A stretch of 64,000 nucleotides of DNA from Rhodoferax sp. Its GTDB lineage: Bacteria; Pseudomonadota; Gammaproteobacteria; Burkholderiales; Burkholderiaceae_C. The stretch lies in assembly GCA_008015235.1 (NCBI GenBank), contig SSFF01000003.1, forward strand, positions 1 to 64,000, read 5' to 3'. The notes under the pieces are model-generated. The model did not search any database. It saw nothing but the letters and a program-made list of their open reading frames with translations, and was not told the origin of the DNA. The position numbers and the translations under genes are program-made. Shown here piece after piece: positions 1-64,000 of this stretch; position 1 is the stretch's first letter, and each line of letters begins with the position of its first letter.

Positions 1-219
1 AGCAAGAAGCGCCCGGCCAGCATTGCGCGGCCCCGGCAGATTGCGATGTACCTGGCCAAGGAGCTGACGCAAAAAAGCCTTCCAGAAATTGGAGAATTGT
101 TCGGCGGGCGCGACCACACCACCGTGCTGCATGCGGTTCGCAAGATTTCTGCGGAGCGCCAGCAGCTGACAGAGCTGAACCAGCAGCTGCATGTGCTGGA
201 GCAGACGCTCAAAGGCTGA
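1..219 (+). CDS. dnaA: Chromosomal replication initiator DnaA, C-terminal end (partial)
   Basis: Only the last 72 codons are present; the gene enters from the left edge. The frame starting at base 1 runs to the TGA at 217-219. It carries the domain IV signature [11 protein letters not shown] (about residues 36-46 of the fragment), the helix-turn-helix that reads DnaA boxes in oriC, preceded by a basic segment ([18 protein letters not shown]). DnaA opens the origin and loads the helicase. The dnaA-dnaN-gyrB order that follows is the standard origin-proximal arrangement, so oriC probably lies just upstream of the window. Confidence 0.97.
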
Positions 220-361
220 TGCCTCCGTGCAAACCACGCCCACTACAAACACTTTGCTGCCCCTGTTCAAGGGCAAAATGGCGTGCTGTGCAGCACGGGG
301 AGGCGCGACCGGCGCCGCTGCTGTCCAAGCACCGTCCTAAAAACCACAAGAGGTTGATGAC

Positions 362-1468
362 ATGATCGTCCTGAAGGCAACACAAGACAAGGTTCTCGCG
401 GTACTCCAGTCCGTGGCGGGCATCGTGGAGCGTCGGCACACGCTGCCCATCCTGGCCAACGTGCTGATCCGCAAAACCGGCAATGCGCTGCAGCTGACCA
501 CCAGCGACCTCGAAATCCAGATCCGCACCACCGCCGAGCTGGGTGGCGACACGGGCGACTTCACCACCACCGTGGGCGCACGCAAGCTCATCGACATCTT
601 GAAGACCATGCCCGGCGACCAGACCGTGAGCCTGGAATCCCAGCAGTCCAAGCTGATCTTGAAGGGCGGCAAGAGCCGCTTCACGCTGCAAAGCCTGCCT
701 GCTGAAGACTTCCCGCTGGTGCAGGAATCTGCCGCCTTCGGCCCCGTGTTTGCCGTGCCACAAAAGACGCTGAAGGACCTGCTGGGCCAGGTGTCGTTTG
801 CCATGGCAGTGCAGGACATTCGCTACTACCTCAACGGCATTCTGTTCGTGGCCGAGGGCAAGACCCTGAGCCTGGTCGCCACCGACGGCCACCGCCTGGC
901 CTTTGCCAGCGCCACGCTGGATGTGGAAGTGCCCAAGCAGGAAGTCATCCTGCCACGCAAGACCGTGATCGAACTGCAGCGCCTGCTCTCGAACGACGAA
1001 GGCGCCATCGAGATGCAGTTTGCCAACAACCAGGCCAAATTCACGTTCGACGGCATGGAGTTCGTGACCAAGCTGGTCGAAGGCAAGTTCCCCGACTACA
1101 ACCGCGTGATTCCACGCAACCACAAGAACAAGGTCACCCTGGGCCGCGCCGCACTGCTGGGCACCCTGCAGCGCACCGCCATCCTGACCAGCGACAAGTT
1201 CAAGGGTGTGCGTCTGAACCTCGACCCGGGCACCTTGCGCGTTGCCTCGAACAATGCCGAGCAGGAAGAAGCCATCGACGAGCTTGACATCGACTACGGT
1301 GGCGACAGCATCGAAATCGGTTTCAACGTGACCTACCTGATCGACGCGCTGAGCAACATGGACCAGGAGATGGTGAGCATGGAGCTGTCGGATGGCAACA
1401 GCTCGGCGCTGATCACCATTCCCGAAAACACCAGTTTCAAGTACGTCGTCATGCCGATGCGGATCTGA
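362..1468 (+). CDS. dnaN: DNA polymerase III beta sliding clamp
   Basis: 368 residues, the normal length for the beta clamp, which encircles DNA as a dimer and tethers polymerase III. Begins MIVLKATQDKVLAVLQSV and ends with the clamp C-terminus YVVMPMRI; the three clamp folds are continuous with no frameshift. An AAGAGG-like ribosome site lies about 7 bases before the ATG. The 142-base spacer after dnaA holds no further gene. A stem-loop follows the stop, separating it from gyrB. Confidence 0.98.
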   Translation: MIVLKATQDKVLAVLQSVAGIVERRHTLPILANVLIRKTGNALQLTTSDLEIQIRTTAELGGDTGDFTTTVGARKLIDILKTMPGDQTVSLESQQSKLILKGGKSRFTLQSLPAEDFPLVQESAAFGPVFAVPQKTLKDLLGQVSFAMAVQDIRYYLNGILFVAEGKTLSLVATDGHRLAFASATLDVEVPKQEVILPRKTVIELQRLLSNDEGAIEMQFANNQAKFTFDGMEFVTKLVEGKFPDYNRVIPRNHKNKVTLGRAALLGTLQRTAILTSDKFKGVRLNLDPGTLRVASNNAEQEEAIDELDIDYGGDSIEIGFNVTYLIDALSNMDQEMVSMELSDGNSSALITIPENTSFKYVVMPMRI

Positions 1469-1499
1469 TGCTACGGAAATTGGAGCTGTAACGCTAAGC

Positions 1500-1522
1500 A
1501 AACCCCCGGCCTTCGGGGGTTT
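1500..1522 (+). terminator. Hairpin between dnaN and gyrB
   Basis: A perfect 9-bp stem, AAACCCCCG paired with CGGGGGTTT around a GCCTT loop, sits 31 bases after the dnaN stop. The 3' arm ends in TTT, but no longer U tract follows, so it may be a weak intrinsic terminator or attenuator between dnaN and gyrB. Confidence 0.6.
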
Positions 1523-1595
1523 GGTCATTCAAGAATGGCGAAAAAAATGAATCGGGTGAACGTGGCAATGGGCCCTGACACCTAAGGAAAAGTGA

Positions 1596-4223
<2,628 letters not shown>

Positions 4224-4235
4224 GCAGGGAAAGCC

Positions 4236-5495
4236 GTGACCGCGCGCTGGGCAGCTCCCTTCTGCCTGCTGGCTACCCTGGCGCTGGCCGCATGCACCAG
4301 CGCACCGCCCACCGCGACACCGATAGAGGTGGTGGATGCGGCTCCGGCCACCCCGCCGGCCAGTTTCCGCACCGATGACCGCGCGGCCCAGTTTGCCCGC
4401 TGGGTTGCGGCCTTTCGCGCCAGTGCCCGCACCGCCGGCATCAGCGAGGTAACGCTGCAGGCCGCGCTGGACGACGTGCGCTACCTGCCCCATGTGATCG
4501 AAGCCGACCGGGCCCAGCCTGAGTTCACCCGTGCAGTGTGGGACTACCTGGACAGTGCGGTCTCTGCATCGCGCATCGCGCGCGGGCAGGAAAAGCTGCG
4601 CCAACTGCGGCCCCAACTGGCCCTCATCGCGGCGCGCTATGGTGTGCCGGCCGAGGTGCTGGTCGCCATCTGGGGCGTGGAAAGCAGTTTCGGCAGCTTT
4701 GTGGGCACCATTCCCGCCATCGATGCCCTGGCCACACTGGGATTTGAAGGTCGGCGCGAAGCCTGGGCACGCGATCAGCTGCTGGCGGCACTGAAGATAT
4801 TGCAAAGCGGCGACATCGGGCGCGCGCAGATGGTCGGCTCTTGGGCTGGCGCCATGGGCCAGACCCAGTTCATTCCCACCGTGTACCTGGCCCACGCGGT
4901 AGACGCCGATGGCGATGGCCGTCGCGACATCTGGGGCAGCGTGCCCGACGTGATGGCCTCCACCGCCAACTTCATCGCCCACTCCGGCTGGCAGGCCGGT
5001 CAGCCCTGGGGTACCGAAGTGCGCCTGCCGACCGGCTTTGACTACGCGGACGCCGACAAGCGCCGTAGCGCGGCCGAATGGGCCGAAAAAGGTGTGCAGA
5101 GCATGGACGGCACGCCGCTGCCACCCCTGGCCGACGCTGCCATCCTGCTGCCATCCGGCGCACGCGGGCCGGCCTTTCTAGTGGGGAACAATTTCCGCAC
5201 CATCCTGCGCTACAACAACGCCACCAGCTATGCGCTGGCCGTGAACCTGCTGGCGCAGCGCCTGGCGGGCGGGGCCGCCGTGCAGGCCGCCTGGCCGCGC
5301 GACCTGCAGCCACTGACACGCAGCCAGGTGTTGGTGCTGCAAAAGGCGCTGAACGACAAGGGCTTCGACAGCGGCATGCCCGACGGCCTGGCCGGTCCGG
5401 CCACCCAATGCGCCCTGCGCCGCTACCAGACCAGCCTAGGGCTGCCGGCCGACGGATTCCCGACCCTGGACCTGCTGCAACGCCTGCAACAGTAA
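4236..5495 (+). CDS. MltB-type lytic murein transglycosylase lipoprotein
   Basis: 419 residues from a GTG start 12 bases after gyrB. The signal peptide ends in the lipobox LAAC (Cys19-20 region), predicting a lipid-anchored envelope enzyme. The SLT_2 domain (about 45-340) contains GVESSFG, with Glu149 the expected catalytic acid that cleaves peptidoglycan to 1,6-anhydro products; GAMGQTQFIPT is also typical. A C-terminal peptidoglycan-binding type 1 domain (about 355-419, QVLVLQKALNDKGF) follows. Close spacing to gyrB suggests co-transcription, though the function is unrelated. Confidence 0.93.
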   Translation: MTARWAAPFCLLATLALAACTSAPPTATPIEVVDAAPATPPASFRTDDRAAQFARWVAAFRASARTAGISEVTLQAALDDVRYLPHVIEADRAQPEFTRAVWDYLDSAVSASRIARGQEKLRQLRPQLALIAARYGVPAEVLVAIWGVESSFGSFVGTIPAIDALATLGFEGRREAWARDQLLAALKILQSGDIGRAQMVGSWAGAMGQTQFIPTVYLAHAVDADGDGRRDIWGSVPDVMASTANFIAHSGWQAGQPWGTEVRLPTGFDYADADKRRSAAEWAEKGVQSMDGTPLPPLADAAILLPSGARGPAFLVGNNFRTILRYNNATSYALAVNLLAQRLAGGAAVQAAWPRDLQPLTRSQVLVLQKALNDKGFDSGMPDGLAGPATQCALRRYQTSLGLPADGFPTLDLLQRLQQ

Positions 5496-5591
5496 ACGTG
5501 CAGGTAAACGAATAGACACCAAACTTCGTGTTTGACAGGGTGCATTGCCTGTACGATGGCTTCCACCCTGCCCCGTTGTGGACTCTGAAAT

Positions 5592-6227
5592 ATGCAGCAC
5601 TGCGCCCACCATGCCGCCTTGAACCATGCCGGGTCTGACGGACTCCGCACTGCCTGCCAGGGCGTCATCCTGGCCTGCGTCATCCTGTTGGCCGGCTGCA
5701 GTTCGCTGCTGCCACACTCACAGTCCAGCATCTCCGAATTCCAGAGCTTCGACCAAGCGCGTGCGGCCATCGAAGGGCTGGTGCCGGGTCAGAGCAACCT
5801 GGCCACGCTCCGGGCCATAGGCATCGACCCACTCAAGTCGCCCAATACCGTGCTGCTGACCCACGCCGACGTGGTGCGCCGCTTCGTCCCGGCTGGCGTC
5901 ATCGAGAAGCGCGATCTGGACCCCGGCATCGTCCAATGCCTGGAGGCGCGCGACACCTGCCGCGGACTCGATGTCACGGCCTCGCACCTGTCCACCACCC
6001 GGCAGGGCAATTTCTTTGCCGACTTCTTCAACTTCGTGCGCCGCACACAGGTCACCGGCTGGCGTTTCAATGCCGTGGTGTTGCTGGTCAACGACCAGGT
6101 GGTCTACCGCAGCTGGGGTGGACAGCCTTCCATCGACGAGACCGACGTCAAGCGCAACCCCCTGGGGCCGCTGCAGGACATTGGCCCCTCCACCATCTCG
6201 GTGCCGGCACCGGTGGTGGTGCATTGA
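5592..6227 (+). CDS. Hypothetical lipoprotein
   Basis: 211 residues. A hydrophobic signal with lipobox LLAGC (Cys about residue 37) predicts a lipoprotein. The mature part has a SmpA-like opening (ARAAIEGLVPGQSNLATLRAIGID), suggesting a small outer-membrane-associated fold, but I do not recognise the family. Two cysteines (CLEARDTC) may form a disulfide. The N-terminus before the hydrophobic segment is long (about 20 residues), so a later start is possible. It is 20 bases upstream of the BON-domain lipoprotein gene and probably co-transcribed with it. Confidence 0.75.
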   Translation: MQHCAHHAALNHAGSDGLRTACQGVILACVILLAGCSSLLPHSQSSISEFQSFDQARAAIEGLVPGQSNLATLRAIGIDPLKSPNTVLLTHADVVRRFVPAGVIEKRDLDPGIVQCLEARDTCRGLDVTASHLSTTRQGNFFADFFNFVRRTQVTGWRFNAVVLLVNDQVVYRSWGGQPSIDETDVKRNPLGPLQDIGPSTISVPAPVVVH

Positions 6228-6247
6228 CCCAAGTGGAGGAGACGACC

Positions 6248-6871
6248 ATGCAGCGCAGAGTCTGGATGTGGATGTTGGTGGCACAGCTGCCGTTCCTGCC
6301 CGCGTGCACCACCATGGTCGGCGAAGGTGCCAAGAAGGCTTTTGAGGACCGCAGCACCGAGGACCAGGCCACCGACATCCGCATGGCCAGCAGTTATTTC
6401 GCCGCCCTGGTCGAGAAGGACAAGAACCTGGCCCTGGACGTGAGTTTGGACGTGTGGGAACAGCGTGTGATGATCACCGGGGCACTCACCGATGCACGCC
6501 AGCGCCAGCAGGTCGAACAGTTGGTTCGTACCGACAAGCGCGCCCGCGCCGTCTACAACGAGATTCTCCTGGTGTCCAAGGACGCGCAAAGCCAACGCCG
6601 CGACGCCGCACGCACCAAGGCCACGCCCAAAAAGGAAGGCGTGGCGCAAAGCATCAACGACTTCTGGATCGAGACCAAGATTTCGGCCCAGTTGCTCAGT
6701 ACCACGGGCGTGACTTCGGTGAACTACCGGTGGCGCTGCGTCTATGGCACGGTCTACCTCATCGGTCGCGCCCTGGGGCACAGGGAACTGCAGACAGTGC
6801 AGTCCATCATCCGCAGCACCGAAGGTGTCAAGCAGCTCAAGAGCTTTGTCGAAGTACGCGGCTCGCACTGA
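6248..6871 (+). CDS. BON-domain lipoprotein
   Basis: 207 residues. The start is the ATG preceded by GGAGGA at 6235-6240; longer upstream reading is unsupported. The signal peptide MQRRVWMWMLVAQLPFLPAC has a lipobox LPAC. The body has two BON-like (OsmY/nodulation) segments: one around VSLDVWEQRVMITGAL and a second from ISAQLLSTTGVTSVNYR to GVKQLKSFVEV. BON domains bind phospholipid surfaces and stabilise the envelope; DolP-type lipoproteins have two. It resembles DolP in layout but has a longer linker with many charged residues. Confidence 0.8.
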   Translation: MQRRVWMWMLVAQLPFLPACTTMVGEGAKKAFEDRSTEDQATDIRMASSYFAALVEKDKNLALDVSLDVWEQRVMITGALTDARQRQQVEQLVRTDKRARAVYNEILLVSKDAQSQRRDAARTKATPKKEGVAQSINDFWIETKISAQLLSTTGVTSVNYRWRCVYGTVYLIGRALGHRELQTVQSIIRSTEGVKQLKSFVEVRGSH

Positions 6872-6920
6872 AGCAGCACACGACAGGTGCTGGCCTGCCA
6901 TTTACATGCCTTTTTCTGCT

Positions 6921-6966
6921 CCAGCCCGCAAAAAATATACGCATATAGCTATTAAATTTGGAGCAT
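6921..6966 (+). repeat. Dispersed CCCGCA...TAGCTAT repeat, copy 1
   Basis: CCAGCCCGCA, then an AT-rich spacer, then GCATATAGCTATTAAAT and GGAGCAT. It lies 50 bases after the BON gene stop, inside the 279-base gap before the next gene; the rest of that gap shows nothing else I can interpret. Confidence 0.75.
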
Positions 6967-7150
6967 CTACAGTGCGGGTGGCAAAGCAGTAGCGCTTGGT
7001 GTCCTCCGTAAATTGCACGTTCCGGGGCATGCAATGCATCCAGAAAATGCGTGGTCGGGACGACAGTCCACGATGCGGCATTGTCAACAGCTCGAAGACG
7101 GAGAGCGTTTACCATGTTGCGGGCAATCGGCCCGTATTCACTGCAACACC

Positions 7151-7600
7151 ATGAAGCAAACCTTCCATGCCTTCGCCATCAGTACCCTGCTGGCCACCTG
7201 TCTGAACACCGCGCACGCCCAGAGCGATGCTTCCGCAGCCGCCAGCATGTTGTCGGCCCTGCCCATTGCCTCGGTGGTGGCCGAAACTGGGGCTTCGGCC
7301 AAGGATGCGTCTGGGTTGCCGGCGGCCTTTTCGCTGGCCGGTGCTACCTTGAGCATCGTGGCGGTGGAGGCCTCGGCCACCGGCACGGTGTATGTGCTGG
7401 AGCGTGCTTCGGACGGCGCGCGCGCCAGCGTGCGCATTGCCAGCAAGGCTGTGGGTCAGGCGTCCATGGCCGTGGGCACTGCTGTCAGCGTGAGCGCCTT
7501 TGCCGCCGGGGTGGTGTTGTCTGCCGCCGGACAGATGCTGGCCTTTGTGCCCAATGCGGTCGGCAAGGCCTTGCTGCACAACGAAAAGGTGACACGGTGA
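7151..7600 (+). CDS. Hypothetical exported protein
   Basis: 149 residues starting MKQTFHAFAISTLLATC, a signal peptide likely cleaved after AHA (about residue 23). The mature protein is rich in Ala, Ser and Val with two hydrophobic stretches (PAAFSLAGATLSIVAVEA and VGTAVSVSAFAAGVVLSAAG) and ends in a basic tail. I do not recognise a named family. Its stop overlaps the GTG start of the DUF2145 gene by four bases, so the two are translationally coupled and probably work together. Confidence 0.75.
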   Translation: MKQTFHAFAISTLLATCLNTAHAQSDASAAASMLSALPIASVVAETGASAKDASGLPAAFSLAGATLSIVAVEASATGTVYVLERASDGARASVRIASKAVGQASMAVGTAVSVSAFAAGVVLSAAGQMLAFVPNAVGKALLHNEKVTR

Positions 7601-8409
7601 AGTTCCCTGCCATTGCAGGCCTGCTGCTGTGCGTCGCCCTGGGGCTGTCTCCGGCATGGGCCGGGCGCCCCTGCGACGATCCCAAGCCACTGACACCCCA
7701 GACCTTGGAACGCTCCATGACGCTCGCGCTGCGTACTTCGCAGGCGCTGGACACCAGCGGTGCTGATGTGGTGCTGCTGGCACGCGCCGGGCAGGACCTG
7801 AGCAAATACAAGGTCCACTATTCACACCTGGGCTTTGTCTACCGCGAGGTGCAGGCCGACGGCAGCAGCGTGTGGCGCGTTCTGCACAAGCTCAACCAGT
7901 GCGGCACTGCCGAATCGGCCATCTACAAGCAGGGCCTGGGCGAGTTTTTCCTGGATGACCTCTGGCGTTACGAGGCTGCATGGGTCATCCCCACGCCCGA
8001 AGTCCAGAAGGCGCTGCTGCCCCTGCTGCGCAACACGCCGCAGGCCGTGCGCCTGCACGTGAAAGACTACAACATGCTCAGCTACCCATGGGCCACGCGC
8101 TACCAGCAGTCCAACCAGTGGGCCATCGAAACCCTGGCCATGGCTGTTGCGCCGATTGCCGGAGAGGGGGCTGCAGCGCGAGAGAAAGCCCAGGCCTGGC
8201 TGCGCCTGCGCGACTACCAGCCCACCGTGCTCAATCTGGATGCCTTCACCCGGTTGGGCGCCCGCGTGACCCGCGCCAACGTGGCCTTTGACGACCATCC
8301 GGACGACAAGCGCTACAGCGGGCGCATTGAAACCGTGACCGTGGATTCCGTCTTCGACTGGATGCGCCGTTCACAGCTCACAACGACAGGGATAGTGACG
8401 CTGCAGTGA
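7597..8409 (+). CDS. DUF2145 family exported protein
   Basis: 270 residues from a GTG start in a GTGA overlap with the preceding gene. A signal peptide (MKFPAIAGLLLCVALGLSPAWA) is followed by a single globular domain with motifs I associate with DUF2145: ARAGQDLSKYKVHYSHLGF, LNQCGTAESAIYKQGLGEFF and a conserved YNMLSYPWATRYQQSNQW. The cysteine/histidine arrangement hints at an NlpC/P60-like papain fold, but that is inference. The pair with the upstream exported protein is likely an operon of envelope function. Confidence 0.82.
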   Translation: MKFPAIAGLLLCVALGLSPAWAGRPCDDPKPLTPQTLERSMTLALRTSQALDTSGADVVLLARAGQDLSKYKVHYSHLGFVYREVQADGSSVWRVLHKLNQCGTAESAIYKQGLGEFFLDDLWRYEAAWVIPTPEVQKALLPLLRNTPQAVRLHVKDYNMLSYPWATRYQQSNQWAIETLAMAVAPIAGEGAAAREKAQAWLRLRDYQPTVLNLDAFTRLGARVTRANVAFDDHPDDKRYSGRIETVTVDSVFDWMRRSQLTTTGIVTLQ

Positions 8410-8757
8410 TTACCGAATGCCGCGCACATAGCGCGGCATCTCGGTGCTGTGGGGTTTGCTGGCCTCCGGTTCACTGGCCGTGTGGACTTCGCGCAGGGAC
8501 TGGGTGGCGGCCTGCAGCAGCCGGTCGCGCAGTGGGCGCGGTTCGGCCACCGGGGCCATGGCCGACTCCAGTTTCGCGGCCCATTCGGCCAGGTCGGGGT
8601 GGTTGTCGCTGTGCGCCCGCTCCCGTGCAAAGCGCGCGATCTCGGCGGCGTATTCCGTATTGGCGGCCATCCACTCGGTGTCGGTGACACGGCCTGTCTT
8701 GCGGCGCAGCAGCACATGCAAATGGGCTGCAATCGCCAAGCGTTCGCTGTTCAACAT
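8410..8757 (-). CDS. Hypothetical cytosolic protein
   Basis: 115 residues, starting MLNSERLAIAAHLHVLLRR. The body is helical and charged (TDTEWMAANTEYAAEIARFARERA), with a disordered C-terminus. No signal peptide or membrane segment. Family not recognised. It is 28 bases downstream of amtB on the same strand and its stop directly abuts the end of the convergent DUF2145 gene, so it is probably the second gene of an amtB transcript. Confidence 0.75.
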   Translation of the reverse strand: MLNSERLAIAAHLHVLLRRKTGRVTDTEWMAANTEYAAEIARFARERAHSDNHPDLAEWAAKLESAMAPVAEPRPLRDRLLQAATQSLREVHTASEPEASKPHSTEMPRYVRGIR

Positions 8758-8785
8758 GGTGCGTCCTCCTTGTGTGCCTGGACCT

Positions 8786-10234
8786 TCAAGCGCCCAGGTG
8801 CTCCCGGTGTTGGGCAACGTCCAGGCCGTTGCGTTCCGACTCCTCGTCGATCCGCAGGCCGATGACCTGTTGCACCAGCCACAGCACCACGGCGGTGAAC
8901 ACGGCGCTGTAGAGTGCAACGGCGAGCACGCCCAGGGCCTGGACCGCCAGACTGCCGGTGGTGCCGCTGATGGCCTTGCTGGCAAATACCCCGGTCAGCA
9001 AGGAGCCCACGATGCCGCCGATACCGTGCACGCCGAACACATCGAGCGAGTCGTCCACGCTGAGCAGGCGCTTGAGCCCGGTGGCGCCCCAGTAGCAGGC
9101 AATTCCGGCCACGGCACCGATGATGGCCGCGTCGCGCGGGCTGACAAAGCCCGCTGCCGGCGTGATGGCGACCAAGCCCGCCACCAGGCCCGAGCACAGG
9201 CCCAGCAGCGAAGGTCGCTCACGCACCAGCCACTCGCCCAGCATCCAGGCCACGGCGCCGGCTGCCGCCGCAATGTGCGTCACCACCATTGCCAGGCCGG
9301 CCCGGCCATCGGCGGCCACGGCCGAGCCGGCATTGAAGCCGAACCAGCCCACCCACAGCAGGCCCGCGCCGGCCATGGTCAGCCCCAGGTTGAAGGGCTC
9401 GAAGGACTCGCGCCCGTAGCCCTTGCGCGGCCCTAGCATGGCAGCCGCCACCAGCCCTGCCACACCGGCATTGATGTGCACGACCGCGCCACCGGCAAAG
9501 TCGAGCACACCCATCTGCACCAGCCAGCCACCGGGTTCCCAGACCCAGTGCGCCACTGGGGCATAGACCAGCAGGGACCACAGACCCACGAACAGCAGCA
9601 AGGCCGAAAAGCGCATGCGCTCGACCACCGCCCCGACGATCAGTGCCGCGGTGATGATGGCAAACGTGAGCTGGAACATGGCGTACACCGACTCGGGAAT
9701 ATTGGGTGCCACATGGCTCACGGCCACCTGCCCGGCGTCCTTGAAGTAGCCCATGCCCGCAAACCAGGCACGGCCCAGCCCGCCCAGCCAGGGCGTCCCC
9801 GGCGTAAAGGCCAGCGAGTAGCCCAGCGCAAACCACAGCAGGCTTACCACCGCTGCAATGGCCACCACGCTGGCCATGGTGTTGATGACGCTCTTGCGGC
9901 GCACCATGCCGGCGTAGAAGAAGGCGATGCCCGGCAGCGTCATCAGCAGCACCAAGGCGGTGCTCACCAGCATCCAGGCCGTGTCGGCGCTGTTAAGGCT
10001 GCTTTGCGCCACCAGGGCGGGGCGGGTGAGAGCAGGTGCTGTGTCGGTGACAGGCGTACTGGGTAAAACCGGTGCCTGAGCCTCGGCTACTGAAGCTGAA
10101 ACAACAGGTGCTGGCAGCACCCCGGTGTCGGCCACCGGGACGCTGGCCGGGCTTTGGGCCCAGCTGCTCAGCGCGGCAAAAAGGCACAAGGCGCCCAGGG
10201 CGCGCTTGCATGCGAGAGAACTGTTTAGGTGCAT
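8786..10234 (-). CDS. amtB: Ammonium transporter, Amt family
   Basis: 482 residues with a signal peptide (MHLNSSLACKRALGALC...SWAQS), a Pro/Val-rich spacer of about 45 residues, and eleven hydrophobic helices starting at DTAWMLVSTALVLLMTLPG. Amt motifs FFYAGMVRRKS, DFAGGAVVHINAG and GVHGIGG are intact. The trimeric channel conducts ammonium/ammonia and is usually gated by GlnK; no glnK is adjacent. The ATG at 10234 is chosen because AGGA lies five bases upstream; ATGs at 10240 and 10246 are in frame. A sigma-54-like promoter lies just upstream, consistent with nitrogen control. Confidence 0.93.
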   Translation of the reverse strand: MHLNSSLACKRALGALCLFAALSSWAQSPASVPVADTGVLPAPVVSASVAEAQAPVLPSTPVTDTAPALTRPALVAQSSLNSADTAWMLVSTALVLLMTLPGIAFFYAGMVRRKSVINTMASVVAIAAVVSLLWFALGYSLAFTPGTPWLGGLGRAWFAGMGYFKDAGQVAVSHVAPNIPESVYAMFQLTFAIITAALIVGAVVERMRFSALLLFVGLWSLLVYAPVAHWVWEPGGWLVQMGVLDFAGGAVVHINAGVAGLVAAAMLGPRKGYGRESFEPFNLGLTMAGAGLLWVGWFGFNAGSAVAADGRAGLAMVVTHIAAAAGAVAWMLGEWLVRERPSLLGLCSGLVAGLVAITPAAGFVSPRDAAIIGAVAGIACYWGATGLKRLLSVDDSLDVFGVHGIGGIVGSLLTGVFASKAISGTTGSLAVQALGVLAVALYSAVFTAVVLWLVQQVIGLRIDEESERNGLDVAQHREHLGA

Positions 10235-10267
10235 TCCCATCCTCATGGCAGTGAAGGAATGGTGCAG

Positions 10268-10283
10268 TGCACAAACTGTGCCA
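10268..10283 (-). promoter_or_regulatory. Sigma-54-like -24/-12 promoter of amtB
   Basis: On the minus strand TGGCACAGTTTGTGCA has the -24 GG and -12 GC separated by exactly 10 bases, as RpoN promoters require. The -12 element is GTGC rather than TTGC. Transcription would start about 20 bases before the chosen amtB ATG. NtrC/RpoN control of amtB is well known in other proteobacteria; here it is inferred. Confidence 0.6.
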
Positions 10284-10303
10284 GGCCGCGCCACGCGGCC
10301 TGG
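10281..10303. repeat. 10-bp perfect palindrome overlapping the amtB -24 element
   Basis: CCAGGCCGCG, a 3-base spacer, then CGCGGCCTGG. It lies between the DUF3141 stop and amtB. Its amtB-proximal arm supplies the TGG of the -24 motif. It could be a hairpin that ends DUF3141 transcription, although no U tract follows, or a protein-binding palindrome. Confidence 0.6.
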
Positions 10304-10348
10304 ACTTCAGACTGGCATGCGCCCACCACAAGGGGCGCAGTGCGCAGG

Positions 10349-12643
10349 TCAGCGTTTAGTGGCCTTCTTGGGCGTGCTGCGGTTGGCTTTGACCGCCGGG
10401 GCGACGGCCGCTGGTTTGGCCGGTGCCGGTGTCTCCAGGCCGCGGGTGAGCTGGCAGGCCAAGTCCATCACCCGCGTCGGGTCCACACCCAAGGTGCCTA
10501 TCAGGTATTCGATGATTTCCGAGCGCGGGTTGGCCAGCGTGGGCTCGATCATCAGGACTGCGGCCGACACTGCCAGGGCCCGTTCGCGGCTGGCAGTGTC
10601 TGGGAGCAGCACTTCCAGGGCGTTGAGCGCCTCCACCGGCGCCACGGCGGTAATGCGGGCCTGCTCACGCAGCACCTGCACCCAGTCCACCGGGCGCTCC
10701 CCCCCTTGCGGCACGCTGGCCAGCAGACGCGCCAGGCGCAGGCTGCGGCGCTCGAAGGCGCCGATGGACACCATGCCGGCCATGACGATGCGGCACACGG
10801 CCTGGGGAAAACCACCCTGCTCGATGCGGGCCAACGACAGTTCGCGAAAGCTCTGCAGTTCCTGCTGGGCACGCGCCAGCGCAATGTCGGCGTCGGGCAC
10901 ATCGGGCTTGAAGATGGCTCCCAGCCCTTGCGGGCCAAACATCTTGCGCACAAAGCGCACCGTGTTGGCGTCGCGGGTATCGCGGTAGCGGTTGAGGGCC
11001 TCGGTGAGGTTGGCCGCCATCTGCCGTTCCAGCTTGCGCAGTGGGTTCTCATCGTCCACGCGCACACGCTCGGCGCGTGCGGCTTTGGCCTTGGAGCGGA
11101 TCAGGGGTGCCAGTGGCATGCGGTCGGACAACATGCTGCGTTGCAGGCGCATGGGGTTGAGGTGCCCCACCGCATCGGCCAGCTGACGGTTCGACATCAT
11201 GCGCACCCAGGGTCGCAGCAGGGTCTTGTAGAGGTTGGCGTTGACCTCCGAGACCTTGGAAATGGTCGAGAAGATGGCTTCTTCCTCGCGCCCTTCGGGG
11301 TTGAGGGCCTTGAGATCGTTCATGGTGCGGTACTCGTAGTGCACCGTGTACTTGCCGGGCTCCAGCGTGTCCCAGCGCTGCGGTTCCTGCCCGTCCTTGT
11401 CCTTGAGTTTCATCTCGTACAGGCCCGGTGGCAGACTCTCCAGCACATCGAGGGAGGCCACCAACTGGTCGTGTTCCTTGCGCGCCACCTCGGCGCCGAC
11501 AAAGATGCCCAGGTGGCCCACGCTTTCGTGCAGCACGTAGACGATGGTGCGTCCGGCCGCGGCGATGGCGCGTTCGTCGCCCCAGGCATCGATGATCCAG
11601 TTCAGGGCCTGCGGCGGTGGCGTGATGTTGTCGCCCCAGGAGGCAAACACCACCACCGGCGACTGGATGTTGCGCAGGTCGATGGTCTGGCCATCCTTCT
11701 GGATGGTTCCTCGGGCCAGGCGGTTGCCCACGAAAAGGTTCTCGACAATGCTCTCGATCTCGGCGCCGGTCATGCGGAAGAAGCCACCCCACCAGCGCTC
11801 GAACTCCAGGAAGCGTTCGGACTCGGTGTCCACGTGTGACCACAGGTTGTAGTACTTGCTCCAGAAGGTGTTGGCCGGGTTGAGTTTTTCGAAGTTCTGC
11901 ACGAGGTGCACACCGTCGAAGATGTCCCCACCCATGTCGGCCGTGAGCGAGGCCAGCCAGGACCCACCAAGCGTGCCGCCCGAGTAGCGCATGGGGTTCA
12001 GCTGAGAGCTGCCCGCCCAGTAGGAGACCGGCGCGCCCATGATCATCAGCGGGCCGAACAGATCAGGGCGGGTGGCGTTGAGGGCCATCATGGCCCAGCC
12101 GGCCTGGCAGTTGCCGATGACCACCGGCTTGGCCTTGCACTGTGGATGGCGCGCGATGATCGCTTCCAGGAACCGGGCTTCGGCATCCATCACGGTGAAC
12201 AGGGTCTGGCCGGGCTGCGGCTCGGGCCGGAAGGTGACAAAGTACACCGGGTGCCCGGCTTTCATGGCCATGCCGGCCTCGGAGTCGAACTTGAAACCAC
12301 CGATGCCCGGCCCGTGCCCGGCGCGCGGATCCACCACCACCACCGGGCGTGCGGCCGGGTCCACGGGCATGTCGGCGGGTGGAATCAGATGCAGCAAGGC
12401 GTAGTTGCACGGCTGCGCCAGGTCCGCGCCGTCGAGCACGACTTCGTGGGCAAACTTCAGCAGCGGGGGGGTGCCCTGCTCCAGGTGCTCGCTGTAGTTG
12501 TTGCCGCGGTCCAGCAGGGTGTCGAGAAAGAGGTAGGACCGCTGCGCAGCATCCTTCCAGTACAGCTGCGCGTCTTTGACAGGATTGCGACCTTTGGCAG
12601 CGGATGCCCCGGGTGCTGTGGAAAGTGTATTTTTCTGTGCCAT
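10349..12643 (-). CDS. DUF3141 protein, alpha/beta-hydrolase related to PHA synthase
   Basis: 764 residues, cytosolic. The N-terminal half is an alpha/beta hydrolase fold with a PhaC-like nucleophile elbow GNCQAG (Cys179), an acid candidate in SWGDNITPP (Asp338) and histidine candidates in HESVGHLGIF (His372/His377): the Cys-Asp-His set of polyhydroxyalkanoate synthases. The C-terminal half (about 450-764) is helical, charged and ends in a Lys/Ala-rich tail (AVKANRSTPKKATKR) like those of PHA-granule-associated proteins. The role is probably in PHA or acyl-CoA metabolism, but this is inference; family members are named only DUF3141. An FNR-like palindrome lies about 90 bases upstream. Confidence 0.88.
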   Translation of the reverse strand: MAQKNTLSTAPGASAAKGRNPVKDAQLYWKDAAQRSYLFLDTLLDRGNNYSEHLEQGTPPLLKFAHEVVLDGADLAQPCNYALLHLIPPADMPVDPAARPVVVVDPRAGHGPGIGGFKFDSEAGMAMKAGHPVYFVTFRPEPQPGQTLFTVMDAEARFLEAIIARHPQCKAKPVVIGNCQAGWAMMALNATRPDLFGPLMIMGAPVSYWAGSSQLNPMRYSGGTLGGSWLASLTADMGGDIFDGVHLVQNFEKLNPANTFWSKYYNLWSHVDTESERFLEFERWWGGFFRMTGAEIESIVENLFVGNRLARGTIQKDGQTIDLRNIQSPVVVFASWGDNITPPPQALNWIIDAWGDERAIAAAGRTIVYVLHESVGHLGIFVGAEVARKEHDQLVASLDVLESLPPGLYEMKLKDKDGQEPQRWDTLEPGKYTVHYEYRTMNDLKALNPEGREEEAIFSTISKVSEVNANLYKTLLRPWVRMMSNRQLADAVGHLNPMRLQRSMLSDRMPLAPLIRSKAKAARAERVRVDDENPLRKLERQMAANLTEALNRYRDTRDANTVRFVRKMFGPQGLGAIFKPDVPDADIALARAQQELQSFRELSLARIEQGGFPQAVCRIVMAGMVSIGAFERRSLRLARLLASVPQGGERPVDWVQVLREQARITAVAPVEALNALEVLLPDTASRERALAVSAAVLMIEPTLANPRSEIIEYLIGTLGVDPTRVMDLACQLTRGLETPAPAKPAAVAPAVKANRSTPKKATKR

Positions 12644-12725
12644 GGGCAGGATTCCTTGCGAACCGCTCTAGATTAATCTGATTCCCTGCACGGACTGTGT
12701 CCATCGGCAGGTACCTGCTGTAAAT

Positions 12726-12739
12726 TTGACTTCGGTCAA
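12726..12739. promoter_or_regulatory. FNR/ANR-like palindrome between DUF3141 and HDOD genes
   Basis: TTGAC-TTCG-GTCAA, a perfect 5-4-5 inverted repeat with the spacing of FNR/ANR-family boxes (consensus TTGAT-N4-ATCAA). It is centred about 90 bases from the DUF3141 ATG and 100 from the HDOD ATG. The surrounding GTAAATTTGAC...GTCAAG also occurs at 17003-17016. Confidence 0.55.
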
Positions 12740-12832
12740 GTGTTGCGGACAGCGCTGTGACACACTGCCCTTGTCTGCACGCCTTCGCTGGGCGTGTCTT
12801 TGCCATCGTGTGTCACCCTGAAGAAACAAGGT

Positions 12833-13681
12833 ATGGAACTCAAGAGCCTGATCGATCAACCCAGCAAGCTGCCCACCATTCCGAAGGTGACGCAAAAGCT
12901 CATCGAGAGCTTCAGCTCTGAAGACACTACGGTGCACGACATTGGCGAGCAGATCGCCACCGACCCCGCACTCAGCGCCAAGCTGCTGCGTCTGGCCAAC
13001 TCGGCCTTCTTCCATGTTTCGCGCACCATTGGTACCGTGGACGATGCCTTGCGCATGCTGGGTTTTGTGATGGTGCGCAACCTGGTGCTGGGCAACGGCA
13101 TGGTGGCCGCCTTCCGCAACACCCCGGGGCTGGATATGGCGCAGTTCTGGCGCTACAACCTGCATACCGCCTGCGCCTCGCGCTGGCTGGCCCAGCGTGC
13201 CGATCTCAATGGCGACATGGCCTTTACCCTGGGCCTGCTGCACGCCATCGGCCAACTGCAGATGCACGTGGTCATCCCCGCGGACATGGCCAAGATTGAC
13301 AAGGACTGCAAGGTGCTCGACGGCAGCCGGGCGCAGGTGGAATCCACGGCCCTGGGCTTTCACTATGGCGAGGTGTCGGCCGAGCTGGCCAAGATCTGGA
13401 ACTTCCCTTCCCCACTGACGGCGGCCCTGCGCAGCATTCCGGACCCCTTGGCAGCCAGCGAGTTTTCCGAAGCTGCAGCCGTGGTGCACTTGGGCGCTTG
13501 GGCCGCGCGCATGGAGGCGCTGGCTTGCAGCGAAGCTGACATGGTGGCGAGCTACCCGTCCGACGTGGCGGCACGGCTGGGCATGGATGGTGGCTGGATT
13601 CCTGCCCTCAAGCAAGGCAGCAGCCAGCCCATGCCGCCGCTCAAGGAATTGACCAGCGGACTGGAAGAGATGCTGCATTAA
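12833..13681 (+). CDS. HDOD-domain signalling protein
   Basis: 282 residues from the ATG at 12833 (MELKSLIDQPSKLPTIPKV). One HDOD domain fills most of the protein: SLSAKLLRLANS-type helix (ALSAKLLRLANSAFF), RMLGFVMVRNLVLG and a later FTLGLLHAIGQL. HDOD proteins are HD-related output domains without proven hydrolase activity, linked to cyclic-di-GMP, chemotaxis or stress signalling. No GGDEF, EAL or receiver domain is attached. A GTG at 12794 would add 13 residues but lacks support. It converges with the next gene; the two stop codons overlap. Confidence 0.9.
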   Translation: MELKSLIDQPSKLPTIPKVTQKLIESFSSEDTTVHDIGEQIATDPALSAKLLRLANSAFFHVSRTIGTVDDALRMLGFVMVRNLVLGNGMVAAFRNTPGLDMAQFWRYNLHTACASRWLAQRADLNGDMAFTLGLLHAIGQLQMHVVIPADMAKIDKDCKVLDGSRAQVESTALGFHYGEVSAELAKIWNFPSPLTAALRSIPDPLAASEFSEAAAVVHLGAWAARMEALACSEADMVASYPSDVAARLGMDGGWIPALKQGSSQPMPPLKELTSGLEEMLH

Positions 13682-14103
13682 GGCTTGTGGTTCACCAGGG
13701 TGCCACCGGCACCGGCGGCAAAGCCCTGGCGTTCCATGTTGTGGGCTACGGATTCGATGACCTGGCTCGACAGCGTCGCACCGATCATCTCCACCAGCTT
13801 GACCTCGGTTTCATAGCGCATCACCAACAGGCCGCGCAGCTCGGAGCGCTGCATGTTGGCGCGGCGCTCGGGCGACTGGCTGGCGCGCGCCGGTGAGCGT
13901 CGCTCCACGCCGCTGCGGCGTTCCACGCCAGGAGCCGGTACGTCCATGAAGGACTTGATGGCCTCCTGGATTTCGGCTTCGTTGTTCAGCGGTACGCGCA
14001 AGGCAATGGCCAGGCGCGCAATGCGGGCGTTGATCGACTCCAGGAACTGCCCCAGGTGGGCGACCTCGTGCGTCAGAAGGGCGTTGGATTTCTCAGTGCT
14101 CAT
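13678..14103 (-). CDS. Hypothetical helical protein downstream of FabI homologue
   Basis: 141 residues, soluble. The first 50 residues form a helix (THEVAHLGQFLESINARIARLAIAL); a basic repeat-like linker follows (VERRSGVERRSPARASQSPERR) and then a second helical segment. Family not recognised. Its ATG overlaps the fabI stop in an ATGA junction, so it is translationally coupled. It may be a conserved partner of the SDR protein, but nothing in the sequence proves this. Confidence 0.72.
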   Translation of the reverse strand: MSTEKSNALLTHEVAHLGQFLESINARIARLAIALRVPLNNEAEIQEAIKSFMDVPAPGVERRSGVERRSPARASQSPERRANMQRSELRGLLVMRYETEVKLVEMIGATLSSQVIESVAHNMERQGFAAGAGGTLVNHKP

Positions 14104-14936
14104 GCTACGTTGTGCAGACCTGCGTCCACATAAATGATGTCCCCTGTCATGCCCGACGCGGCGCCGCCCACCAGGAAGGCGACCACGCGCCCGACTTCGG
14201 CGATGTCCACCAGACGGTGGCCCGGCGCACGGGTGCGGGCCATGTCGATCAGCTCGTCGAAATGGTCGATGCCCGAGGCGGCCCGCGTGCGCAGCGGCCC
14301 CGGCGACACGGCGTAGACGCGGATGTCGCGCTCACCGAGTTCGGCTGCCATGTAGCGCACCGACGACTCCAGTGCTGCCTTCACCGGCCCCATGATGTTG
14401 TAGTTCTTCACCACCTTGTCCGAACCGTAATAGCTCATGGTGACCAAGGCGCCGCCGGGGTTCATCAAAGGTTCGGCACAGTGCGCCATTTCGATGAAGG
14501 AGTGGCAGGACACCTGCATGGCCTGCAGGAATCCGGGCTGGGAGCAGTCGACAATGCGTCCGTGCAGGTCGTCCTTGGGCGCGAAGGCAATCGAATGGAT
14601 CACGAAGTCCAGCGAGCCCCAGTGCTTTTGGATCGCATCGAACACCGACTGCATCTGGCCTGGCTGGGTCACGTCCAGCGGCAACAGCAGTTCGGCCCCC
14701 AGCTGCTCGGCCAGCGGTTGCACGTGCTTGAACGCCTTGTCGTTGAGGTAGGTCAGCGCAATGTCGGCGCCAAAGCCGCGCAGCTTGGCGGCACAGCCCA
14801 TGGCAATGCTGTCGGCATTGGCCACGCCCACCACCAGGCCGCGCTTGCCCTTGAGCATGTCGCCGATGCGGGTGTTCTCGTCCCACACCTTGGGCAGGGG
14901 GTCGTGGGACTGGTTATCGATGAATGTCGTGGTCAT
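14100..14936 (-). CDS. fabI: FabI-like enoyl-ACP reductase (SDR family)
   Basis: 278 residues. A Rossmann fold starts near residue 28 with GLVVGVANADSIAMGCA, the cofactor-binding loop of FabI. The FabI-type active site Tyr-X6-Lys (Tyr179, Lys186 in YNIMGPVK) is present, with a second Tyr pair (SYYGSDK). FabI reduces enoyl-ACP in the last step of fatty-acid elongation. The N-terminus is about 25 residues longer than the E. coli enzyme; an AGGGGA site supports the upstream ATG. It could be a second, specialised FabI acting with the adjacent CoA-transferase. Confidence 0.88.
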   Translation of the reverse strand: MTTTFIDNQSHDPLPKVWDENTRIGDMLKGKRGLVVGVANADSIAMGCAAKLRGFGADIALTYLNDKAFKHVQPLAEQLGAELLLPLDVTQPGQMQSVFDAIQKHWGSLDFVIHSIAFAPKDDLHGRIVDCSQPGFLQAMQVSCHSFIEMAHCAEPLMNPGGALVTMSYYGSDKVVKNYNIMGPVKAALESSVRYMAAELGERDIRVYAVSPGPLRTRAASGIDHFDELIDMARTRAPGHRLVDIAEVGRVVAFLVGGAASGMTGDIIYVDAGLHNVA

Positions 14937-14960
14937 GTGTGGTTTCCCCTGGTGCAGTCC

Positions 14961-16883
14961 TTACAAAGCGGCTTCCGCTTCTTCCCGGGTTTCGTAGATA
15001 TGGGATGACAGCCCGCGGGCGCGAATGGCCGGTCCGAGCTTCTTCACCAGGAAGGCGCTGGTACTGTAGCGGGTCACCTGGTCGTAGTAGTGCTTGGTCA
15101 TGTGCTCCACCACCCGTGCGTAAGCCTCCAGCGCCGGCTCCAGAATCTCAAAGCCGTCGTAGTTCACCACCACATTGACGCGGTGGCCAATCTCCTTGCA
15201 GCGAGCCTCCACCGCCTGCTGCACATCGGCAGCGTCCTTGGGGGTGACCAGCTTGAGTCCCTGGAAGTTGAGGAACAGGCGCTTGCGCTGCGCTTGCCAG
15301 GAGATGCGCTCCAGCAGGGTAATGGACAGCATGCTGTCCTTGAGCCCCATGGGTTCGGGTCGGAAGATGCGTGCGTCCATGGGCTGCGGGTTGCGCACAA
15401 TGGGCCGAAACGCCATCTGCCCCAGGATGTCGCGCTCCACATCGATGCCCGGTGCCACCTCCAGCAGCTCCAGCCCCTGGGCTGTCAAGCCAAACACACA
15501 GCGTTCGGTGATGTAGAGGACCTTCTTGTTGCCGGCCTTGGCCGCGTACTCGCCACTGAAGGTGATCTGGCCCAGCGTGTCCACAAACTTGCGGAATTTG
15601 CCTTCGGACTCGATGGCCAGGGTGCCATCACCGGTGCGCACCCGCAGGCCACCGGCCGTGAACGTGCCGATGAACAGTACCGTGCGGCTGTTCTGGGTGA
15701 TGTTGATGAATCCACCCGCTCCGGCCAGCTTGGGGCCAAAACGGCTGACGTTGATGTTGCCACGGGCATCGCATTCGGCCAGTCCCAGGATCGCCAGGTC
15801 CAGGCCGCCGCCGTCGTAGAAGTCGAACTGCTGGTTGGTATCGAGCACGGCACTGGCATTGATGGAAGTACCAAAGTCCATGTGGCTGCCAGGCACGCCC
15901 CCAATCACACCCGACTCGGCCGTGAGGGTCATGTACGGCAGTAGCCGCTCTTCGTTGGCCACGCCGGAAACGCCCTCGGGCATGCCCACGCCGAGATTGA
16001 CCACCGCATTGGGCAGCAACTCGAAGGCCGCGCGGCGCGCGATGATCTTGCGCTCGTCCAGCGGCAGCGGGGGCACCGCTTCCAGCGGCAGGCGCATGGT
16101 GCCAGCCAGCGCCGGGTGGAAGGCCGTGCCGAAGGTCTGCATGTGCAGCGCAGGCGGCGCCACCACCACGCAGTCCACCAGGATGCCGGGCACCTTGACC
16201 TGGCGCGGCGGGATGCTGCCCGCCTCGGTGATGTACTCGACCTGCGCGATGACCACCCCCCCGGAATTCTTGACCGCCATGGCAATGGCCAGGGTGTCCT
16301 GCGTGAGCGCTTCGCGCTCCATGCTCAGGTTGCCGTCGGTATCGGCCACCGAAGCGCGGATGAAGGCCACCTGGGGCTTGGGAAGACGGAAATACAGCAT
16401 CTCCTCACCGCCCAGCGTGACCAGGTCAATCAGGTCTTCGGTGGTCTGGGCGTTGATCTTCGCGCCGCCCTGGCGGGGATCGACAAAAGTGCCCAATCCC
16501 ACGCGCGAGACATTGCCCGGCAAGCCTGCGGCCACGTCGCGGTACAGGCGCGAAAGCACGCCCAGGGGAAAGTTGTAGGCCTGGATCTTGCCTGCGATGG
16601 CCAGCTCCGCCATGCGCGGAACCTGCCCCCAGTGCCCGCCAATGGCACGGGCAATCAGGCCTTCGTGGGCCAAACGGTTGAAACCCTTGGTGGCGGAGTC
16701 ACCCGGACCGCCGCCCCAAATGGCAGTGAGCGCCCGGGGATGCCCAGTGCGCTCATGGCTGGCCGCCAGCGCCTCCAACAGCGCATCGGGCACGCCCACC
16801 GGCCCAAACCCGGAACAGATCAAGACATCGTGGTCATGCACCAAGGCCACGGCATCCGCAGCAGAAACTTCTTTGCTTTTCAT
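14961..16883 (-). CDS. Class I acyl-CoA:carboxylate CoA-transferase with C-terminal extension
   Basis: 640 residues. The first about 525 residues form tandem CoA-transferase domains like acetate/propionate CoA-transferase YdiF/Pct: ICSGFGPVGVPDALL at the start, and the catalytic glutamate in TAESGVIGGVPG (Glu323), which forms the glutamyl-CoA intermediate. An extra C-terminal segment of about 110 residues (FLNFQGLKLVTPKDAADVQ to VTRYSTSAFLVKKLG) looks like a compact alpha/beta, STAS-like domain not found in YdiF. Substrate not deducible; short-chain acyl-CoA or 3-oxoacid likely. It is 24 bases upstream of the fabI homologue on the same strand. Confidence 0.87.
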   Translation of the reverse strand: MKSKEVSAADAVALVHDHDVLICSGFGPVGVPDALLEALAASHERTGHPRALTAIWGGGPGDSATKGFNRLAHEGLIARAIGGHWGQVPRMAELAIAGKIQAYNFPLGVLSRLYRDVAAGLPGNVSRVGLGTFVDPRQGGAKINAQTTEDLIDLVTLGGEEMLYFRLPKPQVAFIRASVADTDGNLSMEREALTQDTLAIAMAVKNSGGVVIAQVEYITEAGSIPPRQVKVPGILVDCVVVAPPALHMQTFGTAFHPALAGTMRLPLEAVPPLPLDERKIIARRAAFELLPNAVVNLGVGMPEGVSGVANEERLLPYMTLTAESGVIGGVPGSHMDFGTSINASAVLDTNQQFDFYDGGGLDLAILGLAECDARGNINVSRFGPKLAGAGGFINITQNSRTVLFIGTFTAGGLRVRTGDGTLAIESEGKFRKFVDTLGQITFSGEYAAKAGNKKVLYITERCVFGLTAQGLELLEVAPGIDVERDILGQMAFRPIVRNPQPMDARIFRPEPMGLKDSMLSITLLERISWQAQRKRLFLNFQGLKLVTPKDAADVQQAVEARCKEIGHRVNVVVNYDGFEILEPALEAYARVVEHMTKHYYDQVTRYSTSAFLVKKLGPAIRARGLSSHIYETREEAEAAL

Positions 16884-16884
16884 A

Positions 16885-16986
16885 TCACTCCCGATTTGCG
16901 CAGTCTGGGCACTTCGTGGGTGCGGGCTGCTCCCGACCGGCAGCCCTTGCTTGGCACACTACGCAAAGCTTGCGATCGTCCTGCAT
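16885..16986 (-). CDS. 33-residue CxxC/CxxC zinc-ribbon-like microprotein
   Basis: Begins MQDDRKLCVVCQARAAG and carries CVVC and CPDC, the pair of knuckles expected of a one-zinc ribbon, then ends in ANRE. The TGA is one base before the CoA-transferase ATG, so the two would be coupled. The ribosome site is weak, and no homologue can be checked here. The FNR-like palindrome lies 17 bases upstream of its ATG. Either a real leader microprotein or a chance frame. Confidence 0.5.
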   Translation of the reverse strand: MQDDRKLCVVCQARAAGREQPAPTKCPDCANRE

Positions 16987-17002
16987 GGCAATGGCCCCAG
17001 TC

Positions 17003-17016
17003 TTGACTTGGGTCAA
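17003..17016. promoter_or_regulatory. FNR/ANR-like palindrome upstream of ferredoxin and CoA-transferase
   Basis: TTGAC-TTGG-GTCAA, perfect 5-4-5 inverted repeat. Centred 78 bases before the ferredoxin ATG. Read on the minus strand the context GTAAATTTGACCCAAGTCAAG is nearly the same as at 12722-12740. Confidence 0.55.
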
Positions 17017-17087
17017 ATTTACGGGAAACTGTCCTGCTTGCCTATACGCTGAATTACGGACCGCGCACACCACTGCCCCGAGCCCCC

Positions 17088-17342
17088 ATGGCCGCGCCCT
17101 TCCTCCCCGCCATCGACCCCGCACGCTGCACCGCCTGCGGGCGCTGTGTGGCGGTGTGTCCGCCACACGTGCTGAGCCTGCACCCGCAAGGCTGGGTCAA
17201 GACCGCCGCGCTGGACGATGCCGCAGGCTGCACCGGCTGTGCGCAGTGCAAAGTGGTGTGCCCGTTCGGGGCCGTGCGCATGGTACGCGCCAGCGGCCGG
17301 GATGCCGCTGCGACCGCTTTTACAGGCAAAAACAGGTCCTAG
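17088..17342 (+). CDS. Two-cluster 4Fe-4S ferredoxin
   Basis: 84 residues. Two complete CxxCxxCxxxCP motifs, CTACGRCVAVCP (about 15-26) and CTGCAQCKVVCP (about 47-58), predict two 4Fe-4S clusters in a bacterial-type ferredoxin. The C-terminal 20 residues are a basic tail. Soluble electron carrier; partner unknown. It is divergent from the CxxC microprotein and CoA-transferase and shares their upstream palindrome. Its stop codon falls in a dispersed repeat. Confidence 0.88.
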   Translation: MAAPFLPAIDPARCTACGRCVAVCPPHVLSLHPQGWVKTAALDDAAGCTGCAQCKVVCPFGAVRMVRASGRDAAATAFTGKNRS

Positions 17343-17390
17343 CCCGCACAAATATTCAACATTTAGCTATTGAATTGGTAGCGAATCAGG
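17339..17390 (+). repeat. Dispersed repeat, copy 2
   Basis: AGCCCGCACAAATATTC, then TTAGCTATTGAATT and AGCGAATCAGG. It fills the whole gap between the convergent ferredoxin and kynureninase genes; the TCA in its AATCAGG tail is the kynU stop codon read on the minus strand. Confidence 0.75.
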
Positions 17391-18651
17391 TCACTGCACC
17401 ACGCTGGTGGAACTGCGGCTGGTCCCAGCTGCCGCTGGTCAGGATGTCTTTCAGGATGGCGACGGCGTTCCACACGTCTTCGAAGCTGGTGTACAGCGGC
17501 GTGAAGCCAAAGCGCATGATCCGCGGCTCGCGATAGTCGGGGATGACGCCGCGCGCGATGAGCGCCTGCACCACGGCAAAGCCGTGCGGGTGCTCGTAGC
17601 TGACCTGGCTGCCGCGCTTGGCCGGGTCGGTGGGGGTGATGAGCGTCAGGGGGAATCCTGCACACTCCTGCTGCACCAGCTCCATGAACAGCGTGGTCAG
17701 CGCCAGGCTCTTCTCGCGCAGCGCGGCCATGCTGGTCTTGGAAAAGGTGTCCAGGCCGCACTCGACCATGGCCAGCGAAGTGATGGGCTGGGTGCCGCAC
17801 AGGAACTTGGAAATGCCGCTCCGGGCCTCGTAACCGGGCTCCATGGCAAAGGGGCGGGCATGGCCCCACCAGCCGGAGAGCGGCTGCCAGAAGCTGTCCT
17901 GATGGCGGGCATGCACCCACAGGAAGGCGGGCGAACCGGGGCCGCCGTTGAGGTACTTGTAGGTGCAGCCCACGGCGTAGTCGGCGTTCGCGCCGTTCAG
18001 GTCGACCGGCACGGCCCCGGCGGAGTGGGCCAGGTCCCACAGCGTGACCGCGCCGTGCTGGTGGGCCTGCGCGGTGGTGGCGGCCATGTCGTACATGTAG
18101 CCGGTCTGGTAGTTCACGTGGGTGAGCATGAGCACCGCCACGTCGTCCTTCAGGGCATGGGCCAGTTCCTCGGGTGCGTCGATCAGGCGCAGTTCGTAAG
18201 CCGGGGCCCCGTGGGCTTGGAGCTGGTCAATGAGTCCCTGGGCAATGTAAAGGTCGGTGGGGAAGTTGCGCCGCTCGGACACGATGACGCGCTTGTGCGG
18301 CGCGGCGGCCTGCTGCTTGCGCAGGGCGGCGGCCAGCACCTTGAACAGGTTGACCGAGGTGGTGTCGGTGACCACCACTTCGCCGTCCTGGGCGCCCACC
18401 AGCTTGCCCAATTGGTTGCCCAGACGCTGCGGCAGCTCGAACCAGCCCGCCGTGTTCCAGCTGCGAATCAAGCCCACACCCCACTCCTGCTGGATCACCT
18501 GCTGGGCCCGCGCCAGCGCGGCCTTGGGTTGGGCGCCGAGCGAGTTGCCGTCGAGGTAGATCACGCCGTCGGGCAGGTTGAACTCCTGGCGCAGGGGAGC
18601 CAGGGTGTCGCGGGCGTCCAGGGCTTGGGCAGAGGCTAGGGTGATGGGCAT
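17386..18651 (-). CDS. kynU: Kynureninase
   Basis: 421 residues, the usual length. PLP enzyme that cleaves kynurenine to anthranilate and alanine in tryptophan catabolism. Family motifs: [12 protein letters not shown] near residue 32, [14 protein letters not shown] near 205, and the Schiff-base lysine Lys232 in [12 protein letters not shown]. The other kynurenine-pathway genes kynA and kynB are not in this window. The upstream 143 bases hold a set of palindromic operator-like sites, suggesting specific regulation, in other bacteria by the Lrp-type KynR. Confidence 0.95.
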
Positions 18652-18669
18652 GGGGGTCTCCGGCAGCGT

Positions 18670-18760
18670 GTTGCGAATGCCGCAACTTTACGCAATAGTC
18701 TGCGAAATGTGCTGCCTATTTCGCCCCAGCAACCCCCTTGTTTTCGCAGACTATGCAAAA
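18670..18760. promoter_or_regulatory. Cluster of palindromic operator-like sites upstream of kynU
   Basis: Three sites: GTTGCG-N5-CGCAAC at 18670-18686, ACGCA-N6-TGCGA at about 18690-18705, and TTTTCGCA-N5-TGCAAAA at 18741-18760. In addition ATAGTCTGCGAAA at 18695-18707 is repeated perfectly inverted at 18742-18754. The symmetry (GCA...TGC) and multiple spacing suit an oligomeric Lrp/AsnC-type repressor. Confidence 0.6.
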
Positions 18761-18794
18761 CATGCGCGTCAATCCACCGGAATTGCGCGTCCGA

Positions 18795-20771
18795 CTATTT
18801 GGTGACGATGGGGAAGGTACCCGGTGCCTTGTCGATCAGACCGAAAAAGCGCACCAGGTCGATCTTGCTGCCCGTTACCTTCAGGTCGTCGGACATCAGC
18901 GTGTCCTTCACACCCGCGGTGCCAGCGATCATCTTGACGAAGATGTCCTTGGTCAGCGTGAGTGTGGCGTTGGCGTCAGGGGCCGGTTCGGCGCGCTTGA
19001 AGTGCAGTACGGCGTTCTCGATCCACAGCACATAGCTCTCCTTCAGGTCGGTCAGCACTAGGTTGACCTTGAGGTCCTTGCCTTCGGCGTCGGGACCGTT
19101 CAGGCCGGCGGCCATGGCTTCCAGGAAGCGTTCCATGGGGGTCTGCAGCAGCATCTCGATCATCATGGCCTTGGACACGCCCTTGGTGGGCGGGCCATTG
19201 CGCAGCTCCTGCGCGGCCGTGAGGTAGGAATTGCGCCAGGTGGCGGCTTCGGACTGGTAGCCCATCTGCTCGTAGGTGCGGGCCAGCAACTCTTTGGCGG
19301 CCTTGCTAGCCGGATCGCCGAACACGGCGTGGTTCAGCAGTTCCGCCGCCCAGCGGTAGTCCCCCGCATCAAAAGCGGCCTGTGCGGCAGCCACGGCCTT
19401 GTCGGCACCGCCCAGCAGTTGGAGGTAACGCTTGGCCGATTCCTGGGGTGGCAGGGGGTTCAGGTTGGCCGGGTTGCCGTCGTAGGCGCCCATGTAGAAC
19501 TGGTACACCGCCTTTACATTGTGGCGCAGGTCACCGTAGTAGCCGCGCACGCCGAAGAATTCGCTCAACGACTTGGGCAGCTTCACGGCGTCGGCGATTT
19601 CCCGGGGTGTGTAGCCCGCATTGATGAGGCGCACGGTCTGGTCGTGGGTGTACTTGTAGACGTCGCGGTGCATGGTCACTAGCTTGCGGATATTGGCGTT
19701 GCCCCATACCGGCCAGTTGTGCGAGCCGATGTAGATCTCGGCGCCCTGGGTCTGTACTAGCGCCTGGTCCATGTAGTTGGACCAGCGCAGGGCATCGCGC
19801 ACCTTGGCACCGCGCACCGGCAGCAGGTTGTGCATCTGCTGGCTCAGATTCTCTGCACCGTCGTAGAGCTTGAGCGCAGGAATGCTGAAGGTCATTTCGG
19901 CCGGGCACTCGGCCCCCGGGACGTTGTAGAACACGAAGTCCACGCCGTCGAGCTGGAGCTTTTGCTCCGGCTGTTCAATCAGGTGGTTGGGGGCGATGAT
20001 GCCGATGCTGCCGTAGGCCACATCCTTGCCCAGGCCGGTGTCCACATTGCCCTTGGCCGTGCGTGGCAGGTCGCGGCCAAACTGGTAGATGGAGCGCCGC
20101 GCCATGCCGGTACCCACCATCACGTTCTCGCTGGTCGCTTCTTCCAGGAAACCTTCAGACGCCACCACGGGCAGTTTGCGTGCGGCCACTTCCTGCGGGG
20201 TGACGACCCCGAGCACGCCACCAAAGTGGTCGGCATGCGCATGGGTGATGATGACCGCCGACACCGGCTTGTCACCCAGGTGCTGGCGGGCAAAGGCCAG
20301 TGCGGCGGCCGAAGTTTCGCGCGCAGTCAGGGGGTCCACCACAATCCAGCCGGTCTTGCCCTCGATCAGCGTCATGTTGGCAATGTCGAAGCCGCGCAGC
20401 TGGTAGACACCGTCCGTCACCTTGAAGAGGCCTATCTGGGCATTGAGCTGGGCATGGCGCCACAGGCTGGGGTTCACCGTGTCGGGCGCCTTGCCGTCGA
20501 GGAAGGCATAGGCTTCGAAGTCCTTGAGCACCGTGCCGTCGGCGGCCTTGATCTGGCCCGTGGGCTTGGCAATGAAGCCGCGCTTGGCGTCTTCAAAGTC
20601 CTGCGCATCGTCGAGCTTGAGTTCCTGCGCAAACTGGGCGTTGGCCTTGAGCGTTTCCGGGCTGGCGTCACCGGCGGCGCCACCAATTCCCGTCGTCTTG
20701 CTGCAACCAACCATCAGCGTGAGCAAGGTGGCCAGCAGGGCCATGCGGGGTGCAAAGTGCGTTGTCTTCAT
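18795..20771 (-). CDS. SdsA-type alkyl sulfatase (metallo-beta-lactamase fold), lipoprotein
   Basis: 658 residues. A lipobox MVGC (Cys about 23) predicts a lipid-anchored envelope protein. The metallo-beta-lactamase domain (about 110-370) has the zinc motif THAHADHFGG; the middle is a helical dimerisation domain (from NPLPPQESAKRYLQ) and the end an SCP2-like domain (from ALTLTKD-type LTLTKDIFVKM), the layout of Pseudomonas SdsA1, which hydrolyses SDS to 1-dodecanol. It is the second gene after a GMC alcohol dehydrogenase, 39 bases apart. Confidence 0.9.
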   Translation of the reverse strand: MKTTHFAPRMALLATLLTLMVGCSKTTGIGGAAGDASPETLKANAQFAQELKLDDAQDFEDAKRGFIAKPTGQIKAADGTVLKDFEAYAFLDGKAPDTVNPSLWRHAQLNAQIGLFKVTDGVYQLRGFDIANMTLIEGKTGWIVVDPLTARETSAAALAFARQHLGDKPVSAVIITHAHADHFGGVLGVVTPQEVAARKLPVVASEGFLEEATSENVMVGTGMARRSIYQFGRDLPRTAKGNVDTGLGKDVAYGSIGIIAPNHLIEQPEQKLQLDGVDFVFYNVPGAECPAEMTFSIPALKLYDGAENLSQQMHNLLPVRGAKVRDALRWSNYMDQALVQTQGAEIYIGSHNWPVWGNANIRKLVTMHRDVYKYTHDQTVRLINAGYTPREIADAVKLPKSLSEFFGVRGYYGDLRHNVKAVYQFYMGAYDGNPANLNPLPPQESAKRYLQLLGGADKAVAAAQAAFDAGDYRWAAELLNHAVFGDPASKAAKELLARTYEQMGYQSEAATWRNSYLTAAQELRNGPPTKGVSKAMMIEMLLQTPMERFLEAMAAGLNGPDAEGKDLKVNLVLTDLKESYVLWIENAVLHFKRAEPAPDANATLTLTKDIFVKMIAGTAGVKDTLMSDDLKVTGSKIDLVRFFGLIDKAPGTFPIVTK

Positions 20772-20810
20772 GGGTGTCTCCTCGTTGCTTCTGTCGTGTT
20801 TGTCGGTGCT

Positions 20811-22415
20811 TCAGTGGCCGGTGCGGATCAGCTCGGCACATTTTTCACCGACCATGATGCTGGGCGCATTGGTGTTGCCCCCTACCAGGGTCGGCATGAT
20901 GGAGGCATCGGCCACGCGCAGGCCAACAATGCCCTTGACGCGCAGCTGCGCATCGACCACGGCCATGGTGTCACTGTCGGGGCCCATCTTGCAGGTGCCT
21001 ACGGGGTGGTACTGGGTGTCGGCCCGGTTGCGGATGTCCTGCGCCATGGCGGCCGTGTCGCCGGACTTCACGGGGTACAGCATCTTGCCGCGCACACCGT
21101 CAAAGGCGCTGGATTCCATGATGCGCTGCTGCGCCAGCCCTCCCTGCACCAGCAGCTGCAGGTCACGCTCGTCACTCAGGAACTGCGGGTCAATCACCGG
21201 CGCCACGCGTGGGTCGGCACTCTGGATGCCCACCGTACCGCGGCTGTAGGGGCGCAGCACGTCCACATGGCAGGAAATGCCGTGGCGCACATGGGCCTTG
21301 CGCGCATGGTCGTCGACCAGCGCCACCACGAACACCAGCTGCAGGTCCGGTACCGCCACTTCGGGCGCCGAGCGGAAGAAGGCACCGGCCGTGGCGATGG
21401 CGCTGGTGATCATGCCGCTGCGCTGGCGCCGCCACTCGAACATGGCCTTCACGATCTGGCCAATGCCGCGCGGTGAGGCACCGAAGGACGCCGTGTGGCT
21501 GGGCACGGTCCAGCTCTGCACGTAGTCGATGTGGTCCTGCAGGTTCTGACCGACACCGGGCAGTGCGTGCACGGGCATAACGCCGGCCTGCTGCAGCGCG
21601 GCCGGCGCTCCGATGCCGGACAGCTGCAGCAACTGCGGCGAGCCAAAGGCCCCGGCGCTGACGATGACCTCGCGCCGTGCCCGCACGCGCTGCAGCTGAT
21701 TGCCCTGGTAGAACTGCACCCCGGTGGCACGCCGCTGGTCCAGGTCGACCTTGGCACTGACGGCGTGGGTAATGACTTTCAGGTTGGGGCGGTTCAGGTT
21801 CGGCGTCAGGTAGCCCTTGGCTGCGCTGCAGCGCTCGCCGTTCTTGTGCGTCACCTGGTACAGGAAGCTGCCCTCCTGCTGGGCGCCGTTGTAGTCGGGG
21901 TTGGGGGCGATGCCATGGTGCGCGCAGGCGTCCAGGAACATCCGGCTCAGGGGGCTTTCGAAGCGCGGGTAGGTCACGTTGAGCGGACCCCCTTGGCCAT
22001 GGAAGGCATCGGCGAACTGCTCGTTGTGCTCGGCGCGTTTGAACAGCGGCAGCACCTCGTCATAGCTCCAGCCGGGGTTGCCCAGGCTGGCCCAGTGGTC
22101 GTAGTCCCAGCGGTGGCCGCGCACATAGAGCATGGCATTGATGGAGCTGGAGCCCCCCAGCGTCTTGCCGCGCGGCTGGTAGCCCTGGCGGCCATTGAGG
22201 CCGGGCTGCGGCACGGTTTCAAAAGCGTAATTGTTGATGGTGGTCGGCACCATGGCCACGACACCGGCCGGGGCGTGGATCAGCACGCTTTTGTCCGGGC
22301 CCCCGGCTTCCAGCAGGCACACTGTAGTGGCCGGGTCTTCGCTCAGGCGCGCGGCCAGCACACAGCCGGCCGAGCCCGCGCCCACGATCACGTAGTCAAA
22401 CTCCATGGCATCCAT
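20811..22415 (-). CDS. GMC-family FAD alcohol/choline dehydrogenase
   Basis: 534 residues. The start is the ATG at 22415 with GAGGAAA about 9 bases upstream. FAD-binding GAGSAGCVLAARLSE near residue 12, GMC signature GGSSSINAMLYVRGH, and the active-site HPVGTCKMG near residue 465. Cytosolic or membrane-associated flavoenzyme that oxidises a primary alcohol. Homologues include choline dehydrogenase and AlkJ; next to an alkyl sulfatase, a long-chain alcohol is the more likely substrate (inference). First gene of the operon divergent from a LysR regulator. Confidence 0.9.
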   Translation of the reverse strand: MDAMEFDYVIVGAGSAGCVLAARLSEDPATTVCLLEAGGPDKSVLIHAPAGVVAMVPTTINNYAFETVPQPGLNGRQGYQPRGKTLGGSSSINAMLYVRGHRWDYDHWASLGNPGWSYDEVLPLFKRAEHNEQFADAFHGQGGPLNVTYPRFESPLSRMFLDACAHHGIAPNPDYNGAQQEGSFLYQVTHKNGERCSAAKGYLTPNLNRPNLKVITHAVSAKVDLDQRRATGVQFYQGNQLQRVRARREVIVSAGAFGSPQLLQLSGIGAPAALQQAGVMPVHALPGVGQNLQDHIDYVQSWTVPSHTASFGASPRGIGQIVKAMFEWRRQRSGMITSAIATAGAFFRSAPEVAVPDLQLVFVVALVDDHARKAHVRHGISCHVDVLRPYSRGTVGIQSADPRVAPVIDPQFLSDERDLQLLVQGGLAQQRIMESSAFDGVRGKMLYPVKSGDTAAMAQDIRNRADTQYHPVGTCKMGPDSDTMAVVDAQLRVKGIVGLRVADASIMPTLVGGNTNAPSIMVGEKCAELIRTGH

Positions 22416-22463
22416 TCTTGTGTTTCCTCGGTGCGGGCGATTGTTGAAGGCAGCAAGAAATTC

Positions 22464-22505
22464 GTCCAATGCATATTGAGTGCAAAATCAATGCATTCAG
22501 TACAT
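22464..22505. promoter_or_regulatory. LysR-type operator between GMC dehydrogenase and its regulator
   Basis: Nested inverted repeats in the divergent intergenic region: AATGCAT (22468-22474) with ATGCATT (22491-22497), and ATTGA-N8-TCAAT inside (22475-22492). The sequence GTCCAATGCATA at 22464-22475 recurs in front of the second LysR gene at 30130. Confidence 0.6.
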
Positions 22506-22527
22506 AACAAGAACCCCGGAGACTGGC

Positions 22528-23439
22528 ATGGACCTCAAACGCCTCAAGCACCTGGTCGCGCTGGCCGACACGCGCAACTTCGGCCGCGCCGCCACACAGT
22601 GCCACCTGACCCAGTCGGCCTTCAGCCGCAGCATCCAGGCGGCCGAAGAGGAATATGGCCTGCAACTGTTTGACCGCGGCCCGCTGGAAGTCACCTGCAC
22701 CGATGCCGGCGCCTTTGTGGTCGAGCGCGCGCGCAAGCTGCTGTTCGAGAACCGCTGCCTGGAGCGCGACGTAAGCCTGTACCGCGAGCGCCAAATCGGT
22801 GACCTGGCCTTCGGCGTCGGTCCCTTTCCAGCGGCCACCCTGGTGCCTTCGCTCTTGACCGAGATCCGTACCCGCTACCCCAAAGTCTGCGTGCGCGTGG
22901 AGGTGAACAACGCCGACTTCCTGGCCGCCCACCTGCGTGCCGAGGAACTCGACTTCTACCTGGCCGACGTGCGCAATGTGGTCGCGGCCCCGGACCTCAC
23001 CATCACCCGCGTGGCCCAGTTGTCCGCCGGCTTCTACGTGCGCGCGGGCCACCCGCTGCTGGCTTTGGTGCAAATCACTCCGGCGGACTTGCTGCCTTAT
23101 GGCATTGCCAGCGTGCGCGTGCCGGAGGCGGTGCAAGTGGGCCTGGGTGCCCTGGCGGGTCTGGAAAACGGCAAGCGCCTGCCCCTGGCGGTGGAGTGCG
23201 ACGACCTGAATCTGCTGCGCTCCCTGGCGCTGACCACGGACACCGTCATCGGCAATACCGATGCCGGTTCGCTCGCCGACGTGCAGGCCGGGCGCTTGGT
23301 GCGCCTGGACATTGCCGGCATGCCTGCCGTCTACGCCGACATGGCCATCGTGTCGCTGCACGGGCGCAGCTACTCGCTGATGGCGCAGTTTGCCGTGGAG
23401 CAGATCCTGCAGCAGGCCCGTGCACTGGACTGTCCATAA
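22528..23439 (+). CDS. LysR-family regulator, probable regulator of the alkyl-sulfate module
   Basis: 303 residues from the ATG after CGGAGA. N-terminal winged HTH (LKHLVALADTRNFGRAATQCHLTQSAF is the core region, about 5-35), then a LysR substrate-binding domain to the C-terminus. Divergent position, 112 bases from the GMC dehydrogenase start, with palindromes in between, makes it the expected regulator of that operon, in the manner of SdsB. Effector unknown. Confidence 0.9.
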   Translation: MDLKRLKHLVALADTRNFGRAATQCHLTQSAFSRSIQAAEEEYGLQLFDRGPLEVTCTDAGAFVVERARKLLFENRCLERDVSLYRERQIGDLAFGVGPFPAATLVPSLLTEIRTRYPKVCVRVEVNNADFLAAHLRAEELDFYLADVRNVVAAPDLTITRVAQLSAGFYVRAGHPLLALVQITPADLLPYGIASVRVPEAVQVGLGALAGLENGKRLPLAVECDDLNLLRSLALTTDTVIGNTDAGSLADVQAGRLVRLDIAGMPAVYADMAIVSLHGRSYSLMAQFAVEQILQQARALDCP

Positions 23440-23470
23440 TGCGACCCATCTTTTCTACCCCGGAGGCCCC

Positions 23471-23953
23471 GTGCTCAGTCTGGACACCATAGACCTCAAG
23501 ATACTGACACTGCTGCAAGACGACGGCCGCCTGAGCAACCAAGCCCTGGCGGACCAGGTGGCGCTCAGCCCTTCCGCCTGCCTGCGCCGGGTGCGCCTGC
23601 TCGAAGAATCGGGTGCCATTGCCGGCTACCGCGCCCAGCTCGACGCCCAGGCACTGGGCCTGGACGTAGAGGCCATGGTGCAGGTCACCATGCGCCAGGA
23701 AGTGGAGAACTGGCACGACAGCTTTCTGGCTGCCGTGCAGCGCTGGCCGCAGGTGGTCGGGGCCTGGATCGTGACCGGCGAGTGCAACTACGTGCTGCGC
23801 GTGCGCGCCAAGAGCCTGCAGGACTATTCGCAGTTCGCCATCGAGCACCTGCACAAGGAACGGGGCGTGAAAGAAATCCGCAGCAACATCGTGATGCAAT
23901 GCATCAAGCACGGCGAGACCAGCGTGCCACTGGCCTTGCTGCCACGCGGCTGA
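23471..23953 (+). CDS. Lrp/AsnC-family transcriptional regulator
   Basis: 160 residues from a GTG with CGGAGG six bases or so upstream. HTH in the first 50 residues (SNQALADQVALSPSACLRRV) and a RAM/AsnC ligand-binding domain after it. Such proteins sense amino acids as octamers. The gene lies 31 bases after the LysR gene. It is a candidate for the kynU regulator, since KynR belongs to this family, but a distance of about 5 kb and a second Lrp gene at 44860 leave this open. Confidence 0.9.
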   Translation: MLSLDTIDLKILTLLQDDGRLSNQALADQVALSPSACLRRVRLLEESGAIAGYRAQLDAQALGLDVEAMVQVTMRQEVENWHDSFLAAVQRWPQVVGAWIVTGECNYVLRVRAKSLQDYSQFAIEHLHKERGVKEIRSNIVMQCIKHGETSVPLALLPRG

Positions 23954-23972
23954 ACCAATTCGGGAGCACGGC

Positions 23973-24431
23973 ATGCACTGGCTTGAACACAAGATCCCGC
24001 CCCCGGTCGTAGGCCTGCTTTGCGCGCTGGCCATGTGGGCGGCGGCCCCTGCCGTCGAATGGAGCGGCCTGTCCTGGCTGCACTGGGCGCTGGGAGTGGC
24101 AGGGGTGGGCACGGGCCTGGGTTTCGACGTGCTGGGCCTGCTGGCCTTTCGCCGCGCCAAAACCACCATCAACCCCCTGAGCCCAGGCAAGGCTTCTAGT
24201 CTGGTGGCCAGCGGCGTCTACCGCGTCACCCGCAACCCGATGTATCTGGGCATGGCGTTGGTGCTGTGCGGCTGGGCCGTGCTGCTCGCCTACCTGCCCG
24301 CTGCCCTGGGGCCGGTGGTGTTCGTGGTTTTCATCACGCGCTTCCAGATCGTGCCCGAAGAGCGCTTCATGGCCGCCAAGTTCGGTGACGACTACAACCA
24401 CTTTTGCCAGCAGGTACGGCGCTGGCTGTAG
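23973..24431 (+). CDS. ICMT/PEMT-like membrane methyltransferase
   Basis: 152 residues with four hydrophobic helices. The C-terminal signature of isoprenylcysteine carboxyl methyltransferase-like proteins is present: GVYRVTRNPMYLGMAL (about 88-103) and PEERFMAAKFGDDYNHF (about 128-144), which bind S-adenosylmethionine. The bacterial members methylate unknown small lipophilic substrates. It follows the Lrp gene by 19 bases, so probably co-transcribed. Its stop codon abuts that of the convergent NorF-like gene. Confidence 0.85.
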   Translation: MHWLEHKIPPPVVGLLCALAMWAAAPAVEWSGLSWLHWALGVAGVGTGLGFDVLGLLAFRRAKTTINPLSPGKASSLVASGVYRVTRNPMYLGMALVLCGWAVLLAYLPAALGPVVFVVFITRFQIVPEERFMAAKFGDDYNHFCQQVRRWL

Positions 24432-24725
24432 TCAGAGCAAGTATTCGTGCAACGCCGATACCGTCAATCCCAGCGGTACCAGCACAGCAAACCCCTGCAG
24501 CAAGCGCACAAACACCTTGCCGGCCCGCGGCAGTTCCAGGTAGTGGCGCAACAGCACCTGCGCCTTGACCCAGGCCAGCACGGCTACCAGCAAGGTCAGG
24601 CCCATGCGGGCCAGCCCCACGTGCGATTGCGCCGCGAGTACCACGCTCAGGACCGACAGCGCGCACAGCAGCAGCCACGCCAGCGTGGTCGCAGACAGTG
24701 GGGTGCGTTCAAGAAGGCTAATCAT
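24432..24725 (-). CDS. NorF/cytochrome oxidase subunit IV-like membrane protein
   Basis: 97 residues with three hydrophobic helices (LAWLLLCALSVLSVVLA, MGLTLLVAVLAWVKAQVLL, LLQGFAVLVPLGLTV). The motif AWVKAQVLLRHYLELP is typical of the prokaryotic COX IV/NorF family. It overlaps the upstream NorE-like gene by four bases. NorF and NorE are accessory to nitric oxide reductase in denitrifiers, but no norB, norC or oxidase subunit I lies in this window. Confidence 0.82.
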   Translation of the reverse strand: MISLLERTPLSATTLAWLLLCALSVLSVVLAAQSHVGLARMGLTLLVAVLAWVKAQVLLRHYLELPRAGKVFVRLLQGFAVLVPLGLTVSALHEYLL

Positions 24726-25360
24726 GCGAAGGCGTAGAACAGGGCAAAGATCATGAGCCAGACCAGGTCGGTGGCATGCCAGTAGATGGCCAGCGACTGC
24801 GGGCCGCGCAGGTCCGTGGCCGAGTAGCTGCCGCTGAACATGCGCACCAGAATCCAGCCCATGCCCATCAGCCCCCAGCTGGCGTGGATGAAGTGGTTGA
24901 TGGTGAGGTAGTAGTACACGACCACGAAGATGCCGGCCTGGGCGTCCAGCCCCTGCGCCTGGTTCCACTGCCATTCCAGCAGCTTGAGCACGGGGTAAAT
25001 CAGGCCCGTTACCAAGGCGGCCGCCATCCAGAGTTGGGCCCGGCCGCGTCTGCCTGCTTCGAGGTGGTGCAGCATGCGCGTGAGCATGTAGCCGCTGGTC
25101 ACCATGACCAGGGTGATGAGCAGGCCGCCCAGGGTCCACAGGCGTGCCGCGCCTTCCTGGAAAGCCTGCGGCTGGTGCCAGCGCGCCGTGAAGTAGACAA
25201 AGAAGAACACCGCGAACTCCAGGCATTCGAGGCAGATGCCGACCCACATGGCCTTGTAGCCGGGGCGCTCGGTGTCATACAGGAGCGGCGCAGCTTCGTC
25301 CTGCGCCCCGGCCTCGGGCGCGGGCATCGGCAATGTGCTGGGATTTGTAGTGGCAGTCAC
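24722..25360 (-). CDS. NorE-like heme-copper oxidase subunit III
   Basis: 212 residues with five predicted membrane helices, starting after a Pro/Ala-rich lead of about 30 residues. Subunit III features: FFFVYFTARW, NHFIHASWGLMGMGW and the final YWHATDLVWLMIFALFY, matching the short COX III/NorE class rather than full aa3 subunit III. Overlaps the NorF-like gene (ATGA) and starts 12 bases after ccoG stops, so ccoG-norE-norF form one transcript. Confidence 0.85.
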   Translation of the reverse strand: MTATTNPSTLPMPAPEAGAQDEAAPLLYDTERPGYKAMWVGICLECLEFAVFFFVYFTARWHQPQAFQEGAARLWTLGGLLITLVMVTSGYMLTRMLHHLEAGRRGRAQLWMAAALVTGLIYPVLKLLEWQWNQAQGLDAQAGIFVVVYYYLTINHFIHASWGLMGMGWILVRMFSGSYSATDLRGPQSLAIYWHATDLVWLMIFALFYAFA

Positions 25361-25372
25361 GGTGGGTGTTTT

Positions 25373-26803
25373 CTACTGGGGCACTATAAAGCGACTGGCT
25401 TCAGTGGTGCTGGCGTCAGGGTTTGTCGACCCCTCGGGCTGAATATGGAACTCGACCGGCTGGTTCTGCCCGGCTAGACGCACCGCCTGCGACGCGGGCA
25501 AGGACAGCGCCAGTGGCAGCCAACGCTCGGCAGCTGCCTCCAGCCGCACGCTGTGTGGGCTGTCCGGGCTCAGCTGCAGGCCTTGCGGGCCGCCCACGCG
25601 GATGGTGTAACGCTGGGGCCGCTCCAGCGTATGGGTCAGGTGCAGGCGGTAGACGTTTTCGACAGCGCCGCCCTCGACGATGCGTGCCTGCACGCCGCGG
25701 TCGCGGATCACATCGAATTTGAGCGGGTTGCGGGCAGCCAGCCCGATGACCAAGCCGGCCGTCAGCACCAGCAGCAGCGCCCCATAGACCAGCACCCGCG
25801 GGCGCAGCAGGCGCGCCAGCATCTTCCGACGGCCCCAGCCCTGGTCCATGGCGTTCTGGGTGGCATAGCGCACCAGCCCGCGCGGCGCACCGATCTTGTC
25901 CATCACGTCGTCGCAGGCGTCGATGCAGGCGGCGCAGCCTATGCAGTTGCTTTGCAGGCCGTCGCGGATGTCGATGCCGGTCGGGCACACCTGCACGCAC
26001 AGCGTGCAGTCGATGCAGTCACCCTGGCCCAGGGCCGCGGCCTTGGGCCCCCGCGGACGCGCGCTGCGCGGGTCGCCGCGGCGGCTGTCGTAGCCAATGA
26101 TGAGGGTGTCGCGGTCGAACATGGCGCTTTGAAAGCGTGCATAGGGACACATGTGCTTGCACACCTGTTCGCGCAGGAAACCGGCATTGCCGTACAGCAT
26201 GAGCGCGTAGAAGAAGACCCAGAAGCTTTCCCAGGCACTCCAGCCACCCAGGGCCAGGGTGGTCAGCGGCGTGAAATAGGCCACAAAGCTGAAGCCGGTC
26301 CACAGGCTGATGGTCACCCAGAGCAACTGCTTGGCGGCCTTGCGCGCCACTTTCTCCATCGACCAGGGGCCCACGTCGCGGCGCATGCGCGCACTGCGGT
26401 CGCCTTCGGTCCGCAGCTCGACCCACATGAAAAGCTTGGTATAGACCGTCTGCGGGCAGGCAAAACCGCACCAGATGCGCCCGGCCAGCGTGGTCACGAA
26501 GAACAGGCCCAGCGCGCACAGAATCAGCAGCACACTCAGGTAGACCAGATCCTGCGGCGACAGCACCAGGTTGAACAGGTAAAAGCGCTGCGCGTCCAGG
26601 TCGAACAGCACCGCCTGGCGCCCGTTCCAGCTGAGCCAGGGCAGGCCGTAGAACACCGCCTGTGTGATCCACAGCATCAGCCAGCGCAGGCGCTCGAAGC
26701 GGCCGCGGGTGGCGCGGGCGTAGATCTTGATTTCAGCGTAGCCGGTGGGGGTGGTAGGGCTGGTGCGTGGGCGTGCGGCAAGCGATTCAGAAGGAGAAGG
26801 CAT
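25373..26803 (-). CDS. ccoG: Cytochrome c oxidase accessory protein CcoG (RdxA/FixG)
   Basis: 476 residues. Membrane protein with about five helices and two ferredoxin-type clusters: CIDCTLCVQVCPTGID and CIGCAACIDACDDVMDK. The N-terminal half carries GRIWCGFACPQTVYT and a second cysteine set CKHMCPY. The C-terminal about 110 residues form the periplasmic Ig-like domain of this family. CcoG helps reduce Cu(II) for cbb3 oxidase assembly. Unlike the usual context, ccoNOPQ is not adjacent; it is grouped with NorE/NorF-like genes. Confidence 0.93.
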   Translation of the reverse strand: MPSPSESLAARPRTSPTTPTGYAEIKIYARATRGRFERLRWLMLWITQAVFYGLPWLSWNGRQAVLFDLDAQRFYLFNLVLSPQDLVYLSVLLILCALGLFFVTTLAGRIWCGFACPQTVYTKLFMWVELRTEGDRSARMRRDVGPWSMEKVARKAAKQLLWVTISLWTGFSFVAYFTPLTTLALGGWSAWESFWVFFYALMLYGNAGFLREQVCKHMCPYARFQSAMFDRDTLIIGYDSRRGDPRSARPRGPKAAALGQGDCIDCTLCVQVCPTGIDIRDGLQSNCIGCAACIDACDDVMDKIGAPRGLVRYATQNAMDQGWGRRKMLARLLRPRVLVYGALLLVLTAGLVIGLAARNPLKFDVIRDRGVQARIVEGGAVENVYRLHLTHTLERPQRYTIRVGGPQGLQLSPDSPHSVRLEAAAERWLPLALSLPASQAVRLAGQNQPVEFHIQPEGSTNPDASTTEASRFIVPQ

Positions 26804-26826
26804 GCAGCGACTATGCCGCGGGCCAA

Positions 26827-26870
26827 ACTGTTCGGTAAGATGCAGATAAAGTAAAAAATACCGTATCAGT
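26827..26870. promoter_or_regulatory. Imperfect inverted repeat in the ccoG/MocR divergent region
   Basis: ACTG-TT-CGGTA at 26827-26837 faces TACCG-TAT-CAGT at 26859-26870, just before the MocR ATG. MocR proteins usually bind such sites next to their own gene. The 71-base region holds no gene. Confidence 0.35.
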
Positions 26871-26874
26871 TCGC

Positions 26875-28281
26875 ATGAAACTGTATGAAATCTACGCTGG
26901 CGAGATCGCCGAACTGATCCGCACCCAGGTGCTGCGCCCCGGCGAGCGCCTGCCTTCGGTGCGGCAGGCCCGGCTGCAGCGCAAGATCAGTGCCTCCACC
27001 ATCTTCGAGGCCTACAACCTGCTCGAAGCGCGCGGACTCATCGTCTGCCGTCCGCGTTCCGGCTACTACGTCCGCACGGGCAAGAGAGCGCAGGCACCCG
27101 AACCGCACACGGCGCCACCGGCCTCCGACTCCCGGCCTGTGGCCATCAGCGACCTGGTGTTCGAGGTGCTGGGCAGCACCCGCAACCTGGGGCTGGTGCC
27201 GCTGGGCTCGGCCTTCGTCTCGCCGCGGCTGTTTCCGCTGGAACGCTTGGCCAAGGGGCTGACGCCGCAGATGAAGCGCCTGGCCCCGGAGCAGTTCACG
27301 GCCCACCTGACGGCAGGCGACGCGCAGCTGCGCCGCCAGATCGCCCTGCGCTACGGTACCGCGGGCGTACAGGTTGCGCCAGACGAACTGGTGGTCACCA
27401 ACGGCGCCATGGAAGCCCTGAACCTGGCGCTGCAGGTCCTCACCGAACCGGGCGACGTGGTGGTGGTGGAGTCGCCCACGTTCTACGCCGCCTTGCAGGC
27501 GCTGGAGCGCCTGAAGCTGCGCGCCGTCGAAGTGGCCACGCACCCGCGCACTGGCGTCGACCTGGCCTCGCTGGAGGCGGTGTTGCGCCAGCACCCGGTG
27601 AAGGCCTGCTGGTGCATGCCCAACTTCCAGAACCCGCTGGGTAGCCTGATGCCGGTGGAGAACAAGCGCGCGCTGGTGTCACTGCTGGCCCGGCACCAGG
27701 TGCCCCTGATCGAGGACGATGTCTACGGCGAGCTCTACTTCGGGCACCAGCGCCCGCCACCGGCCAAGGCCTTCGATACCGACGGGCTGGTGCTGCACTG
27801 CAGTTCGTTCTCCAAGAGCCTGGCGCCCGGCTACCGCGTGGGCTGGGTCGCGGCCGGGCGCTTTGCGCAAGCCATCGAGCGCACCAAGCTGATGACCAGC
27901 CTGTCCACCGCCATCCCGTCGCAGCTGGCCATTGCCGCCTACCTGGAAACCGGTGGCTTGGACCGGCACCTGCGCCAGCTGCGCCTGCGGCTCGAAGACA
28001 ACGCCGCCAGCGCCCTGCGCGCCATTGCCCAGCACTTTCCCAAGGGCACCAAGGTCACCCGGCCCCAGGGCGGCTATTTTTTGTGGGTAGAGCTACCCGC
28101 ACACATCGACGCACTGGCCGTGCACCAGCACGCAGCGCAAATGGGCATCAGCGTGGCACCGGGTCACCTGTTTTCCGCCGACCAGCGCTTTCACCACCAC
28201 CTGCGCTTGAACTATGGCTTCGACGATGCTCAGGCACTGACCCGTGCGCTTCAGGCCTTGGCGGGCTGCATTTCCGGCTGA
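26875..28281 (+). CDS. MocR/GntR-type PLP-dependent regulator or aminotransferase
   Basis: 468 residues. An N-terminal GntR winged HTH (about 1-68: PGERLPSVRQARLQRKISAS) is fused to a fold-type I aminotransferase domain (about 100-460) with the PLP lysine in SSFSKSLAPGYRVGW and the aspartate in IEDDVYGEL. MocR proteins are regulators that use PLP as effector. The target may be the divergent ccoG operon or a distant amino-acid gene. The 3' end overlaps the convergent DUF3079 gene by 31 bases. Confidence 0.9.
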   Translation: MKLYEIYAGEIAELIRTQVLRPGERLPSVRQARLQRKISASTIFEAYNLLEARGLIVCRPRSGYYVRTGKRAQAPEPHTAPPASDSRPVAISDLVFEVLGSTRNLGLVPLGSAFVSPRLFPLERLAKGLTPQMKRLAPEQFTAHLTAGDAQLRRQIALRYGTAGVQVAPDELVVTNGAMEALNLALQVLTEPGDVVVVESPTFYAALQALERLKLRAVEVATHPRTGVDLASLEAVLRQHPVKACWCMPNFQNPLGSLMPVENKRALVSLLARHQVPLIEDDVYGELYFGHQRPPPAKAFDTDGLVLHCSSFSKSLAPGYRVGWVAAGRFAQAIERTKLMTSLSTAIPSQLAIAAYLETGGLDRHLRQLRLRLEDNAASALRAIAQHFPKGTKVTRPQGGYFLWVELPAHIDALAVHQHAAQMGISVAPGHLFSADQRFHHHLRLNYGFDDAQALTRALQALAGCISG

Positions 28282-28475
28282 GTGGCCGGGTCTGGCGCGT
28301 CCGGCGTCACCGCAGTCGGCCCCCAGTCCTGCCAGTCCTCGCCAAACAGCTCCGCCGGGTGCTGGGTGCGGTCCGAGCCGTTGCCGCAGCGCATGTCGGT
28401 GGCCGCACAGTACTTGTCGCAGCCCCAGCAAATGCGCTCGGGATTTTTCGGGGCGGGGGGAAATTTCTTGGCCAT
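28251..28475 (-). CDS. DUF3079 small cysteine-rich protein
   Basis: 74 residues starting MAKKFPPAPKNPERICWGC. It matches the DUF3079 family as I recall it: ICWGCDKYC, MRCGNGSDRTQHPAELFG, DWQDWG. The four cysteines (CxxC, C, C) suggest a metal site. Family function unknown. Its 3' end overlaps the MocR gene antisense. An upstream dispersed repeat separates it from the M20 peptidase. Confidence 0.88.
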   Translation of the reverse strand: MAKKFPPAPKNPERICWGCDKYCAATDMRCGNGSDRTQHPAELFGEDWQDWGPTAVTPDAPDPATQPEMQPAKA

Positions 28476-28525
28476 GGGGCGCTTTCGGTGCAGGCCCGCA
28501 TGGTACGCCGATGCCCGGGAAAGTT

Positions 28526-28578
28526 CTAGGTTACTACGTTTTTTGTAGCAACCTGTGCATATTCCATGCGGGCCAGAG
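28526..28578 (-). repeat. Dispersed repeat, copy 3 (reverse orientation)
   Basis: On the minus strand TGGCCCGCATGG, ATATGCACAGG, TTGCTACAAAAAACGTAGTAA. The only clear copy on the minus strand; it lies between the DUF3079 and M20 peptidase genes. Confidence 0.7.
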
Positions 28579-28588
28579 GTCAAAAACA

Positions 28589-30076
28589 CTACTGACTCTG
28601 TGCCATCTGCGGAATCAGGCGGTGGTAGAAGCGGATGGCATCGAGGTAGTTCTTCACGCTCAGGCGTTCGTCGGTGCCGTGGAAACGCTTCAGGTCCTCG
28701 TTGTTGGCGCGGATTGGCGAGAACTTGAAGATGTGGTCGCTGATCGGGCCGTAGTGGATGGAGTCGGTCCCGGCCACCATCAGGCCCGGTGCCACCAGCG
28801 CATCGGGAAATACTTCGCGGATGGTCCTGTTCAGTGTCTTGTACTGGGCCGAATCGGTGGGAGCCACCTTGGAGGCGTCCACCGCGCCGGGCAGGGCAAA
28901 GAGTTCGAACTTGTCGGCGGGGGCCACCTGCGCCACCTTGGAGCGCATGTGTTCCAACACGCCCTCCTTGGTGTCGCCAGGCAGGATGCGGAAGTTGACC
29001 GTGGCCTCGGCCCGGCCAGGCAGTACGTTTTCCTTGTTGCCGGCGTTGACGATGGTCAGCGCCGTGGTGGTGCGCAGCATGGCGTTGGTGCTGCCGGCAC
29101 CTTCGAGCTGCTTTTGCACTACGGGGCCGAACAGCCACAGGTTGGACAGCGCCACACGGCTGAAGCCACCCATTTCGGGCGCCAGGGTGTCGAACATCTC
29201 ACCGGCCACACCTTTGATGCCGCCGGGCAGCTGCTCGTCTTCCAGGCGGTTCAGGGCCGCGCTCATCATGGCAATGGCGCTGGTGCCCTTCTTGGGCGGC
29301 ATGGACGAATGGCCGGGCGTGGCGGCCATCTTGAGCACCACCGACATGTAGCCCTTCTCGGCCACACCGATCAGCGCCGTCGGCTTGGCGATGCCGGGCA
29401 TCACGCCTTCGAGTACCAGCAGGCCCTCGTCGAGCACAAAGTCGAGCTGCACACCACGGTCCTTGAGCAGGGCGGAAATCTTGGCGGCACCGCGGGCACC
29501 ACTGACCTCTTCGTCGGCGCCATAGGCCAGGTAAATGGTGCGCGGCGGTTTGTAGCCGCTGGCCACCAGCATTTCCACGGCTTCCAACTGCGACAGCAGG
29601 TTGCCCTTGTCGTCCCAGGAGCCGCGGCCCCAGACGAAACCGTCCTTCACTTCACCGGCAAACGGCGGCACGGCCCAGTCGCCTTCGGTGCCGGGGGCGA
29701 TGGGCACTACGTCCTGGTGTGCCATCAGCATGATGGGCTTGGCCTTCGTGTCCGCACCTTCCCAGGTGTAGAGCAGGCTCAGGTCCCCCACCACCTCGCG
29801 CTTCAAGGCGGCGTGGGTCTTGGGGAACTTGGTCTGCAGGAGGGCATGGAAAGCCTTGAACTGGTCGGCGTTGAGCGCGGCGTCGTCGCGCGAAGAAATG
29901 GTTTTCAGACGCACGGCCTCGGCCAGGCGTTCGGCCACGGCCTTTTCGTCCACCGCCACGGGTGCCAGTGGCTCCACCTGCAGCTGGCGCGAGCCCTTGC
30001 GTGCGGTGTTGACGCCCACCGCGGCGGCCAGCACCAGCACCAGTGCAAGCAGGGATAAAGCTATTTTCTTGATCAC
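28589..30076 (-). CDS. M20-family metallopeptidase (carboxypeptidase S-like), membrane-anchored
   Basis: 495 residues from a GTG with GAGGAGA upstream. N-terminal signal anchor (IKKIALSLLALVLVLAAAVG). Zinc-site motifs of M20: MAHQDVVP (His/Asp), WGRGSWDDKGN (second Asp), GADEEVSG (Glu pair) and a late His in FHGTDERLS; a lid/dimerisation domain is inserted at about 230-390 (GYMSVVLKMAATPGHSS). The family cleaves peptides or N-acyl amino acids; PM20D1 and carboxypeptidase S are close relatives. Divergent from a LysR gene. Confidence 0.9.
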   Translation of the reverse strand: MIKKIALSLLALVLVLAAAVGVNTARKGSRQLQVEPLAPVAVDEKAVAERLAEAVRLKTISSRDDAALNADQFKAFHALLQTKFPKTHAALKREVVGDLSLLYTWEGADTKAKPIMLMAHQDVVPIAPGTEGDWAVPPFAGEVKDGFVWGRGSWDDKGNLLSQLEAVEMLVASGYKPPRTIYLAYGADEEVSGARGAAKISALLKDRGVQLDFVLDEGLLVLEGVMPGIAKPTALIGVAEKGYMSVVLKMAATPGHSSMPPKKGTSAIAMMSAALNRLEDEQLPGGIKGVAGEMFDTLAPEMGGFSRVALSNLWLFGPVVQKQLEGAGSTNAMLRTTTALTIVNAGNKENVLPGRAEATVNFRILPGDTKEGVLEHMRSKVAQVAPADKFELFALPGAVDASKVAPTDSAQYKTLNRTIREVFPDALVAPGLMVAGTDSIHYGPISDHIFKFSPIRANNEDLKRFHGTDERLSVKNYLDAIRFYHRLIPQMAQSQ

Positions 30077-30129
30077 GTGTTGTCTCCTCGGGAATCTGGG
30101 CGTGGATCGTAAAGAGTGCGTCTGCATGT

Positions 30130-30173
30130 GTCCAATGCATAATTCATGTAGGTTTCATCGCTTTTTTCGATAC
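30130..30173. promoter_or_regulatory. Probable LysR operator between M20 peptidase and LysR
   Basis: GTCCAATGCATA starts at 30130, identical over 12 bases to the site at 22464 in front of the other LysR gene, and TACAT follows about 40 bases later in both. The 97-base divergent region contains no gene. Confidence 0.5.
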
Positions 30174-31097
30174 ATGACCGCCACCATTGCCCAGCTGCGC
30201 CATTTCATTGCCCTGGCCGAAAGCGGCTCCTTCACGCGCGGGGCCGACAGCACGCGGCGTTCGCAGGCGGCCTTCAGCCGCAGCATTGCCGAGCTGGAGG
30301 GCAAGCTGGGCGTGGCACTGATCGAGCGCGCCGGGCACCGCAACACCCTCACGCCCATTGGCCGCACGGTACTGGAACACGCGCGCCAGGTGGTGGCCCA
30401 GGCCGACGAGCTGCACCAGGTGGTGCAGCACCATGTGAACGGGGACGCCGGCCATGTGCGCCTGGGCCTGGGTCCCACGCCGGCGGCGCTGCTGACCCGG
30501 CCGCTGCTGGACTTCGCCCGCAGGTACCCCGGTGGCATGAAAATCCGCATCGCCCGCGCCAGTTCCGACCAGCAGATCCAGGCCCTGCGCGAACGCCAGC
30601 TCGACGCTCTGGTCATGGACCTGCGCGCCGTGCCCCACGCCAGCGGCGACCTGGTGGTGGAAAAGCTCAGCGAAATGCCCACCGGGCTGGTCTGTCGCGC
30701 TGGCCACCCGCTGTGCCAGTTGGCCACGGTAGCCTTAAGCGATCTGGCCGCTTACCCCATGGCCGGTACCGGCGTCAGCCACAGCGTGGCGCGCCAGGCG
30801 GTGGAGCGCTTTGGCGCCATGGCGCACCCCGACAGCTTCATCTCGCTGGGCAGCGACGATGTGCCCGAACTGCTGGCCCTGACCCGCGACAGTGACTGCG
30901 TGTACGTGGGCATCCTGGCGCCGGCGAAGCCCCTGCTGGCCAGTGGCGCCCTGGTGCAACTGCCTTTTGCCCTGGCCGGGCTGGAGTCGCACCTGGCCTG
31001 GGTGCAACGTGCTGCGCGCGCCCCGAATCCGGTGCTGGACACCATTCGCGCGCTGGTACTGCGCACTCTGTCACAGGTGGCCCTGGTTTGTGCCTAG
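30174..31097 (+). CDS. LysR-family regulator, divergent from M20 peptidase
   Basis: 307 residues. The HTH spans about residues 5-35 (ALAESGSFTRGADSTRRSQ) and the LysR substrate domain follows (RIARASSDQQIQALRERQLD). The divergent gene order predicts control of the M20 peptidase. Protein sequence is only distantly related to the LysR at 22528, yet the two promoters share a 12-base element. Confidence 0.9.
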   Translation: MTATIAQLRHFIALAESGSFTRGADSTRRSQAAFSRSIAELEGKLGVALIERAGHRNTLTPIGRTVLEHARQVVAQADELHQVVQHHVNGDAGHVRLGLGPTPAALLTRPLLDFARRYPGGMKIRIARASSDQQIQALRERQLDALVMDLRAVPHASGDLVVEKLSEMPTGLVCRAGHPLCQLATVALSDLAAYPMAGTGVSHSVARQAVERFGAMAHPDSFISLGSDDVPELLALTRDSDCVYVGILAPAKPLLASGALVQLPFALAGLESHLAWVQRAARAPNPVLDTIRALVLRTLSQVALVCA

Positions 31098-31171
31098 GCA
31101 AAATCGGCGCATCCCGGTAGACTGGTTCGCAAAACCAAGGCCCCACAGAGGGCCTCCAAACGGGAGTTGCA

Positions 31172-31888
31172 ATGGGTCTGGTCTACTTTTTTGTCGGGTT
31201 GGCGGCGGGTGCCGCAGCCTACTACTTCTATCTGCGTCGACAGCGGCGCGCACAACGTCGCATTCCGGCCCAATGGCCGCTCAAAGCCCGGCCCCTGGTG
31301 AACTCCACCGAGCGCGCCATCTGGAGCTGGATGGAGCGGGTGTTTGCCGACCACAAGCTGTTCATCAAGCTGCCAGTCACGCGCTTCACCGCCCCCGACC
31401 AGCGCAGCGACGCCAGCCACTGGTACAAGCTGCTCAATGGCGTGTACTGCAGTTTTACCGTGTGCCGCCCGGATGGTCGCGTGGTGGGCTGTGTGGATGT
31501 GCACAACCCGGCCATGCTGTCCCTGTCCAACCAGGCGCTCAAGCATTCTTTGCTGTCGCAATGCGGGGTTCACTATTGGGTGGTGGACCCAGCCAACCTG
31601 CCGCATGCCACACAGCTGCGCACGGCCTTCCTGGGGGAGGAGTTTGCGCACATCGACACCACCGACACCCTGGACCATCGCTTGCGCAATGGTGCCGACA
31701 CGCTGCAGGCCACGGTCACCCGCCAGCGCGTGGCCCACCGCGAACGCGAGCTCGACCCGGCCACGGCGCGCAAGCCGCAGCCCGAGGACAGCCCACCCAC
31801 CCAGATACTGGAAAGCCGCTTGCCGTCGGGATGGGAACAGAACTCCTTCGTCATGCCGCTGGACAGCCGCATGTCAGACCTGAACTGA
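31172..31888 (+). CDS. DUF2726 protein with N-terminal membrane anchor
   Basis: 238 residues. One hydrophobic helix (GLVYFFVGLAAGAAAYYFYL) and a basic stretch, so the rest is cytosolic. The DUF2726 domain follows (about 40-160: RPLVNSTERAIWSWMERVF, LSNQALKHSLLSQCG), a restriction-endonuclease-like fold in some members, then a low-complexity tail. Function unknown. Ribosome site GGGAG before the ATG. Confidence 0.82.
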   Translation: MGLVYFFVGLAAGAAAYYFYLRRQRRAQRRIPAQWPLKARPLVNSTERAIWSWMERVFADHKLFIKLPVTRFTAPDQRSDASHWYKLLNGVYCSFTVCRPDGRVVGCVDVHNPAMLSLSNQALKHSLLSQCGVHYWVVDPANLPHATQLRTAFLGEEFAHIDTTDTLDHRLRNGADTLQATVTRQRVAHRERELDPATARKPQPEDSPPTQILESRLPSGWEQNSFVMPLDSRMSDLN

Positions 31889-31906
31889 GCCACTGGCCTG
31901 CAGATT

Positions 31907-31970
31907 CGATGCCGAAGCGGGTGCTGGCCCGCCATCAATAAGCGCTGGCTGCTATAAAAATTGATGCGCG
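31907..31970 (+). repeat. Dispersed repeat, copy 4 (degenerate)
   Basis: GGTGCTGGCCCGCCATC, then AAGCGC and GGCTGCTATAAAAATTGATGCG. Fills the gap between the DUF2726 gene and the convergent zf-TFIIB gene. Confidence 0.55.
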
Positions 31971-31980
31971 GTACGAATCT

Positions 31981-32256
31981 TCAGTCAAATATCTCGTGCA
32001 GCCAGGATCGCTTGCGGCCGTACTGGGGGCGCTTGTATTCGTGAAAATCCGAATCGCCAAAGTCGCGGTGCTGGGGGGCACGGGCCATGCGCTCAGGTGA
32101 TGCGGGTTGCATGGCGGGGCTGGACACCTTGTCCAGCAACTTGTCGAGCTCACCCCGGTCGAGCCAGATACCGCGGCACACCGGGCAGTAGTCAATCTCC
32201 ACACCCTGGCGCTCGGTCATTACCAGTGTGCTGTCTGTGCAGTGAGGGCATTTCAT
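31981..32256 (-). CDS. zf-TFIIB domain protein
   Basis: 91 residues with GGAGG five bases before the ATG. N-terminal zinc ribbon of the zf-TFIIB type: MKCPHC, then YCPVCRGIWLDRGELDKLL, four cysteines in two CxxC pairs. The C-terminal half is charged and ends KRSWLHEIFD. Function unknown. Last gene of a three-gene operon with the small membrane protein and HPF-like protein. Confidence 0.88.
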   Translation of the reverse strand: MKCPHCTDSTLVMTERQGVEIDYCPVCRGIWLDRGELDKLLDKVSSPAMQPASPERMARAPQHRDFGDSDFHEYKRPQYGRKRSWLHEIFD

Positions 32257-32272
32257 ACCAACCTCCAAAATT

Positions 32273-32440
32273 TCATACAACAAAACCTGTACCCGGCAGC
32301 AGCAAGCCGCCCGCGCCCAAGCCAATTAGCAGCTTGGCGTCGCGCACATTGCGGTGGGAATATTCATGCCAGGCGGCGTACAGAATCGGCAGCGCAAGCA
32401 GCAGACTGAGCCACTTCAGCTTCAGAAAATCCGATGCCAT
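32273..32440 (-). CDS. Small membrane protein
   Basis: 55 residues, MASDFLKLKWLSLLLALPIL... with two hydrophobic segments separated by AWHEYSHRNVRDAK. The ATG shares one base with the stop of the upstream HPF-like gene (TGATG), which indicates coupled translation and supports a real gene. Family not recognised; the short length and topology resemble small stress-induced membrane proteins. Confidence 0.65.
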   Translation of the reverse strand: MASDFLKLKWLSLLLALPILYAAWHEYSHRNVRDAKLLIGLGAGGLLLPGTGFVV

Positions 32441-32781
32441 CACTGCACCTCCATCGCGGGACGTGCCTGGCGGCGGCCTTTCCTCTGCTGGCGATGGATG
32501 GTGCGGTTCAGATTGCGCACCATGCGCTCCAGACTTTGGTCCAAGGCGCTGCGCCAATTGCTTGCCAATGAGGAGATGACCACTGAGCCGGACTTGTCGG
32601 TCTTCACGGCGAGTAGGCAATGCTTGTCGACGCCGCCACGCGGTCCATTGATGTCGGTAAACATCACCTGGGCGCGCAGCACCACGGTCTTGATGCGACG
32701 CAGTGCAAAGCGCACCCGTTGCAGTGACTCTTCCCTCAGCGCTGCACTGTCGGATTGCCTGGACTTGAAAATGACTTGCAT
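32440..32781 (-). CDS. HPF/RaiA-like ribosome-associated protein
   Basis: 113 residues. The domain runs from MQVIFKSRQSDSAALREES through AQVMFTDINGPRGGVDKHCLLAV and ends with the basic helix LERMVRNLNRTIHRQQRKGRR, the layout of short HPF/RaiA proteins that dock on the 30S subunit in stationary phase. Residue conservation is moderate, so it may be a paralogue with other binding. First gene of an operon divergent from an NhaR-like regulator. Confidence 0.8.
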   Translation of the reverse strand: MQVIFKSRQSDSAALREESLQRVRFALRRIKTVVLRAQVMFTDINGPRGGVDKHCLLAVKTDKSGSVVISSLASNWRSALDQSLERMVRNLNRTIHRQQRKGRRQARPAMEVQ

Positions 32782-32879
32782 AGGGGCCTTTCGTTGAATC
32801 GCCTGGCCCAGACCTTAGCGAAGTACAGGTTCCGAAGAAATCAGATAATTTCTTATCCAGACTCTCTATAAAACTGAAC

Positions 32880-33764
32880 ATGAGTGCAGCATTCAATTAC
32901 AAGCATCTGTACTACTTCTGGGTTGTCGCTAAGGAAGGCGGGATGTCGCGGGCTGCCGACAAGCTCGACATGGCCGTGCAGACCGTGAGTGCGCAGGTCA
33001 AGGAGCTGGAGCGTTCACTGGGGTATGCGTTGCTCAAGCCGGCGGGACGCGGCCTGGTGCTGACGGAGGCCGGTGTCAAGGCCATGCAGCTGGCCGATCA
33101 GATATTCCAGATCGGCGAGAGCCTTCCCACCCTGGTGCGGGATGCCGCCAGTACCCCGACAACGCGCCTGGCCGTCGGCATTTCGGACGGTCTGCCCAAA
33201 TTGGCCGTGCGGCGTCTACTGCAGCCTGTCATTGCCGAGCCTCACCTGCGATTGATATGCCACGAAGGGGAGTTTGATGACTTGCTGGGTGATCTGGCTT
33301 TGCACCGACTCGACGTGGTCTTTTCGGACCGCCCCGCGCCGACAAATCCCAACATCAAGCTCTACAGCCATGTCATGGGCAGTTCCCCGATGGCTTGGTA
33401 TGCCACTGCGGCGATGGTCCGTGCCGGGGGACGCAAGTTTCCGCACAGTCTGGCCGACATGCCGGTGCTCATGCCAACCTCCCACACCGCGGTGCGCGCG
33501 CGGCTGGACCATTGGTTCGAGCAACTCAACATCCGGCCCCGCATCGTGGGTGAATTCGAGGACAGCGCCTTGTTGAAAACCTTTGGCGCCAGCGGCATGG
33601 GGGCTTTTCCCGCTGCGGAATGGGTGCAGGATGATCTGCTGGCCCACTATGGTGTCAAGCGCCTGGGCCCTTGCAGCGGCGTGATCGAGCACTTTTATGC
33701 CGTGGGTACCGAACGCAAGGTGCAACATCCCCTGGTGCAGCGGGTATTGCAGGCGGTGGCGTGA
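32880..33764 (+). CDS. NhaR-like LysR regulator
   Basis: 294 residues. N-terminal HTH FNYKHLYYFWVVAKEGGMSRA and GYALLKPAGRGLVLTEAG closely follow the NhaR pattern, which reads sodium and pH in E. coli. Substrate-binding domain from about residue 95. No nhaA antiporter gene is in the window; the closest candidates are the divergent HPF-like operon (98-base spacer) and itself. Confidence 0.9.
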   Translation: MSAAFNYKHLYYFWVVAKEGGMSRAADKLDMAVQTVSAQVKELERSLGYALLKPAGRGLVLTEAGVKAMQLADQIFQIGESLPTLVRDAASTPTTRLAVGISDGLPKLAVRRLLQPVIAEPHLRLICHEGEFDDLLGDLALHRLDVVFSDRPAPTNPNIKLYSHVMGSSPMAWYATAAMVRAGGRKFPHSLADMPVLMPTSHTAVRARLDHWFEQLNIRPRIVGEFEDSALLKTFGASGMGAFPAAEWVQDDLLAHYGVKRLGPCSGVIEHFYAVGTERKVQHPLVQRVLQAVA

Positions 33765-33878
33765 AAGACAACACGCAACGTTCCCATTTTTTAAGAACAA
33801 GGTTCTTGTAAATACAGGTTTTTTGGGATCTTCTTGATACGTATTCTCCGGGCTGTCTTTGCTTTTCAGGAGATGACG

Positions 33879-34811
33879 ATGAACAAGTTCTTATCTGTAT
33901 TGGCCGTGGTGTTGTCACTGGGCCTTGCCACTGCGTCGATGGACGCCGAGGCCGCCAAGCGCATGGGTTCCGGCAAGTCCATGGGTACGCAGCGCCAGGC
34001 TGTGCAGGACAAGGCTCCTGCGGCTCCCGCCGCCCAAAATGCCGCACCGGCGGCAGGCGCAGGGGCCGCTGCCAAACCGTCGTGGATGGGGCCGGTTGCT
34101 GGTTTGGCCGCTGGCTTGGGCATTGCCGCGCTGGCCTCGCATTTCGGCTTCGGTGACGAACTGGCTTCCATGGTGATGGTAGGCCTGCTGGTGTTTGCAG
34201 TGATCGCCGCGGTCGGATTCTTCCTGCGCAAACGTGCGCAGGCAGGCCAGACTGGCATGCAAGGCCCCCAGGGACTGGTGCCTGCCACCATAGGGACGGG
34301 CCACAGTCCTGCCCATGGCCGTGAGGCAACGCCGCACGGCGCAGCCTACAAGGTGGCCATGCCGTCTGCCGCCAGTGCTGCTGGATCGGGTTCCCTCATC
34401 GGCTCGGGTATTGCAGCCTCGGGTGCCGGTCTGGCACTGCCAGCTGACTTCGACCGCGCCGGTTTCGAACGCAACGCCAAGGAGAACTTCATCCGACTGC
34501 AGGCCGCCTACGACGCCGGCCGTCTGGATGACATCCGCGGATTCACCGCCCCGGACCTCTTTGTGCAGCTCGCGTCGGACCTCGCTCAGCGTGGCCAAGA
34601 CACCCAGCACGGTGAAGTCCTCGCGCTGAATGCCAAGGTGCTGGAGGTGGCCGAGGAAGGCCTGGGCTATGTCGTGAGCGTTCACTTCACCGGATTCATC
34701 CGTTACGGCGCCGGATCGGACGACGAGACCTTCGATGAGATTTGGCACCTGACCAAGCCGCGCCAGGGGAACGAGGGCTGGGTGGTCGCTGGCATCCAAC
34801 AGGCATCCTGA
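33879..34811 (+). CDS. Tim44-like domain membrane protein
   Basis: 310 residues from the ATG at 33879 with CAGGAG six bases upstream. Signal-like start (MNKFLSVLAVVLSLGLATAS), an Ala/Pro linker, two membrane helices (MGPVAGLAAGLGIAALAS, MVMVGLLVFAVIAAVGFF), a flexible stretch and a C-terminal Tim44-like domain (about 195-310: FIRLQAAYDAGRLDDIRGF, FDEIWHLTK). Bacterial Tim44-like proteins are membrane-bound, function unclear. A perfect hairpin follows the stop. Confidence 0.87.
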   Translation: MNKFLSVLAVVLSLGLATASMDAEAAKRMGSGKSMGTQRQAVQDKAPAAPAAQNAAPAAGAGAAAKPSWMGPVAGLAAGLGIAALASHFGFGDELASMVMVGLLVFAVIAAVGFFLRKRAQAGQTGMQGPQGLVPATIGTGHSPAHGREATPHGAAYKVAMPSAASAAGSGSLIGSGIAASGAGLALPADFDRAGFERNAKENFIRLQAAYDAGRLDDIRGFTAPDLFVQLASDLAQRGQDTQHGEVLALNAKVLEVAEEGLGYVVSVHFTGFIRYGAGSDDETFDEIWHLTKPRQGNEGWVVAGIQQAS

Positions 34812-34865
34812 CCGAGAGGTCCGCGCTACCGCGCCGCTTCGTCCCAATACCGCAAGCAAGCCATG

Positions 34866-34892
34866 AAAGGGCCAGTGTCATACTGGCCCTTT
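34866..34892. terminator. Bidirectional hairpin between convergent genes
   Basis: AAAGGGCCAGT, loop GTCAT, ACTGGCCCTTT: an 11-bp perfect stem with A/T ends giving U runs in both directions. It separates the Tim44-like gene from the convergent amino-acid deaminase. Confidence 0.85.
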
Positions 34893-34911
34893 CCGATGGA
34901 CGCGGCACCGT

Positions 34912-36183
34912 TCAAAAGCAGGTGTGAATCGCCCCGCAAACGCTGTAATTCGCATCCACCAGCACCATCCAGCGCCACTTGTCGAAAGTCGTGCACGGGT
35001 GCGACAGGCCCAGGGCCACGCGGTCGCCCACCTGGGGCACCGGGCCTGCGGGGTCGAAGCGCAGGTAGGCGTGCTGGTCGTTCAGTGCCGTCACCTTCCA
35101 ATCGCTCGGAACCCGCTGCGCCGTGCGCGTGCCGCGCGGCGCTATGCGTTGCGGCAGGGGCATTTCGATGTCGGAAGAAATGTCGCGCCGCCCGCAACTG
35201 AGCAGTGCCAGTCCCGGCTCGGGCACCGACTGCACCAAGGCCCACACTTCGAGCGCCGGCTGCAACGAAGCGTCCAGGCCTTCACGTTGCTCCACCAGCT
35301 GGAGATAGCGCCGGTAGTGCCCTTGGTCGTGGGTGATGTAGCAGCCCGAACGCAGAACGCCCTGCAGCGGCTTGCGCAGTTCCAGGCCACGCAGCATGGG
35401 CAGCACCAGGTCGAAGATGGCCGAACCGCCGGCCGAGACCAGTGTCACCTCCCCGGCAATGAGCTGGCGGGCATCGCACCACTGCACCAGGGTCTGCACA
35501 CGCTGCACCAGCGGCGCCACGGCGGCCACGTCGTGCGCGCTGTTGCAGGTGCCGAGCTGGCCTTCGTAGCATTCGATGCCGTACAGGCGCACCGCGGTGG
35601 AATCGTGCAAGGCCTGGGCCAGGGTCTGGGCCTGCTCCAAGCTACGGCAGCCGGTGCGGCCACCGTCGAAACCCATTTCCAGCAGCACGTCGAACTGGCG
35701 TGTACTGCCGCGACGTACGCGCCAGTCTTCGATGCAGGCCAGCTGCGCCAGCGAGTCCACCAGAAAGCTCACCTGCAGCCCCGGTGTCGTGGCCAGCAAG
35801 GCGTCGAGCGCGTCCAGGTCGGCGTCGGCCAGCACCTGGTTGGCAATGATGATGCGCCGCGCCCCGGCCTGCTCGCCCGTGGCGGCCTGCCACACGGTGG
35901 CAAAGGTCAGGCCCCATGCGCCGGCGTCAAGTTGCAGGGCAAACAGTTCGGGCGACATGGTGGTCTTGCCATGCGGCGCCAGCGCCACGCCCTTGCGACG
36001 CGCGTAGTCCTGCATCCAGGCCAGGTTGTGCGCCAGCGCATCGCGCCGGAGCACCGCCAGGGGGTAGGGCAGGTCGTCGGCCAACACGTTCCAGCCGCGC
36101 TGCGCAAGTTCGGCGCTGGTACCGGGTGCGGCCTGCAGGGGGAAGCTCTTGTGGGTGGGGTCGAAGCGGTAGGGGGCGGTCAT
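34912..36183 (-). CDS. D-serine deaminase-like PLP enzyme (DSD1 / D-threonine aldolase family)
   Basis: 423 residues. An alanine-racemase-type N-terminal barrel with the PLP lysine in ALAPHGKTTMSPEL (about 65-78), and a C-terminal domain with the HPCTTFDKWR motif (about 400) that carries the metal ligands of eukaryotic-type D-serine dehydratase. Predicted to act on a D-amino or 3-hydroxy amino acid. The ATG at 36183 is chosen by homology of MTAPYRF; an ATG at 36222 is in frame. Confidence 0.87.
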   Translation of the reverse strand: MTAPYRFDPTHKSFPLQAAPGTSAELAQRGWNVLADDLPYPLAVLRRDALAHNLAWMQDYARRKGVALAPHGKTTMSPELFALQLDAGAWGLTFATVWQAATGEQAGARRIIIANQVLADADLDALDALLATTPGLQVSFLVDSLAQLACIEDWRVRRGSTRQFDVLLEMGFDGGRTGCRSLEQAQTLAQALHDSTAVRLYGIECYEGQLGTCNSAHDVAAVAPLVQRVQTLVQWCDARQLIAGEVTLVSAGGSAIFDLVLPMLRGLELRKPLQGVLRSGCYITHDQGHYRRYLQLVEQREGLDASLQPALEVWALVQSVPEPGLALLSCGRRDISSDIEMPLPQRIAPRGTRTAQRVPSDWKVTALNDQHAYLRFDPAGPVPQVGDRVALGLSHPCTTFDKWRWMVLVDANYSVCGAIHTCF

Positions 36184-36239
36184 GGGGCTATGGTAGCGGG
36201 CGGATAATGGCGGTCTTCCCACGCACCCTTGTATTCACC

Positions 36240-36569
36240 ATGCCTTCCACCCTCCGCCTGCACCTTGCCGCCCTACTGCTGGGCCTGCTGACCACGACCG
36301 CATTCGCCAAGGACGTGGTCATCGACGTGCGCACCCCGCAGGAATACGCCGGGGGTCACATCGCCGGGGCCATCAACATCGACCACTCCGTCATTGCCCA
36401 GGAGATCGGCAAGGCCAAGGTCGCCAAGGATGACAACGTGATCCTGTACTGCCGCTCCGGTCGCCGCTCCGAAATGGCGATGGATGTGCTCAGGAAGATG
36501 GGCTACAGCAAGGCCCAGAACTTCGGCGGCATGGACGAAGCGGCCAAACGCCTGCAGCGCAAACTGTAA
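36240..36569 (+). CDS. Periplasmic rhodanese-like sulfurtransferase
   Basis: 109 residues, signal peptide MPSTLRLHLAALLLGLLTTTAFA. A single rhodanese domain: VVIDVRTPQEYAGGHIAGAINI and active-site loop LYCRSGRRS with Cys71, so catalytically competent, like PspE. An upstream in-frame ATG at 36207 overlaps the divergent gene region and is less likely. Confidence 0.9.
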   Translation: MPSTLRLHLAALLLGLLTTTAFAKDVVIDVRTPQEYAGGHIAGAINIDHSVIAQEIGKAKVAKDDNVILYCRSGRRSEMAMDVLRKMGYSKAQNFGGMDEAAKRLQRKL

Positions 36570-36592
36570 GCGGTTTCGCCGCTAGGCCCGCA

Positions 36593-36644
36593 TATCTATT
36601 GACAATGTAGCTACATATTCTGTAGCTATCAGGCGCTCCTCAGC
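36593..36644 (+). repeat. Dispersed repeat, copy 5
   Basis: TAGGCCCGCATATCTATTG, then GTAGCTACATATTCTGTAGCTATCAGGCG. The TCA at 36640-36642 in its tail is the stop codon of the J-like gene on the minus strand. Confidence 0.7.
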
Positions 36645-37362
36645 AGTTGGGGCGGCCGTGGTTGATGATGCACAGGTTGCGCAGCTGTGCCTGGTCGCGG
36701 GCCTGCTGTTTCTGGGCCGCACTTTCGGCATCGCGCTGGCGTTGCTGTTCCTCCTGTTTGGCCTGGCGCTGGCGGCGCTCTTCTTCCTGCGTGAGTTGGC
36801 GCTGGTACTGCAATTGCTGGTTCACGAGGCTCTGGGTCTGCTGGCTGGCACTTTGGGCGTCGCGGCGCAGCTGGCGTTCACGTGCCTCGTCTTCCTGGAC
36901 CTTGCGCCGTTGCGCGGCCTCTTCCTCGCGCAGGCGCGCTGCCTCGGCAGCAGCCTGTTGTGCGGCCAGCTGCTTGGCCTGCTGTTCCAGCAGGAGGGTT
37001 TGCTGGCGCTGGGCCTCGCGTTGGGCCACCCACCACTGGCCTGCAGCAAACAGCGCCACGCACACCAGTGCCAGCGGTATCAATTTGCGAAACGGTGAGG
37101 GTTCGGACGCAACCGATGCTGTGGCTGTGGCGGTTTGGCGGGCCGCAGTGGCTGCCGCGAGCTTGCGGTCATGCGCGGCGCGCAGTTCGGCATTGCTGAG
37201 TACCTTGTAGGCCTCCTGTACCTGCTCGCGCCGCTGCAGCAGGCTGGGGGCGGCCACGAGGCGCTCCTTGGTGAAGAAAGCCTGGGCGGAGAGGTAGGCT
37301 GTCTCAATGTCTTCGCGGCTGGCGTTGCCAGGCAGGCCCAGCGTCAGGTATGCCGATTTCAT
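36640..37362 (-). CDS. J-domain-like membrane protein with long coiled coil
   Basis: 240 residues. Residues 1-65 resemble a J domain (MKSAYLTLGLPGNASREDIETAY, EAYKVLSNAELRAAHDR), but the HPD triad that activates DnaK is absent; the loop is instead FFTKERLVAAPSL. A membrane helix follows (about 88-106, LIPLALVCVALFAAGQWW), then a Gln/Glu/Arg-rich coiled coil of about 115 residues ending in a short Cys-containing tail (NLCIINHGRPNC). Possibly a structural J-like adaptor. Confidence 0.8.
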   Translation of the reverse strand: MKSAYLTLGLPGNASREDIETAYLSAQAFFTKERLVAAPSLLQRREQVQEAYKVLSNAELRAAHDRKLAAATAARQTATATASVASEPSPFRKLIPLALVCVALFAAGQWWVAQREAQRQQTLLLEQQAKQLAAQQAAAEAARLREEEAAQRRKVQEDEARERQLRRDAQSASQQTQSLVNQQLQYQRQLTQEEERRQRQAKQEEQQRQRDAESAAQKQQARDQAQLRNLCIINHGRPNC

Positions 37363-37424
37363 GCGGTGTGGGTGAAGGCTTGGAAAAGAGGCAGTGTACG
37401 CAGTCTGGCGCCAGTTCCGTCGGA

Positions 37425-38213
37425 TCAGACGGTGGCCGCATGCTGCAGCGCTGCCAGTTCGTCGTCGGTAAAGCCAGCCGCCTTGCGTGCGCTCAGGTTG
37501 AACGGGCCGCGCTGGGCCGGGGCGTTGTAATGCTTTGCCAGTTGCGCATAGGTGGCAATCGGATCCAGCGCGCGGGCGGCGCACAGCTGCTGGTACCAGC
37601 GGTTGCCCACTTCCACATGGCCGATCTCGTCGCGCAGGATGATCTCCAGCGCCGCGGCCGCTTCCCTGTCGCCGGCCTGGGCCAACTTGTCGCGCATGGG
37701 CGGGGTTACGTCCAGGCCGCGGGCTTCCAGGGTGCGCGGCACCAGGGCCAGGCGTGCCAGCACATCGTCCTTCGTTTTTTCCGCCATCTCCCACAGGCCG
37801 TTGTGCGCCGGGAAGTCGCCATAGGCGTAGCCCATGGCCTGCAGGCGCGCCTGCAGCAGGCGGAAGTGGTAGGCCTCTTCCTTGGCAATCTGCAGCCACT
37901 CGCGGTAGAACGGCGCAGGCATGCCGGAAAAGCGCCAGACGATGTCCAGCGCCAGATCGATGGCGTTGAACTCGATGTGCGCCAGTGCGTGCAGCAGCGT
38001 GGCGCGGCCTTCTACCGACCGCATGCCGCGCTTGCGCAGTGCACCCGGTGGCACCAGCTCCGGCACGGCAGGGCGACCCGGCAGCTTGGTGCTCGGAGTG
38101 GGGAGGACGGCTTCGCAGTCCACCGGCACCGCCAGGTCCAGGGCCTCGGTGGCCTGGAGCTTGCCTTCCACAGTGGAAATCAGCAGGGTCTGGAGGGCGA
38201 GGGAGCGCAGCAT
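37425..38213 (-). CDS. DUF455 ferritin-like protein
   Basis: 262 residues. The ferritin-like four-helix motifs are present: LLHALAHIEFNAIDLALDIV (Glu/His ligands), IAKEEAYHFRLLQARL and ILRDEIGHVEVGNRWY, typical of a non-haem di-iron or di-manganese site. Related in fold to MiaE. Function of DUF455 unknown. Intact. Confidence 0.88.
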   Translation of the reverse strand: MLRSLALQTLLISTVEGKLQATEALDLAVPVDCEAVLPTPSTKLPGRPAVPELVPPGALRKRGMRSVEGRATLLHALAHIEFNAIDLALDIVWRFSGMPAPFYREWLQIAKEEAYHFRLLQARLQAMGYAYGDFPAHNGLWEMAEKTKDDVLARLALVPRTLEARGLDVTPPMRDKLAQAGDREAAAALEIILRDEIGHVEVGNRWYQQLCAARALDPIATYAQLAKHYNAPAQRGPFNLSARKAAGFTDDELAALQHAATV

Positions 38214-38307
38214 GGCAAGGTCGGTCGGTTCAGGGGAAGGCCCGAGTGTGCCACCATGAACACGCGGCTAGGCCCGTACACTGTTCGCCTTTCGCCCGCA
38301 GACCACC

Positions 38308-38664
38308 ATGAGCAAATCCAACATCACCCGCATCAACCCCCAGCCCCAGTGGTCCGACGCCGTGGTGCACGGCCACACCGTTTTTTTTGTGGAAGTGCCC
38401 GAAAGCGGCACCGACATCACCAGCCAGACGCGCGCGCTGCTGGCGCAGGCCGAGGCCACACTGACCAAGGTGGGCTCGGACAAGAGCCGCTTGCTGATGG
38501 CCACCATCTACCTCAAGCACATGGCTGACCGCGCTGCGTTCAATGCCCTGTGGGCCGAATGGCTGCCCGAAGGCTGCGCCCCGGCGCGCGTGTGCGTGAG
38601 CGCCGAGATGGCCAGCCCCGACTATCTGTTGGAAATAGCCTTTACCGCCGCATCGCCGCTGTAA
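38308..38664 (+). CDS. RidA/YjgF-family protein
   Basis: 118 residues. RidA fold with LMATIYLKHMADRAAFNALW and PARVCVSAEMASPDYLLEI; the conserved arginine (PARVCV) that binds the carboxylate of imine intermediates is present. RidA deaminates reactive enamines/imines released by PLP enzymes. It sits upstream of the deoxyinosine glycosylase gene with a 13-base gap. Confidence 0.9.
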   Translation: MSKSNITRINPQPQWSDAVVHGHTVFFVEVPESGTDITSQTRALLAQAEATLTKVGSDKSRLLMATIYLKHMADRAAFNALWAEWLPEGCAPARVCVSAEMASPDYLLEIAFTAASPL

Positions 38665-38677
38665 GGAATATCTGCGC

Positions 38678-39181
38678 ATGGTCCAAGCGCAGCTGCAAGG
38701 CCTGGCGCCGCTGGTGTCTCCCGCAACGCGGGTGCTGATCCTGGGAAGTTTCCCCGGCGCGCGTTCCTTGGAGCGGCAGCAGTACTACGCCCATCCACAA
38801 AACCAGTTCTGGCGCATTCTTCAAGCCATTTGGCCCTCCAGTCCTCATGAAACATGTGCAGATAGCTATGAAAATAGGAGCAAATGGCTGCTTGCGCGGG
38901 GCCTGGGCCTGTGGGACGTGTATGCGCGCTGCGAACGCCAGGGCAGCCTCGACAGTGCCATCCGCAACGCGGTACCCAACGATATTGCCGCCCTGCACCT
39001 TCCGCAGCTGCAAGCCATCGTGCACAACGGCGGCGAGAGCTTCAAGCACGCACGCCACACGCGCACCCTGGGTGTGCCGGTGGTCCAGCTGCCCAGCACC
39101 AGCCCGGCCAACGCGTCATGGAGCTTTGAGCGCAAGCTGGCGGCCTGGCGCGCGGTGATGCAGGAGCATGGCCTGGTTTGA
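38678..39181 (+). CDS. DNA-deoxyinosine glycosylase (UDG family 6)
   Basis: 167 residues. Motif A LGSFPGARSLERQQYYAHP and the C-terminal active-site region LPSTSPANASW match the hypoxanthine-DNA glycosylase family of the UDG superfamily, which removes deoxyinosine. The central segment SSPHETCADSYENRSKW (about residues 53-69) is encoded by a copy of the dispersed repeat in frame. The frame is intact, so the protein is probably functional. Confidence 0.88.
   Translation: MVQAQLQGLAPLVSPATRVLILGSFPGARSLERQQYYAHPQNQFWRILQAIWPSSPHETCADSYENRSKWLLARGLGLWDVYARCERQGSLDSAIRNAVPNDIAALHLPQLQAIVHNGGESFKHARHTRTLGVPVVQLPSTSPANASWSFERKLAAWRAVMQEHGLV
38829..38885 (+). repeat. Dispersed repeat, copy 6 (inside deoxyinosine glycosylase)
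   Basis: TTTGGCCCTCCAG, CATGAAACATGTGCAG, ATAGCTATGAAAATAGGAGCAAA. Well matched to intergenic copies, yet it is translated in frame within the glycosylase gene without a stop. Confidence 0.75.
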
Positions 39182-39196
39182 ACCTAAAATAGGCAA

Positions 39197-39242
39197 CCAG
39201 CCCGCATACATTCTGCGCAAGCAGCTATCAAATTCGAAGCAT
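39197..39242 (+). repeat. Dispersed repeat, copy 7 (abutting aroG)
   Basis: CCAGCCCGCATACATTC, TGCGCAAGCAGCTATCAAATT, GAAGCAT. The repeat fills the 59-base space between two genes, and its tail runs into the aroG ATG. Confidence 0.8.
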
Positions 39243-40335
39243 GACCACCGCCACCGCCGCCCGCCTGACCACCCACGACACCACCCGCATTGACGACACG
39301 CGCATCAGCGCCGTGCGTCCGCTCATCACCCCGGCCCTGCTGGAAGAAAAGCTGCCGGTGCCCGCCGCGGCCCAGGCGCTGGTGGAGGAAAGCCGTGCGG
39401 CCATTTCGGACGTGCTGCACGGTGGTGATGACCGCCTGATCGTGGTGGTGGGGCCCTGCTCCATCCACGACCACGAGCAGGCCATGGACTACGCACGCCA
39501 GCTCAAGGTGCACGCCGATGCGCTGAAGAACGAACTGCTGGTGGTGATGCGGGTGTACTTCGAAAAGCCGCGCACCACCGTGGGCTGGAAGGGCTACATC
39601 AACGACCCGCACCTGGACGACAGCTTCGCCATCAACGAAGGGCTGGAGATGGCGCGCCGCCTGGTCCTCGATGTGCTGGAACTGGGCCTGCCGGTGGCGA
39701 CTGAATTCCTGGACCTGCTGAGCCCGCAGTTCATCAGCGAACTGGTGAGCTGGGGTGCCATCGGTGCACGCACTACGGAGAGCCAGAGCCACCGCCAGCT
39801 GGCCAGCGGCCTCTCGTGCCCGGTCGGCTTCAAGAACGGCACCGACGGTGGCATCAAGGTCGCCACCGACGCCATCCAGGCGGCACGCTCGGGCCATGCC
39901 TTCATGGGCATGACCAAGATGGGCCAGGCTGCCATTTTCGAAACCCGTGGCAACGACGACTGCCACGTGATCCTGCGCGGTGGCAAGGCCCCCAACTATT
40001 CCAGCGAAGACGTGGACGCCGCCTGCGCGCTGCTCAAGGCTGCGGGCCTGCGCGAACAGGTGATGATCGACGTGAGCCACGCCAACAGCTCCAAGCAGCA
40101 CGCGCGCCAGATCGTGGTGGCCGGCGAAGTGGCGGCACAGATTGCCGCGGGCGACCAACGCATCACCGGCATCATGATCGAGAGCCACCTGGAAGAAGGC
40201 CGCCAGGACATCAAGCCGGGCCAGGCCCTGAAGCACGGCGTGAGCGTCACCGACGCCTGCATCAGCATGGCCCAGACCGTGCCGGTGCTGGAGCAGCTGG
40301 CCGCCGCCGTGCGCGCACGGCGCGCACGCGCCTGA
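39241..40335 (+). CDS. aroG: 3-deoxy-7-phosphoheptulonate synthase, class I
   Basis: 364 residues. First enzyme of the shikimate pathway, joining phosphoenolpyruvate and erythrose-4-phosphate. Motifs: VVGPCSIHDHEQAMDYA, VYFEKPRTTVGWKG, GARTTESQSHRQ and DVSHANSSKQ, which include the PEP- and metal-binding residues. The N-terminal feedback region (IDDTRISAVRPLITPALL) is present, so it should be allosterically inhibited by an aromatic amino acid. The ATG lies at the tail of a dispersed repeat. Confidence 0.96.
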   Translation: MTTATAARLTTHDTTRIDDTRISAVRPLITPALLEEKLPVPAAAQALVEESRAAISDVLHGGDDRLIVVVGPCSIHDHEQAMDYARQLKVHADALKNELLVVMRVYFEKPRTTVGWKGYINDPHLDDSFAINEGLEMARRLVLDVLELGLPVATEFLDLLSPQFISELVSWGAIGARTTESQSHRQLASGLSCPVGFKNGTDGGIKVATDAIQAARSGHAFMGMTKMGQAAIFETRGNDDCHVILRGGKAPNYSSEDVDAACALLKAAGLREQVMIDVSHANSSKQHARQIVVAGEVAAQIAAGDQRITGIMIESHLEEGRQDIKPGQALKHGVSVTDACISMAQTVPVLEQLAAAVRARRARA

Positions 40336-40350
40336 AGCAAGGCGGTACGC

Positions 40351-41217
40351 ATGGCAAGTGATGACGTACTGGGCAAGCCGCTGCAAGGCTGGCGGCTGGC
40401 GCTCTACACCATCATCTTCGAGGCCGATACCCGCGCCGGGCGCCTGTTTGACCTGGCGCTCATCGCCGCCATCGTGGTCAGCGTGTGCGTGGTGGTGCTG
40501 GACAGTGTGCAGAGCATTGCGGCCCAGTGGCATTCCACGTTCTTTGTGCTGGAATGGCTCTTCACCCTGGTGTTCACGTTGGAGTACCTGGCACGCCTGG
40601 CTTGTGTGCGCCATCCGCTGCGCTATGCGCTGAGCTTCTACGGCATCATCGACCTGGTGTCGGTGCTGCCCACCTACCTGTCCTGGCTGTTCCCGGAACT
40701 GCACGCCTTCATTGACGTGCGCATCCTGCGTCTGATGCGGGTGTTCCGCATTTTCAAGCTGACGCACTACATGTCGGAGTTCCAGGCCCTGGGGCAGGCG
40801 CTGGCGGCGAGTCGGCGCAAGATTTCGGTGTTTCTGTCGGCCGTGCTGATGATCGTGCTGATCATGGGCACGCTCATGTACGTGGTCGAAGGCCCGGCCA
40901 ACGGCTTCACCAGCATTCCCACCGCGGTGTACTGGGCCATTACCACCATGACCACCGTCGGCTTCGGTGACATCACGCCCAAGACCGACATCGGACGCCT
41001 GATCGCCTCGATGATGATGCTGCTGGGGTGGGGCACGCTGGCCGTGCCTACCGGCATCGTCACGGCCGAGATGACCTTGCGCCGCGGCGGCACGTCCACG
41101 CCCACCACCCGCACGTGCCACGAGTGCCTGACCGAAGGCCATCTGCCCGAAGCGCTGTACTGTCTGCATTGCGGCGCCCGTCTGCCGGCATATGCTCAGG
41201 ACAATCTCCCCGGGTAG
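40351..41217 (+). CDS. Voltage-gated K+ channel-type protein with C-terminal zinc ribbon
   Basis: 288 residues, six hydrophobic segments. S4-like arginine array RILRLMRVFRIFKL (about 125-138) and selectivity filter TTMTTVGFGD (about 197-206) define a Kv-type channel. The C-terminus after S6 carries CHEC and CLHC spaced by about 13 residues, a zinc-ribbon-like tail uncommon in Kv channels. It follows aroG by 15 bases, possibly co-transcribed. Confidence 0.92.
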   Translation: MASDDVLGKPLQGWRLALYTIIFEADTRAGRLFDLALIAAIVVSVCVVVLDSVQSIAAQWHSTFFVLEWLFTLVFTLEYLARLACVRHPLRYALSFYGIIDLVSVLPTYLSWLFPELHAFIDVRILRLMRVFRIFKLTHYMSEFQALGQALAASRRKISVFLSAVLMIVLIMGTLMYVVEGPANGFTSIPTAVYWAITTMTTVGFGDITPKTDIGRLIASMMMLLGWGTLAVPTGIVTAEMTLRRGGTSTPTTRTCHECLTEGHLPEALYCLHCGARLPAYAQDNLPG

Positions 41218-41326
41218 CGACCCTGGGTCTGGTGTGGTTCGGGCTTTCCGCCCTGACAGGTCTGTGTCCACGTGTTAGGGTGCAGGCTCGCCGCTCGCGA
41301 CGGGCGCTCAAATCTGGAGGGGTTCC

Positions 41327-42118
41327 ATGCACCAACCGTATCCGTGGGCAATGCCAGGCCGGTTTGCGTTGCGCCTGTGCCGCTGGGGCTGGGCCTGCAT
41401 CCTCATGCTGGCCGCAATGGCCCCCTCTGCCTTTGCCGCCGAGCCGGTTCTGCGTGTCGGCTTCTTCGACTTGCCGCCCCATGGTCAGCTCAAGGACGGC
41501 AAGCCCAGCGGCCATGCCCTTGCCTACTTTGACCGGATCGCCCGGCAGATGGGCGTGACCCCCGACTATGTGCAACTGCCGCTGGCGCGCCTGCTGGTCA
41601 GCCCGGACATTGACATGGTGCTGTACCTGGGCAAGACCCGGGAGCGTGCGCAGACGCTCGTATTTGCCCGCAAGCCCTGGTTGGTGCTGCAGGGCGCCAT
41701 CGCCGTGCGTACCGGCAGTCCCTTGCGGACCGTGCAGTCGGCCGATGACCTCGTCGGATTGCACATGGGGGCCTGGAACGCAGGGTTCCGCTCGCAATTG
41801 ATGCGTGACGCCCGTCTGCGCGTGACACCGATTTCTGGCGATGACTTTTTGGACCGTGCGCTCAAGATGGTGGTGCATGGCCACATCGACGGTTTCTACA
41901 ACCCCGAAATCCACGCCACCCAGGCCGGCATCCAGCGCCTGGGCCTGGGTGCGCAATTGCGGGTGGTTCGCCTTCCATCCACGGGCGATGCCCTGTACCC
42001 GGCCTTTACCGCCGCCGGGGCGGCAAAGTACCGCAAGCGCTTTGAAGCGGCGTTCGACGCGGTGGCACAGCGCGGCAGCTATACGGCGTTCATGCAGCAG
42101 CAGTACGCGTTGCGCTGA
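41327..42118 (+). CDS. Periplasmic amino-acid-type substrate-binding protein
   Basis: 263 residues. Signal peptide to about residue 38 (LMLAAMAPSAFAAEP), then an SBP_bac_3 fold: RVGFFDLPPHGQLKDGKPSG at the start, RARQTLVF-like and a C-terminal YRKRFEAAFDAVAQRG. No permease or ATPase gene is adjacent, so an orphan or a sensor-type binding protein. GGAGG supports the ATG. Confidence 0.85.
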   Translation: MHQPYPWAMPGRFALRLCRWGWACILMLAAMAPSAFAAEPVLRVGFFDLPPHGQLKDGKPSGHALAYFDRIARQMGVTPDYVQLPLARLLVSPDIDMVLYLGKTRERAQTLVFARKPWLVLQGAIAVRTGSPLRTVQSADDLVGLHMGAWNAGFRSQLMRDARLRVTPISGDDFLDRALKMVVHGHIDGFYNPEIHATQAGIQRLGLGAQLRVVRLPSTGDALYPAFTAAGAAKYRKRFEAAFDAVAQRGSYTAFMQQQYALR

Positions 42119-42130
42119 GGCCGCAAACAA

Positions 42131-42155
42131 AAAGGCACCTGTGGAAGGTGCCTTT
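42131..42155. terminator. Bidirectional hairpin between SBP gene and infA
   Basis: AAAGGCACCT, loop GTGGA, AGGTGCCTTT: a 10-bp perfect stem with A/T ends between two convergent genes. Confidence 0.85.
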
Positions 42156-42178
42156 GGGGTGGGCTGGAAATCCGGGGC

Positions 42179-42439
42179 TCAGCGGCGGTTGCCGCCGGTG
42201 CTGCCCATGGGGGGGCGGCCTTCGATGTGGCGGAAGTTGATGCGGCCCTTGGACAGGTCGTAGGGGGACAGTTCCAGCGACACGCGGTCACCGGCCAGGA
42301 TGCGGATGTGGTTCTTGCGCATCTTGCCAGCCGAGTAAGCGATCAGCTGGTGGCCGTTGTCCAGCGTTACGCGAAAACGGGTGTCGGGCAACACTTCGTT
42401 GACCACGCCCATCATCTCAATCAGTTCTTCCTTCGCCAT
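42179..42439 (-). CDS. infA: Translation initiation factor IF-1
   Basis: 86 residues. S1/OB fold with [24 protein letters not shown]..., the IF-1 sequence GRINFRH and a longer Gly/Arg tail than the 72-residue E. coli protein, as in other betaproteobacteria, which often have a second infA. IF-1 occupies the A site during initiation. Standing alone outside the ribosomal-protein operon is normal for this version. Confidence 0.95.
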
Positions 42440-42673
42440 GCTTGTGTATTCCTGTTAGCTCAAAACGTTGCGGTCTGCTTTTGAAGTGGCTGGCGCAAGG
42501 CAATGCAGTAAATGGCACTGTCCTGTGCTGTCGCCACGTCAAGGTCAATTCGTCAATCTCCCGCTGTAGCGGGGCTGTTTTTCCATAACCTGAGCAACAA
42601 GCGACTGGGCACTCAAAGCAACCCGAAATTGTAGCCCGCACTGGGGAAAACCCCAAATTTATCCACCAGAATA

Positions 42674-42703
42674 CCAATTTGCCGCGGTTTTTTTGCAAAT
42701 TGG
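42674..42703. repeat. 9-bp inverted repeat upstream of glutamine amidotransferase
   Basis: CCAATTTGC and GCAAATTGG are perfect arms around a 12-base loop. The right arm ends in the GG of the sigma-54-like element, the same geometry as in front of amtB. Confidence 0.6.
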
Positions 42704-42716
42704 CACTATTGCTGCA
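42701..42716 (+). promoter_or_regulatory. Sigma-54-like -24/-12 promoter of glutamine amidotransferase
   Basis: TGGCACTATTGCTGCA has GG (42702-42703) and GC (42714-42715) separated by exactly 10 bases. It ends 57 bases before the amidotransferase ATG. TTGGCAC also occurs in the dispersed repeat, so chance or repeat relic cannot be excluded. Confidence 0.45.
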
Positions 42717-42773
42717 ACGCAAAAAATCGTTCAATCGCGCCTTCTTCCACCACCACCGCATCCCGCACCGCCA

Positions 42774-43511
42774 ATGGCCACTTCGCTCTGTATCCTGAAC
42801 AACGACACACTCGATCCCCCGGCGTCAAGCACCTTCGTGAGCTATGGCGTGATGGCGGAGAAGCTGCTGCGCAATGCCGGTGCCACCGACTGGAATGTGG
42901 AAATTTTCAACACCATGGAGCAGCAGTACCCGGACAGCTTCGACCGTTTCGACGCAGTGCTGCTCACCGGCAGCAAGTTCGATTCGTTCTCAAGCGAGCC
43001 CTGGGTGGTGGAGCTGCGTCGGCGTGTGCGCACGCTGCTGGCGCAGAAGAAAAAACTGATCGGTATCTGTTTCGGCCACCAACTCATTGCCTACTGCATG
43101 GGCGCCAAGGTGGGGCGCAGCGACAAGGGCTGGGGCACCGGGCGCATGAGCTACCAGTGGGTGGCGCCCGACTTTCCGGCCGCCAACGGCCGTTCTGAGA
43201 TTTCCCTGCTGGCCAGCCACCAGGACCAGGTGCTGGAACTGCCCGCGGGCACGCGCCTGATCGCCACCAGCGACTTCTGCCCCGTGGCCGGGTACGCCAA
43301 GGGCGAGGAAGTGTTCTGCGTGCAGGCCCACCCCGAGTTTGTGCCCGACTACAGCAGCTTCATCATCGGCCGCCGCCGCGGTTCCTGGACCGATGAGAAG
43401 GTGGACAACGCACTGGAAAGCCTGAAGCTGGGCCACGAAGGCGATGCCGTGGCCCACATGATGATCGCCTTCGTGCAGGGCCACGGCCAGAAGCTGGCCA
43501 AGGCGGCCTAA
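42774..43511 (+). CDS. Class I glutamine amidotransferase-like protein
   Basis: 245 residues from the ATG at 42774. The GATase1 fold has the nucleophile elbow GICFGHQLIAY (Cys about 96) and the HPEF His-Glu pair near residue 184, a complete catalytic triad. This free-standing class resembles GuaA-type amidotransferase domains and YfeJ-like proteins, with unknown acceptor. A sigma-54-like element upstream hints at nitrogen control. Confidence 0.88.
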   Translation: MATSLCILNNDTLDPPASSTFVSYGVMAEKLLRNAGATDWNVEIFNTMEQQYPDSFDRFDAVLLTGSKFDSFSSEPWVVELRRRVRTLLAQKKKLIGICFGHQLIAYCMGAKVGRSDKGWGTGRMSYQWVAPDFPAANGRSEISLLASHQDQVLELPAGTRLIATSDFCPVAGYAKGEEVFCVQAHPEFVPDYSSFIIGRRRGSWTDEKVDNALESLKLGHEGDAVAHMMIAFVQGHGQKLAKAA

Positions 43512-43530
43512 CCCCCTAGTCCCTGTTTCA

Positions 43531-44019
43531 TTAGGGCAGGGTGCGCAGAGCCTCCTGTAGGGTCTCGGCATCGACCGAGCGGGCTGCACCAAAACCCGCG
43601 ACTTGGCGCGCCTGCTGCAAATGCAGCGCCACAAAGCGGAAGTCGGGAAGCTGGGTCATCGGCTCCGCTTCGGGAAAGCGGTGCAGGTAGGCGGCGCGGC
43701 AGGCGGCGTACAGGGCGTGTTCAGGCGCCAGCGTCTCTGCCCGAGCACTGATGGTGACGCGCTGCAGCGCATGCACCGGCTCGCCCGCCACCTCGGCGCG
43801 CATGACCAGGGTCGACACGTCGGGGGCGCGCGCCATGTTGCCGGTGTGCGCCGCCAGGCCGCTCACGTGCAGCACCAATACCCCCGGTTCCAGCGCAATC
43901 GCATAGGGCACCATGGACACGAAAGGCAAACCCTGGGCATCGAGTGTGCCCAAGGCGGCCACGCGCTGGGTGTGCAGCAGGATGGCGAGTTCCAGCGTCA
44001 AACGGGGCGTATGGGCCAT
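43531..44019 (-). CDS. Pyridoxamine 5'-phosphate oxidase-like FMN protein
   Basis: 162 residues. Split-barrel fold with AILLHTQRVAALGTLDAQGLPFVSMV at the start (residues 10-36), VLVLHVSGLAAHTGNM, and a C-terminal PDFRFVALHLQQARQVAGFG, matching HugZ/PPOx-like proteins involved in haem or flavin chemistry. Actual substrate unknown. Downstream of a short hypothetical gene, 5 bases apart. Confidence 0.85.
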   Translation of the reverse strand: MAHTPRLTLELAILLHTQRVAALGTLDAQGLPFVSMVPYAIALEPGVLVLHVSGLAAHTGNMARAPDVSTLVMRAEVAGEPVHALQRVTISARAETLAPEHALYAACRAAYLHRFPEAEPMTQLPDFRFVALHLQQARQVAGFGAARSVDAETLQEALRTLP

Positions 44020-44024
44020 GGCCG

Positions 44025-44198
44025 TCAATCCCGCAGCGCGCGGTGGTAGCCGCGCAGGATCAGGTTGACGGTCTTGATGGGCAGGTTGCGGATGAAGCCC
44101 GGCACCCACGCCGGGGCGTTCATGGCAAAGCGGGCACTCCAGCGGGTGTAGGGGCGCAGCCATTGTGTGGCTCCGGCCATTTTTTGCTTGTCGATCAT
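44025..44198 (-). CDS. Small hypothetical protein
   Basis: 57 residues, MIDKQKMAGATQWLRPYTRW... with aromatic and basic residues (FIRNLPIKTVNLILRGYHRALRD). The stop is 5 bases before the PPOx-like start, so they would be one operon. The ribosome site is weak and an alternative ATG lies at 44207. Possibly a real small protein. Confidence 0.5.
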   Translation of the reverse strand: MIDKQKMAGATQWLRPYTRWSARFAMNAPAWVPGFIRNLPIKTVNLILRGYHRALRD

Positions 44199-44298
44199 GG
44201 TGCACATCGTAACAATCGGGGGCAAGTTCCGCTGTTTTCCCCACCCATACCCTGGTTGGCGACCGCAGCTTTCTTTTGCCCTTGATAAGGATCCCTCC

Positions 44299-44607
44299 AT
44301 GATGCGTGCACTCGCTGCCCTTGCCCTTTTTTTCAGCTTCGCCCTGCCCGTCCAGGCCAGCAAGGAGTTGGCCACTGCGTCCAACTGCATGGGCTGCCAT
44401 GCGCCTGACAAGAAACTGGTGGGCCCGTCCTACCAGGACATCGCCAAGAAATACGGGAGCCAGAAGGATGCAGCCAGCGCCCTGGCCAGCAGCATCAAGG
44501 CGGGCAGCACAGGCAAATGGGGTGCGGTGGCCATGCCCGCCAACCCGGCGTTGCCCCAGGACAAGGCACAGACCCTGGCGCAGTGGATTTTGAACGGCGC
44601 CAAGTAG
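44299..44607 (+). CDS. Class I cytochrome c
   Basis: 102 residues with a signal peptide (MMRALAALALFFSFALPVQA). One haem-binding CMGCH near residue 32 and a likely axial Met in GAVAMPANP near 78, so a c551/c5-type small periplasmic electron carrier. GGATCC-type spacing before the ATG. No oxidase gene adjoins. Its 3' side faces a candidate minus-strand RNA. Confidence 0.93.
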   Translation: MMRALAALALFFSFALPVQASKELATASNCMGCHAPDKKLVGPSYQDIAKKYGSQKDAASALASSIKAGSTGKWGAVAMPANPALPQDKAQTLAQWILNGAK

Positions 44608-44627
44608 TTGCCAACCGTGCGGGCCCG

Positions 44628-44756
44628 AAAACAAAACGTCCCCGTCTGCGGTAACAGTGCGGGGACGTGTGATTTGCCACCAACCGGCCGGTAAGACGGT
44701 GGTGCGCCGGGGAGAGCTTGTGGCCCTCCGGCAGGTTTGCTGTGATCAACAGATGG
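44628..44756 (-). ncRNA. Candidate small RNA, minus strand
   Basis: The 252-base gap between cytochrome c and Lrp genes reads on the minus strand as a complete small transcription unit. A TATACT -10 box lies at 44762-44767 (weak -35). Downstream are four successive stem-loops: CTGT/ACAG near 44750, GCCGG/CCGGC near 44733-44707, CCACC/GGTGG near 44704-44677, and a terminal 9-bp stem ACGTCCCCG/CGGGGACGT at 44636-44668 followed by TTTGTTTT. That last feature is a textbook intrinsic terminator only on this strand. No protein-coding frame is convincing. Family not recognised. Confidence 0.6.
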
Positions 44757-44859
44757 AAAGAAGTATAGGCCGGGGGGTGCGGCAGATGATTGCAAATATG
44801 GCTTTTAAATTTCTAAAATTGGCATAATCTGCTTTATTGATTGGCTTTTGGGGCATTGA

Positions 44860-45321
44860 ATGAATATAGATCGCTATGACCGGCAAATTCTGGAAATATT
44901 GCAGTCCGACGGCCGCATTGCCAACCAGGATCTGGCCGAGCGTATCGGCCTGTCGCCCTCCCCCTGCCTGCGTCGCGTGCGCGCGCTCGAAGAGGCCGGA
45001 CTGATCCAGGGCTACCGTGCCGTGCTCGACGCCAAGAAGCTGGGGCTCACCCTCATTGCGCTGATCCACATCTCCATGGACAAGCACACCCCCGAGCGTT
45101 TTGCCAACTTCGAAGCCACGGTCAGCGTGCTGCCCGAAGTGCTGGAATGCCTGCTGATCACCGGGCAGGACGCCGACTATCAGGTGAAAGTGGCGGTGCG
45201 CGACATGGACCACTACCAGGCACTGCTTCTCAACAAGATCACCCGCATCGAGGGGGTGACCGGCGTGCATTCCAGTTTTGTCCTGCGCCGGGTGGTCGAC
45301 AAGACTGCCTTGCCGGTCTGA
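44860..45321 (+). CDS. Lrp/AsnC-family transcriptional regulator
   Basis: 153 residues. HTH IANQDLAERIGLSPSPCLRRV in the first 45 residues, then an AsnC/RAM ligand-binding domain. The ATG at 44860 follows GGGGC; AT-rich sequence upstream (44780-44850) suits autoregulation. It is the second Lrp gene of the window, about 48% similar in style to that at 23471. The next gene (NRDE) starts 13 bases later. Confidence 0.92.
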   Translation: MNIDRYDRQILEILQSDGRIANQDLAERIGLSPSPCLRRVRALEEAGLIQGYRAVLDAKKLGLTLIALIHISMDKHTPERFANFEATVSVLPEVLECLLITGQDADYQVKVAVRDMDHYQALLLNKITRIEGVTGVHSSFVLRRVVDKTALPV

Positions 45322-45334
45322 GGCCGGTGCCGCC

Positions 45335-46096
45335 ATGTGCATCCTGGCCTGGCACTGGCAACCTGGCGCCGCCACCGAGCTGCTGCTGGTCGCCAACCGC
45401 GACGAGTTCTACGCCCGCCCGACCGAAAGCCTGCGCTTGTGGCCAGGTGGGCAGGTGCTGGCAGGCAGGGACCTGCAGGCCGGTGGCACTTGGATGGGCG
45501 TGTCCCGCACCCGGCGTTTCGCGGCCCTGACCAATTACCGCAGTGGGCAGGCACCTGCGCCGGAGGCCGCATCGCGCGGTACCCTGGTGAGCGAGTTCCT
45601 GCATACGGACATTGCCGCACGGGACTATCTGGCGCAGCTCGCCCCCCGAAGCCACCTGTACAACCCATTCAATCTGCTGGTGTGGGATGGCTGGCAACTG
45701 CTGGGCCTGGAAGGGCGCCATGGGCGGATCGTGCAGATGGCGCCCGGTTGGGGGGCGGTTTCCAACGCCGACTTCCATACCCCCTGGCCCAAGCTGCTGC
45801 GCTTGCAATCCAGCCTCCAAGGCGCAGTGCAGGCCACCCGTTGCGAAGATGCCGACCTGCTGCAGTTGTTGGCAGACAGCACCCCAGCACCGGAGGCCGA
45901 TTTGCCGGACACCGGCATTGCACCGGCCATGGAGCGTGCACTTTCTTCCATTTTCATCCGTACACCCGCCTACGGCACACGGGCCAGCAGCGTGGTGAAG
46001 GTGTCGGGCCACAGCGCCCGGTTCACCGAACAGACCCACGGCGCACAAGGTCCGGGTGCCTGCAGCACCGCCAGCCTGGTATTTGCTTCCACCTGA
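45335..46096 (+). CDS. NRDE/TANGO2-family protein
   Basis: 253 residues from the ATG at 45335 (MCILAW). The family signature VANRDEFYARP lies near residue 20, followed by AGGTWMGVSRTRRFAALTNYR and the C-terminal motif GTRASSVVKV. TANGO2 homologues have roles in haem or lipid handling; the molecular function is unsettled. An N-terminal nucleophile Cys2 as in Ntn hydrolases is possible. Intact. Confidence 0.9.
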   Translation: MCILAWHWQPGAATELLLVANRDEFYARPTESLRLWPGGQVLAGRDLQAGGTWMGVSRTRRFAALTNYRSGQAPAPEAASRGTLVSEFLHTDIAARDYLAQLAPRSHLYNPFNLLVWDGWQLLGLEGRHGRIVQMAPGWGAVSNADFHTPWPKLLRLQSSLQGAVQATRCEDADLLQLLADSTPAPEADLPDTGIAPAMERALSSIFIRTPAYGTRASSVVKVSGHSARFTEQTHGAQGPGACSTASLVFAST

Positions 46097-46227
46097 TTGC
46101 CGGGTTCCGTGGATGGTCTGTTGGGGCCTGCGCTGGCATGTTTGGCCCCCACGCGTTACGATGGGCTTGAACCGGACGTAGATTCGGCACGCTGTCACAC
46201 CGATAACTCCTGGGGAAGGTCATCCAA

Positions 46228-48093
46228 TTGGCGGACACAGCTTCTATTGAAGATCTGACGACCTGGCGCGCTCGCCTGCTGGCACGCTTGCTGTCGGTGG
46301 TGTTCTTCGCCGGGTGGCTGGTCGGCGTGCCCAGCGTGGTGCTGGCTTTTCGCGAGCAGCTGTGGCCGCTGGCACTGGCCGACATCGTCGCCCTGATCTG
46401 GGTCAGCCTGCTCTACCGCAGTCGCGAAAAGAACCGTGTCCGTGTCAGCGTGCAGTTGCTGGCCCTGATGTACCTGCTTGGAATTGTGCTGCTGGGTACG
46501 GTGGGTTATGTGGCCCAGATCTACCTCATGGCATTGCCGGTGTTGGCGGTGCTGCTGCTGTCCATGCGCGCCGCCGTGGTGGGCCTGGTGCTCAATGGAG
46601 TGACCCTGCTGGCGGCCGGCTACTTCCTGCAGATCGACGCCGGAACCCTGCTCTTCAGCGACCAGCCCATGCTGCGCTGGACCGCCATCACCTTCAACTT
46701 CCTTATGATCGACACGGCGCTCACCGCGGCCTGTGCCTTCCTGCTCAAGGGCATGGAGGGGGCCTTGAACGAGCAGCGCACCAATGCCGAGAAACTGGCC
46801 CACTTTGCCATGCACGATGCGCTCACCGGCTTGGCCAATCGGCGCCTGTTGCACGACCGCATCGGACAAGCCCTGGCCAAGGCCGAGCGTGAGGCCTCGC
46901 AGGTGGGCCTGCTCATGCTGGACCTGGACCATTTCAAGAACGTCAACGACAGCCATGGCCACGACCTGGGTGACGAGCTCATCGTGGCGGTGGGGGAACG
47001 CCTGCAGCATGCCGTGCGCGCCGGAGACACCGTGGCGCGCCTGGGGGGTGACGAGTTTGTCGTGCTGCTGCCCAAGGTCGGGCAGGACATCGAAATACTG
47101 GCCATGGTCGAGCGCATCCTGCAGGCGGTGGACGGGCTGTATCCACTGGCCCACCATGCCTTGTACGTGAGTGCCAGCATCGGTGTGGCCCTGTACCCGC
47201 GCGACGGCAAGGACGCTGCCAGCCTGCTGAAGAATGCCGACACCGCCATGTACCGTGCCAAGGAGAGCGGACGTAACCGCTTCCAGTTCTTCCAGTCCGC
47301 CATGAACGAACGCCTGGTGGCCCGCATGGAGCTGGAAAGCGAGCTGCGTGGCGCCCTGGAGCGCAACGAACTGCTGTTGTACTTCCAGCCCCGCGTCGAT
47401 GGCCAGGGAACAGGTTGCCACAGTGCCGAAGCGCTGATCCGTTGGCAGCATCCGCGCTGGGGTCTGGTCAGCCCGGTACGCTTCATTCCGGTGGCGGAGG
47501 AAACCGACCTGATTGTGTCCATTGGTGCCTGGGTCATGCGCTCTGCATCCGAGCAACTGGCGCACTGGCAGCAACAGTACCCGCAGCTGCGCCTGAGCGT
47601 GAACCTGTCGGCACGCGAATTTCGCGACCACGGCCTGCTCGACAAGGTGCAGGCTGCGGTAGCCCGGGTGCGCCCGGGCAGCCTGGAGATCGAGGTGACG
47701 GAAAGCCTGGTCATGCACAACCTGGAGACGGCCCAGCGCCTGTTGGGCAGCATGCGGGCCATGGGCGTGGGCATTGCTCTGGACGACTTCGGCACCGGGT
47801 TTTCCAGCCTGGCCTACCTCAAGGCCTTCCCGCTGGACATCCTCAAGATCGACCAGTCCTTTGTGCGCGGGCTGGAGAACGACCCCCAGGACAAGGCCAT
47901 TGTCAAAACCATTGTCGATCTGGCCGGCAACCTGCGGCTGGGGACGGTGGCCGAAGGCGTGGAAACCGAGGCCCAGGCTCAGGTATTGCGGCAGTTTGGC
48001 GTGGACGAGCTACAGGGTTACCTGTTTGCCAAGCCCATGCCGGCGCAAGAGTTCGAAGACTGGCTGCAAGCCCATTACACCCCGGTGGGGTGA
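46228..48093 (+). CDS. Membrane GGDEF-EAL cyclic-di-GMP enzyme
   Basis: 621 residues from a TTG with GGGGAAGG eight bases upstream. Residues 15-170 form five to six membrane helices (MASE-like sensor), then a GGDEF domain with intact GGDEF (LGGDEFVVLLP, near residue 275) and an EAL domain with EALIRWQ, EVTES, DDFGTGFSSL and EGVETEAQ, all metal-binding residues present. Both synthesis and hydrolysis of c-di-GMP are possible. The end overlaps the convergent MerR gene by 19 bases. Confidence 0.93.
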   Translation: MADTASIEDLTTWRARLLARLLSVVFFAGWLVGVPSVVLAFREQLWPLALADIVALIWVSLLYRSREKNRVRVSVQLLALMYLLGIVLLGTVGYVAQIYLMALPVLAVLLLSMRAAVVGLVLNGVTLLAAGYFLQIDAGTLLFSDQPMLRWTAITFNFLMIDTALTAACAFLLKGMEGALNEQRTNAEKLAHFAMHDALTGLANRRLLHDRIGQALAKAEREASQVGLLMLDLDHFKNVNDSHGHDLGDELIVAVGERLQHAVRAGDTVARLGGDEFVVLLPKVGQDIEILAMVERILQAVDGLYPLAHHALYVSASIGVALYPRDGKDAASLLKNADTAMYRAKESGRNRFQFFQSAMNERLVARMELESELRGALERNELLLYFQPRVDGQGTGCHSAEALIRWQHPRWGLVSPVRFIPVAEETDLIVSIGAWVMRSASEQLAHWQQQYPQLRLSVNLSAREFRDHGLLDKVQAAVARVRPGSLEIEVTESLVMHNLETAQRLLGSMRAMGVGIALDDFGTGFSSLAYLKAFPLDILKIDQSFVRGLENDPQDKAIVKTIVDLAGNLRLGTVAEGVETEAQAQVLRQFGVDELQGYLFAKPMPAQEFEDWLQAHYTPVG

Positions 48094-48506
48094 CAGACGC
48101 ATGCCTCGGCATGGGCCGCCGCGACCAGTTCGTCCAGGATGCCGCAGCCTTGGCCGGAGCTTGGGTGTGTGCATTGGCGGCGCAGTTGCAGCAGTTGCTT
48201 TTCCAGGGCGCGCATGCTTTGCAGGCGCGCGCGCACCCGGTCGATCTGGGCGTCGACCAGGCGGTTGATGTCGCTGCAATCTTCGGGCGGGCTGTCGGCC
48301 AGTGCCAACAGCCGGGAAATGTCCGCCAATGGCATATCGAGTGCACGGCAATGGCGGATGAAGGACAGCCGTTCCAGATGGTCGGGCCCGTAGTCACGGT
48401 AGCCGTTGTCAAGCCGCGGGGGGGCGCTGAGCAGCCCCTGCTTCTCGTAGAAGCGGATGGTTTCGGTGTCGATGCCGGTGGCGCGGGCCATGTCTTTGAT
48501 CTGCAT
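48075..48506 (-). CDS. MerR-family metal-responsive regulator (CadR/PbrR type)
   Basis: 143 residues starting MQIKDMARATGIDTETIRFYE, the MerR HTH. Effector region after the long dimerisation helix: EDCSDINRL, then QCTHPSSGQGC and EACVCHP, cysteines placed as in Cd/Pb/Zn-sensing MerR proteins. An in-frame ATG at 48548 is unlikely. It controls the divergent cation-efflux gene through a 19-bp spacer promoter. Confidence 0.9.
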   Translation of the reverse strand: MQIKDMARATGIDTETIRFYEKQGLLSAPPRLDNGYRDYGPDHLERLSFIRHCRALDMPLADISRLLALADSPPEDCSDINRLVDAQIDRVRARLQSMRALEKQLLQLRRQCTHPSSGQGCGILDELVAAAHAEACVCHPTGV

Positions 48507-48509
48507 GGC

Positions 48510-48540
48510 TTGACACTGTAGCGACTCCAGGGTTTCCAAT
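48510..48540 (+). promoter_or_regulatory. MerR-type promoter of the cation-efflux gene
   Basis: -35 TTGACA at 48510-48515 and -10 TCCAAT at 48535-48540 are 19 bases apart, the overlong spacer that MerR regulators correct by twisting DNA. The spacer holds an imperfect palindrome, ACTGTAG-N3-CTCCAGGGT. Confidence 0.75.
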
Positions 48541-48572
48541 GCAAGCATGGAACTGAAAATGAAAGGAAAACC

Positions 48573-49205
48573 ATGTCAGCCCACTGCTGTGAACACGATA
48601 CCCCTGCGCCAGCCCAGATAAGCAATTTGCCCCGCTACCGCCGGGTGCTGTGGATTGCCCTGCTCGTCAATGCGGCCATGTTCGCGGTGGAGATCGTCGC
48701 TGGCGTGGCGTTCGGGTCGGTGTCGCTGCTGGCCGATGCCATCGACTTTGCGGGGGACGCCCTGAACTACGGCGTGTCGCTGGCCGTACTGACCGCTGCA
48801 CTGGTCTGGCGTGCGCGCATGGCCCTGCTCAAGGCCGTGAGCATGCTGGGTTTTGGCCTGTTCGTGCTGCTGCGTGCCGCGTGGTCGGTGTGGGGCGGCG
48901 GCGTGCCGGACCCGGCCACCATGGGTCTGGTGGCGATGTTGGCACTGGCCAGCAACGTGTCCGTGGCCTGGATGCTCTACGCCTTCCGCGAGGGCGATGC
49001 CAACATGCGCAGTGTCTGGCTGTGCTCGCGCAACGATGCCATTGGCAATCTGGCGGTCATGGCCGCGGCGCTGGGCGTGTTCGGTACCGGCACGGCCTGG
49101 CCCGATCTGGGCGTGGCCGCGCTGATGGCGGCGCTGGCGCTCCAAGGGGGGCTGCAGGTATGGCGCCAGGCGCACGAGGAACTCAGGGTTCGTCCGCAGC
49201 CTTGA
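48573..49205 (+). CDS. CDF-type cation transporter
   Basis: 210 residues with about six membrane helices. The metal-site motif LLADAIDFAGDALNYG on helix 2 and RNDAIGNLAVM on helix 5 match cation diffusion facilitators, with Asp in place of the usual His. The N-terminus MSAHCCEHD is a short metal-binding-like stretch. Under MerR control, so probably exports Zn, Cd or Pb. Short for CDF because the cytosolic domain is absent. Confidence 0.88.
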   Translation: MSAHCCEHDTPAPAQISNLPRYRRVLWIALLVNAAMFAVEIVAGVAFGSVSLLADAIDFAGDALNYGVSLAVLTAALVWRARMALLKAVSMLGFGLFVLLRAAWSVWGGGVPDPATMGLVAMLALASNVSVAWMLYAFREGDANMRSVWLCSRNDAIGNLAVMAAALGVFGTGTAWPDLGVAALMAALALQGGLQVWRQAHEELRVRPQP

Positions 49206-49470
49206 ACAGATCGGCCAGGCTGGGCTTGGCGCTCGGTGCGGGCGCTGTCCCGGCCAGGTCGACCGGACGCGCATGTGCGTACTCCTCCGCGATGCGATCC
49301 TCCCAGAACGTGGTCGGGTTGGGGGCCGCGCACAGGCGGCGGAACACCTCGGCCGGCACCGCCGTGTAGGCCTTGCGCTGGCCGTTGTCCCATTGCAGTT
49401 GCAGGAAACCGTTGCCGGCGTCGAAGTCGGCGCGGCGAATGCGGCCGCTGGTGAAGGTCTTGGTTTGCAT
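49183..49470 (-). CDS. KTSC-domain protein
   Basis: 95 residues. The KTSC domain runs from SGRIRRADFDAGNGFLQLQW through AYTAVPAEVFRRLCAAPNPTTFWEDRI, then a Pro/Ala tail. Found as single-domain proteins and linked to lysyl-tRNA synthetases in some genomes; function unknown. The 3' end overlaps the convergent transporter gene by 23 bases. Confidence 0.87.
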   Translation of the reverse strand: MQTKTFTSGRIRRADFDAGNGFLQLQWDNGQRKAYTAVPAEVFRRLCAAPNPTTFWEDRIAEEYAHARPVDLAGTAPAPSAKPSLADLFKAADEP

Positions 49471-49484
49471 GGCAAGCAGAAATG

Positions 49485-49505
49485 AAAATGGCCCCGAAGG
49501 GCCAT
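49485..49505 (-). terminator. Intrinsic terminator of uraA
   Basis: On the minus strand ATGGCCC, loop TTCG, GGGCCAT, then TTTCATTTC; it follows the uraA stop. Confidence 0.75.
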
Positions 49506-49527
49506 GTTAGATCTTTCGCTGCAGGGT

Positions 49528-50814
49528 TCAAGCCTTGCGGTTGAGCAGCGCGTACAGCAGGATTGCACCGAAGGTGGCGGTACCGATGCCACCCAGGGCG
49601 AAGTCACCGAACTTGAGCGTGAAGTCGCCCGTGCCCAGCACCAGCGTGATGGCGGCCACGATCAGGTTCTTGTTGTCGGAAAAGTCGACCTTGTTCTCGA
49701 CCCAGATGCGGGCACCGGCAATGGCAATCAGGCCGAACACCACGATCGATACGCCGCCCATCACGGGCAGCGGAATGGCCTGGATCAGCGCGCCGAACTT
49801 CGGTGAGAAGCCCAGCACCAGCGCAATGATCGCGGCCACCAGGAACATGGCGGTGGAGTAGACCTTGGTGGCGGCCATCACACCGATGTTCTCGGCATAG
49901 GTGGTCACGCCGGTGCCGCCGGCCGAGCCGCTGACCATGGTGGCAATGCCGTCACCCATGAAGGCGCGGCCCATGTACTGGTCCAGGTTCTTGCCGGTCA
50001 TGGCGGTCACGGCCTTGATGTGGCCCAGGTTCTCTGCCACCAGGATGATGGCCACGGGAGCGATCATCAGCATGGCTTTAGGGTCGAACACCGGTGCGGC
50101 GAAGTTCGGCATGCCGAACCAGGCCGCTGCCATGACGCCCGACAGGTCGAAGGGTTTGCCCAGGCCCATGCCGTTGGTGAGGATGGCGTAGACCACCGTG
50201 GCAGCAATCAGGCCCACCAGGATGAGCACGCGTTGCACCAGGCCGCTGGTGAACACCGCCACCAGGCCCACGCAGACGAAGGTCACGGCCTGCATCCAGC
50301 TGTCGAAGTTGCTGGCGGCCATGTTCTTCACCGGCACGCTGGCCAGGTTCAGGCCGATGACAGCGACCACGGCGCCGGTCACCACCGGGGGCATCATCTT
50401 CTCGATCCATTTGGTGCCGATGGCGTGCACCAGCGCGCCTATGGCGGTGTAGACCGCGCCGCAGGCAATGATGCCGCCCAGGGCCACACCGATGTTGGCA
50501 TTGGCACCCTTGCCCGCATAGGCCGTGGCGCCAATAACCACGCCGATGAAAGCAAAGCTCGAACCCAGGTAGCTGGGCACCTTGCCGCCGGTCATCACGA
50601 AGAACAGCAGCGTGCCGATGCCGCTCATGAGGATGGCCAGGTTCGGGTCGAAGCCCATGAGGATGGGGGCCAGCACGGTGGCGCCGAACATGGCGATCAC
50701 GTGCTGCATGCCCATCACCGTGGTCTGTGGCCAGGGCAGGCGCTCGTCGGGGGCAATCACACCGCCTTGCGCCAGCACGTCGGCGGATTTTTCCTTCCAG
50801 TCAAACATTCCCAT
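49528..50814 (-). CDS. Uracil-xanthine permease, NCS2 family
   Basis: 428 residues, about 14 membrane segments. NCS2 features: PWPQTTVMGMQHVIAMFGA at the start, AENLGHIKAVTAMTGKN (conserved Glu of the transport site), GTGVTTYAENIGVMAATKV and SIVVFGLIAIAG. The sequence is of the UraA/RutG type, so uracil proton symport is likely. Monocistronic, ending in a hairpin. Confidence 0.92.
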   Translation of the reverse strand: MGMFDWKEKSADVLAQGGVIAPDERLPWPQTTVMGMQHVIAMFGATVLAPILMGFDPNLAILMSGIGTLLFFVMTGGKVPSYLGSSFAFIGVVIGATAYAGKGANANIGVALGGIIACGAVYTAIGALVHAIGTKWIEKMMPPVVTGAVVAVIGLNLASVPVKNMAASNFDSWMQAVTFVCVGLVAVFTSGLVQRVLILVGLIAATVVYAILTNGMGLGKPFDLSGVMAAAWFGMPNFAAPVFDPKAMLMIAPVAIILVAENLGHIKAVTAMTGKNLDQYMGRAFMGDGIATMVSGSAGGTGVTTYAENIGVMAATKVYSTAMFLVAAIIALVLGFSPKFGALIQAIPLPVMGGVSIVVFGLIAIAGARIWVENKVDFSDNKNLIVAAITLVLGTGDFTLKFGDFALGGIGTATFGAILLYALLNRKA

Positions 50815-50883
50815 GGGTTTTCCTTGTAGTCAGGGGGCTGGCAGCGCGGGAGGCGCTTGCGCCCATTTATGAACAAAATCAGT

Positions 50884-50933
50884 GCCTGGTCCGCATATAT
50901 GCTGCGCATACAGCTATGCAAAGCATAGCAATC
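50884..50933 (+). repeat. Dispersed repeat, copy 8
   Basis: GCCTGGTCCGCATATATGC, TGCGCATACAGCTATGCAAAGC and ATAGCAATC. It lies between the uraA start and the stop of the hotdog thioesterase gene. Confidence 0.75.
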
Positions 50934-50951
50934 GGCGCGGATCGGCAGGAC

Positions 50952-51377
50952 TCAGGATTTCTGGCTCAGAACCGCCATGGTAATGCGTGACACGCAGGTC
51001 AGGTCGCCCGCTTCGTTGCGCATGTCGATCTGCCAGACCTGGGTGGTGCGGCCGATGTGCACGGCGGTGGCACGGCCACTGACCCAGCCCGTGCGCACGC
51101 CGCGCAGGTGGTTGGCGTTGATGTCCAGCCCGACGGCGTATTGGTCCATGGGACAGGCGTAATTGGCACCGACCGAACCCAGGGTTTCGGCCAGCACCAC
51201 CGACACGCCGCCGTGCAGCAGGCCGAAGGGTTGGTGCGTGCGTGCGTCCACGGGGACCCGGCCTTCGATGTAGTCGTCACCAAAGCCAGTGAATTCGATG
51301 CCCAAGTGGGCCACGGCGGTGTTGGCGCTGCCGGCGTTGAGTGATTCGAGCGAGATCGGTTTTTGCCAGATGGGCAT
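50952..51377 (-). CDS. Hotdog-fold thioesterase (PaaI/EntH-like)
   Basis: 141 residues from the ATG at 51377 (MPIWQKPISLES). Hotdog fold with the helix motif LLHGGVSVVLAETLGSV and the glutamate expected for this class; GLDINANHLRGV follows. Such enzymes hydrolyse aromatic or DHNA-type acyl-CoA or mischarged acyl carriers. It is 150 bases upstream of uraA with no clear operon link. Confidence 0.88.
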   Translation of the reverse strand: MPIWQKPISLESLNAGSANTAVAHLGIEFTGFGDDYIEGRVPVDARTHQPFGLLHGGVSVVLAETLGSVGANYACPMDQYAVGLDINANHLRGVRTGWVSGRATAVHIGRTTQVWQIDMRNEAGDLTCVSRITMAVLSQKS

Positions 51378-51401
51378 GCGTGTGGCTCCCCAGAAATGCG
51401 A

Positions 51402-51459
51402 AGGCCCCACTATACAAGCGGGGCCTGCAGGCTGCGTCCCGCGGGTGACGGGGACGCAG
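51402..51459 (-). terminator. Two hairpins after dctM
   Basis: AGGCCCC/GGGGCCT at 51402-51426 and CTGCGTCCC/GGGACGCAG at 51432-51459. Both are perfect stems between the dctM stop and the thioesterase start; no strong U run. Confidence 0.5.
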
Positions 51460-51473
51460 TGGTGTGTGCTTGC

Positions 51474-52760
51474 TCAGTTCACCATGCCCAGCATGCGCGG
51501 GAACCACAGGCTCAAACCGGGCCAGTAGGTCACCAGCATCAGGAAGCCCAGCATGGACAGCAGCCACGGCCACACCGCCACGGTGAGTTCGGTGATGCCC
51601 ATCTTGGTGATGCCCGAGGCCACGTACAGGTTCAGGCCCACCGGCGGGTGGCACATGCCTACTTCCATGTTCACCACCATGATGATGCCGAAGTGCACCG
51701 GGTCGATGCCCAGCTTCATGGCCACCGGGAACAGGATGGGCGCGAAGATCAGCACGATGGAGGACGGCTCCATGAAGTTGCCCGCCAGCAGCAGGATCAC
51801 GTTCACGGCCAGCAGGAAGGTAATGACCCCCAGGCCGTTGCCCAGCATCCAGTCGGCCAGCGCCTGAGGGATGTTCTCGTTGGTCATGATGAAGCTGAAC
51901 AGCACCGCGTTGGTGATGATGTACAGCAGCATGGCGCTCATGTTGGCCGAGTTCAGCAGCACCTTGGGTACGTCTTTCAGGCCCATGTCCTTGTAGACAA
52001 ACACCGCCACGAAGAAGGCATAGACAGCGCTCATGGCGGCGGCTTCGGTCGGTGTGAACATGCCAGTGTAGATACCGCCCATGACCACCACGATCAGGAA
52101 CAGGCCCCAGGCCGAAGCGCGGAACGCGGCCCAACGTTCACCCCAGGTGGCCTTGGGCATGCGCGGATAGTCGAACTTGCGGGCACGCCAGTAGGTCACG
52201 CCGCCCAGGGTGGCCGCCAGGGCCAGGCCCGGCACCACACCGGCCATGAACAGCGCGCCCACCGAGGTGTTGGTGGCCACCGAGTACATCACCATCACGA
52301 TCGACGGCGGGATCAGGATGCCCAGCGCGCCCGAGGTGGTGATGACCCCGGCGCCGAACTTGTTCGGAAACCCGGCCTTGGTCATGGCCGGCAGCAGGAT
52401 CGAGCCAATGGCCACCACCGTGGCCGGGCTGGAACCCGACACCGCTGCGAACAGGGCGCAGGCCAGCACCCCACCCAGGCCCAGGCCACCGTACCAGTGG
52501 CCCACCATGGCAGTGGCAAAGTTGATCATGCGTCGCGCCACGCCGCCGTGGGTGAGGAAGTTGCCGGCCAGGATGAAGAACGGGATCGCCATGATCTCGA
52601 ACTTCTCGATGCCGGTGAACAGTTTCAGGGCCACCGATTCCAGCGGCACATGGGTAAAGCCGAACAGGAAGGTCAGTACCGTCAGCCCCAGCGAAATGGA
52701 GATCGGCATGCCGGTGAGCATCAGCACCAGCAGGATCAGGAAAATGATGGTTGCATTCAT
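51474..52760 (-). CDS. dctM: TRAP transporter large permease subunit
   Basis: 428 residues, about 12 membrane segments. DctM hallmarks: IPFFILAGNFLTHGG, VSGSSPATVVAIGSILLP, LGILIPPSIVMVMY and NMEVGMCHPPVGLNLYV. Forms the sodium-driven channel of a tripartite transporter for C4-dicarboxylates or other carboxylates. Overlaps dctQ by four bases. Operon order dctP-dctQ-dctM. Confidence 0.94.
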   Translation of the reverse strand: MNATIIFLILLVLMLTGMPISISLGLTVLTFLFGFTHVPLESVALKLFTGIEKFEIMAIPFFILAGNFLTHGGVARRMINFATAMVGHWYGGLGLGGVLACALFAAVSGSSPATVVAIGSILLPAMTKAGFPNKFGAGVITTSGALGILIPPSIVMVMYSVATNTSVGALFMAGVVPGLALAATLGGVTYWRARKFDYPRMPKATWGERWAAFRASAWGLFLIVVVMGGIYTGMFTPTEAAAMSAVYAFFVAVFVYKDMGLKDVPKVLLNSANMSAMLLYIITNAVLFSFIMTNENIPQALADWMLGNGLGVITFLLAVNVILLLAGNFMEPSSIVLIFAPILFPVAMKLGIDPVHFGIIMVVNMEVGMCHPPVGLNLYVASGITKMGITELTVAVWPWLLSMLGFLMLVTYWPGLSLWFPRMLGMVN

Positions 52761-53434
52761 TTCTGGTCACCTCCACGCCCGGCGTTGACGTCGGCCGGAT
52801 GCAGGTTGTCTTTCATGGCGTAGGGGTTGATGTCCTGGGCCACCGGCTCTTCGTCCAGCCCGTCCACATGGCCGTGGTCGTGGTGTGGCAGCTCGCCCGT
52901 GCGCATGAAGCCCACCAGCACCTGCAGGAAACGGAAGCACATCAGGCTGGTGCCCAGCGGGATGGCGCTGTAGACGATCCAGGTGGGCCACTCCAGGTCG
53001 GGGGTGGTGGGGCCTTCGATGAGGTCATCGATGGGCAGGCCGAAAAACTTGTAGACGCCGTAGTGTGCTCCGTTCTCCCACACGAAGTGCGAGCCCAGGT
53101 AGGCCACGATGCCGGTGAACACGGCACCGGCGGCCAGGCCGAAGATGATGAACTTGCCACGGTTGGCGTCGCTCAGGCGGTTGATCAGCACGTCCACGCC
53201 CACGTGGATGCCGGTGCGCACCCCGTAGGCGGCACCGAACTTGGCCATCCACACGAACATGATGATGGTCAGTTCCTGGGCCCAGGTCATGTTGATGGTG
53301 AGCAGCCAGTCCTGCACGCCAGGAATGGCGAAGCCGGCCGCGTAGCGGTGCAACACGGCAACGAAGACGATGAGCGTGGCGCCGCCCATCAGGAAGGTGA
53401 TGAACCACTCTTCCAGGTGATCGAGAAACTTCAT
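52757..53434 (-). CDS. dctQ: TRAP transporter small permease subunit
   Basis: 225 residues, four membrane helices with the DctQ motif WAQELTIIMFVWMAKFGAAYG. Assembles with DctM. A hydrophilic His/Asp-rich C-terminal tail (LPHHDHGHVDGLDEE) is longer than usual. Separated from dctP by an intrinsic terminator. Confidence 0.92.
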   Translation of the reverse strand: MKFLDHLEEWFITFLMGGATLIVFVAVLHRYAAGFAIPGVQDWLLTINMTWAQELTIIMFVWMAKFGAAYGVRTGIHVGVDVLINRLSDANRGKFIIFGLAAGAVFTGIVAYLGSHFVWENGAHYGVYKFFGLPIDDLIEGPTTPDLEWPTWIVYSAIPLGTSLMCFRFLQVLVGFMRTGELPHHDHGHVDGLDEEPVAQDINPYAMKDNLHPADVNAGRGGDQK

Positions 53435-53454
53435 GGGATGACTCCGGTAGCGTC

Positions 53455-53491
53455 AAAACGCCACGCAACACCAGGGTAGGTGGGCGTGGCG
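53455..53491 (-). terminator. Attenuator hairpin between dctP and dctQ
   Basis: On the minus strand CGCCACGC, a 17-base loop, GCGTGGCG and TTTT. Such a hairpin lets dctP be made in excess over the membrane subunits. Confidence 0.8.
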
Positions 53492-53519
53492 CTTTTGGCG
53501 GTTCAGGCAGTAAGGGGTA

Positions 53520-54524
53520 TCAGAGCTTGGCCGGGTCGAAACCGGTGGCCTTGTAGACTTCCTGGATGGTTTCCTTGCCTACGCGGTCGGCCATCTTGGC
53601 GTGCACCGGCACCAGGGCCTTCTTCAGCGCCATGCGCTCTTCCTTGGTGGGAGTGTAGATGGTGGTCTTGCCGCTCTTCTTCACGCCTTCCAGGGCCAGG
53701 TCGTTCTCGTCCTGGGCGATCTGGTTGGCGTAGAAGGTGGCCTGCTTCATGGCCTGGGTCAGCTGGTCACGCACGTCGGCGGGCAGACCGTCCCAGAACT
53801 TCTTGTTCACGATGACCGCATAACCCAGGTAGCCGTGGTTGGTCAGCGACACGTGCTTCTGCACTTCGTGCATCTTCTGGGTGAACAGGTTGGACGGGGG
53901 GTTCTCGGTACCGTCGACCACGCCCGTCTGCAGCGCCTGGTAGGTTTCGCCGAAGGCAATCACCTGCGGAATGCCTCCCAGCGCGCGGATTTCCTCTTCC
54001 AGCACCTTGGACGACTGGATGCGGTACTTCAGGCCCTTGTAGTCGGCCACGCTCTTGAGCGGCTTGTTGGCGGAAAACACCTTGAAGCCGTTGTCCCAGT
54101 AGGCCAGGCCGGTGATGCCACGGGTTTCCAGCTTCTTGAACAGCTTCTCTCCCACGGCCCCGTTGGTCACCTTGTGCAGGTCGTCACGGTCGTCGAAGAT
54201 GAAGGGCAGGTCGAACACCTCGAACTCCTTCACACCCAGCGGGCCGAACTTGGCCAGCGAAGGCGCCAGCATCTGCACCGAGCCCATCTGCAGGGCTTCC
54301 ATTTCTTCCTTGTCCTTGTACAGGGCGCTGTTGGCATAGACCTCGACCTTGACCTTGCCCTTGGTCAGCTCGGCAGCCTTCTTGGCAAAGAACTCGGCAG
54401 CGCGGCCCTTGGGGGTGTCCTGCGCCACCACGTGGCTGAACTTGATGACGGTTTGGGCGTTGGCCGCAGCGGCGCCCAGTGCCAGCAAGGCACAGGCAAC
54501 GACGTGTTTGACGGGGAACTTCAT
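53520..54524 (-). CDS. dctP: TRAP transporter solute-binding protein DctP
   Basis: 334 residues, AAGGAGA before the ATG. Signal peptide MKFPVKHVVACALLALGAAAANA, then the DctP fold: IKFSHVVAQDTPKGRAAEFF, GVVDGTENPPSNLFTQKM, and the substrate arginine region YKGLKYRIQSSKVLE. Binds a carboxylate in the periplasm and delivers it to DctQM. Confidence 0.93.
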   Translation of the reverse strand: MKFPVKHVVACALLALGAAAANAQTVIKFSHVVAQDTPKGRAAEFFAKKAAELTKGKVKVEVYANSALYKDKEEMEALQMGSVQMLAPSLAKFGPLGVKEFEVFDLPFIFDDRDDLHKVTNGAVGEKLFKKLETRGITGLAYWDNGFKVFSANKPLKSVADYKGLKYRIQSSKVLEEEIRALGGIPQVIAFGETYQALQTGVVDGTENPPSNLFTQKMHEVQKHVSLTNHGYLGYAVIVNKKFWDGLPADVRDQLTQAMKQATFYANQIAQDENDLALEGVKKSGKTTIYTPTKEERMALKKALVPVHAKMADRVGKETIQEVYKATGFDPAKL

Positions 54525-54610
54525 GGCGGTCTCCTTCGGGGTTAAACGATGGGGAGCGACTGTAGACATTCGGTAACCCCAGCGTAACTGTGGCCTTCCA
54601 CAGCTAGGGT

Positions 54611-55633
54611 TTACCCCGAGATAGTGCCGTGCAGCTCCTGCATCCAGGGCGCGCCAATGCGTTTTTCGAGCGCGTCGTACACGCTGCGCATGGCCTGGCG
54701 CAGCATCTCGCGCTGGGCCACGGTGGGCAGATGGATGCGGGTGGTCCCAGCCAGACGCAGGGCGGCCAGGGCGTCGTCGTTTTCCTGCTGCGCAATGGTG
54801 TTGCCCCAGGCCAGGGCTTCCAGCAGCGCCTGCTGCACCAGCTGGCGGTCGGGGCTGGCCAGGCTGGCCCAGAAGTCGCGGTGGGCCACCACGGCGTAGC
54901 CCAGGTAGCCGTGCTGCGTGAGACTCAAGTCGGTCTGGACCTCGTGCATGCGCTGGGTCCAGAAGTTGGAAATCGGGTTCTCGGTGCCGTCCACCACGCC
55001 CGTGGCCAGGGCGCGGCGGGTTTCGCCGAAGGACAGGTTCACGGGTTGCGCGCCCAGCGCCCGCATCTGCTGGGCGATGACGCGCGAGCTCTGCACGCGC
55101 ATGCGCAGTCCGGCAAAGTCGGCCGGGGCCAGCAGGGGCTTGTTGCCGCTCATGTGCTTGAAGCCGTTGTCCAGGTAGCCCAGTCCCACCAGACGCTGAC
55201 GCCCCAGGGCCGAGAGCAGGCGCTGGCCCACCGCGCCTTCGCACACGCGGCGCACCTGGGTGGCGGTGTCGAACACGAAAGGCAGGTCGAACAGTTCGAA
55301 CTCGGGAAAGCCGATGCGCCCGAACTTGGACAGCGAGGGTGCCAGCATGTCCACCGCGCCCAGCTGCAGGGCCTGCATCTCGTCGGCGTCACCGTACAGG
55401 CTGGAGTTGGGGTAGATCGCCACCCGGATACGTCCGCCGCTGCGCTGCTCCGCCAGCTCCTTGAAGCGTTGCAGGGCCAGGCCCTTGGGCGTTTGCTGCG
55501 CCACCACGTGCGACAGCCGGATGGTGATGGTGCCCCGGGCCTGGGCTACCGCGCCCAGGCCACCCAGCGCCAGCCCGCCCAGCGCGTGCAGGGCGCGGCG
55601 GCGCGGGGGGTTGAATGCACGGGTGCTGGGCAT
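54611..55633 (-). CDS. Second DctP-type solute-binding protein
   Basis: 340 residues. The N-terminus MPSTRAFNPPRRRALHALGG has a twin-arginine-like pattern (RRRAL), unlike the Sec signal of dctP. Body closely parallels dctP: RLSHVVAQQTPKGLALQRF, GVVDGTENPISNFWTQRM, FAGLRMRVQSSRVIAQQ. No terminator separates it clearly from dctP (87-base gap). Adjacent to and divergent from the DctS-type sensor kinase, so it may act as a co-sensor or a binding protein of different specificity. Confidence 0.9.
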   Translation of the reverse strand: MPSTRAFNPPRRRALHALGGLALGGLGAVAQARGTITIRLSHVVAQQTPKGLALQRFKELAEQRSGGRIRVAIYPNSSLYGDADEMQALQLGAVDMLAPSLSKFGRIGFPEFELFDLPFVFDTATQVRRVCEGAVGQRLLSALGRQRLVGLGYLDNGFKHMSGNKPLLAPADFAGLRMRVQSSRVIAQQMRALGAQPVNLSFGETRRALATGVVDGTENPISNFWTQRMHEVQTDLSLTQHGYLGYAVVAHRDFWASLASPDRQLVQQALLEALAWGNTIAQQENDDALAALRLAGTTRIHLPTVAQREMLRQAMRSVYDALEKRIGAPWMQELHGTISG

Positions 55634-55679
55634 GCTCGCTATTATGCGAGGGCACTTTCCGCACCGCACCCGCCCCACC

Positions 55680-57734
55680 ATGTCGCCCCATTCGCCCCTG
55701 GACTTTGCCCTGCTGCAGGACCGCCAAAGCCTCGGGCGTGACCGTGCACGGCGCACCGTGCTCTGGATGATGGGCTTTGCCGTGCTCATCGTGGCGGCGG
55801 TCATGGCGCTGCTGTGGTACCTGAACAATTTCGAGACCGAAGAGGAAGAGCGCCGCCGTGGCGCCGACGCCCAGTGGCTGGAACAAAGCGTGCAGTTCCA
55901 CTTCCGCCGCCTGGAAGACGACCTTCAGGCCCTGGCCCGGCAGGCGGTGCTGGACGGCAGTGCGCACCGCAGCGGCCGTGGCGACGAGGGCACCTCCGGC
56001 GGGCTGCTGTGGCGCCAGGCAGACGTGGTGCTGGCCCATGGCTGGATGCCCGAGCCTGCGGGCCCCGAACCGATGGCGTCACTGGCCTTGTGGTCCTATT
56101 ACCAGAACCTGCACAGCACCAATCCCCAGGCCCTGACCACGTTGCAGGACATTGCGCGCGGTCTGCGCCGCTCTACCTACGCCGGGCCCATGCGCACCGC
56201 CGAGGGCCAGGCCACCGACGTGGTGTGGCTGGCCGTGCCCTATTTCGACGGCGGGCGCTACCGCGGCATGTATGTGGCTGCCATCGCCCTGCAAAAAGCG
56301 CTCGACGCGCTGGTGCCGGCCTGGTTCCTGCGCAGCCAGACCGTGCGCCTGGTCACCGACGACCTGGACGCCCCGGCCCCCAGCGCACCGCAGCGCTACC
56401 GTGCGCTCATGAACCTGCCGGGCACCGACCTCATGGTCGAGGTGGTGCCCCAGGGTGCACAGGCATCGCCCGTGCCGCGGGTTTTCTTCGTCGTGGCCCT
56501 GCTGTTCCTGTTGGGCATGCTGGCCAGCCTGGCCGCCTTGCGCCGCGACTTCGTCAAGCGCCTGCAGGTGCAGCAGCGCCTGCAGGCCGAGGTGGCGCTG
56601 CGCACCGCCATGGAAAGCTCGGTCACCACCGGCCTGCGGGCCTGGGACCTGCAGGGGCAGGTGCTGTATGTGAACGAGGCTTTCTGCACCATGGTGGGTT
56701 ACCGCGCGGCCGAGCTGGTGGGCACGCGTGCGCCCTTTCCCTACTGGCCGGTCGAGCTCACCGATGAGTTGCACCTGCTGCACAGCGAGGTAATCACCCA
56801 GGGCACGTCCAACCAGGGCATCGAGGTGCAGTTCCAGCACCGCGACGGTCACCGCATCGACGTGCTCATCCACGAGGCGCCTCTCAACGCCGCCGACGGC
56901 ACCCAGCTGGGCTGGATGAGCTCGGTGGTGGACATCAGCGAGCGCAAGCGCGCCCAGCAGCTGGCGGCGGCCCAGCAGGAAAAGCTCGAAGCCTCGGGGC
57001 GCTTGGTGGCGGTGGGCGAAGTGGCCTCCACCCTGGCCCACGAACTCAACCAGCCCCTCGGTGCGCTGTCCAGCTTTGCCAATGGGTTGCTCAACCGCCT
57101 GCACAGCGGCAACATCCAGCCCGAGGAAATCGAACCCGTGGTGCAGCGCATGGCGCAACTGGCCGAACGTGCCGGGGGCGTGATCCAGCGGGTGAACGCC
57201 TTTGCCCGCAAGCGCGAGCTGCAGCTCCAGCGCGTGGACCTGGGCGCCCTGGCGCGCCGCGTGGTGGCCAGTGCCCAGGAACAGCACAGCGCCCAGGCCA
57301 GCCTGCTCAGTCCGGCGGCGCCAGTGTGGGTGCAGGCCGACGCCTTGCTGCTGGAGCATCTGGTGAGCAACCTGTGCTCGAATGCCATGGACTGGTCGCT
57401 CAAGGGCCGTAGCCGCGCACGGGTGCAGGTGGAGCTGGTGGTGTCGGCCGACACCGCCGCTCCCAGCGTGGCCCTGCGCGTGGCGGACTCGGGCCCGGGC
57501 GTGGCCGAGTCCGACCGCAGCCGCATTTTCAATGCCTTCTACAGCACCAAGGACGGCGGCATGGGCATGGGCCTGGCCATCTGCCGCTCCATTGCCGAGG
57601 CGCACCATGGGCGCATTGAGGTCGGGCGCGACGCCACTTTGGGCGGGGCGCTTTTCACCGTACATTTGCCGCTGGCCGATCCCGCCGCAGCCAGCCCCGA
57701 CAGCCCCACCGAAGCACCGCACCCCGCACCATGA
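55680..57734 (+). CDS. DctS-type sensor histidine kinase
   Basis: 684 residues. Two membrane helices (about 27-47 and 263-283) enclose a periplasmic sensor region of about 215 residues; then a PAS domain with PAC (about 310-425), a HisKA domain with STLAHELNQPLGAL (phosphoacceptor His) and HATPase_c with NLCSNAMDWS and GMGMGLAICRSI. The layout matches DctS of Rhodobacter. Overlaps the response regulator by four bases. Start at ATG 55680 is chosen because upstream frame is less coding-like. Confidence 0.92.
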   Translation: MSPHSPLDFALLQDRQSLGRDRARRTVLWMMGFAVLIVAAVMALLWYLNNFETEEEERRRGADAQWLEQSVQFHFRRLEDDLQALARQAVLDGSAHRSGRGDEGTSGGLLWRQADVVLAHGWMPEPAGPEPMASLALWSYYQNLHSTNPQALTTLQDIARGLRRSTYAGPMRTAEGQATDVVWLAVPYFDGGRYRGMYVAAIALQKALDALVPAWFLRSQTVRLVTDDLDAPAPSAPQRYRALMNLPGTDLMVEVVPQGAQASPVPRVFFVVALLFLLGMLASLAALRRDFVKRLQVQQRLQAEVALRTAMESSVTTGLRAWDLQGQVLYVNEAFCTMVGYRAAELVGTRAPFPYWPVELTDELHLLHSEVITQGTSNQGIEVQFQHRDGHRIDVLIHEAPLNAADGTQLGWMSSVVDISERKRAQQLAAAQQEKLEASGRLVAVGEVASTLAHELNQPLGALSSFANGLLNRLHSGNIQPEEIEPVVQRMAQLAERAGGVIQRVNAFARKRELQLQRVDLGALARRVVASAQEQHSAQASLLSPAAPVWVQADALLLEHLVSNLCSNAMDWSLKGRSRARVQVELVVSADTAAPSVALRVADSGPGVAESDRSRIFNAFYSTKDGGMGMGLAICRSIAEAHHGRIEVGRDATLGGALFTVHLPLADPAAASPDSPTEAPHPAP

Positions 57735-58372
57735 GCAGCCCTGAGCGCGTAGACATCCATATCGTCGACGACGACGCCGACGTGCGCGATGGCCTGGCCT
57801 GGCTGTTCGATTCGCGCGGCTACCCGGCCCGCACCTGGGACGGCGGGGAAGCCTTCGTCGCCATGGCCAAGGCGCAGCAAAGCGACTGGGGCCTGGCTGT
57901 GGTGCTGCTGGACGTGCGCATGGAGCCGCTGTCAGGCCCCATGGTCTTCGAGCAGCTCCAGGCCCTGGGTTGCCCCTGGCCGGTGCTTTTTCTCACGGGC
58001 CATGGTGACGTCGGTACGGCCGTGGGGCTGGTGAAGAGCGGTGCCCATGACTTTCTGGAGAAGCCCTTCCAGGACAACGTGCTGGTGGACCGCATCGAAC
58101 AGGCCATGCAACTGGTCCGCAGCCAGAGCGCGTCCGAGCGCGAGGCATTGCGCCTGCGCCAGGCCCTGGCCAGCTTGAGCCCGCGCGAGCGCGAAGTGCT
58201 CGACGAGCTCATCCGCGGCCACTACAACAAGAACATCGCCGACCACCTGGGCATTACGCCGCGCACCGTGGAGTTCCACCGCGCCAACATCTTCGAGAAG
58301 ATGGGCGTGGACTCGGCCATCGAACTGGCCCACAAGCTCGGCCAGCTGAAGCCGCTGTCAGGCCAGGAATAA
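57731..58372 (+). CDS. DctR-type LuxR/FixJ response regulator
   Basis: 213 residues. Receiver domain with Asp in VVLLDVRM (about 60) and Lys in EKPF (about 115), then a LuxR HTH: LSPREREVLDELIRGHYNKN (about 145-164). FixJ/DctR arrangement. Pairs with the upstream kinase to control TRAP carboxylate uptake. A 15-bp palindrome and a dispersed repeat follow the stop. Confidence 0.93.
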   Translation: MSSPERVDIHIVDDDADVRDGLAWLFDSRGYPARTWDGGEAFVAMAKAQQSDWGLAVVLLDVRMEPLSGPMVFEQLQALGCPWPVLFLTGHGDVGTAVGLVKSGAHDFLEKPFQDNVLVDRIEQAMQLVRSQSASEREALRLRQALASLSPREREVLDELIRGHYNKNIADHLGITPRTVEFHRANIFEKMGVDSAIELAHKLGQLKPLSGQE

Positions 58373-58440
58373 GTGCCAAATTGGCACCTGGCCTGCACAT
58401 TTGTTGTGTAGTTTGCTACGAAAATTATAGTAATTTGGTT
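58373..58440 (+). repeat. Dispersed repeat, copy 9, with 15-bp palindrome
   Basis: GTGCCAA-A-TTGGCAC at 58373-58387, one base after the response-regulator stop, leads into TTGGCACCTGGCCTGCAC, GTGTAGTTTGCTACG and ATTATAGTAATTTGG. Confidence 0.75.
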
Positions 58441-58465
58441 TTCGGCACAAGAGCCAGGTGTGCCT

Positions 58466-60064
58466 TCAGCGCAGGCTGGCGCATTCCCCTGGGAGCACAC
58501 ACCCCTTGAAGCTGTTGTTGCGCTTGTAACAAGTGTCGCTCTGCAGCATGCAAGCCTTGTAGGCGGCTTCGCCCTGTTGTCGCCGCGCATCCTGCTGCGC
58601 TTCCAACAAGTCGGAACGTGCCTTGTCGGAACGCTGGTTGGCCAGCAACTGGTCGTTGGCCTTGGCGGCAAACGGGCTGCTGGGGAAGCGGTCGATGATC
58701 TGCTCGTATACCTTGCGTGCACTGTAGGAGTCGCCCTCGCGTTCGTACTTGCCAGCTGCGAGGTACATGGCCTGCGGGTCTTTGCCGTTCATCGCGGCAT
58801 CAAAGCGGGCCTGTTCCTGCTTGCGGCGTTTTTCGGCGGCCAGCTCAGCTTGTCTCTCGCGCTCTTCTTTGGCCAGGCGCTCCGGCCGCTCCCTTACTTC
58901 TTTGGAGGACTTCTCGAATGACTCCCGCGCAGCGTCGAAAAAAGGAGTGGTGGGTACGGAGGTCGTCGATGCATTTGCAGGGGCGGCTGATGCTTTGGCG
59001 ATGACGCCAACATAGCGTGTTGAATCACTGCCGTCTTCACCTGCAGGGTCCAGCAGAAAGTCGATCTTGGAGCCCTTTGATACGGGTACGTAGATTGAAA
59101 ATTCTGTGGATTTCTTGGGGTGCTTCCATGAAAGCCAGACAGGTCTGCCATCCACCTGGATAGCACCGTAGACCCCGAACATTTCTTTCCCGTGGTAGCG
59201 GAAAAAGTTGCCATAGATGTGCGCAGTTCCGTCGAAGGTACTGACCCAACGTCGGACAACGGTTTGGACACCTCCGGTAGAGTTTGCCCCGTTGGGGTGG
59301 CCTCCATGGTCCCAGAGCTGTGTCCAAGGTGGATTGGCGGCTTGTCCTGGAAACCAATTTCCTTCCTCATAACGGCGCATCTCAGTGAATTTGGTCGGGT
59401 TATAGGCATCCATACTGCCGTTGGCGTAACCGTAGTGCCACCCTTTCTTGCCTTGGGTACCGGAAAAGTCAGCGAACGAATCGGCGATCACGGCTTCCGA
59501 AACGGTTGTAACGGGTATGTTGGTACTCTGAGCCCCACTGGATGGTGATGGGGCGGATTTGAGAGGAGCTTCCGCCACCGGCAAGACGGGTACTGCGGGC
59601 AGGACGGGTGCCTGCAGCGCCTCCTTGAACTGCTGGTCATTCGCAAACTCCCCCTCCCACACCGTGCCATTGGCAAAGGTGTAACGGCCCTGGCCGTGCT
59701 TCTGGCCGTTGCGCCAGGCACCGGCATAGCGGTCGCCGCTCTTGAAGGTGTAGGTGCCTTGTCCGTGGGGCTGGGCGTTCACCATGTCGCCCACGTAGGT
59801 GTCACCATTGGCCCAGGTGAAACTGCCCTTGCCGGTGAGCTGGGTGTTGACCACCGGGCCTTCGTAGCGGTTGCCGTTTTTCCACAGCACGCTGCCGCTG
59901 CCGTTCACGGCACCGGTCTTGGCGTCGGTGCTGAAGCTGCCGCGGTAAGTGGTGTCACCGGCCGTAATGGTGGTCTGTGCGTGGATGTCGATGGAGAAGG
60001 TGGCCAACACGGCCAGTGCAAGACTGGCAATGTGGTGGCGTGCCGCAATTTTGTTTTTCGCCAT
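58466..60064 (-). CDS. Exported MORN-repeat protein with central beta-domain and coiled-coil C-terminus
   Basis: 532 residues. A signal peptide ends near IHA. Residues about 35-150 contain four to five MORN repeats (YEGPVVNTQ, YVGDMVNAQPHGQGTY, YAGAWRNGQKHGQGRY). The middle (about 185-355) is a beta-rich domain, from DFSGTQGKKGWHYGYANG to LLDPAGED, of a kind seen in secreted proteins. The last 170 residues form a Glu/Arg coiled coil with a TPR-like helix pair and four cysteines near the end. Base composition of the central part is visibly less GC-rich than both ends. Function unknown. Confidence 0.78.
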   Translation of the reverse strand: MAKNKIAARHHIASLALAVLATFSIDIHAQTTITAGDTTYRGSFSTDAKTGAVNGSGSVLWKNGNRYEGPVVNTQLTGKGSFTWANGDTYVGDMVNAQPHGQGTYTFKSGDRYAGAWRNGQKHGQGRYTFANGTVWEGEFANDQQFKEALQAPVLPAVPVLPVAEAPLKSAPSPSSGAQSTNIPVTTVSEAVIADSFADFSGTQGKKGWHYGYANGSMDAYNPTKFTEMRRYEEGNWFPGQAANPPWTQLWDHGGHPNGANSTGGVQTVVRRWVSTFDGTAHIYGNFFRYHGKEMFGVYGAIQVDGRPVWLSWKHPKKSTEFSIYVPVSKGSKIDFLLDPAGEDGSDSTRYVGVIAKASAAPANASTTSVPTTPFFDAARESFEKSSKEVRERPERLAKEERERQAELAAEKRRKQEQARFDAAMNGKDPQAMYLAAGKYEREGDSYSARKVYEQIIDRFPSSPFAAKANDQLLANQRSDKARSDLLEAQQDARRQQGEAAYKACMLQSDTCYKRNNSFKGCVLPGECASLR

Positions 60065-60287
60065 GGGATTCCCTGAATGAAACAGCGCTGTTCTGCACGG
60101 GCAGGCAGCCCGAAAATTGTACCGAGCGCATACGCCCCACCCTATGGGAAAAAGTCACGCTGGCAGGGATTTATCGCGCGAAGTCCTCCAACGCACCATT
60201 TGGCGATGGCAATGCATCCTGTCTGATGCTGCGATGTACTTCGCGCCGTGTGCGGTGTCTTTCATCAGGCCCCAATCACAGGCCAAA

Positions 60288-60345
60288 TTGGCACCTGGCC
60301 CGCATACAAATTGCGCAGGTAGCTATCAAATAAAGAGCAATCAGG
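60288..60345 (+). repeat. Dispersed repeat, copy 10
   Basis: Best full-length copy: TTGGCACCTGGCCCGCATA, ACAAATTGCGCAGG, TAGCTATCAAATAAAG, AGCAATCAGG. The TCA in its tail (60341-60343) is the antiporter stop codon read on the minus strand. Confidence 0.8.
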
Positions 60346-61426
60346 GAACGATGGTGGTGAAGATGTACACCGCCAGCAGCACCAGGTGGACAGCGCCCTG
60401 GAGCACGGTGGTGCGTCCGGTGCCCAGCGACAGGCTGCTGACGAATAGCGAGAGCAGAAGCAGCACCGTGGATTTGGTGTCCAGTCCCAGCGTCAGGGGC
60501 CACTGGAACACGACCGAGATCAGCGACACCGCCGGAATGGTGAGTGCGATGCTGGCCAGGGCCGAGCCCAAGGCCAGGTTCAGGCTGGTCTGCAGGCGGT
60601 TGGCCCGTGCAGCACGCAGTGCGGCCCAGCCCTCGGGCATGAGCACCACGGCCGCGATGATGATGCCCACCAGTGCCTTGGGCGCGCCAGACTGGCTGAC
60701 CAGTGTTTCGACCCCCGGCGCCAGGGCCTTGGCCAGCAAGACCACGACCGCCAGGCTCAGCACCAGCCAGATGCCGCTGACCCAGACTTGCCGGGTCGAG
60801 GGAGGCTGGGCATGGGCCTGCGGGTCGTCCTGTGCATGCGCTGGCAGGAAGTAGTCGCGGTGACGCACGGTCTGCACCAGCACAAAGGCACCGTAGAGGA
60901 TAAGCGACACCACGGCCACGAACACCAGCTGGCTGTAGCTGTACACCGGCCCGGGCACGCTGGTGGTGTAGTTGGGCAGCACCAGGGTGAGTACGGAAAT
61001 GGCGGCCAGCGTGGTGAGTGCGGCGCTTACACCGTGCAGGCGAAAACGCTGTTCGTGGTGCCGACTGGCGCCGAGCAGCAGGCACAGGCCGATCATGCCG
61101 TTCAGGATCAGCATGACGGCCGCAAACACCGTGTCGCGCGCCAGGGCCGACGTGGCCGGTCCGCCGCTGAGCATGAGCGAGACGATCAGCGCCACCTCGA
61201 TCACCGTGATGGCCAGTGCGAGGATCAGGGTGCCGTAGGGTTCGCCGACCTTGTGGGCCACCACCTCGGCATGGTGCACGGCCGTGCCCACACTGAAGGC
61301 CAGCGCCAGTGCGCACAGGGCCGCCATCCAGCCGCTTTGCCAACCGGAAGCGTAGGCCAGCAGCAGAGCCCACCCGATCCAGGGTGCGGCGTAGTGCTGG
61401 GCGATCTTGAGGGCCGGGTATTTCAT
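60341..61426 (-). CDS. Ca2+/H+ antiporter, CaCA family (ChaA-like)
   Basis: 361 residues from the ATG at 61426, eleven membrane segments. CaCA repeat motifs: GEPYGTLILALAITVIEVAL and KALVGIIIAAVVLMPEGWAA, with GSALASIALTIPAVSLISVV. ChaA-type exchangers export calcium, sodium or potassium. No partner genes. The divergent Kef gene starts 162 bases away. Confidence 0.9.
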   Translation of the reverse strand: MKYPALKIAQHYAAPWIGWALLLAYASGWQSGWMAALCALALAFSVGTAVHHAEVVAHKVGEPYGTLILALAITVIEVALIVSLMLSGGPATSALARDTVFAAVMLILNGMIGLCLLLGASRHHEQRFRLHGVSAALTTLAAISVLTLVLPNYTTSVPGPVYSYSQLVFVAVVSLILYGAFVLVQTVRHRDYFLPAHAQDDPQAHAQPPSTRQVWVSGIWLVLSLAVVVLLAKALAPGVETLVSQSGAPKALVGIIIAAVVLMPEGWAALRAARANRLQTSLNLALGSALASIALTIPAVSLISVVFQWPLTLGLDTKSTVLLLLSLFVSSLSLGTGRTTVLQGAVHLVLLAVYIFTTIVP

Positions 61427-61588
61427 GGCGCTTTCAGGGGGCAAGGGAGCATGCACCGACAAGGTTGGTGGACACGAGGATTTCCCTGCAAGCATACGTT
61501 GGAAACACGGGGTCACCATGGCGGCGCTGCGATACGCCCAACGGCGGCAAGGTCGAAACTCCCCGTAGGGGGCGACTATGATTCTCGG

Positions 61589-63304
61589 ATGCATGCCAAC
61601 CTCCTGACCCTGCTGTTGCTGCTGACCGCCGCCGTGCTGATGGTGTCGCTGGCCCGCAAGTTCAGCCTGCCCACCATCCTGGCCTATCTGCTCATCGGCA
61701 TCACCGTCGGGCCGCACGGTCTGGCGCTGATGCAAGAGTCCGAGGCGGTGTCGGAATTTGCCGAGTTCGGCATCGTGTTCCTGATGTTCTCCATCGGGCT
61801 GGAGTTCAGCCTCAAGAAATTGGTAGCCATGCGCCGCCTGGTATTCGGCTTCGGTGCCAGCCAGATGGCGCTGACCGCGCTGGGCACCGGGTTGGTGACA
61901 TGGTTCGGCTACGGTCAGGGCTGGCGCAGTGGTGTGGCCGTGGGGCTGGCGGTGGCCATGTCGTCCACGGCCATCGTGGCACGCATGCTGTCCGAGCGTT
62001 TCGAGCTGCACTCGCGCAGCGGCCGCCAGACCATGGGCGTGCTGCTGTTCCAGGACCTGGCCGTGGTGCCGTGCCTGATCGTGCTGCCCGCGCTGGCTGC
62101 ACCGGGCGAGAGTCTGCTGTCGGCATTGGCCATTGCTGCAGCCCAGGCCATGGCGGTACTGGCGGTGCTGGTCTGGCTGGGCCAGCGCTACCTGGGGCGC
62201 GTCTTTGCGAAGTTTGCCCAGCACCGCTCGGACGAGCTGCTGGTGCTGGTCACCCTGTGGGTGGTGGTCGCGCTGTCCTATGCCACGGCATTGAGCGGCC
62301 TGTCCATGGCGCTGGGGGCCTTCGTGGGCGGCATGCTGATTTCGGAAACCATCTACCGCCACCAGGTGGAGGCCGATATCCGGCCGTTCCGCGACATCCT
62401 GCTGGGTCTGTTCTTCGTCACCATCGGCATGATGCTGGACCTGCACTTCGTGCTGGCTAACCTGCACAAGCTGGCACTGGCCGTGCTGCTGCTCATCGGT
62501 GGCAAGGGCTTGGTCATGCTGCTGGTCACCCGGGCGTTCAAGACCCCCCTGGTCACGGCACTGCGCACGGCGGCCCAGCTGGCGCAGGCCGGGGAGTTCG
62601 GTCTGGTGCTGGTGGAGCTGGCCCGCACCCTGCGCCTGATTCCGCAGGACGTGTTCCAGATCACGCTTTCGGCCATGCTTATTTCCATGTTCGTGGCCCC
62701 CTTCCTGATCCGCAAGGCCGCCAGCCTGGCCGTGGACCTTGGGCGCAGCGACTGGGCCCATGGCGCCACCATCATCCAGAACGTGGCCGTGCATAGCATG
62801 GACCTCAAGGAGCACGTCGTCATCTGCGGCTACGGGCGCACCGGCCAGCGCATTGCCGACCTGCTGCAGCGCGAGTCCATTCCCTTCATCGCGCTCGATG
62901 CCGACCCGCAGCGCATCCGTGCGGCCCAGCAGGAGGGCGTGAATGTGGTGTTCGGCAGTGCCGACCGGGCCGAGGTGCTGCAGGCTGCCGGCCTGGGCCG
63001 TGCCCGCGCCCTGGTGGTGAGCTACCCCGACATCCATTCCGCCGAGCACGTCATCCGACTGGCCCATGCGCGCCGACCGGGCCTGCCCATCGTGGTGCGC
63101 GCCAGCGACGACAAGGACGTGGCCCGGCTCAAGGCCGTGGGGGCCACCGAAGTGATCCCCGAGGTACTCGAAAGCGGCCTGCTGATCGCGGCCGAGACCC
63201 TGGTGGCCGTGGGGGTGCCCATGAAGAAGGCCATGGGCCACGTGCGCGCTATTCGCGCCACCCGCTACGCCTCAAGGCGCGGCGACTACGAGCAGCCTGG
63301 TTGA
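61589..63304 (+). CDS. Kef-type K+/H+ antiporter with RCK domain
   Basis: 571 residues. CPA2 core of about twelve helices: LPTILAYLLIGITVGPHGL, GIVFLMFSIGLEFSLKKL and SSTAIVARMLSER, then a cytosolic TrkA-N Rossmann domain (about 410-530: HVVICGYGRTGQRIADLLQ) binding NAD(H). Glutathione-gated K+ efflux is one possibility, but the KefC regulatory sequence cannot be confirmed by eye, and no KefF gene is adjacent. Confidence 0.92.
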   Translation: MHANLLTLLLLLTAAVLMVSLARKFSLPTILAYLLIGITVGPHGLALMQESEAVSEFAEFGIVFLMFSIGLEFSLKKLVAMRRLVFGFGASQMALTALGTGLVTWFGYGQGWRSGVAVGLAVAMSSTAIVARMLSERFELHSRSGRQTMGVLLFQDLAVVPCLIVLPALAAPGESLLSALAIAAAQAMAVLAVLVWLGQRYLGRVFAKFAQHRSDELLVLVTLWVVVALSYATALSGLSMALGAFVGGMLISETIYRHQVEADIRPFRDILLGLFFVTIGMMLDLHFVLANLHKLALAVLLLIGGKGLVMLLVTRAFKTPLVTALRTAAQLAQAGEFGLVLVELARTLRLIPQDVFQITLSAMLISMFVAPFLIRKAASLAVDLGRSDWAHGATIIQNVAVHSMDLKEHVVICGYGRTGQRIADLLQRESIPFIALDADPQRIRAAQQEGVNVVFGSADRAEVLQAAGLGRARALVVSYPDIHSAEHVIRLAHARRPGLPIVVRASDDKDVARLKAVGATEVIPEVLESGLLIAAETLVAVGVPMKKAMGHVRAIRATRYASRRGDYEQPG

Positions 63305-63311
63305 TGCATTA

Positions 63312-63370
63312 TTGGCACCTGCCCCGCATATGGATTGGACAGCTTGCTATCAATAGTGAAGCAATTCAGG
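63312..63370 (+). repeat. Dispersed repeat, copy 11
   Basis: TTGGCACCTGCCCCGCATATG, GATTGGACAGCTTGCTATC, AATAGTGAAGCAATTCAGG. Starts 8 bases after the Kef stop; its tail holds the thioesterase stop codon (TCA at 63366-63368 on the plus strand). Confidence 0.8.
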
Positions 63371-63806
63371 TGCCCGACTGGTTCATCACCACGCCCGGTG
63401 CACCGGCCAGCAGGGCCGCGCGCAGGTCGTCCGGCAGTGCCGCCTTGGTGTAGGCCGGGGTGCTGACCAGTACATAGGCCAGCTCGGCCTGGGCCACGGC
63501 GGCGCCGCTGGCGGCGTTGAAGAACTCCATCGCCAGCGCGAACGACGTGGTGCCGGTGCGTGCCGTGCGCACGCGCACGCCCAGTACGTCGTCAAAGCGG
63601 GCCGGGGCTTTCCAGTCGATGCTGTAGTGCACCACCTGGGTGTCGAGCTGGCGCACCAGCAGTTTCTGGATGCCGCCAAAAATGGCGCGGAAGTATTCAG
63701 TGGCCGCCAGGTCGGCGTAGTCGCCATAGCGGGCGTTGAACACCACCAGCTGGGCATCGCATTCGCCGTAGCGCACGCGGGTGAGGAAGGTAAAGGGCGT
63801 CGTCAT
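63366..63806 (-). CDS. YbgC-like acyl-CoA thioesterase
   Basis: 146 residues. 4HBT hotdog with the motif RVRYGECDAQLVVFNARYGDY, which contains the family's Asp, and KAPARFDDVLGVRV. Hydrolyses short- or medium-chain acyl-CoA. Directly downstream of the enoyl-CoA hydratase gene with a 3-base gap, so in a fatty-acid or aromatic degradation operon. Confidence 0.9.
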   Translation of the reverse strand: MTTPFTFLTRVRYGECDAQLVVFNARYGDYADLAATEYFRAIFGGIQKLLVRQLDTQVVHYSIDWKAPARFDDVLGVRVRTARTGTTSFALAMEFFNAASGAAVAQAELAYVLVSTPAYTKAALPDDLRAALLAGAPGVVMNQSGT

Positions 63807-63809
63807 GCT

Positions 63810-64000
63810 TCAGGCTTTATGGCTGTAGTGGGGTGTGCGTTTTTCCAGAAAGGCGGCAATGCCTTCCTGCGCGTCGGGCGTGAGCGTGGCGCGGGCCATG
63901 GTGTCGCAGGCCAGGACATAAGCCTGCGCCTGGGGCAGGTCCACCTGGCGGTAGAACGCCTGCTTGCCCAATGCCTTGGAGTGCTGGCTGCCGCGCGTGG
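63810..64000 (-). CDS. Enoyl-CoA hydratase/isomerase, C-terminal part
   Basis: The 3' 63 codons of a gene that runs off the right edge. The visible part reads GKQAFYRQVDLPQAQAYVLA..., ending DAQEGIAAFLEKRTPHYSHKA, the crotonase C-terminus with AQEGIAAFLEKR. Reaction: hydration of enoyl-CoA; specificity cannot be told from the fragment. Confidence 0.88.
   Translation of the reverse strand, partial: TRGSQHSKALGKQAFYRQVDLPQAQAYVLACDTMARATLTPDAQEGIAAFLEKRTPHYSHKA

Follow-up and report, generated by a model that had tools for sequence, protein, structure and literature searches.

RNAs of the CsrB/RsmZ type titrate proteins and are built as a row of hairpins with a repeated loop sequence, the loops being of the GGA type. 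The closest described relative of the locus considered here is the little-studied Pseudomonas RNA P24 (RF00629), which is placed between PA3964 and PA3965, belongs to the core biofilm transcriptome of 77 isolates, where it is up with a log2 fold change of 3.6, and is tabulated beside other sRNAs in the transcriptome table (PMC6954232). For the same gap, sRNA10 (202 bp) is given as a prediction and marked as not validated (PMC4981712). PA3965 is counted among the nine Lrp/AsnC regulators of PAO1 (PMC8707732), and Cpx sites at -315 and -326 are given for it (PMC12802237), which indicates that other inputs exist there. The same source (PMC12802237) also mentions, beside the place of P24, a readthrough variant in which PA3963 is joined by part of PA3964. 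A search of open-licence papers found no function given for P24 and no literature linking P24 to its Lrp neighbour.

In the window, i.e. the whole stretch of 64,000 nucleotides from Rhodoferax sp. analysed here, the gap between a cytochrome c gene and an Lrp/AsnC-type gene (lrp) is very probably the site of a conserved small RNA gene that points away from lrp. A minus-strand sRNA gene in this gap had been proposed by a sequence-only reading, and our analysis supports that proposal as a whole. Taking all evidence together, we are fairly confident that this is a free-standing sRNA gene, the counterpart of P24 in the window's family, which lies divergent from the Lrp/AsnC-type gene and would act as a hairpin array in trans. 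The sequence-only reading contained neither the constant divergent lrp nor the relation to P24, nor an operator shared with leuA as the likely reason for the weak -35 element. The features of the locus are as follows:

43534-44022, minus strand: PPOX/HutZ-like gene; adjoins the sRNA in 16 of 31 loci, whereas here the cytochrome c gene lies between the two
44299-44607, plus strand: cytochrome c gene (Pfam PF00034), outside the system
44628-44767, minus strand: sRNA gene from -10 box to terminator (fold; found by a held-out model, E 1.9e-6)
about 44754 to 44628, minus strand: predicted transcript of about 127 nt, its start inferred from the -10 box
44628-44668, minus strand: intrinsic terminator hairpin and U run (sequence, fold; equivalent in 18 of 25 loci)
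44678-44704, minus strand: hairpin H3, loop UACC (fold; helices 4-6 of the 36-sequence alignment)
44705-44733, minus strand: hairpin H2, loop CACAA (fold; helices 2-3 of both covariation alignments)
44738-44751, minus strand: hairpin H1 (fold; helix 1 of both covariation alignments)
44762-44767, minus strand: -10 box TATACT (sequence; a box of this kind at corresponding distance from lrp in 24 of 31 loci)
44782-44803, minus strand: putative Lrp-type operator AGCCATATTTGCAATCATCTGC over the -35 region (22-base pattern; core in relatives)
44860-45321, plus strand: Lrp/AsnC-type regulator gene, divergent partner (Pfam PF01037, PF13412 and PF13404 above cut-offs)

Direct reading of the minus strand gives the TATACT box at 44767-44762, and at 44635-44628 a U run, UUUGUUUU, which follows directly on the terminator hairpin (44636-44668; outer stem 9 bp, inner stem 4 bp). 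Folding of 44620-44780 on this strand yields H1, H2, H3 and the terminator hairpin at -61.3 kcal/mol, with a z value of -3.24 that none of 200 shuffles matches; the plus-strand fold is ordinary (z -1.31; 25 of 200 shuffles as good). The box, the four stem-loops and the terminator that had been described are therefore all present, and the U run is indeed confined to the minus strand of 44628-44767. The earlier estimate of 125-130 nt for the transcript agrees with the length of about 127 nt predicted from a start near 44754. Scanning for consensus elements detected no promoter at the TATACT box. A weak -35 had already been remarked upon, and the putative operator covers the -35 region. The corresponding terminator scan also detected nothing at the 3' end of the sRNA; the probable cause is that it allows loops of at most 8 nt, while the outer stem encloses 15. 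A default Rfam scan of the 64-kb window gave no match.

A coding RNA was considered as well and discarded. Two minus-strand ORFs span the sRNA, both starting with TTG and running through the terminator, and 28 of 39 homologues lack any ORF of at least 12 amino acids; the other 11 hold one, among which no shared ORF is apparent by inspection.

For comparison with relatives, loci were collected via the adjacent Lrp-type protein, which has a match in 53 of the 61 genomes of the genus at E 1e-30. The closest named relatives of this protein come from Rhodoferax, which is probably the genus concerned. With loose variants of the -10 box allowed, 24 of 31 loci have a box-like sequence of the divergent promoter at a distance of 98-99 nt from where lrp begins. 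Counted from the beginning of the box, the end of a terminator is reached after 125-134 nt in 18 of 25 loci, the window being included in both counts. In an alignment of 20 sequences, two-sided changes occur at 20 of 33 pairs. Pairing is retained in 81.1% of the cells versus 70.4% in shuffles, and the covariation score of 0.335 compares with 0.175 after shuffling and is reached by none of 500 shuffles, a control that leaves the relatedness among the sequences in place. Sliding of the partners lowers pairing in the same alignment to 43.2% or less. When 36 sequences are aligned by model fitting, two-sided changes are seen at 30 of 33 pairs and in all seven helices. The compensating base changes in the stems of relatives, which the sequence-only reading had named as a check, are thus found, and box and terminator keep their places. 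The locus very probably encodes a free-standing, terminated sRNA, whose predicted structure is conserved with compensating changes.

Covariance models served to delimit its distribution. Models R1 and R2 were built with the window sequence, so that their matches in the window are no proof; model R3 was built without the window and without locus L003, and RNAalifold gave it 9 pairs only. In the 64 kb, R3 finds a single match, 44629-44767 on the minus strand (30.0 bits, E 1.9e-6). Of 349 genomes in the window's family, 23 have a match to R2, each a single copy; 11 of the 23 supplied model sequences and 12 did not. This count is a lower bound owing to strict filters; G217, for example, is counted as lacking the sRNA although it can be seen by eye in L019. 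At all 23 matches lrp is adjoining and divergent. Sequence similarity at the DNA level is weak by itself, with matches in 8 of 299 family genomes and a strong one in a single genome besides the own, and a plasmid search gave no match.

The lrp loci of the family number 64 (L003, L011-L040, L072-L104), of which 63 were run with R1, L031 having no upstream sequence. R1 matches 36 of the 64 at E 0.005 or better, 20 of these being R1 seeds and 16 not. Among the other 27 loci run, the sRNA is visible by eye at a score below threshold in L016, L018 and L019, and L021 has diverged. An amidotransferase gene abuts lrp in L015, L033 and L081, leuA is present in L100 and L104, and the content of L036, L040 and L102 is unclear. 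The sRNA is therefore not found beside every lrp. Among the best 80 named lrp loci, out of at least 595 relatives, R2 matches six at E 5e-7 or better (L108, L111, L113, L114, L117, L132), L155 at E 0.0014, and six more at E 0.08-1 (L112, L120, L123, L138, L163, L183).

Two other arrangements were seen upstream of lrp. In the gap that separates lrp from its next gene, thirteen loci (L075-L078, L080, L082-L084, L086, L087, L118, L130, L137) carry another conserved stretch, in which a TACATT box is mostly present. No R1 match was obtained in the first ten of them and no R2 match in the remaining three (L118, L130, L137); the stretch is possibly a strongly diverged form of the sRNA. In L085 and L088-L091 the same lrp is divergent from a gene that reads as infA-like, with no sRNA found by R1.

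Under permissive settings the P24 model matches the window at 44684-44827 on the minus strand (31.1 bits, E 8.6e-7; E 1.8e-6 in the whole-genome search), mostly and most strongly on the promoter side; the score lies below the Rfam gathering cut-off of 100 bits for P24. With filters that lose weak matches, the same model finds 1 of 120 genomes of the order, namely the own one, and 2 of 229 of the class. In the family of G634, which is taken as Pseudomonadaceae, P24 is found in 58 of 79 genomes, with 27 matches above the cut-off. Out of these 58 matches, 31 loci were examined (the 30 best and L041), and all 31 have a divergent lrp whose product is 59-64% identical to that of the window and which lies 55-65 nt from the 5' end of the P24 model. 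R1 matches 3 of the 31 on the P24 strand, with a common starting point in all three (best E 0.0041), and R2 matches none.

P24 thus shares with the window's sRNA the divergent position relative to a related Lrp-type gene, which was recognised here, a similar operator sequence and a terminator. Several hairpins with CA-N(1-3)-A loops are common to P24 and the window's family, the window itself having one such loop, the CACAA of H2. Differences also exist: the P24 model spans 255 positions, some of them promoter, in contrast to about 127 nt for the window RNA, and the commonest P24 loops are CAAUCA and CAACCA, whereas CACAA, CACCC and UACCC are found in the window's family. Judged by locus, architecture and a score below the cut-off, the sRNA can be described as a distant P24-like RNA rather than a formal member of that family.

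A clue to its regulation comes from the promoter region, for which a second match of 28 bases exists in the own genome (C39:116274), upstream of leuA, which lies on another contig than the sRNA. The 22-base pattern with 18 fixed positions, which was drawn up with the leuA site already known, has exactly two exact sites in the genome, the sRNA promoter and the site before leuA; three further sites carry 3 mismatches. It marks leuA in the own genome only, as relatives carry variants that are found with a shorter core, GCAATnnnCTG. Of the 15 leuA genes of the 73-79% subtype, 14 have this core at 77-96 nt ahead of the point where the leuA match begins, as against none of five of a second subtype and none of 14 of the P24-bearing family. 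It is accordingly present before 14 of the 34 leuA genes checked (of 36 matches) and missing before 20, while 9 of 43 genomes had no leuA match at the search threshold. The link to leuA is thus not universal, and the sRNA is kept without it.

Among the best 80 named lrp loci, out of at least 595 relatives, leuA is the close divergent neighbour of lrp in 63; L145 and L154 also have leuA, placed otherwise. In 14 of the 63 the distance between lrp and the leuA start exceeds 260 nt, so that a long leader could be accommodated. From this arrangement, the Lrp-type protein is most likely a regulator of leuA in many bacteria, and the sRNA promoter would most likely be one of its targets here. The putative operator probably replaces the missing -35 element.

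The long leuA leaders, which stem mostly from gammaproteobacteria, occupy the same position divergent from lrp and show the same loop type as the sRNA. In minimum-energy hairpins, CA-N(1-3)-A loops account for 32 of 135 hairpins in 39 RNAs of the window's family (2.0 in shuffles), 64 of 160 in 31 P24 RNAs (2.2 in shuffles) and 20 of 68 in the 14 long leuA leaders (0.8 in shuffles), but for none of 63 in short leuA leaders (1.1 in shuffles; control of 24 of 49 loci). These figures are descriptive, since the motif was picked by eye before counting and the sequences within each set are related. The letters of the loops vary, the type of loop is kept. With E values up to 10 admitted, R1 hits 8 of the 14 long leaders, mostly weakly and significantly only in L155 (2.6e-4), and none of 14 short-leader loci (of 49); Rfam gave no match at E 0.1 in the 8 of 14 long leaders tried. 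The long leaders lie in cis with leuA, whereas the window sRNA ends at its terminator and has leuA on another contig. A search of open-licence papers found no literature linking leuA to such a long leader.

These results suggest a mechanism in which the Lrp-type regulator would bind the putative operator in place of a -35 element and switch the sRNA, jointly with leuA where leuA carries the operator, the leucine status being the probable signal. The sRNA would then present its C-A-N(1-3)-A hairpin loops in trans to a partner, either a protein or a class of RNAs, which is the least certain step. Some other proteobacteria may carry such an array in cis, as leader of leuA. The row of hairpins with a repeated loop type is reminiscent of CsrB/RsmZ, although the loops here are not of the GGA type.

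Whether the RNA is independent of its neighbours deserves consideration because of the gene order. A common order in the genus is amidotransferase (plus strand), PPOX (minus), sRNA (minus) and lrp (plus), often followed by a TANGO2-like gene (plus). A short ORF (44025-44189, minus strand) and the cytochrome c gene stand between PPOX and the sRNA only in the genome of the window (31 and 23 loci compared), an apparent insertion. That both neighbours of the gap are on the plus strand, as the sequence-only reading had argued, is correct for the window, but PPOX comes next on the sRNA's own strand in 16 of 31 loci, and the possibility of a leader therefore had to be tested. In those loci PPOX starts soon after the terminator, as it should if the RNA were not independent but a leader (attenuator) of PPOX. 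We regard this as improbable, because the sRNA is kept in eight loci where PPOX does not adjoin (L017, L020, L022-L024, L027, L028, L038) and in the window, where the plus-strand cytochrome c gene intervenes. Outside the genus, tblastn places PPOX in only one of 21 sRNA loci of about 3 kb (L251) and lrp in all 21, so that no downstream gene on the same strand is constant and a cis leader was rejected. The hairpin also sits just past the cytochrome c stop codon, and might be the terminator or 3' end element of that gene, or the gap might consist of DNA sites only, with no functional RNA. Such explanations are very improbable: only the minus strand has the U run, tblastn finds cytochrome c beside the sRNA in 1 of 31 and 1 of 23 loci, both being the window's own genome, and all seven helices show two-sided changes. 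The earlier claim that the element does not belong to the cytochrome c gene is consistent with this.

If the RNA is a free-standing sRNA, the mode of action can be conceived in two ways. A docking or titration function of the loops is the one we favour, tentatively and at slightly less than even chances, over plain base pairing, because the loops keep their type despite changing letters and a comparison in 15 genomes gave no antisense match to leuA. A classical base-pairing sRNA, acting on mRNAs through linkers or loops, would have the same identity and a different mechanism; its typical size and its free-standing, terminated form speak for it, as does the listing of P24 beside other sRNAs in the transcriptome table (PMC6954232). 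It appears somewhat less probable than docking, since varying letters within a constant loop type speak against it, and complementarity to leuA does not exceed shuffles. Duplex energies, calculated by a method that ignores the RNAs' own folds, were not better than those of shuffles in 15 genomes (mean z 0.37; 1 of 15 below -2), and an antisense RNA to leuA was discarded on these grounds.

Docking of the loops also fits a wider and equally tentative picture, which we hold with somewhat more doubt than belief. One old module, in which an Lrp-type regulator controls an array of hairpins with C-A-N(1-3)-A loops and the loops dock an RNA-binding partner, may exist in three guises: as leuA leader in some gammaproteobacteria, as P24 in the Pseudomonas family and as sRNA in the window's family. 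If so, P24 would be part of leucine control. The tie of P24 and the window sRNA to one Lrp-type regulator and to leuA provides a testable physiological setting for both. It would also mean that an sRNA can share its locus with an mRNA leader and perhaps derive from one. The recurrence of one loop type is a hint of an RNA-binding partner so far unrecognised.

Further short reading frames were noticed upstream of leuA. Second-subtype leuA genes of the window's family (L243, L274, L275) can have a short leucine-rich ORF ahead of them (MKTLFAFALLLLGEPRVR, MNTFALVLLLIPSGRRR, MNIFALALLLIPFGRRW) and lack the operator core. In the P24-bearing family, 12 of 14 leuA genes (L234, L236, L238-L242, L244-L248) are preceded by a short leucine-rich ORF, e.g. 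MKTAHTLILLRQHACLRLVSPRLRG, which is probably a leader peptide.
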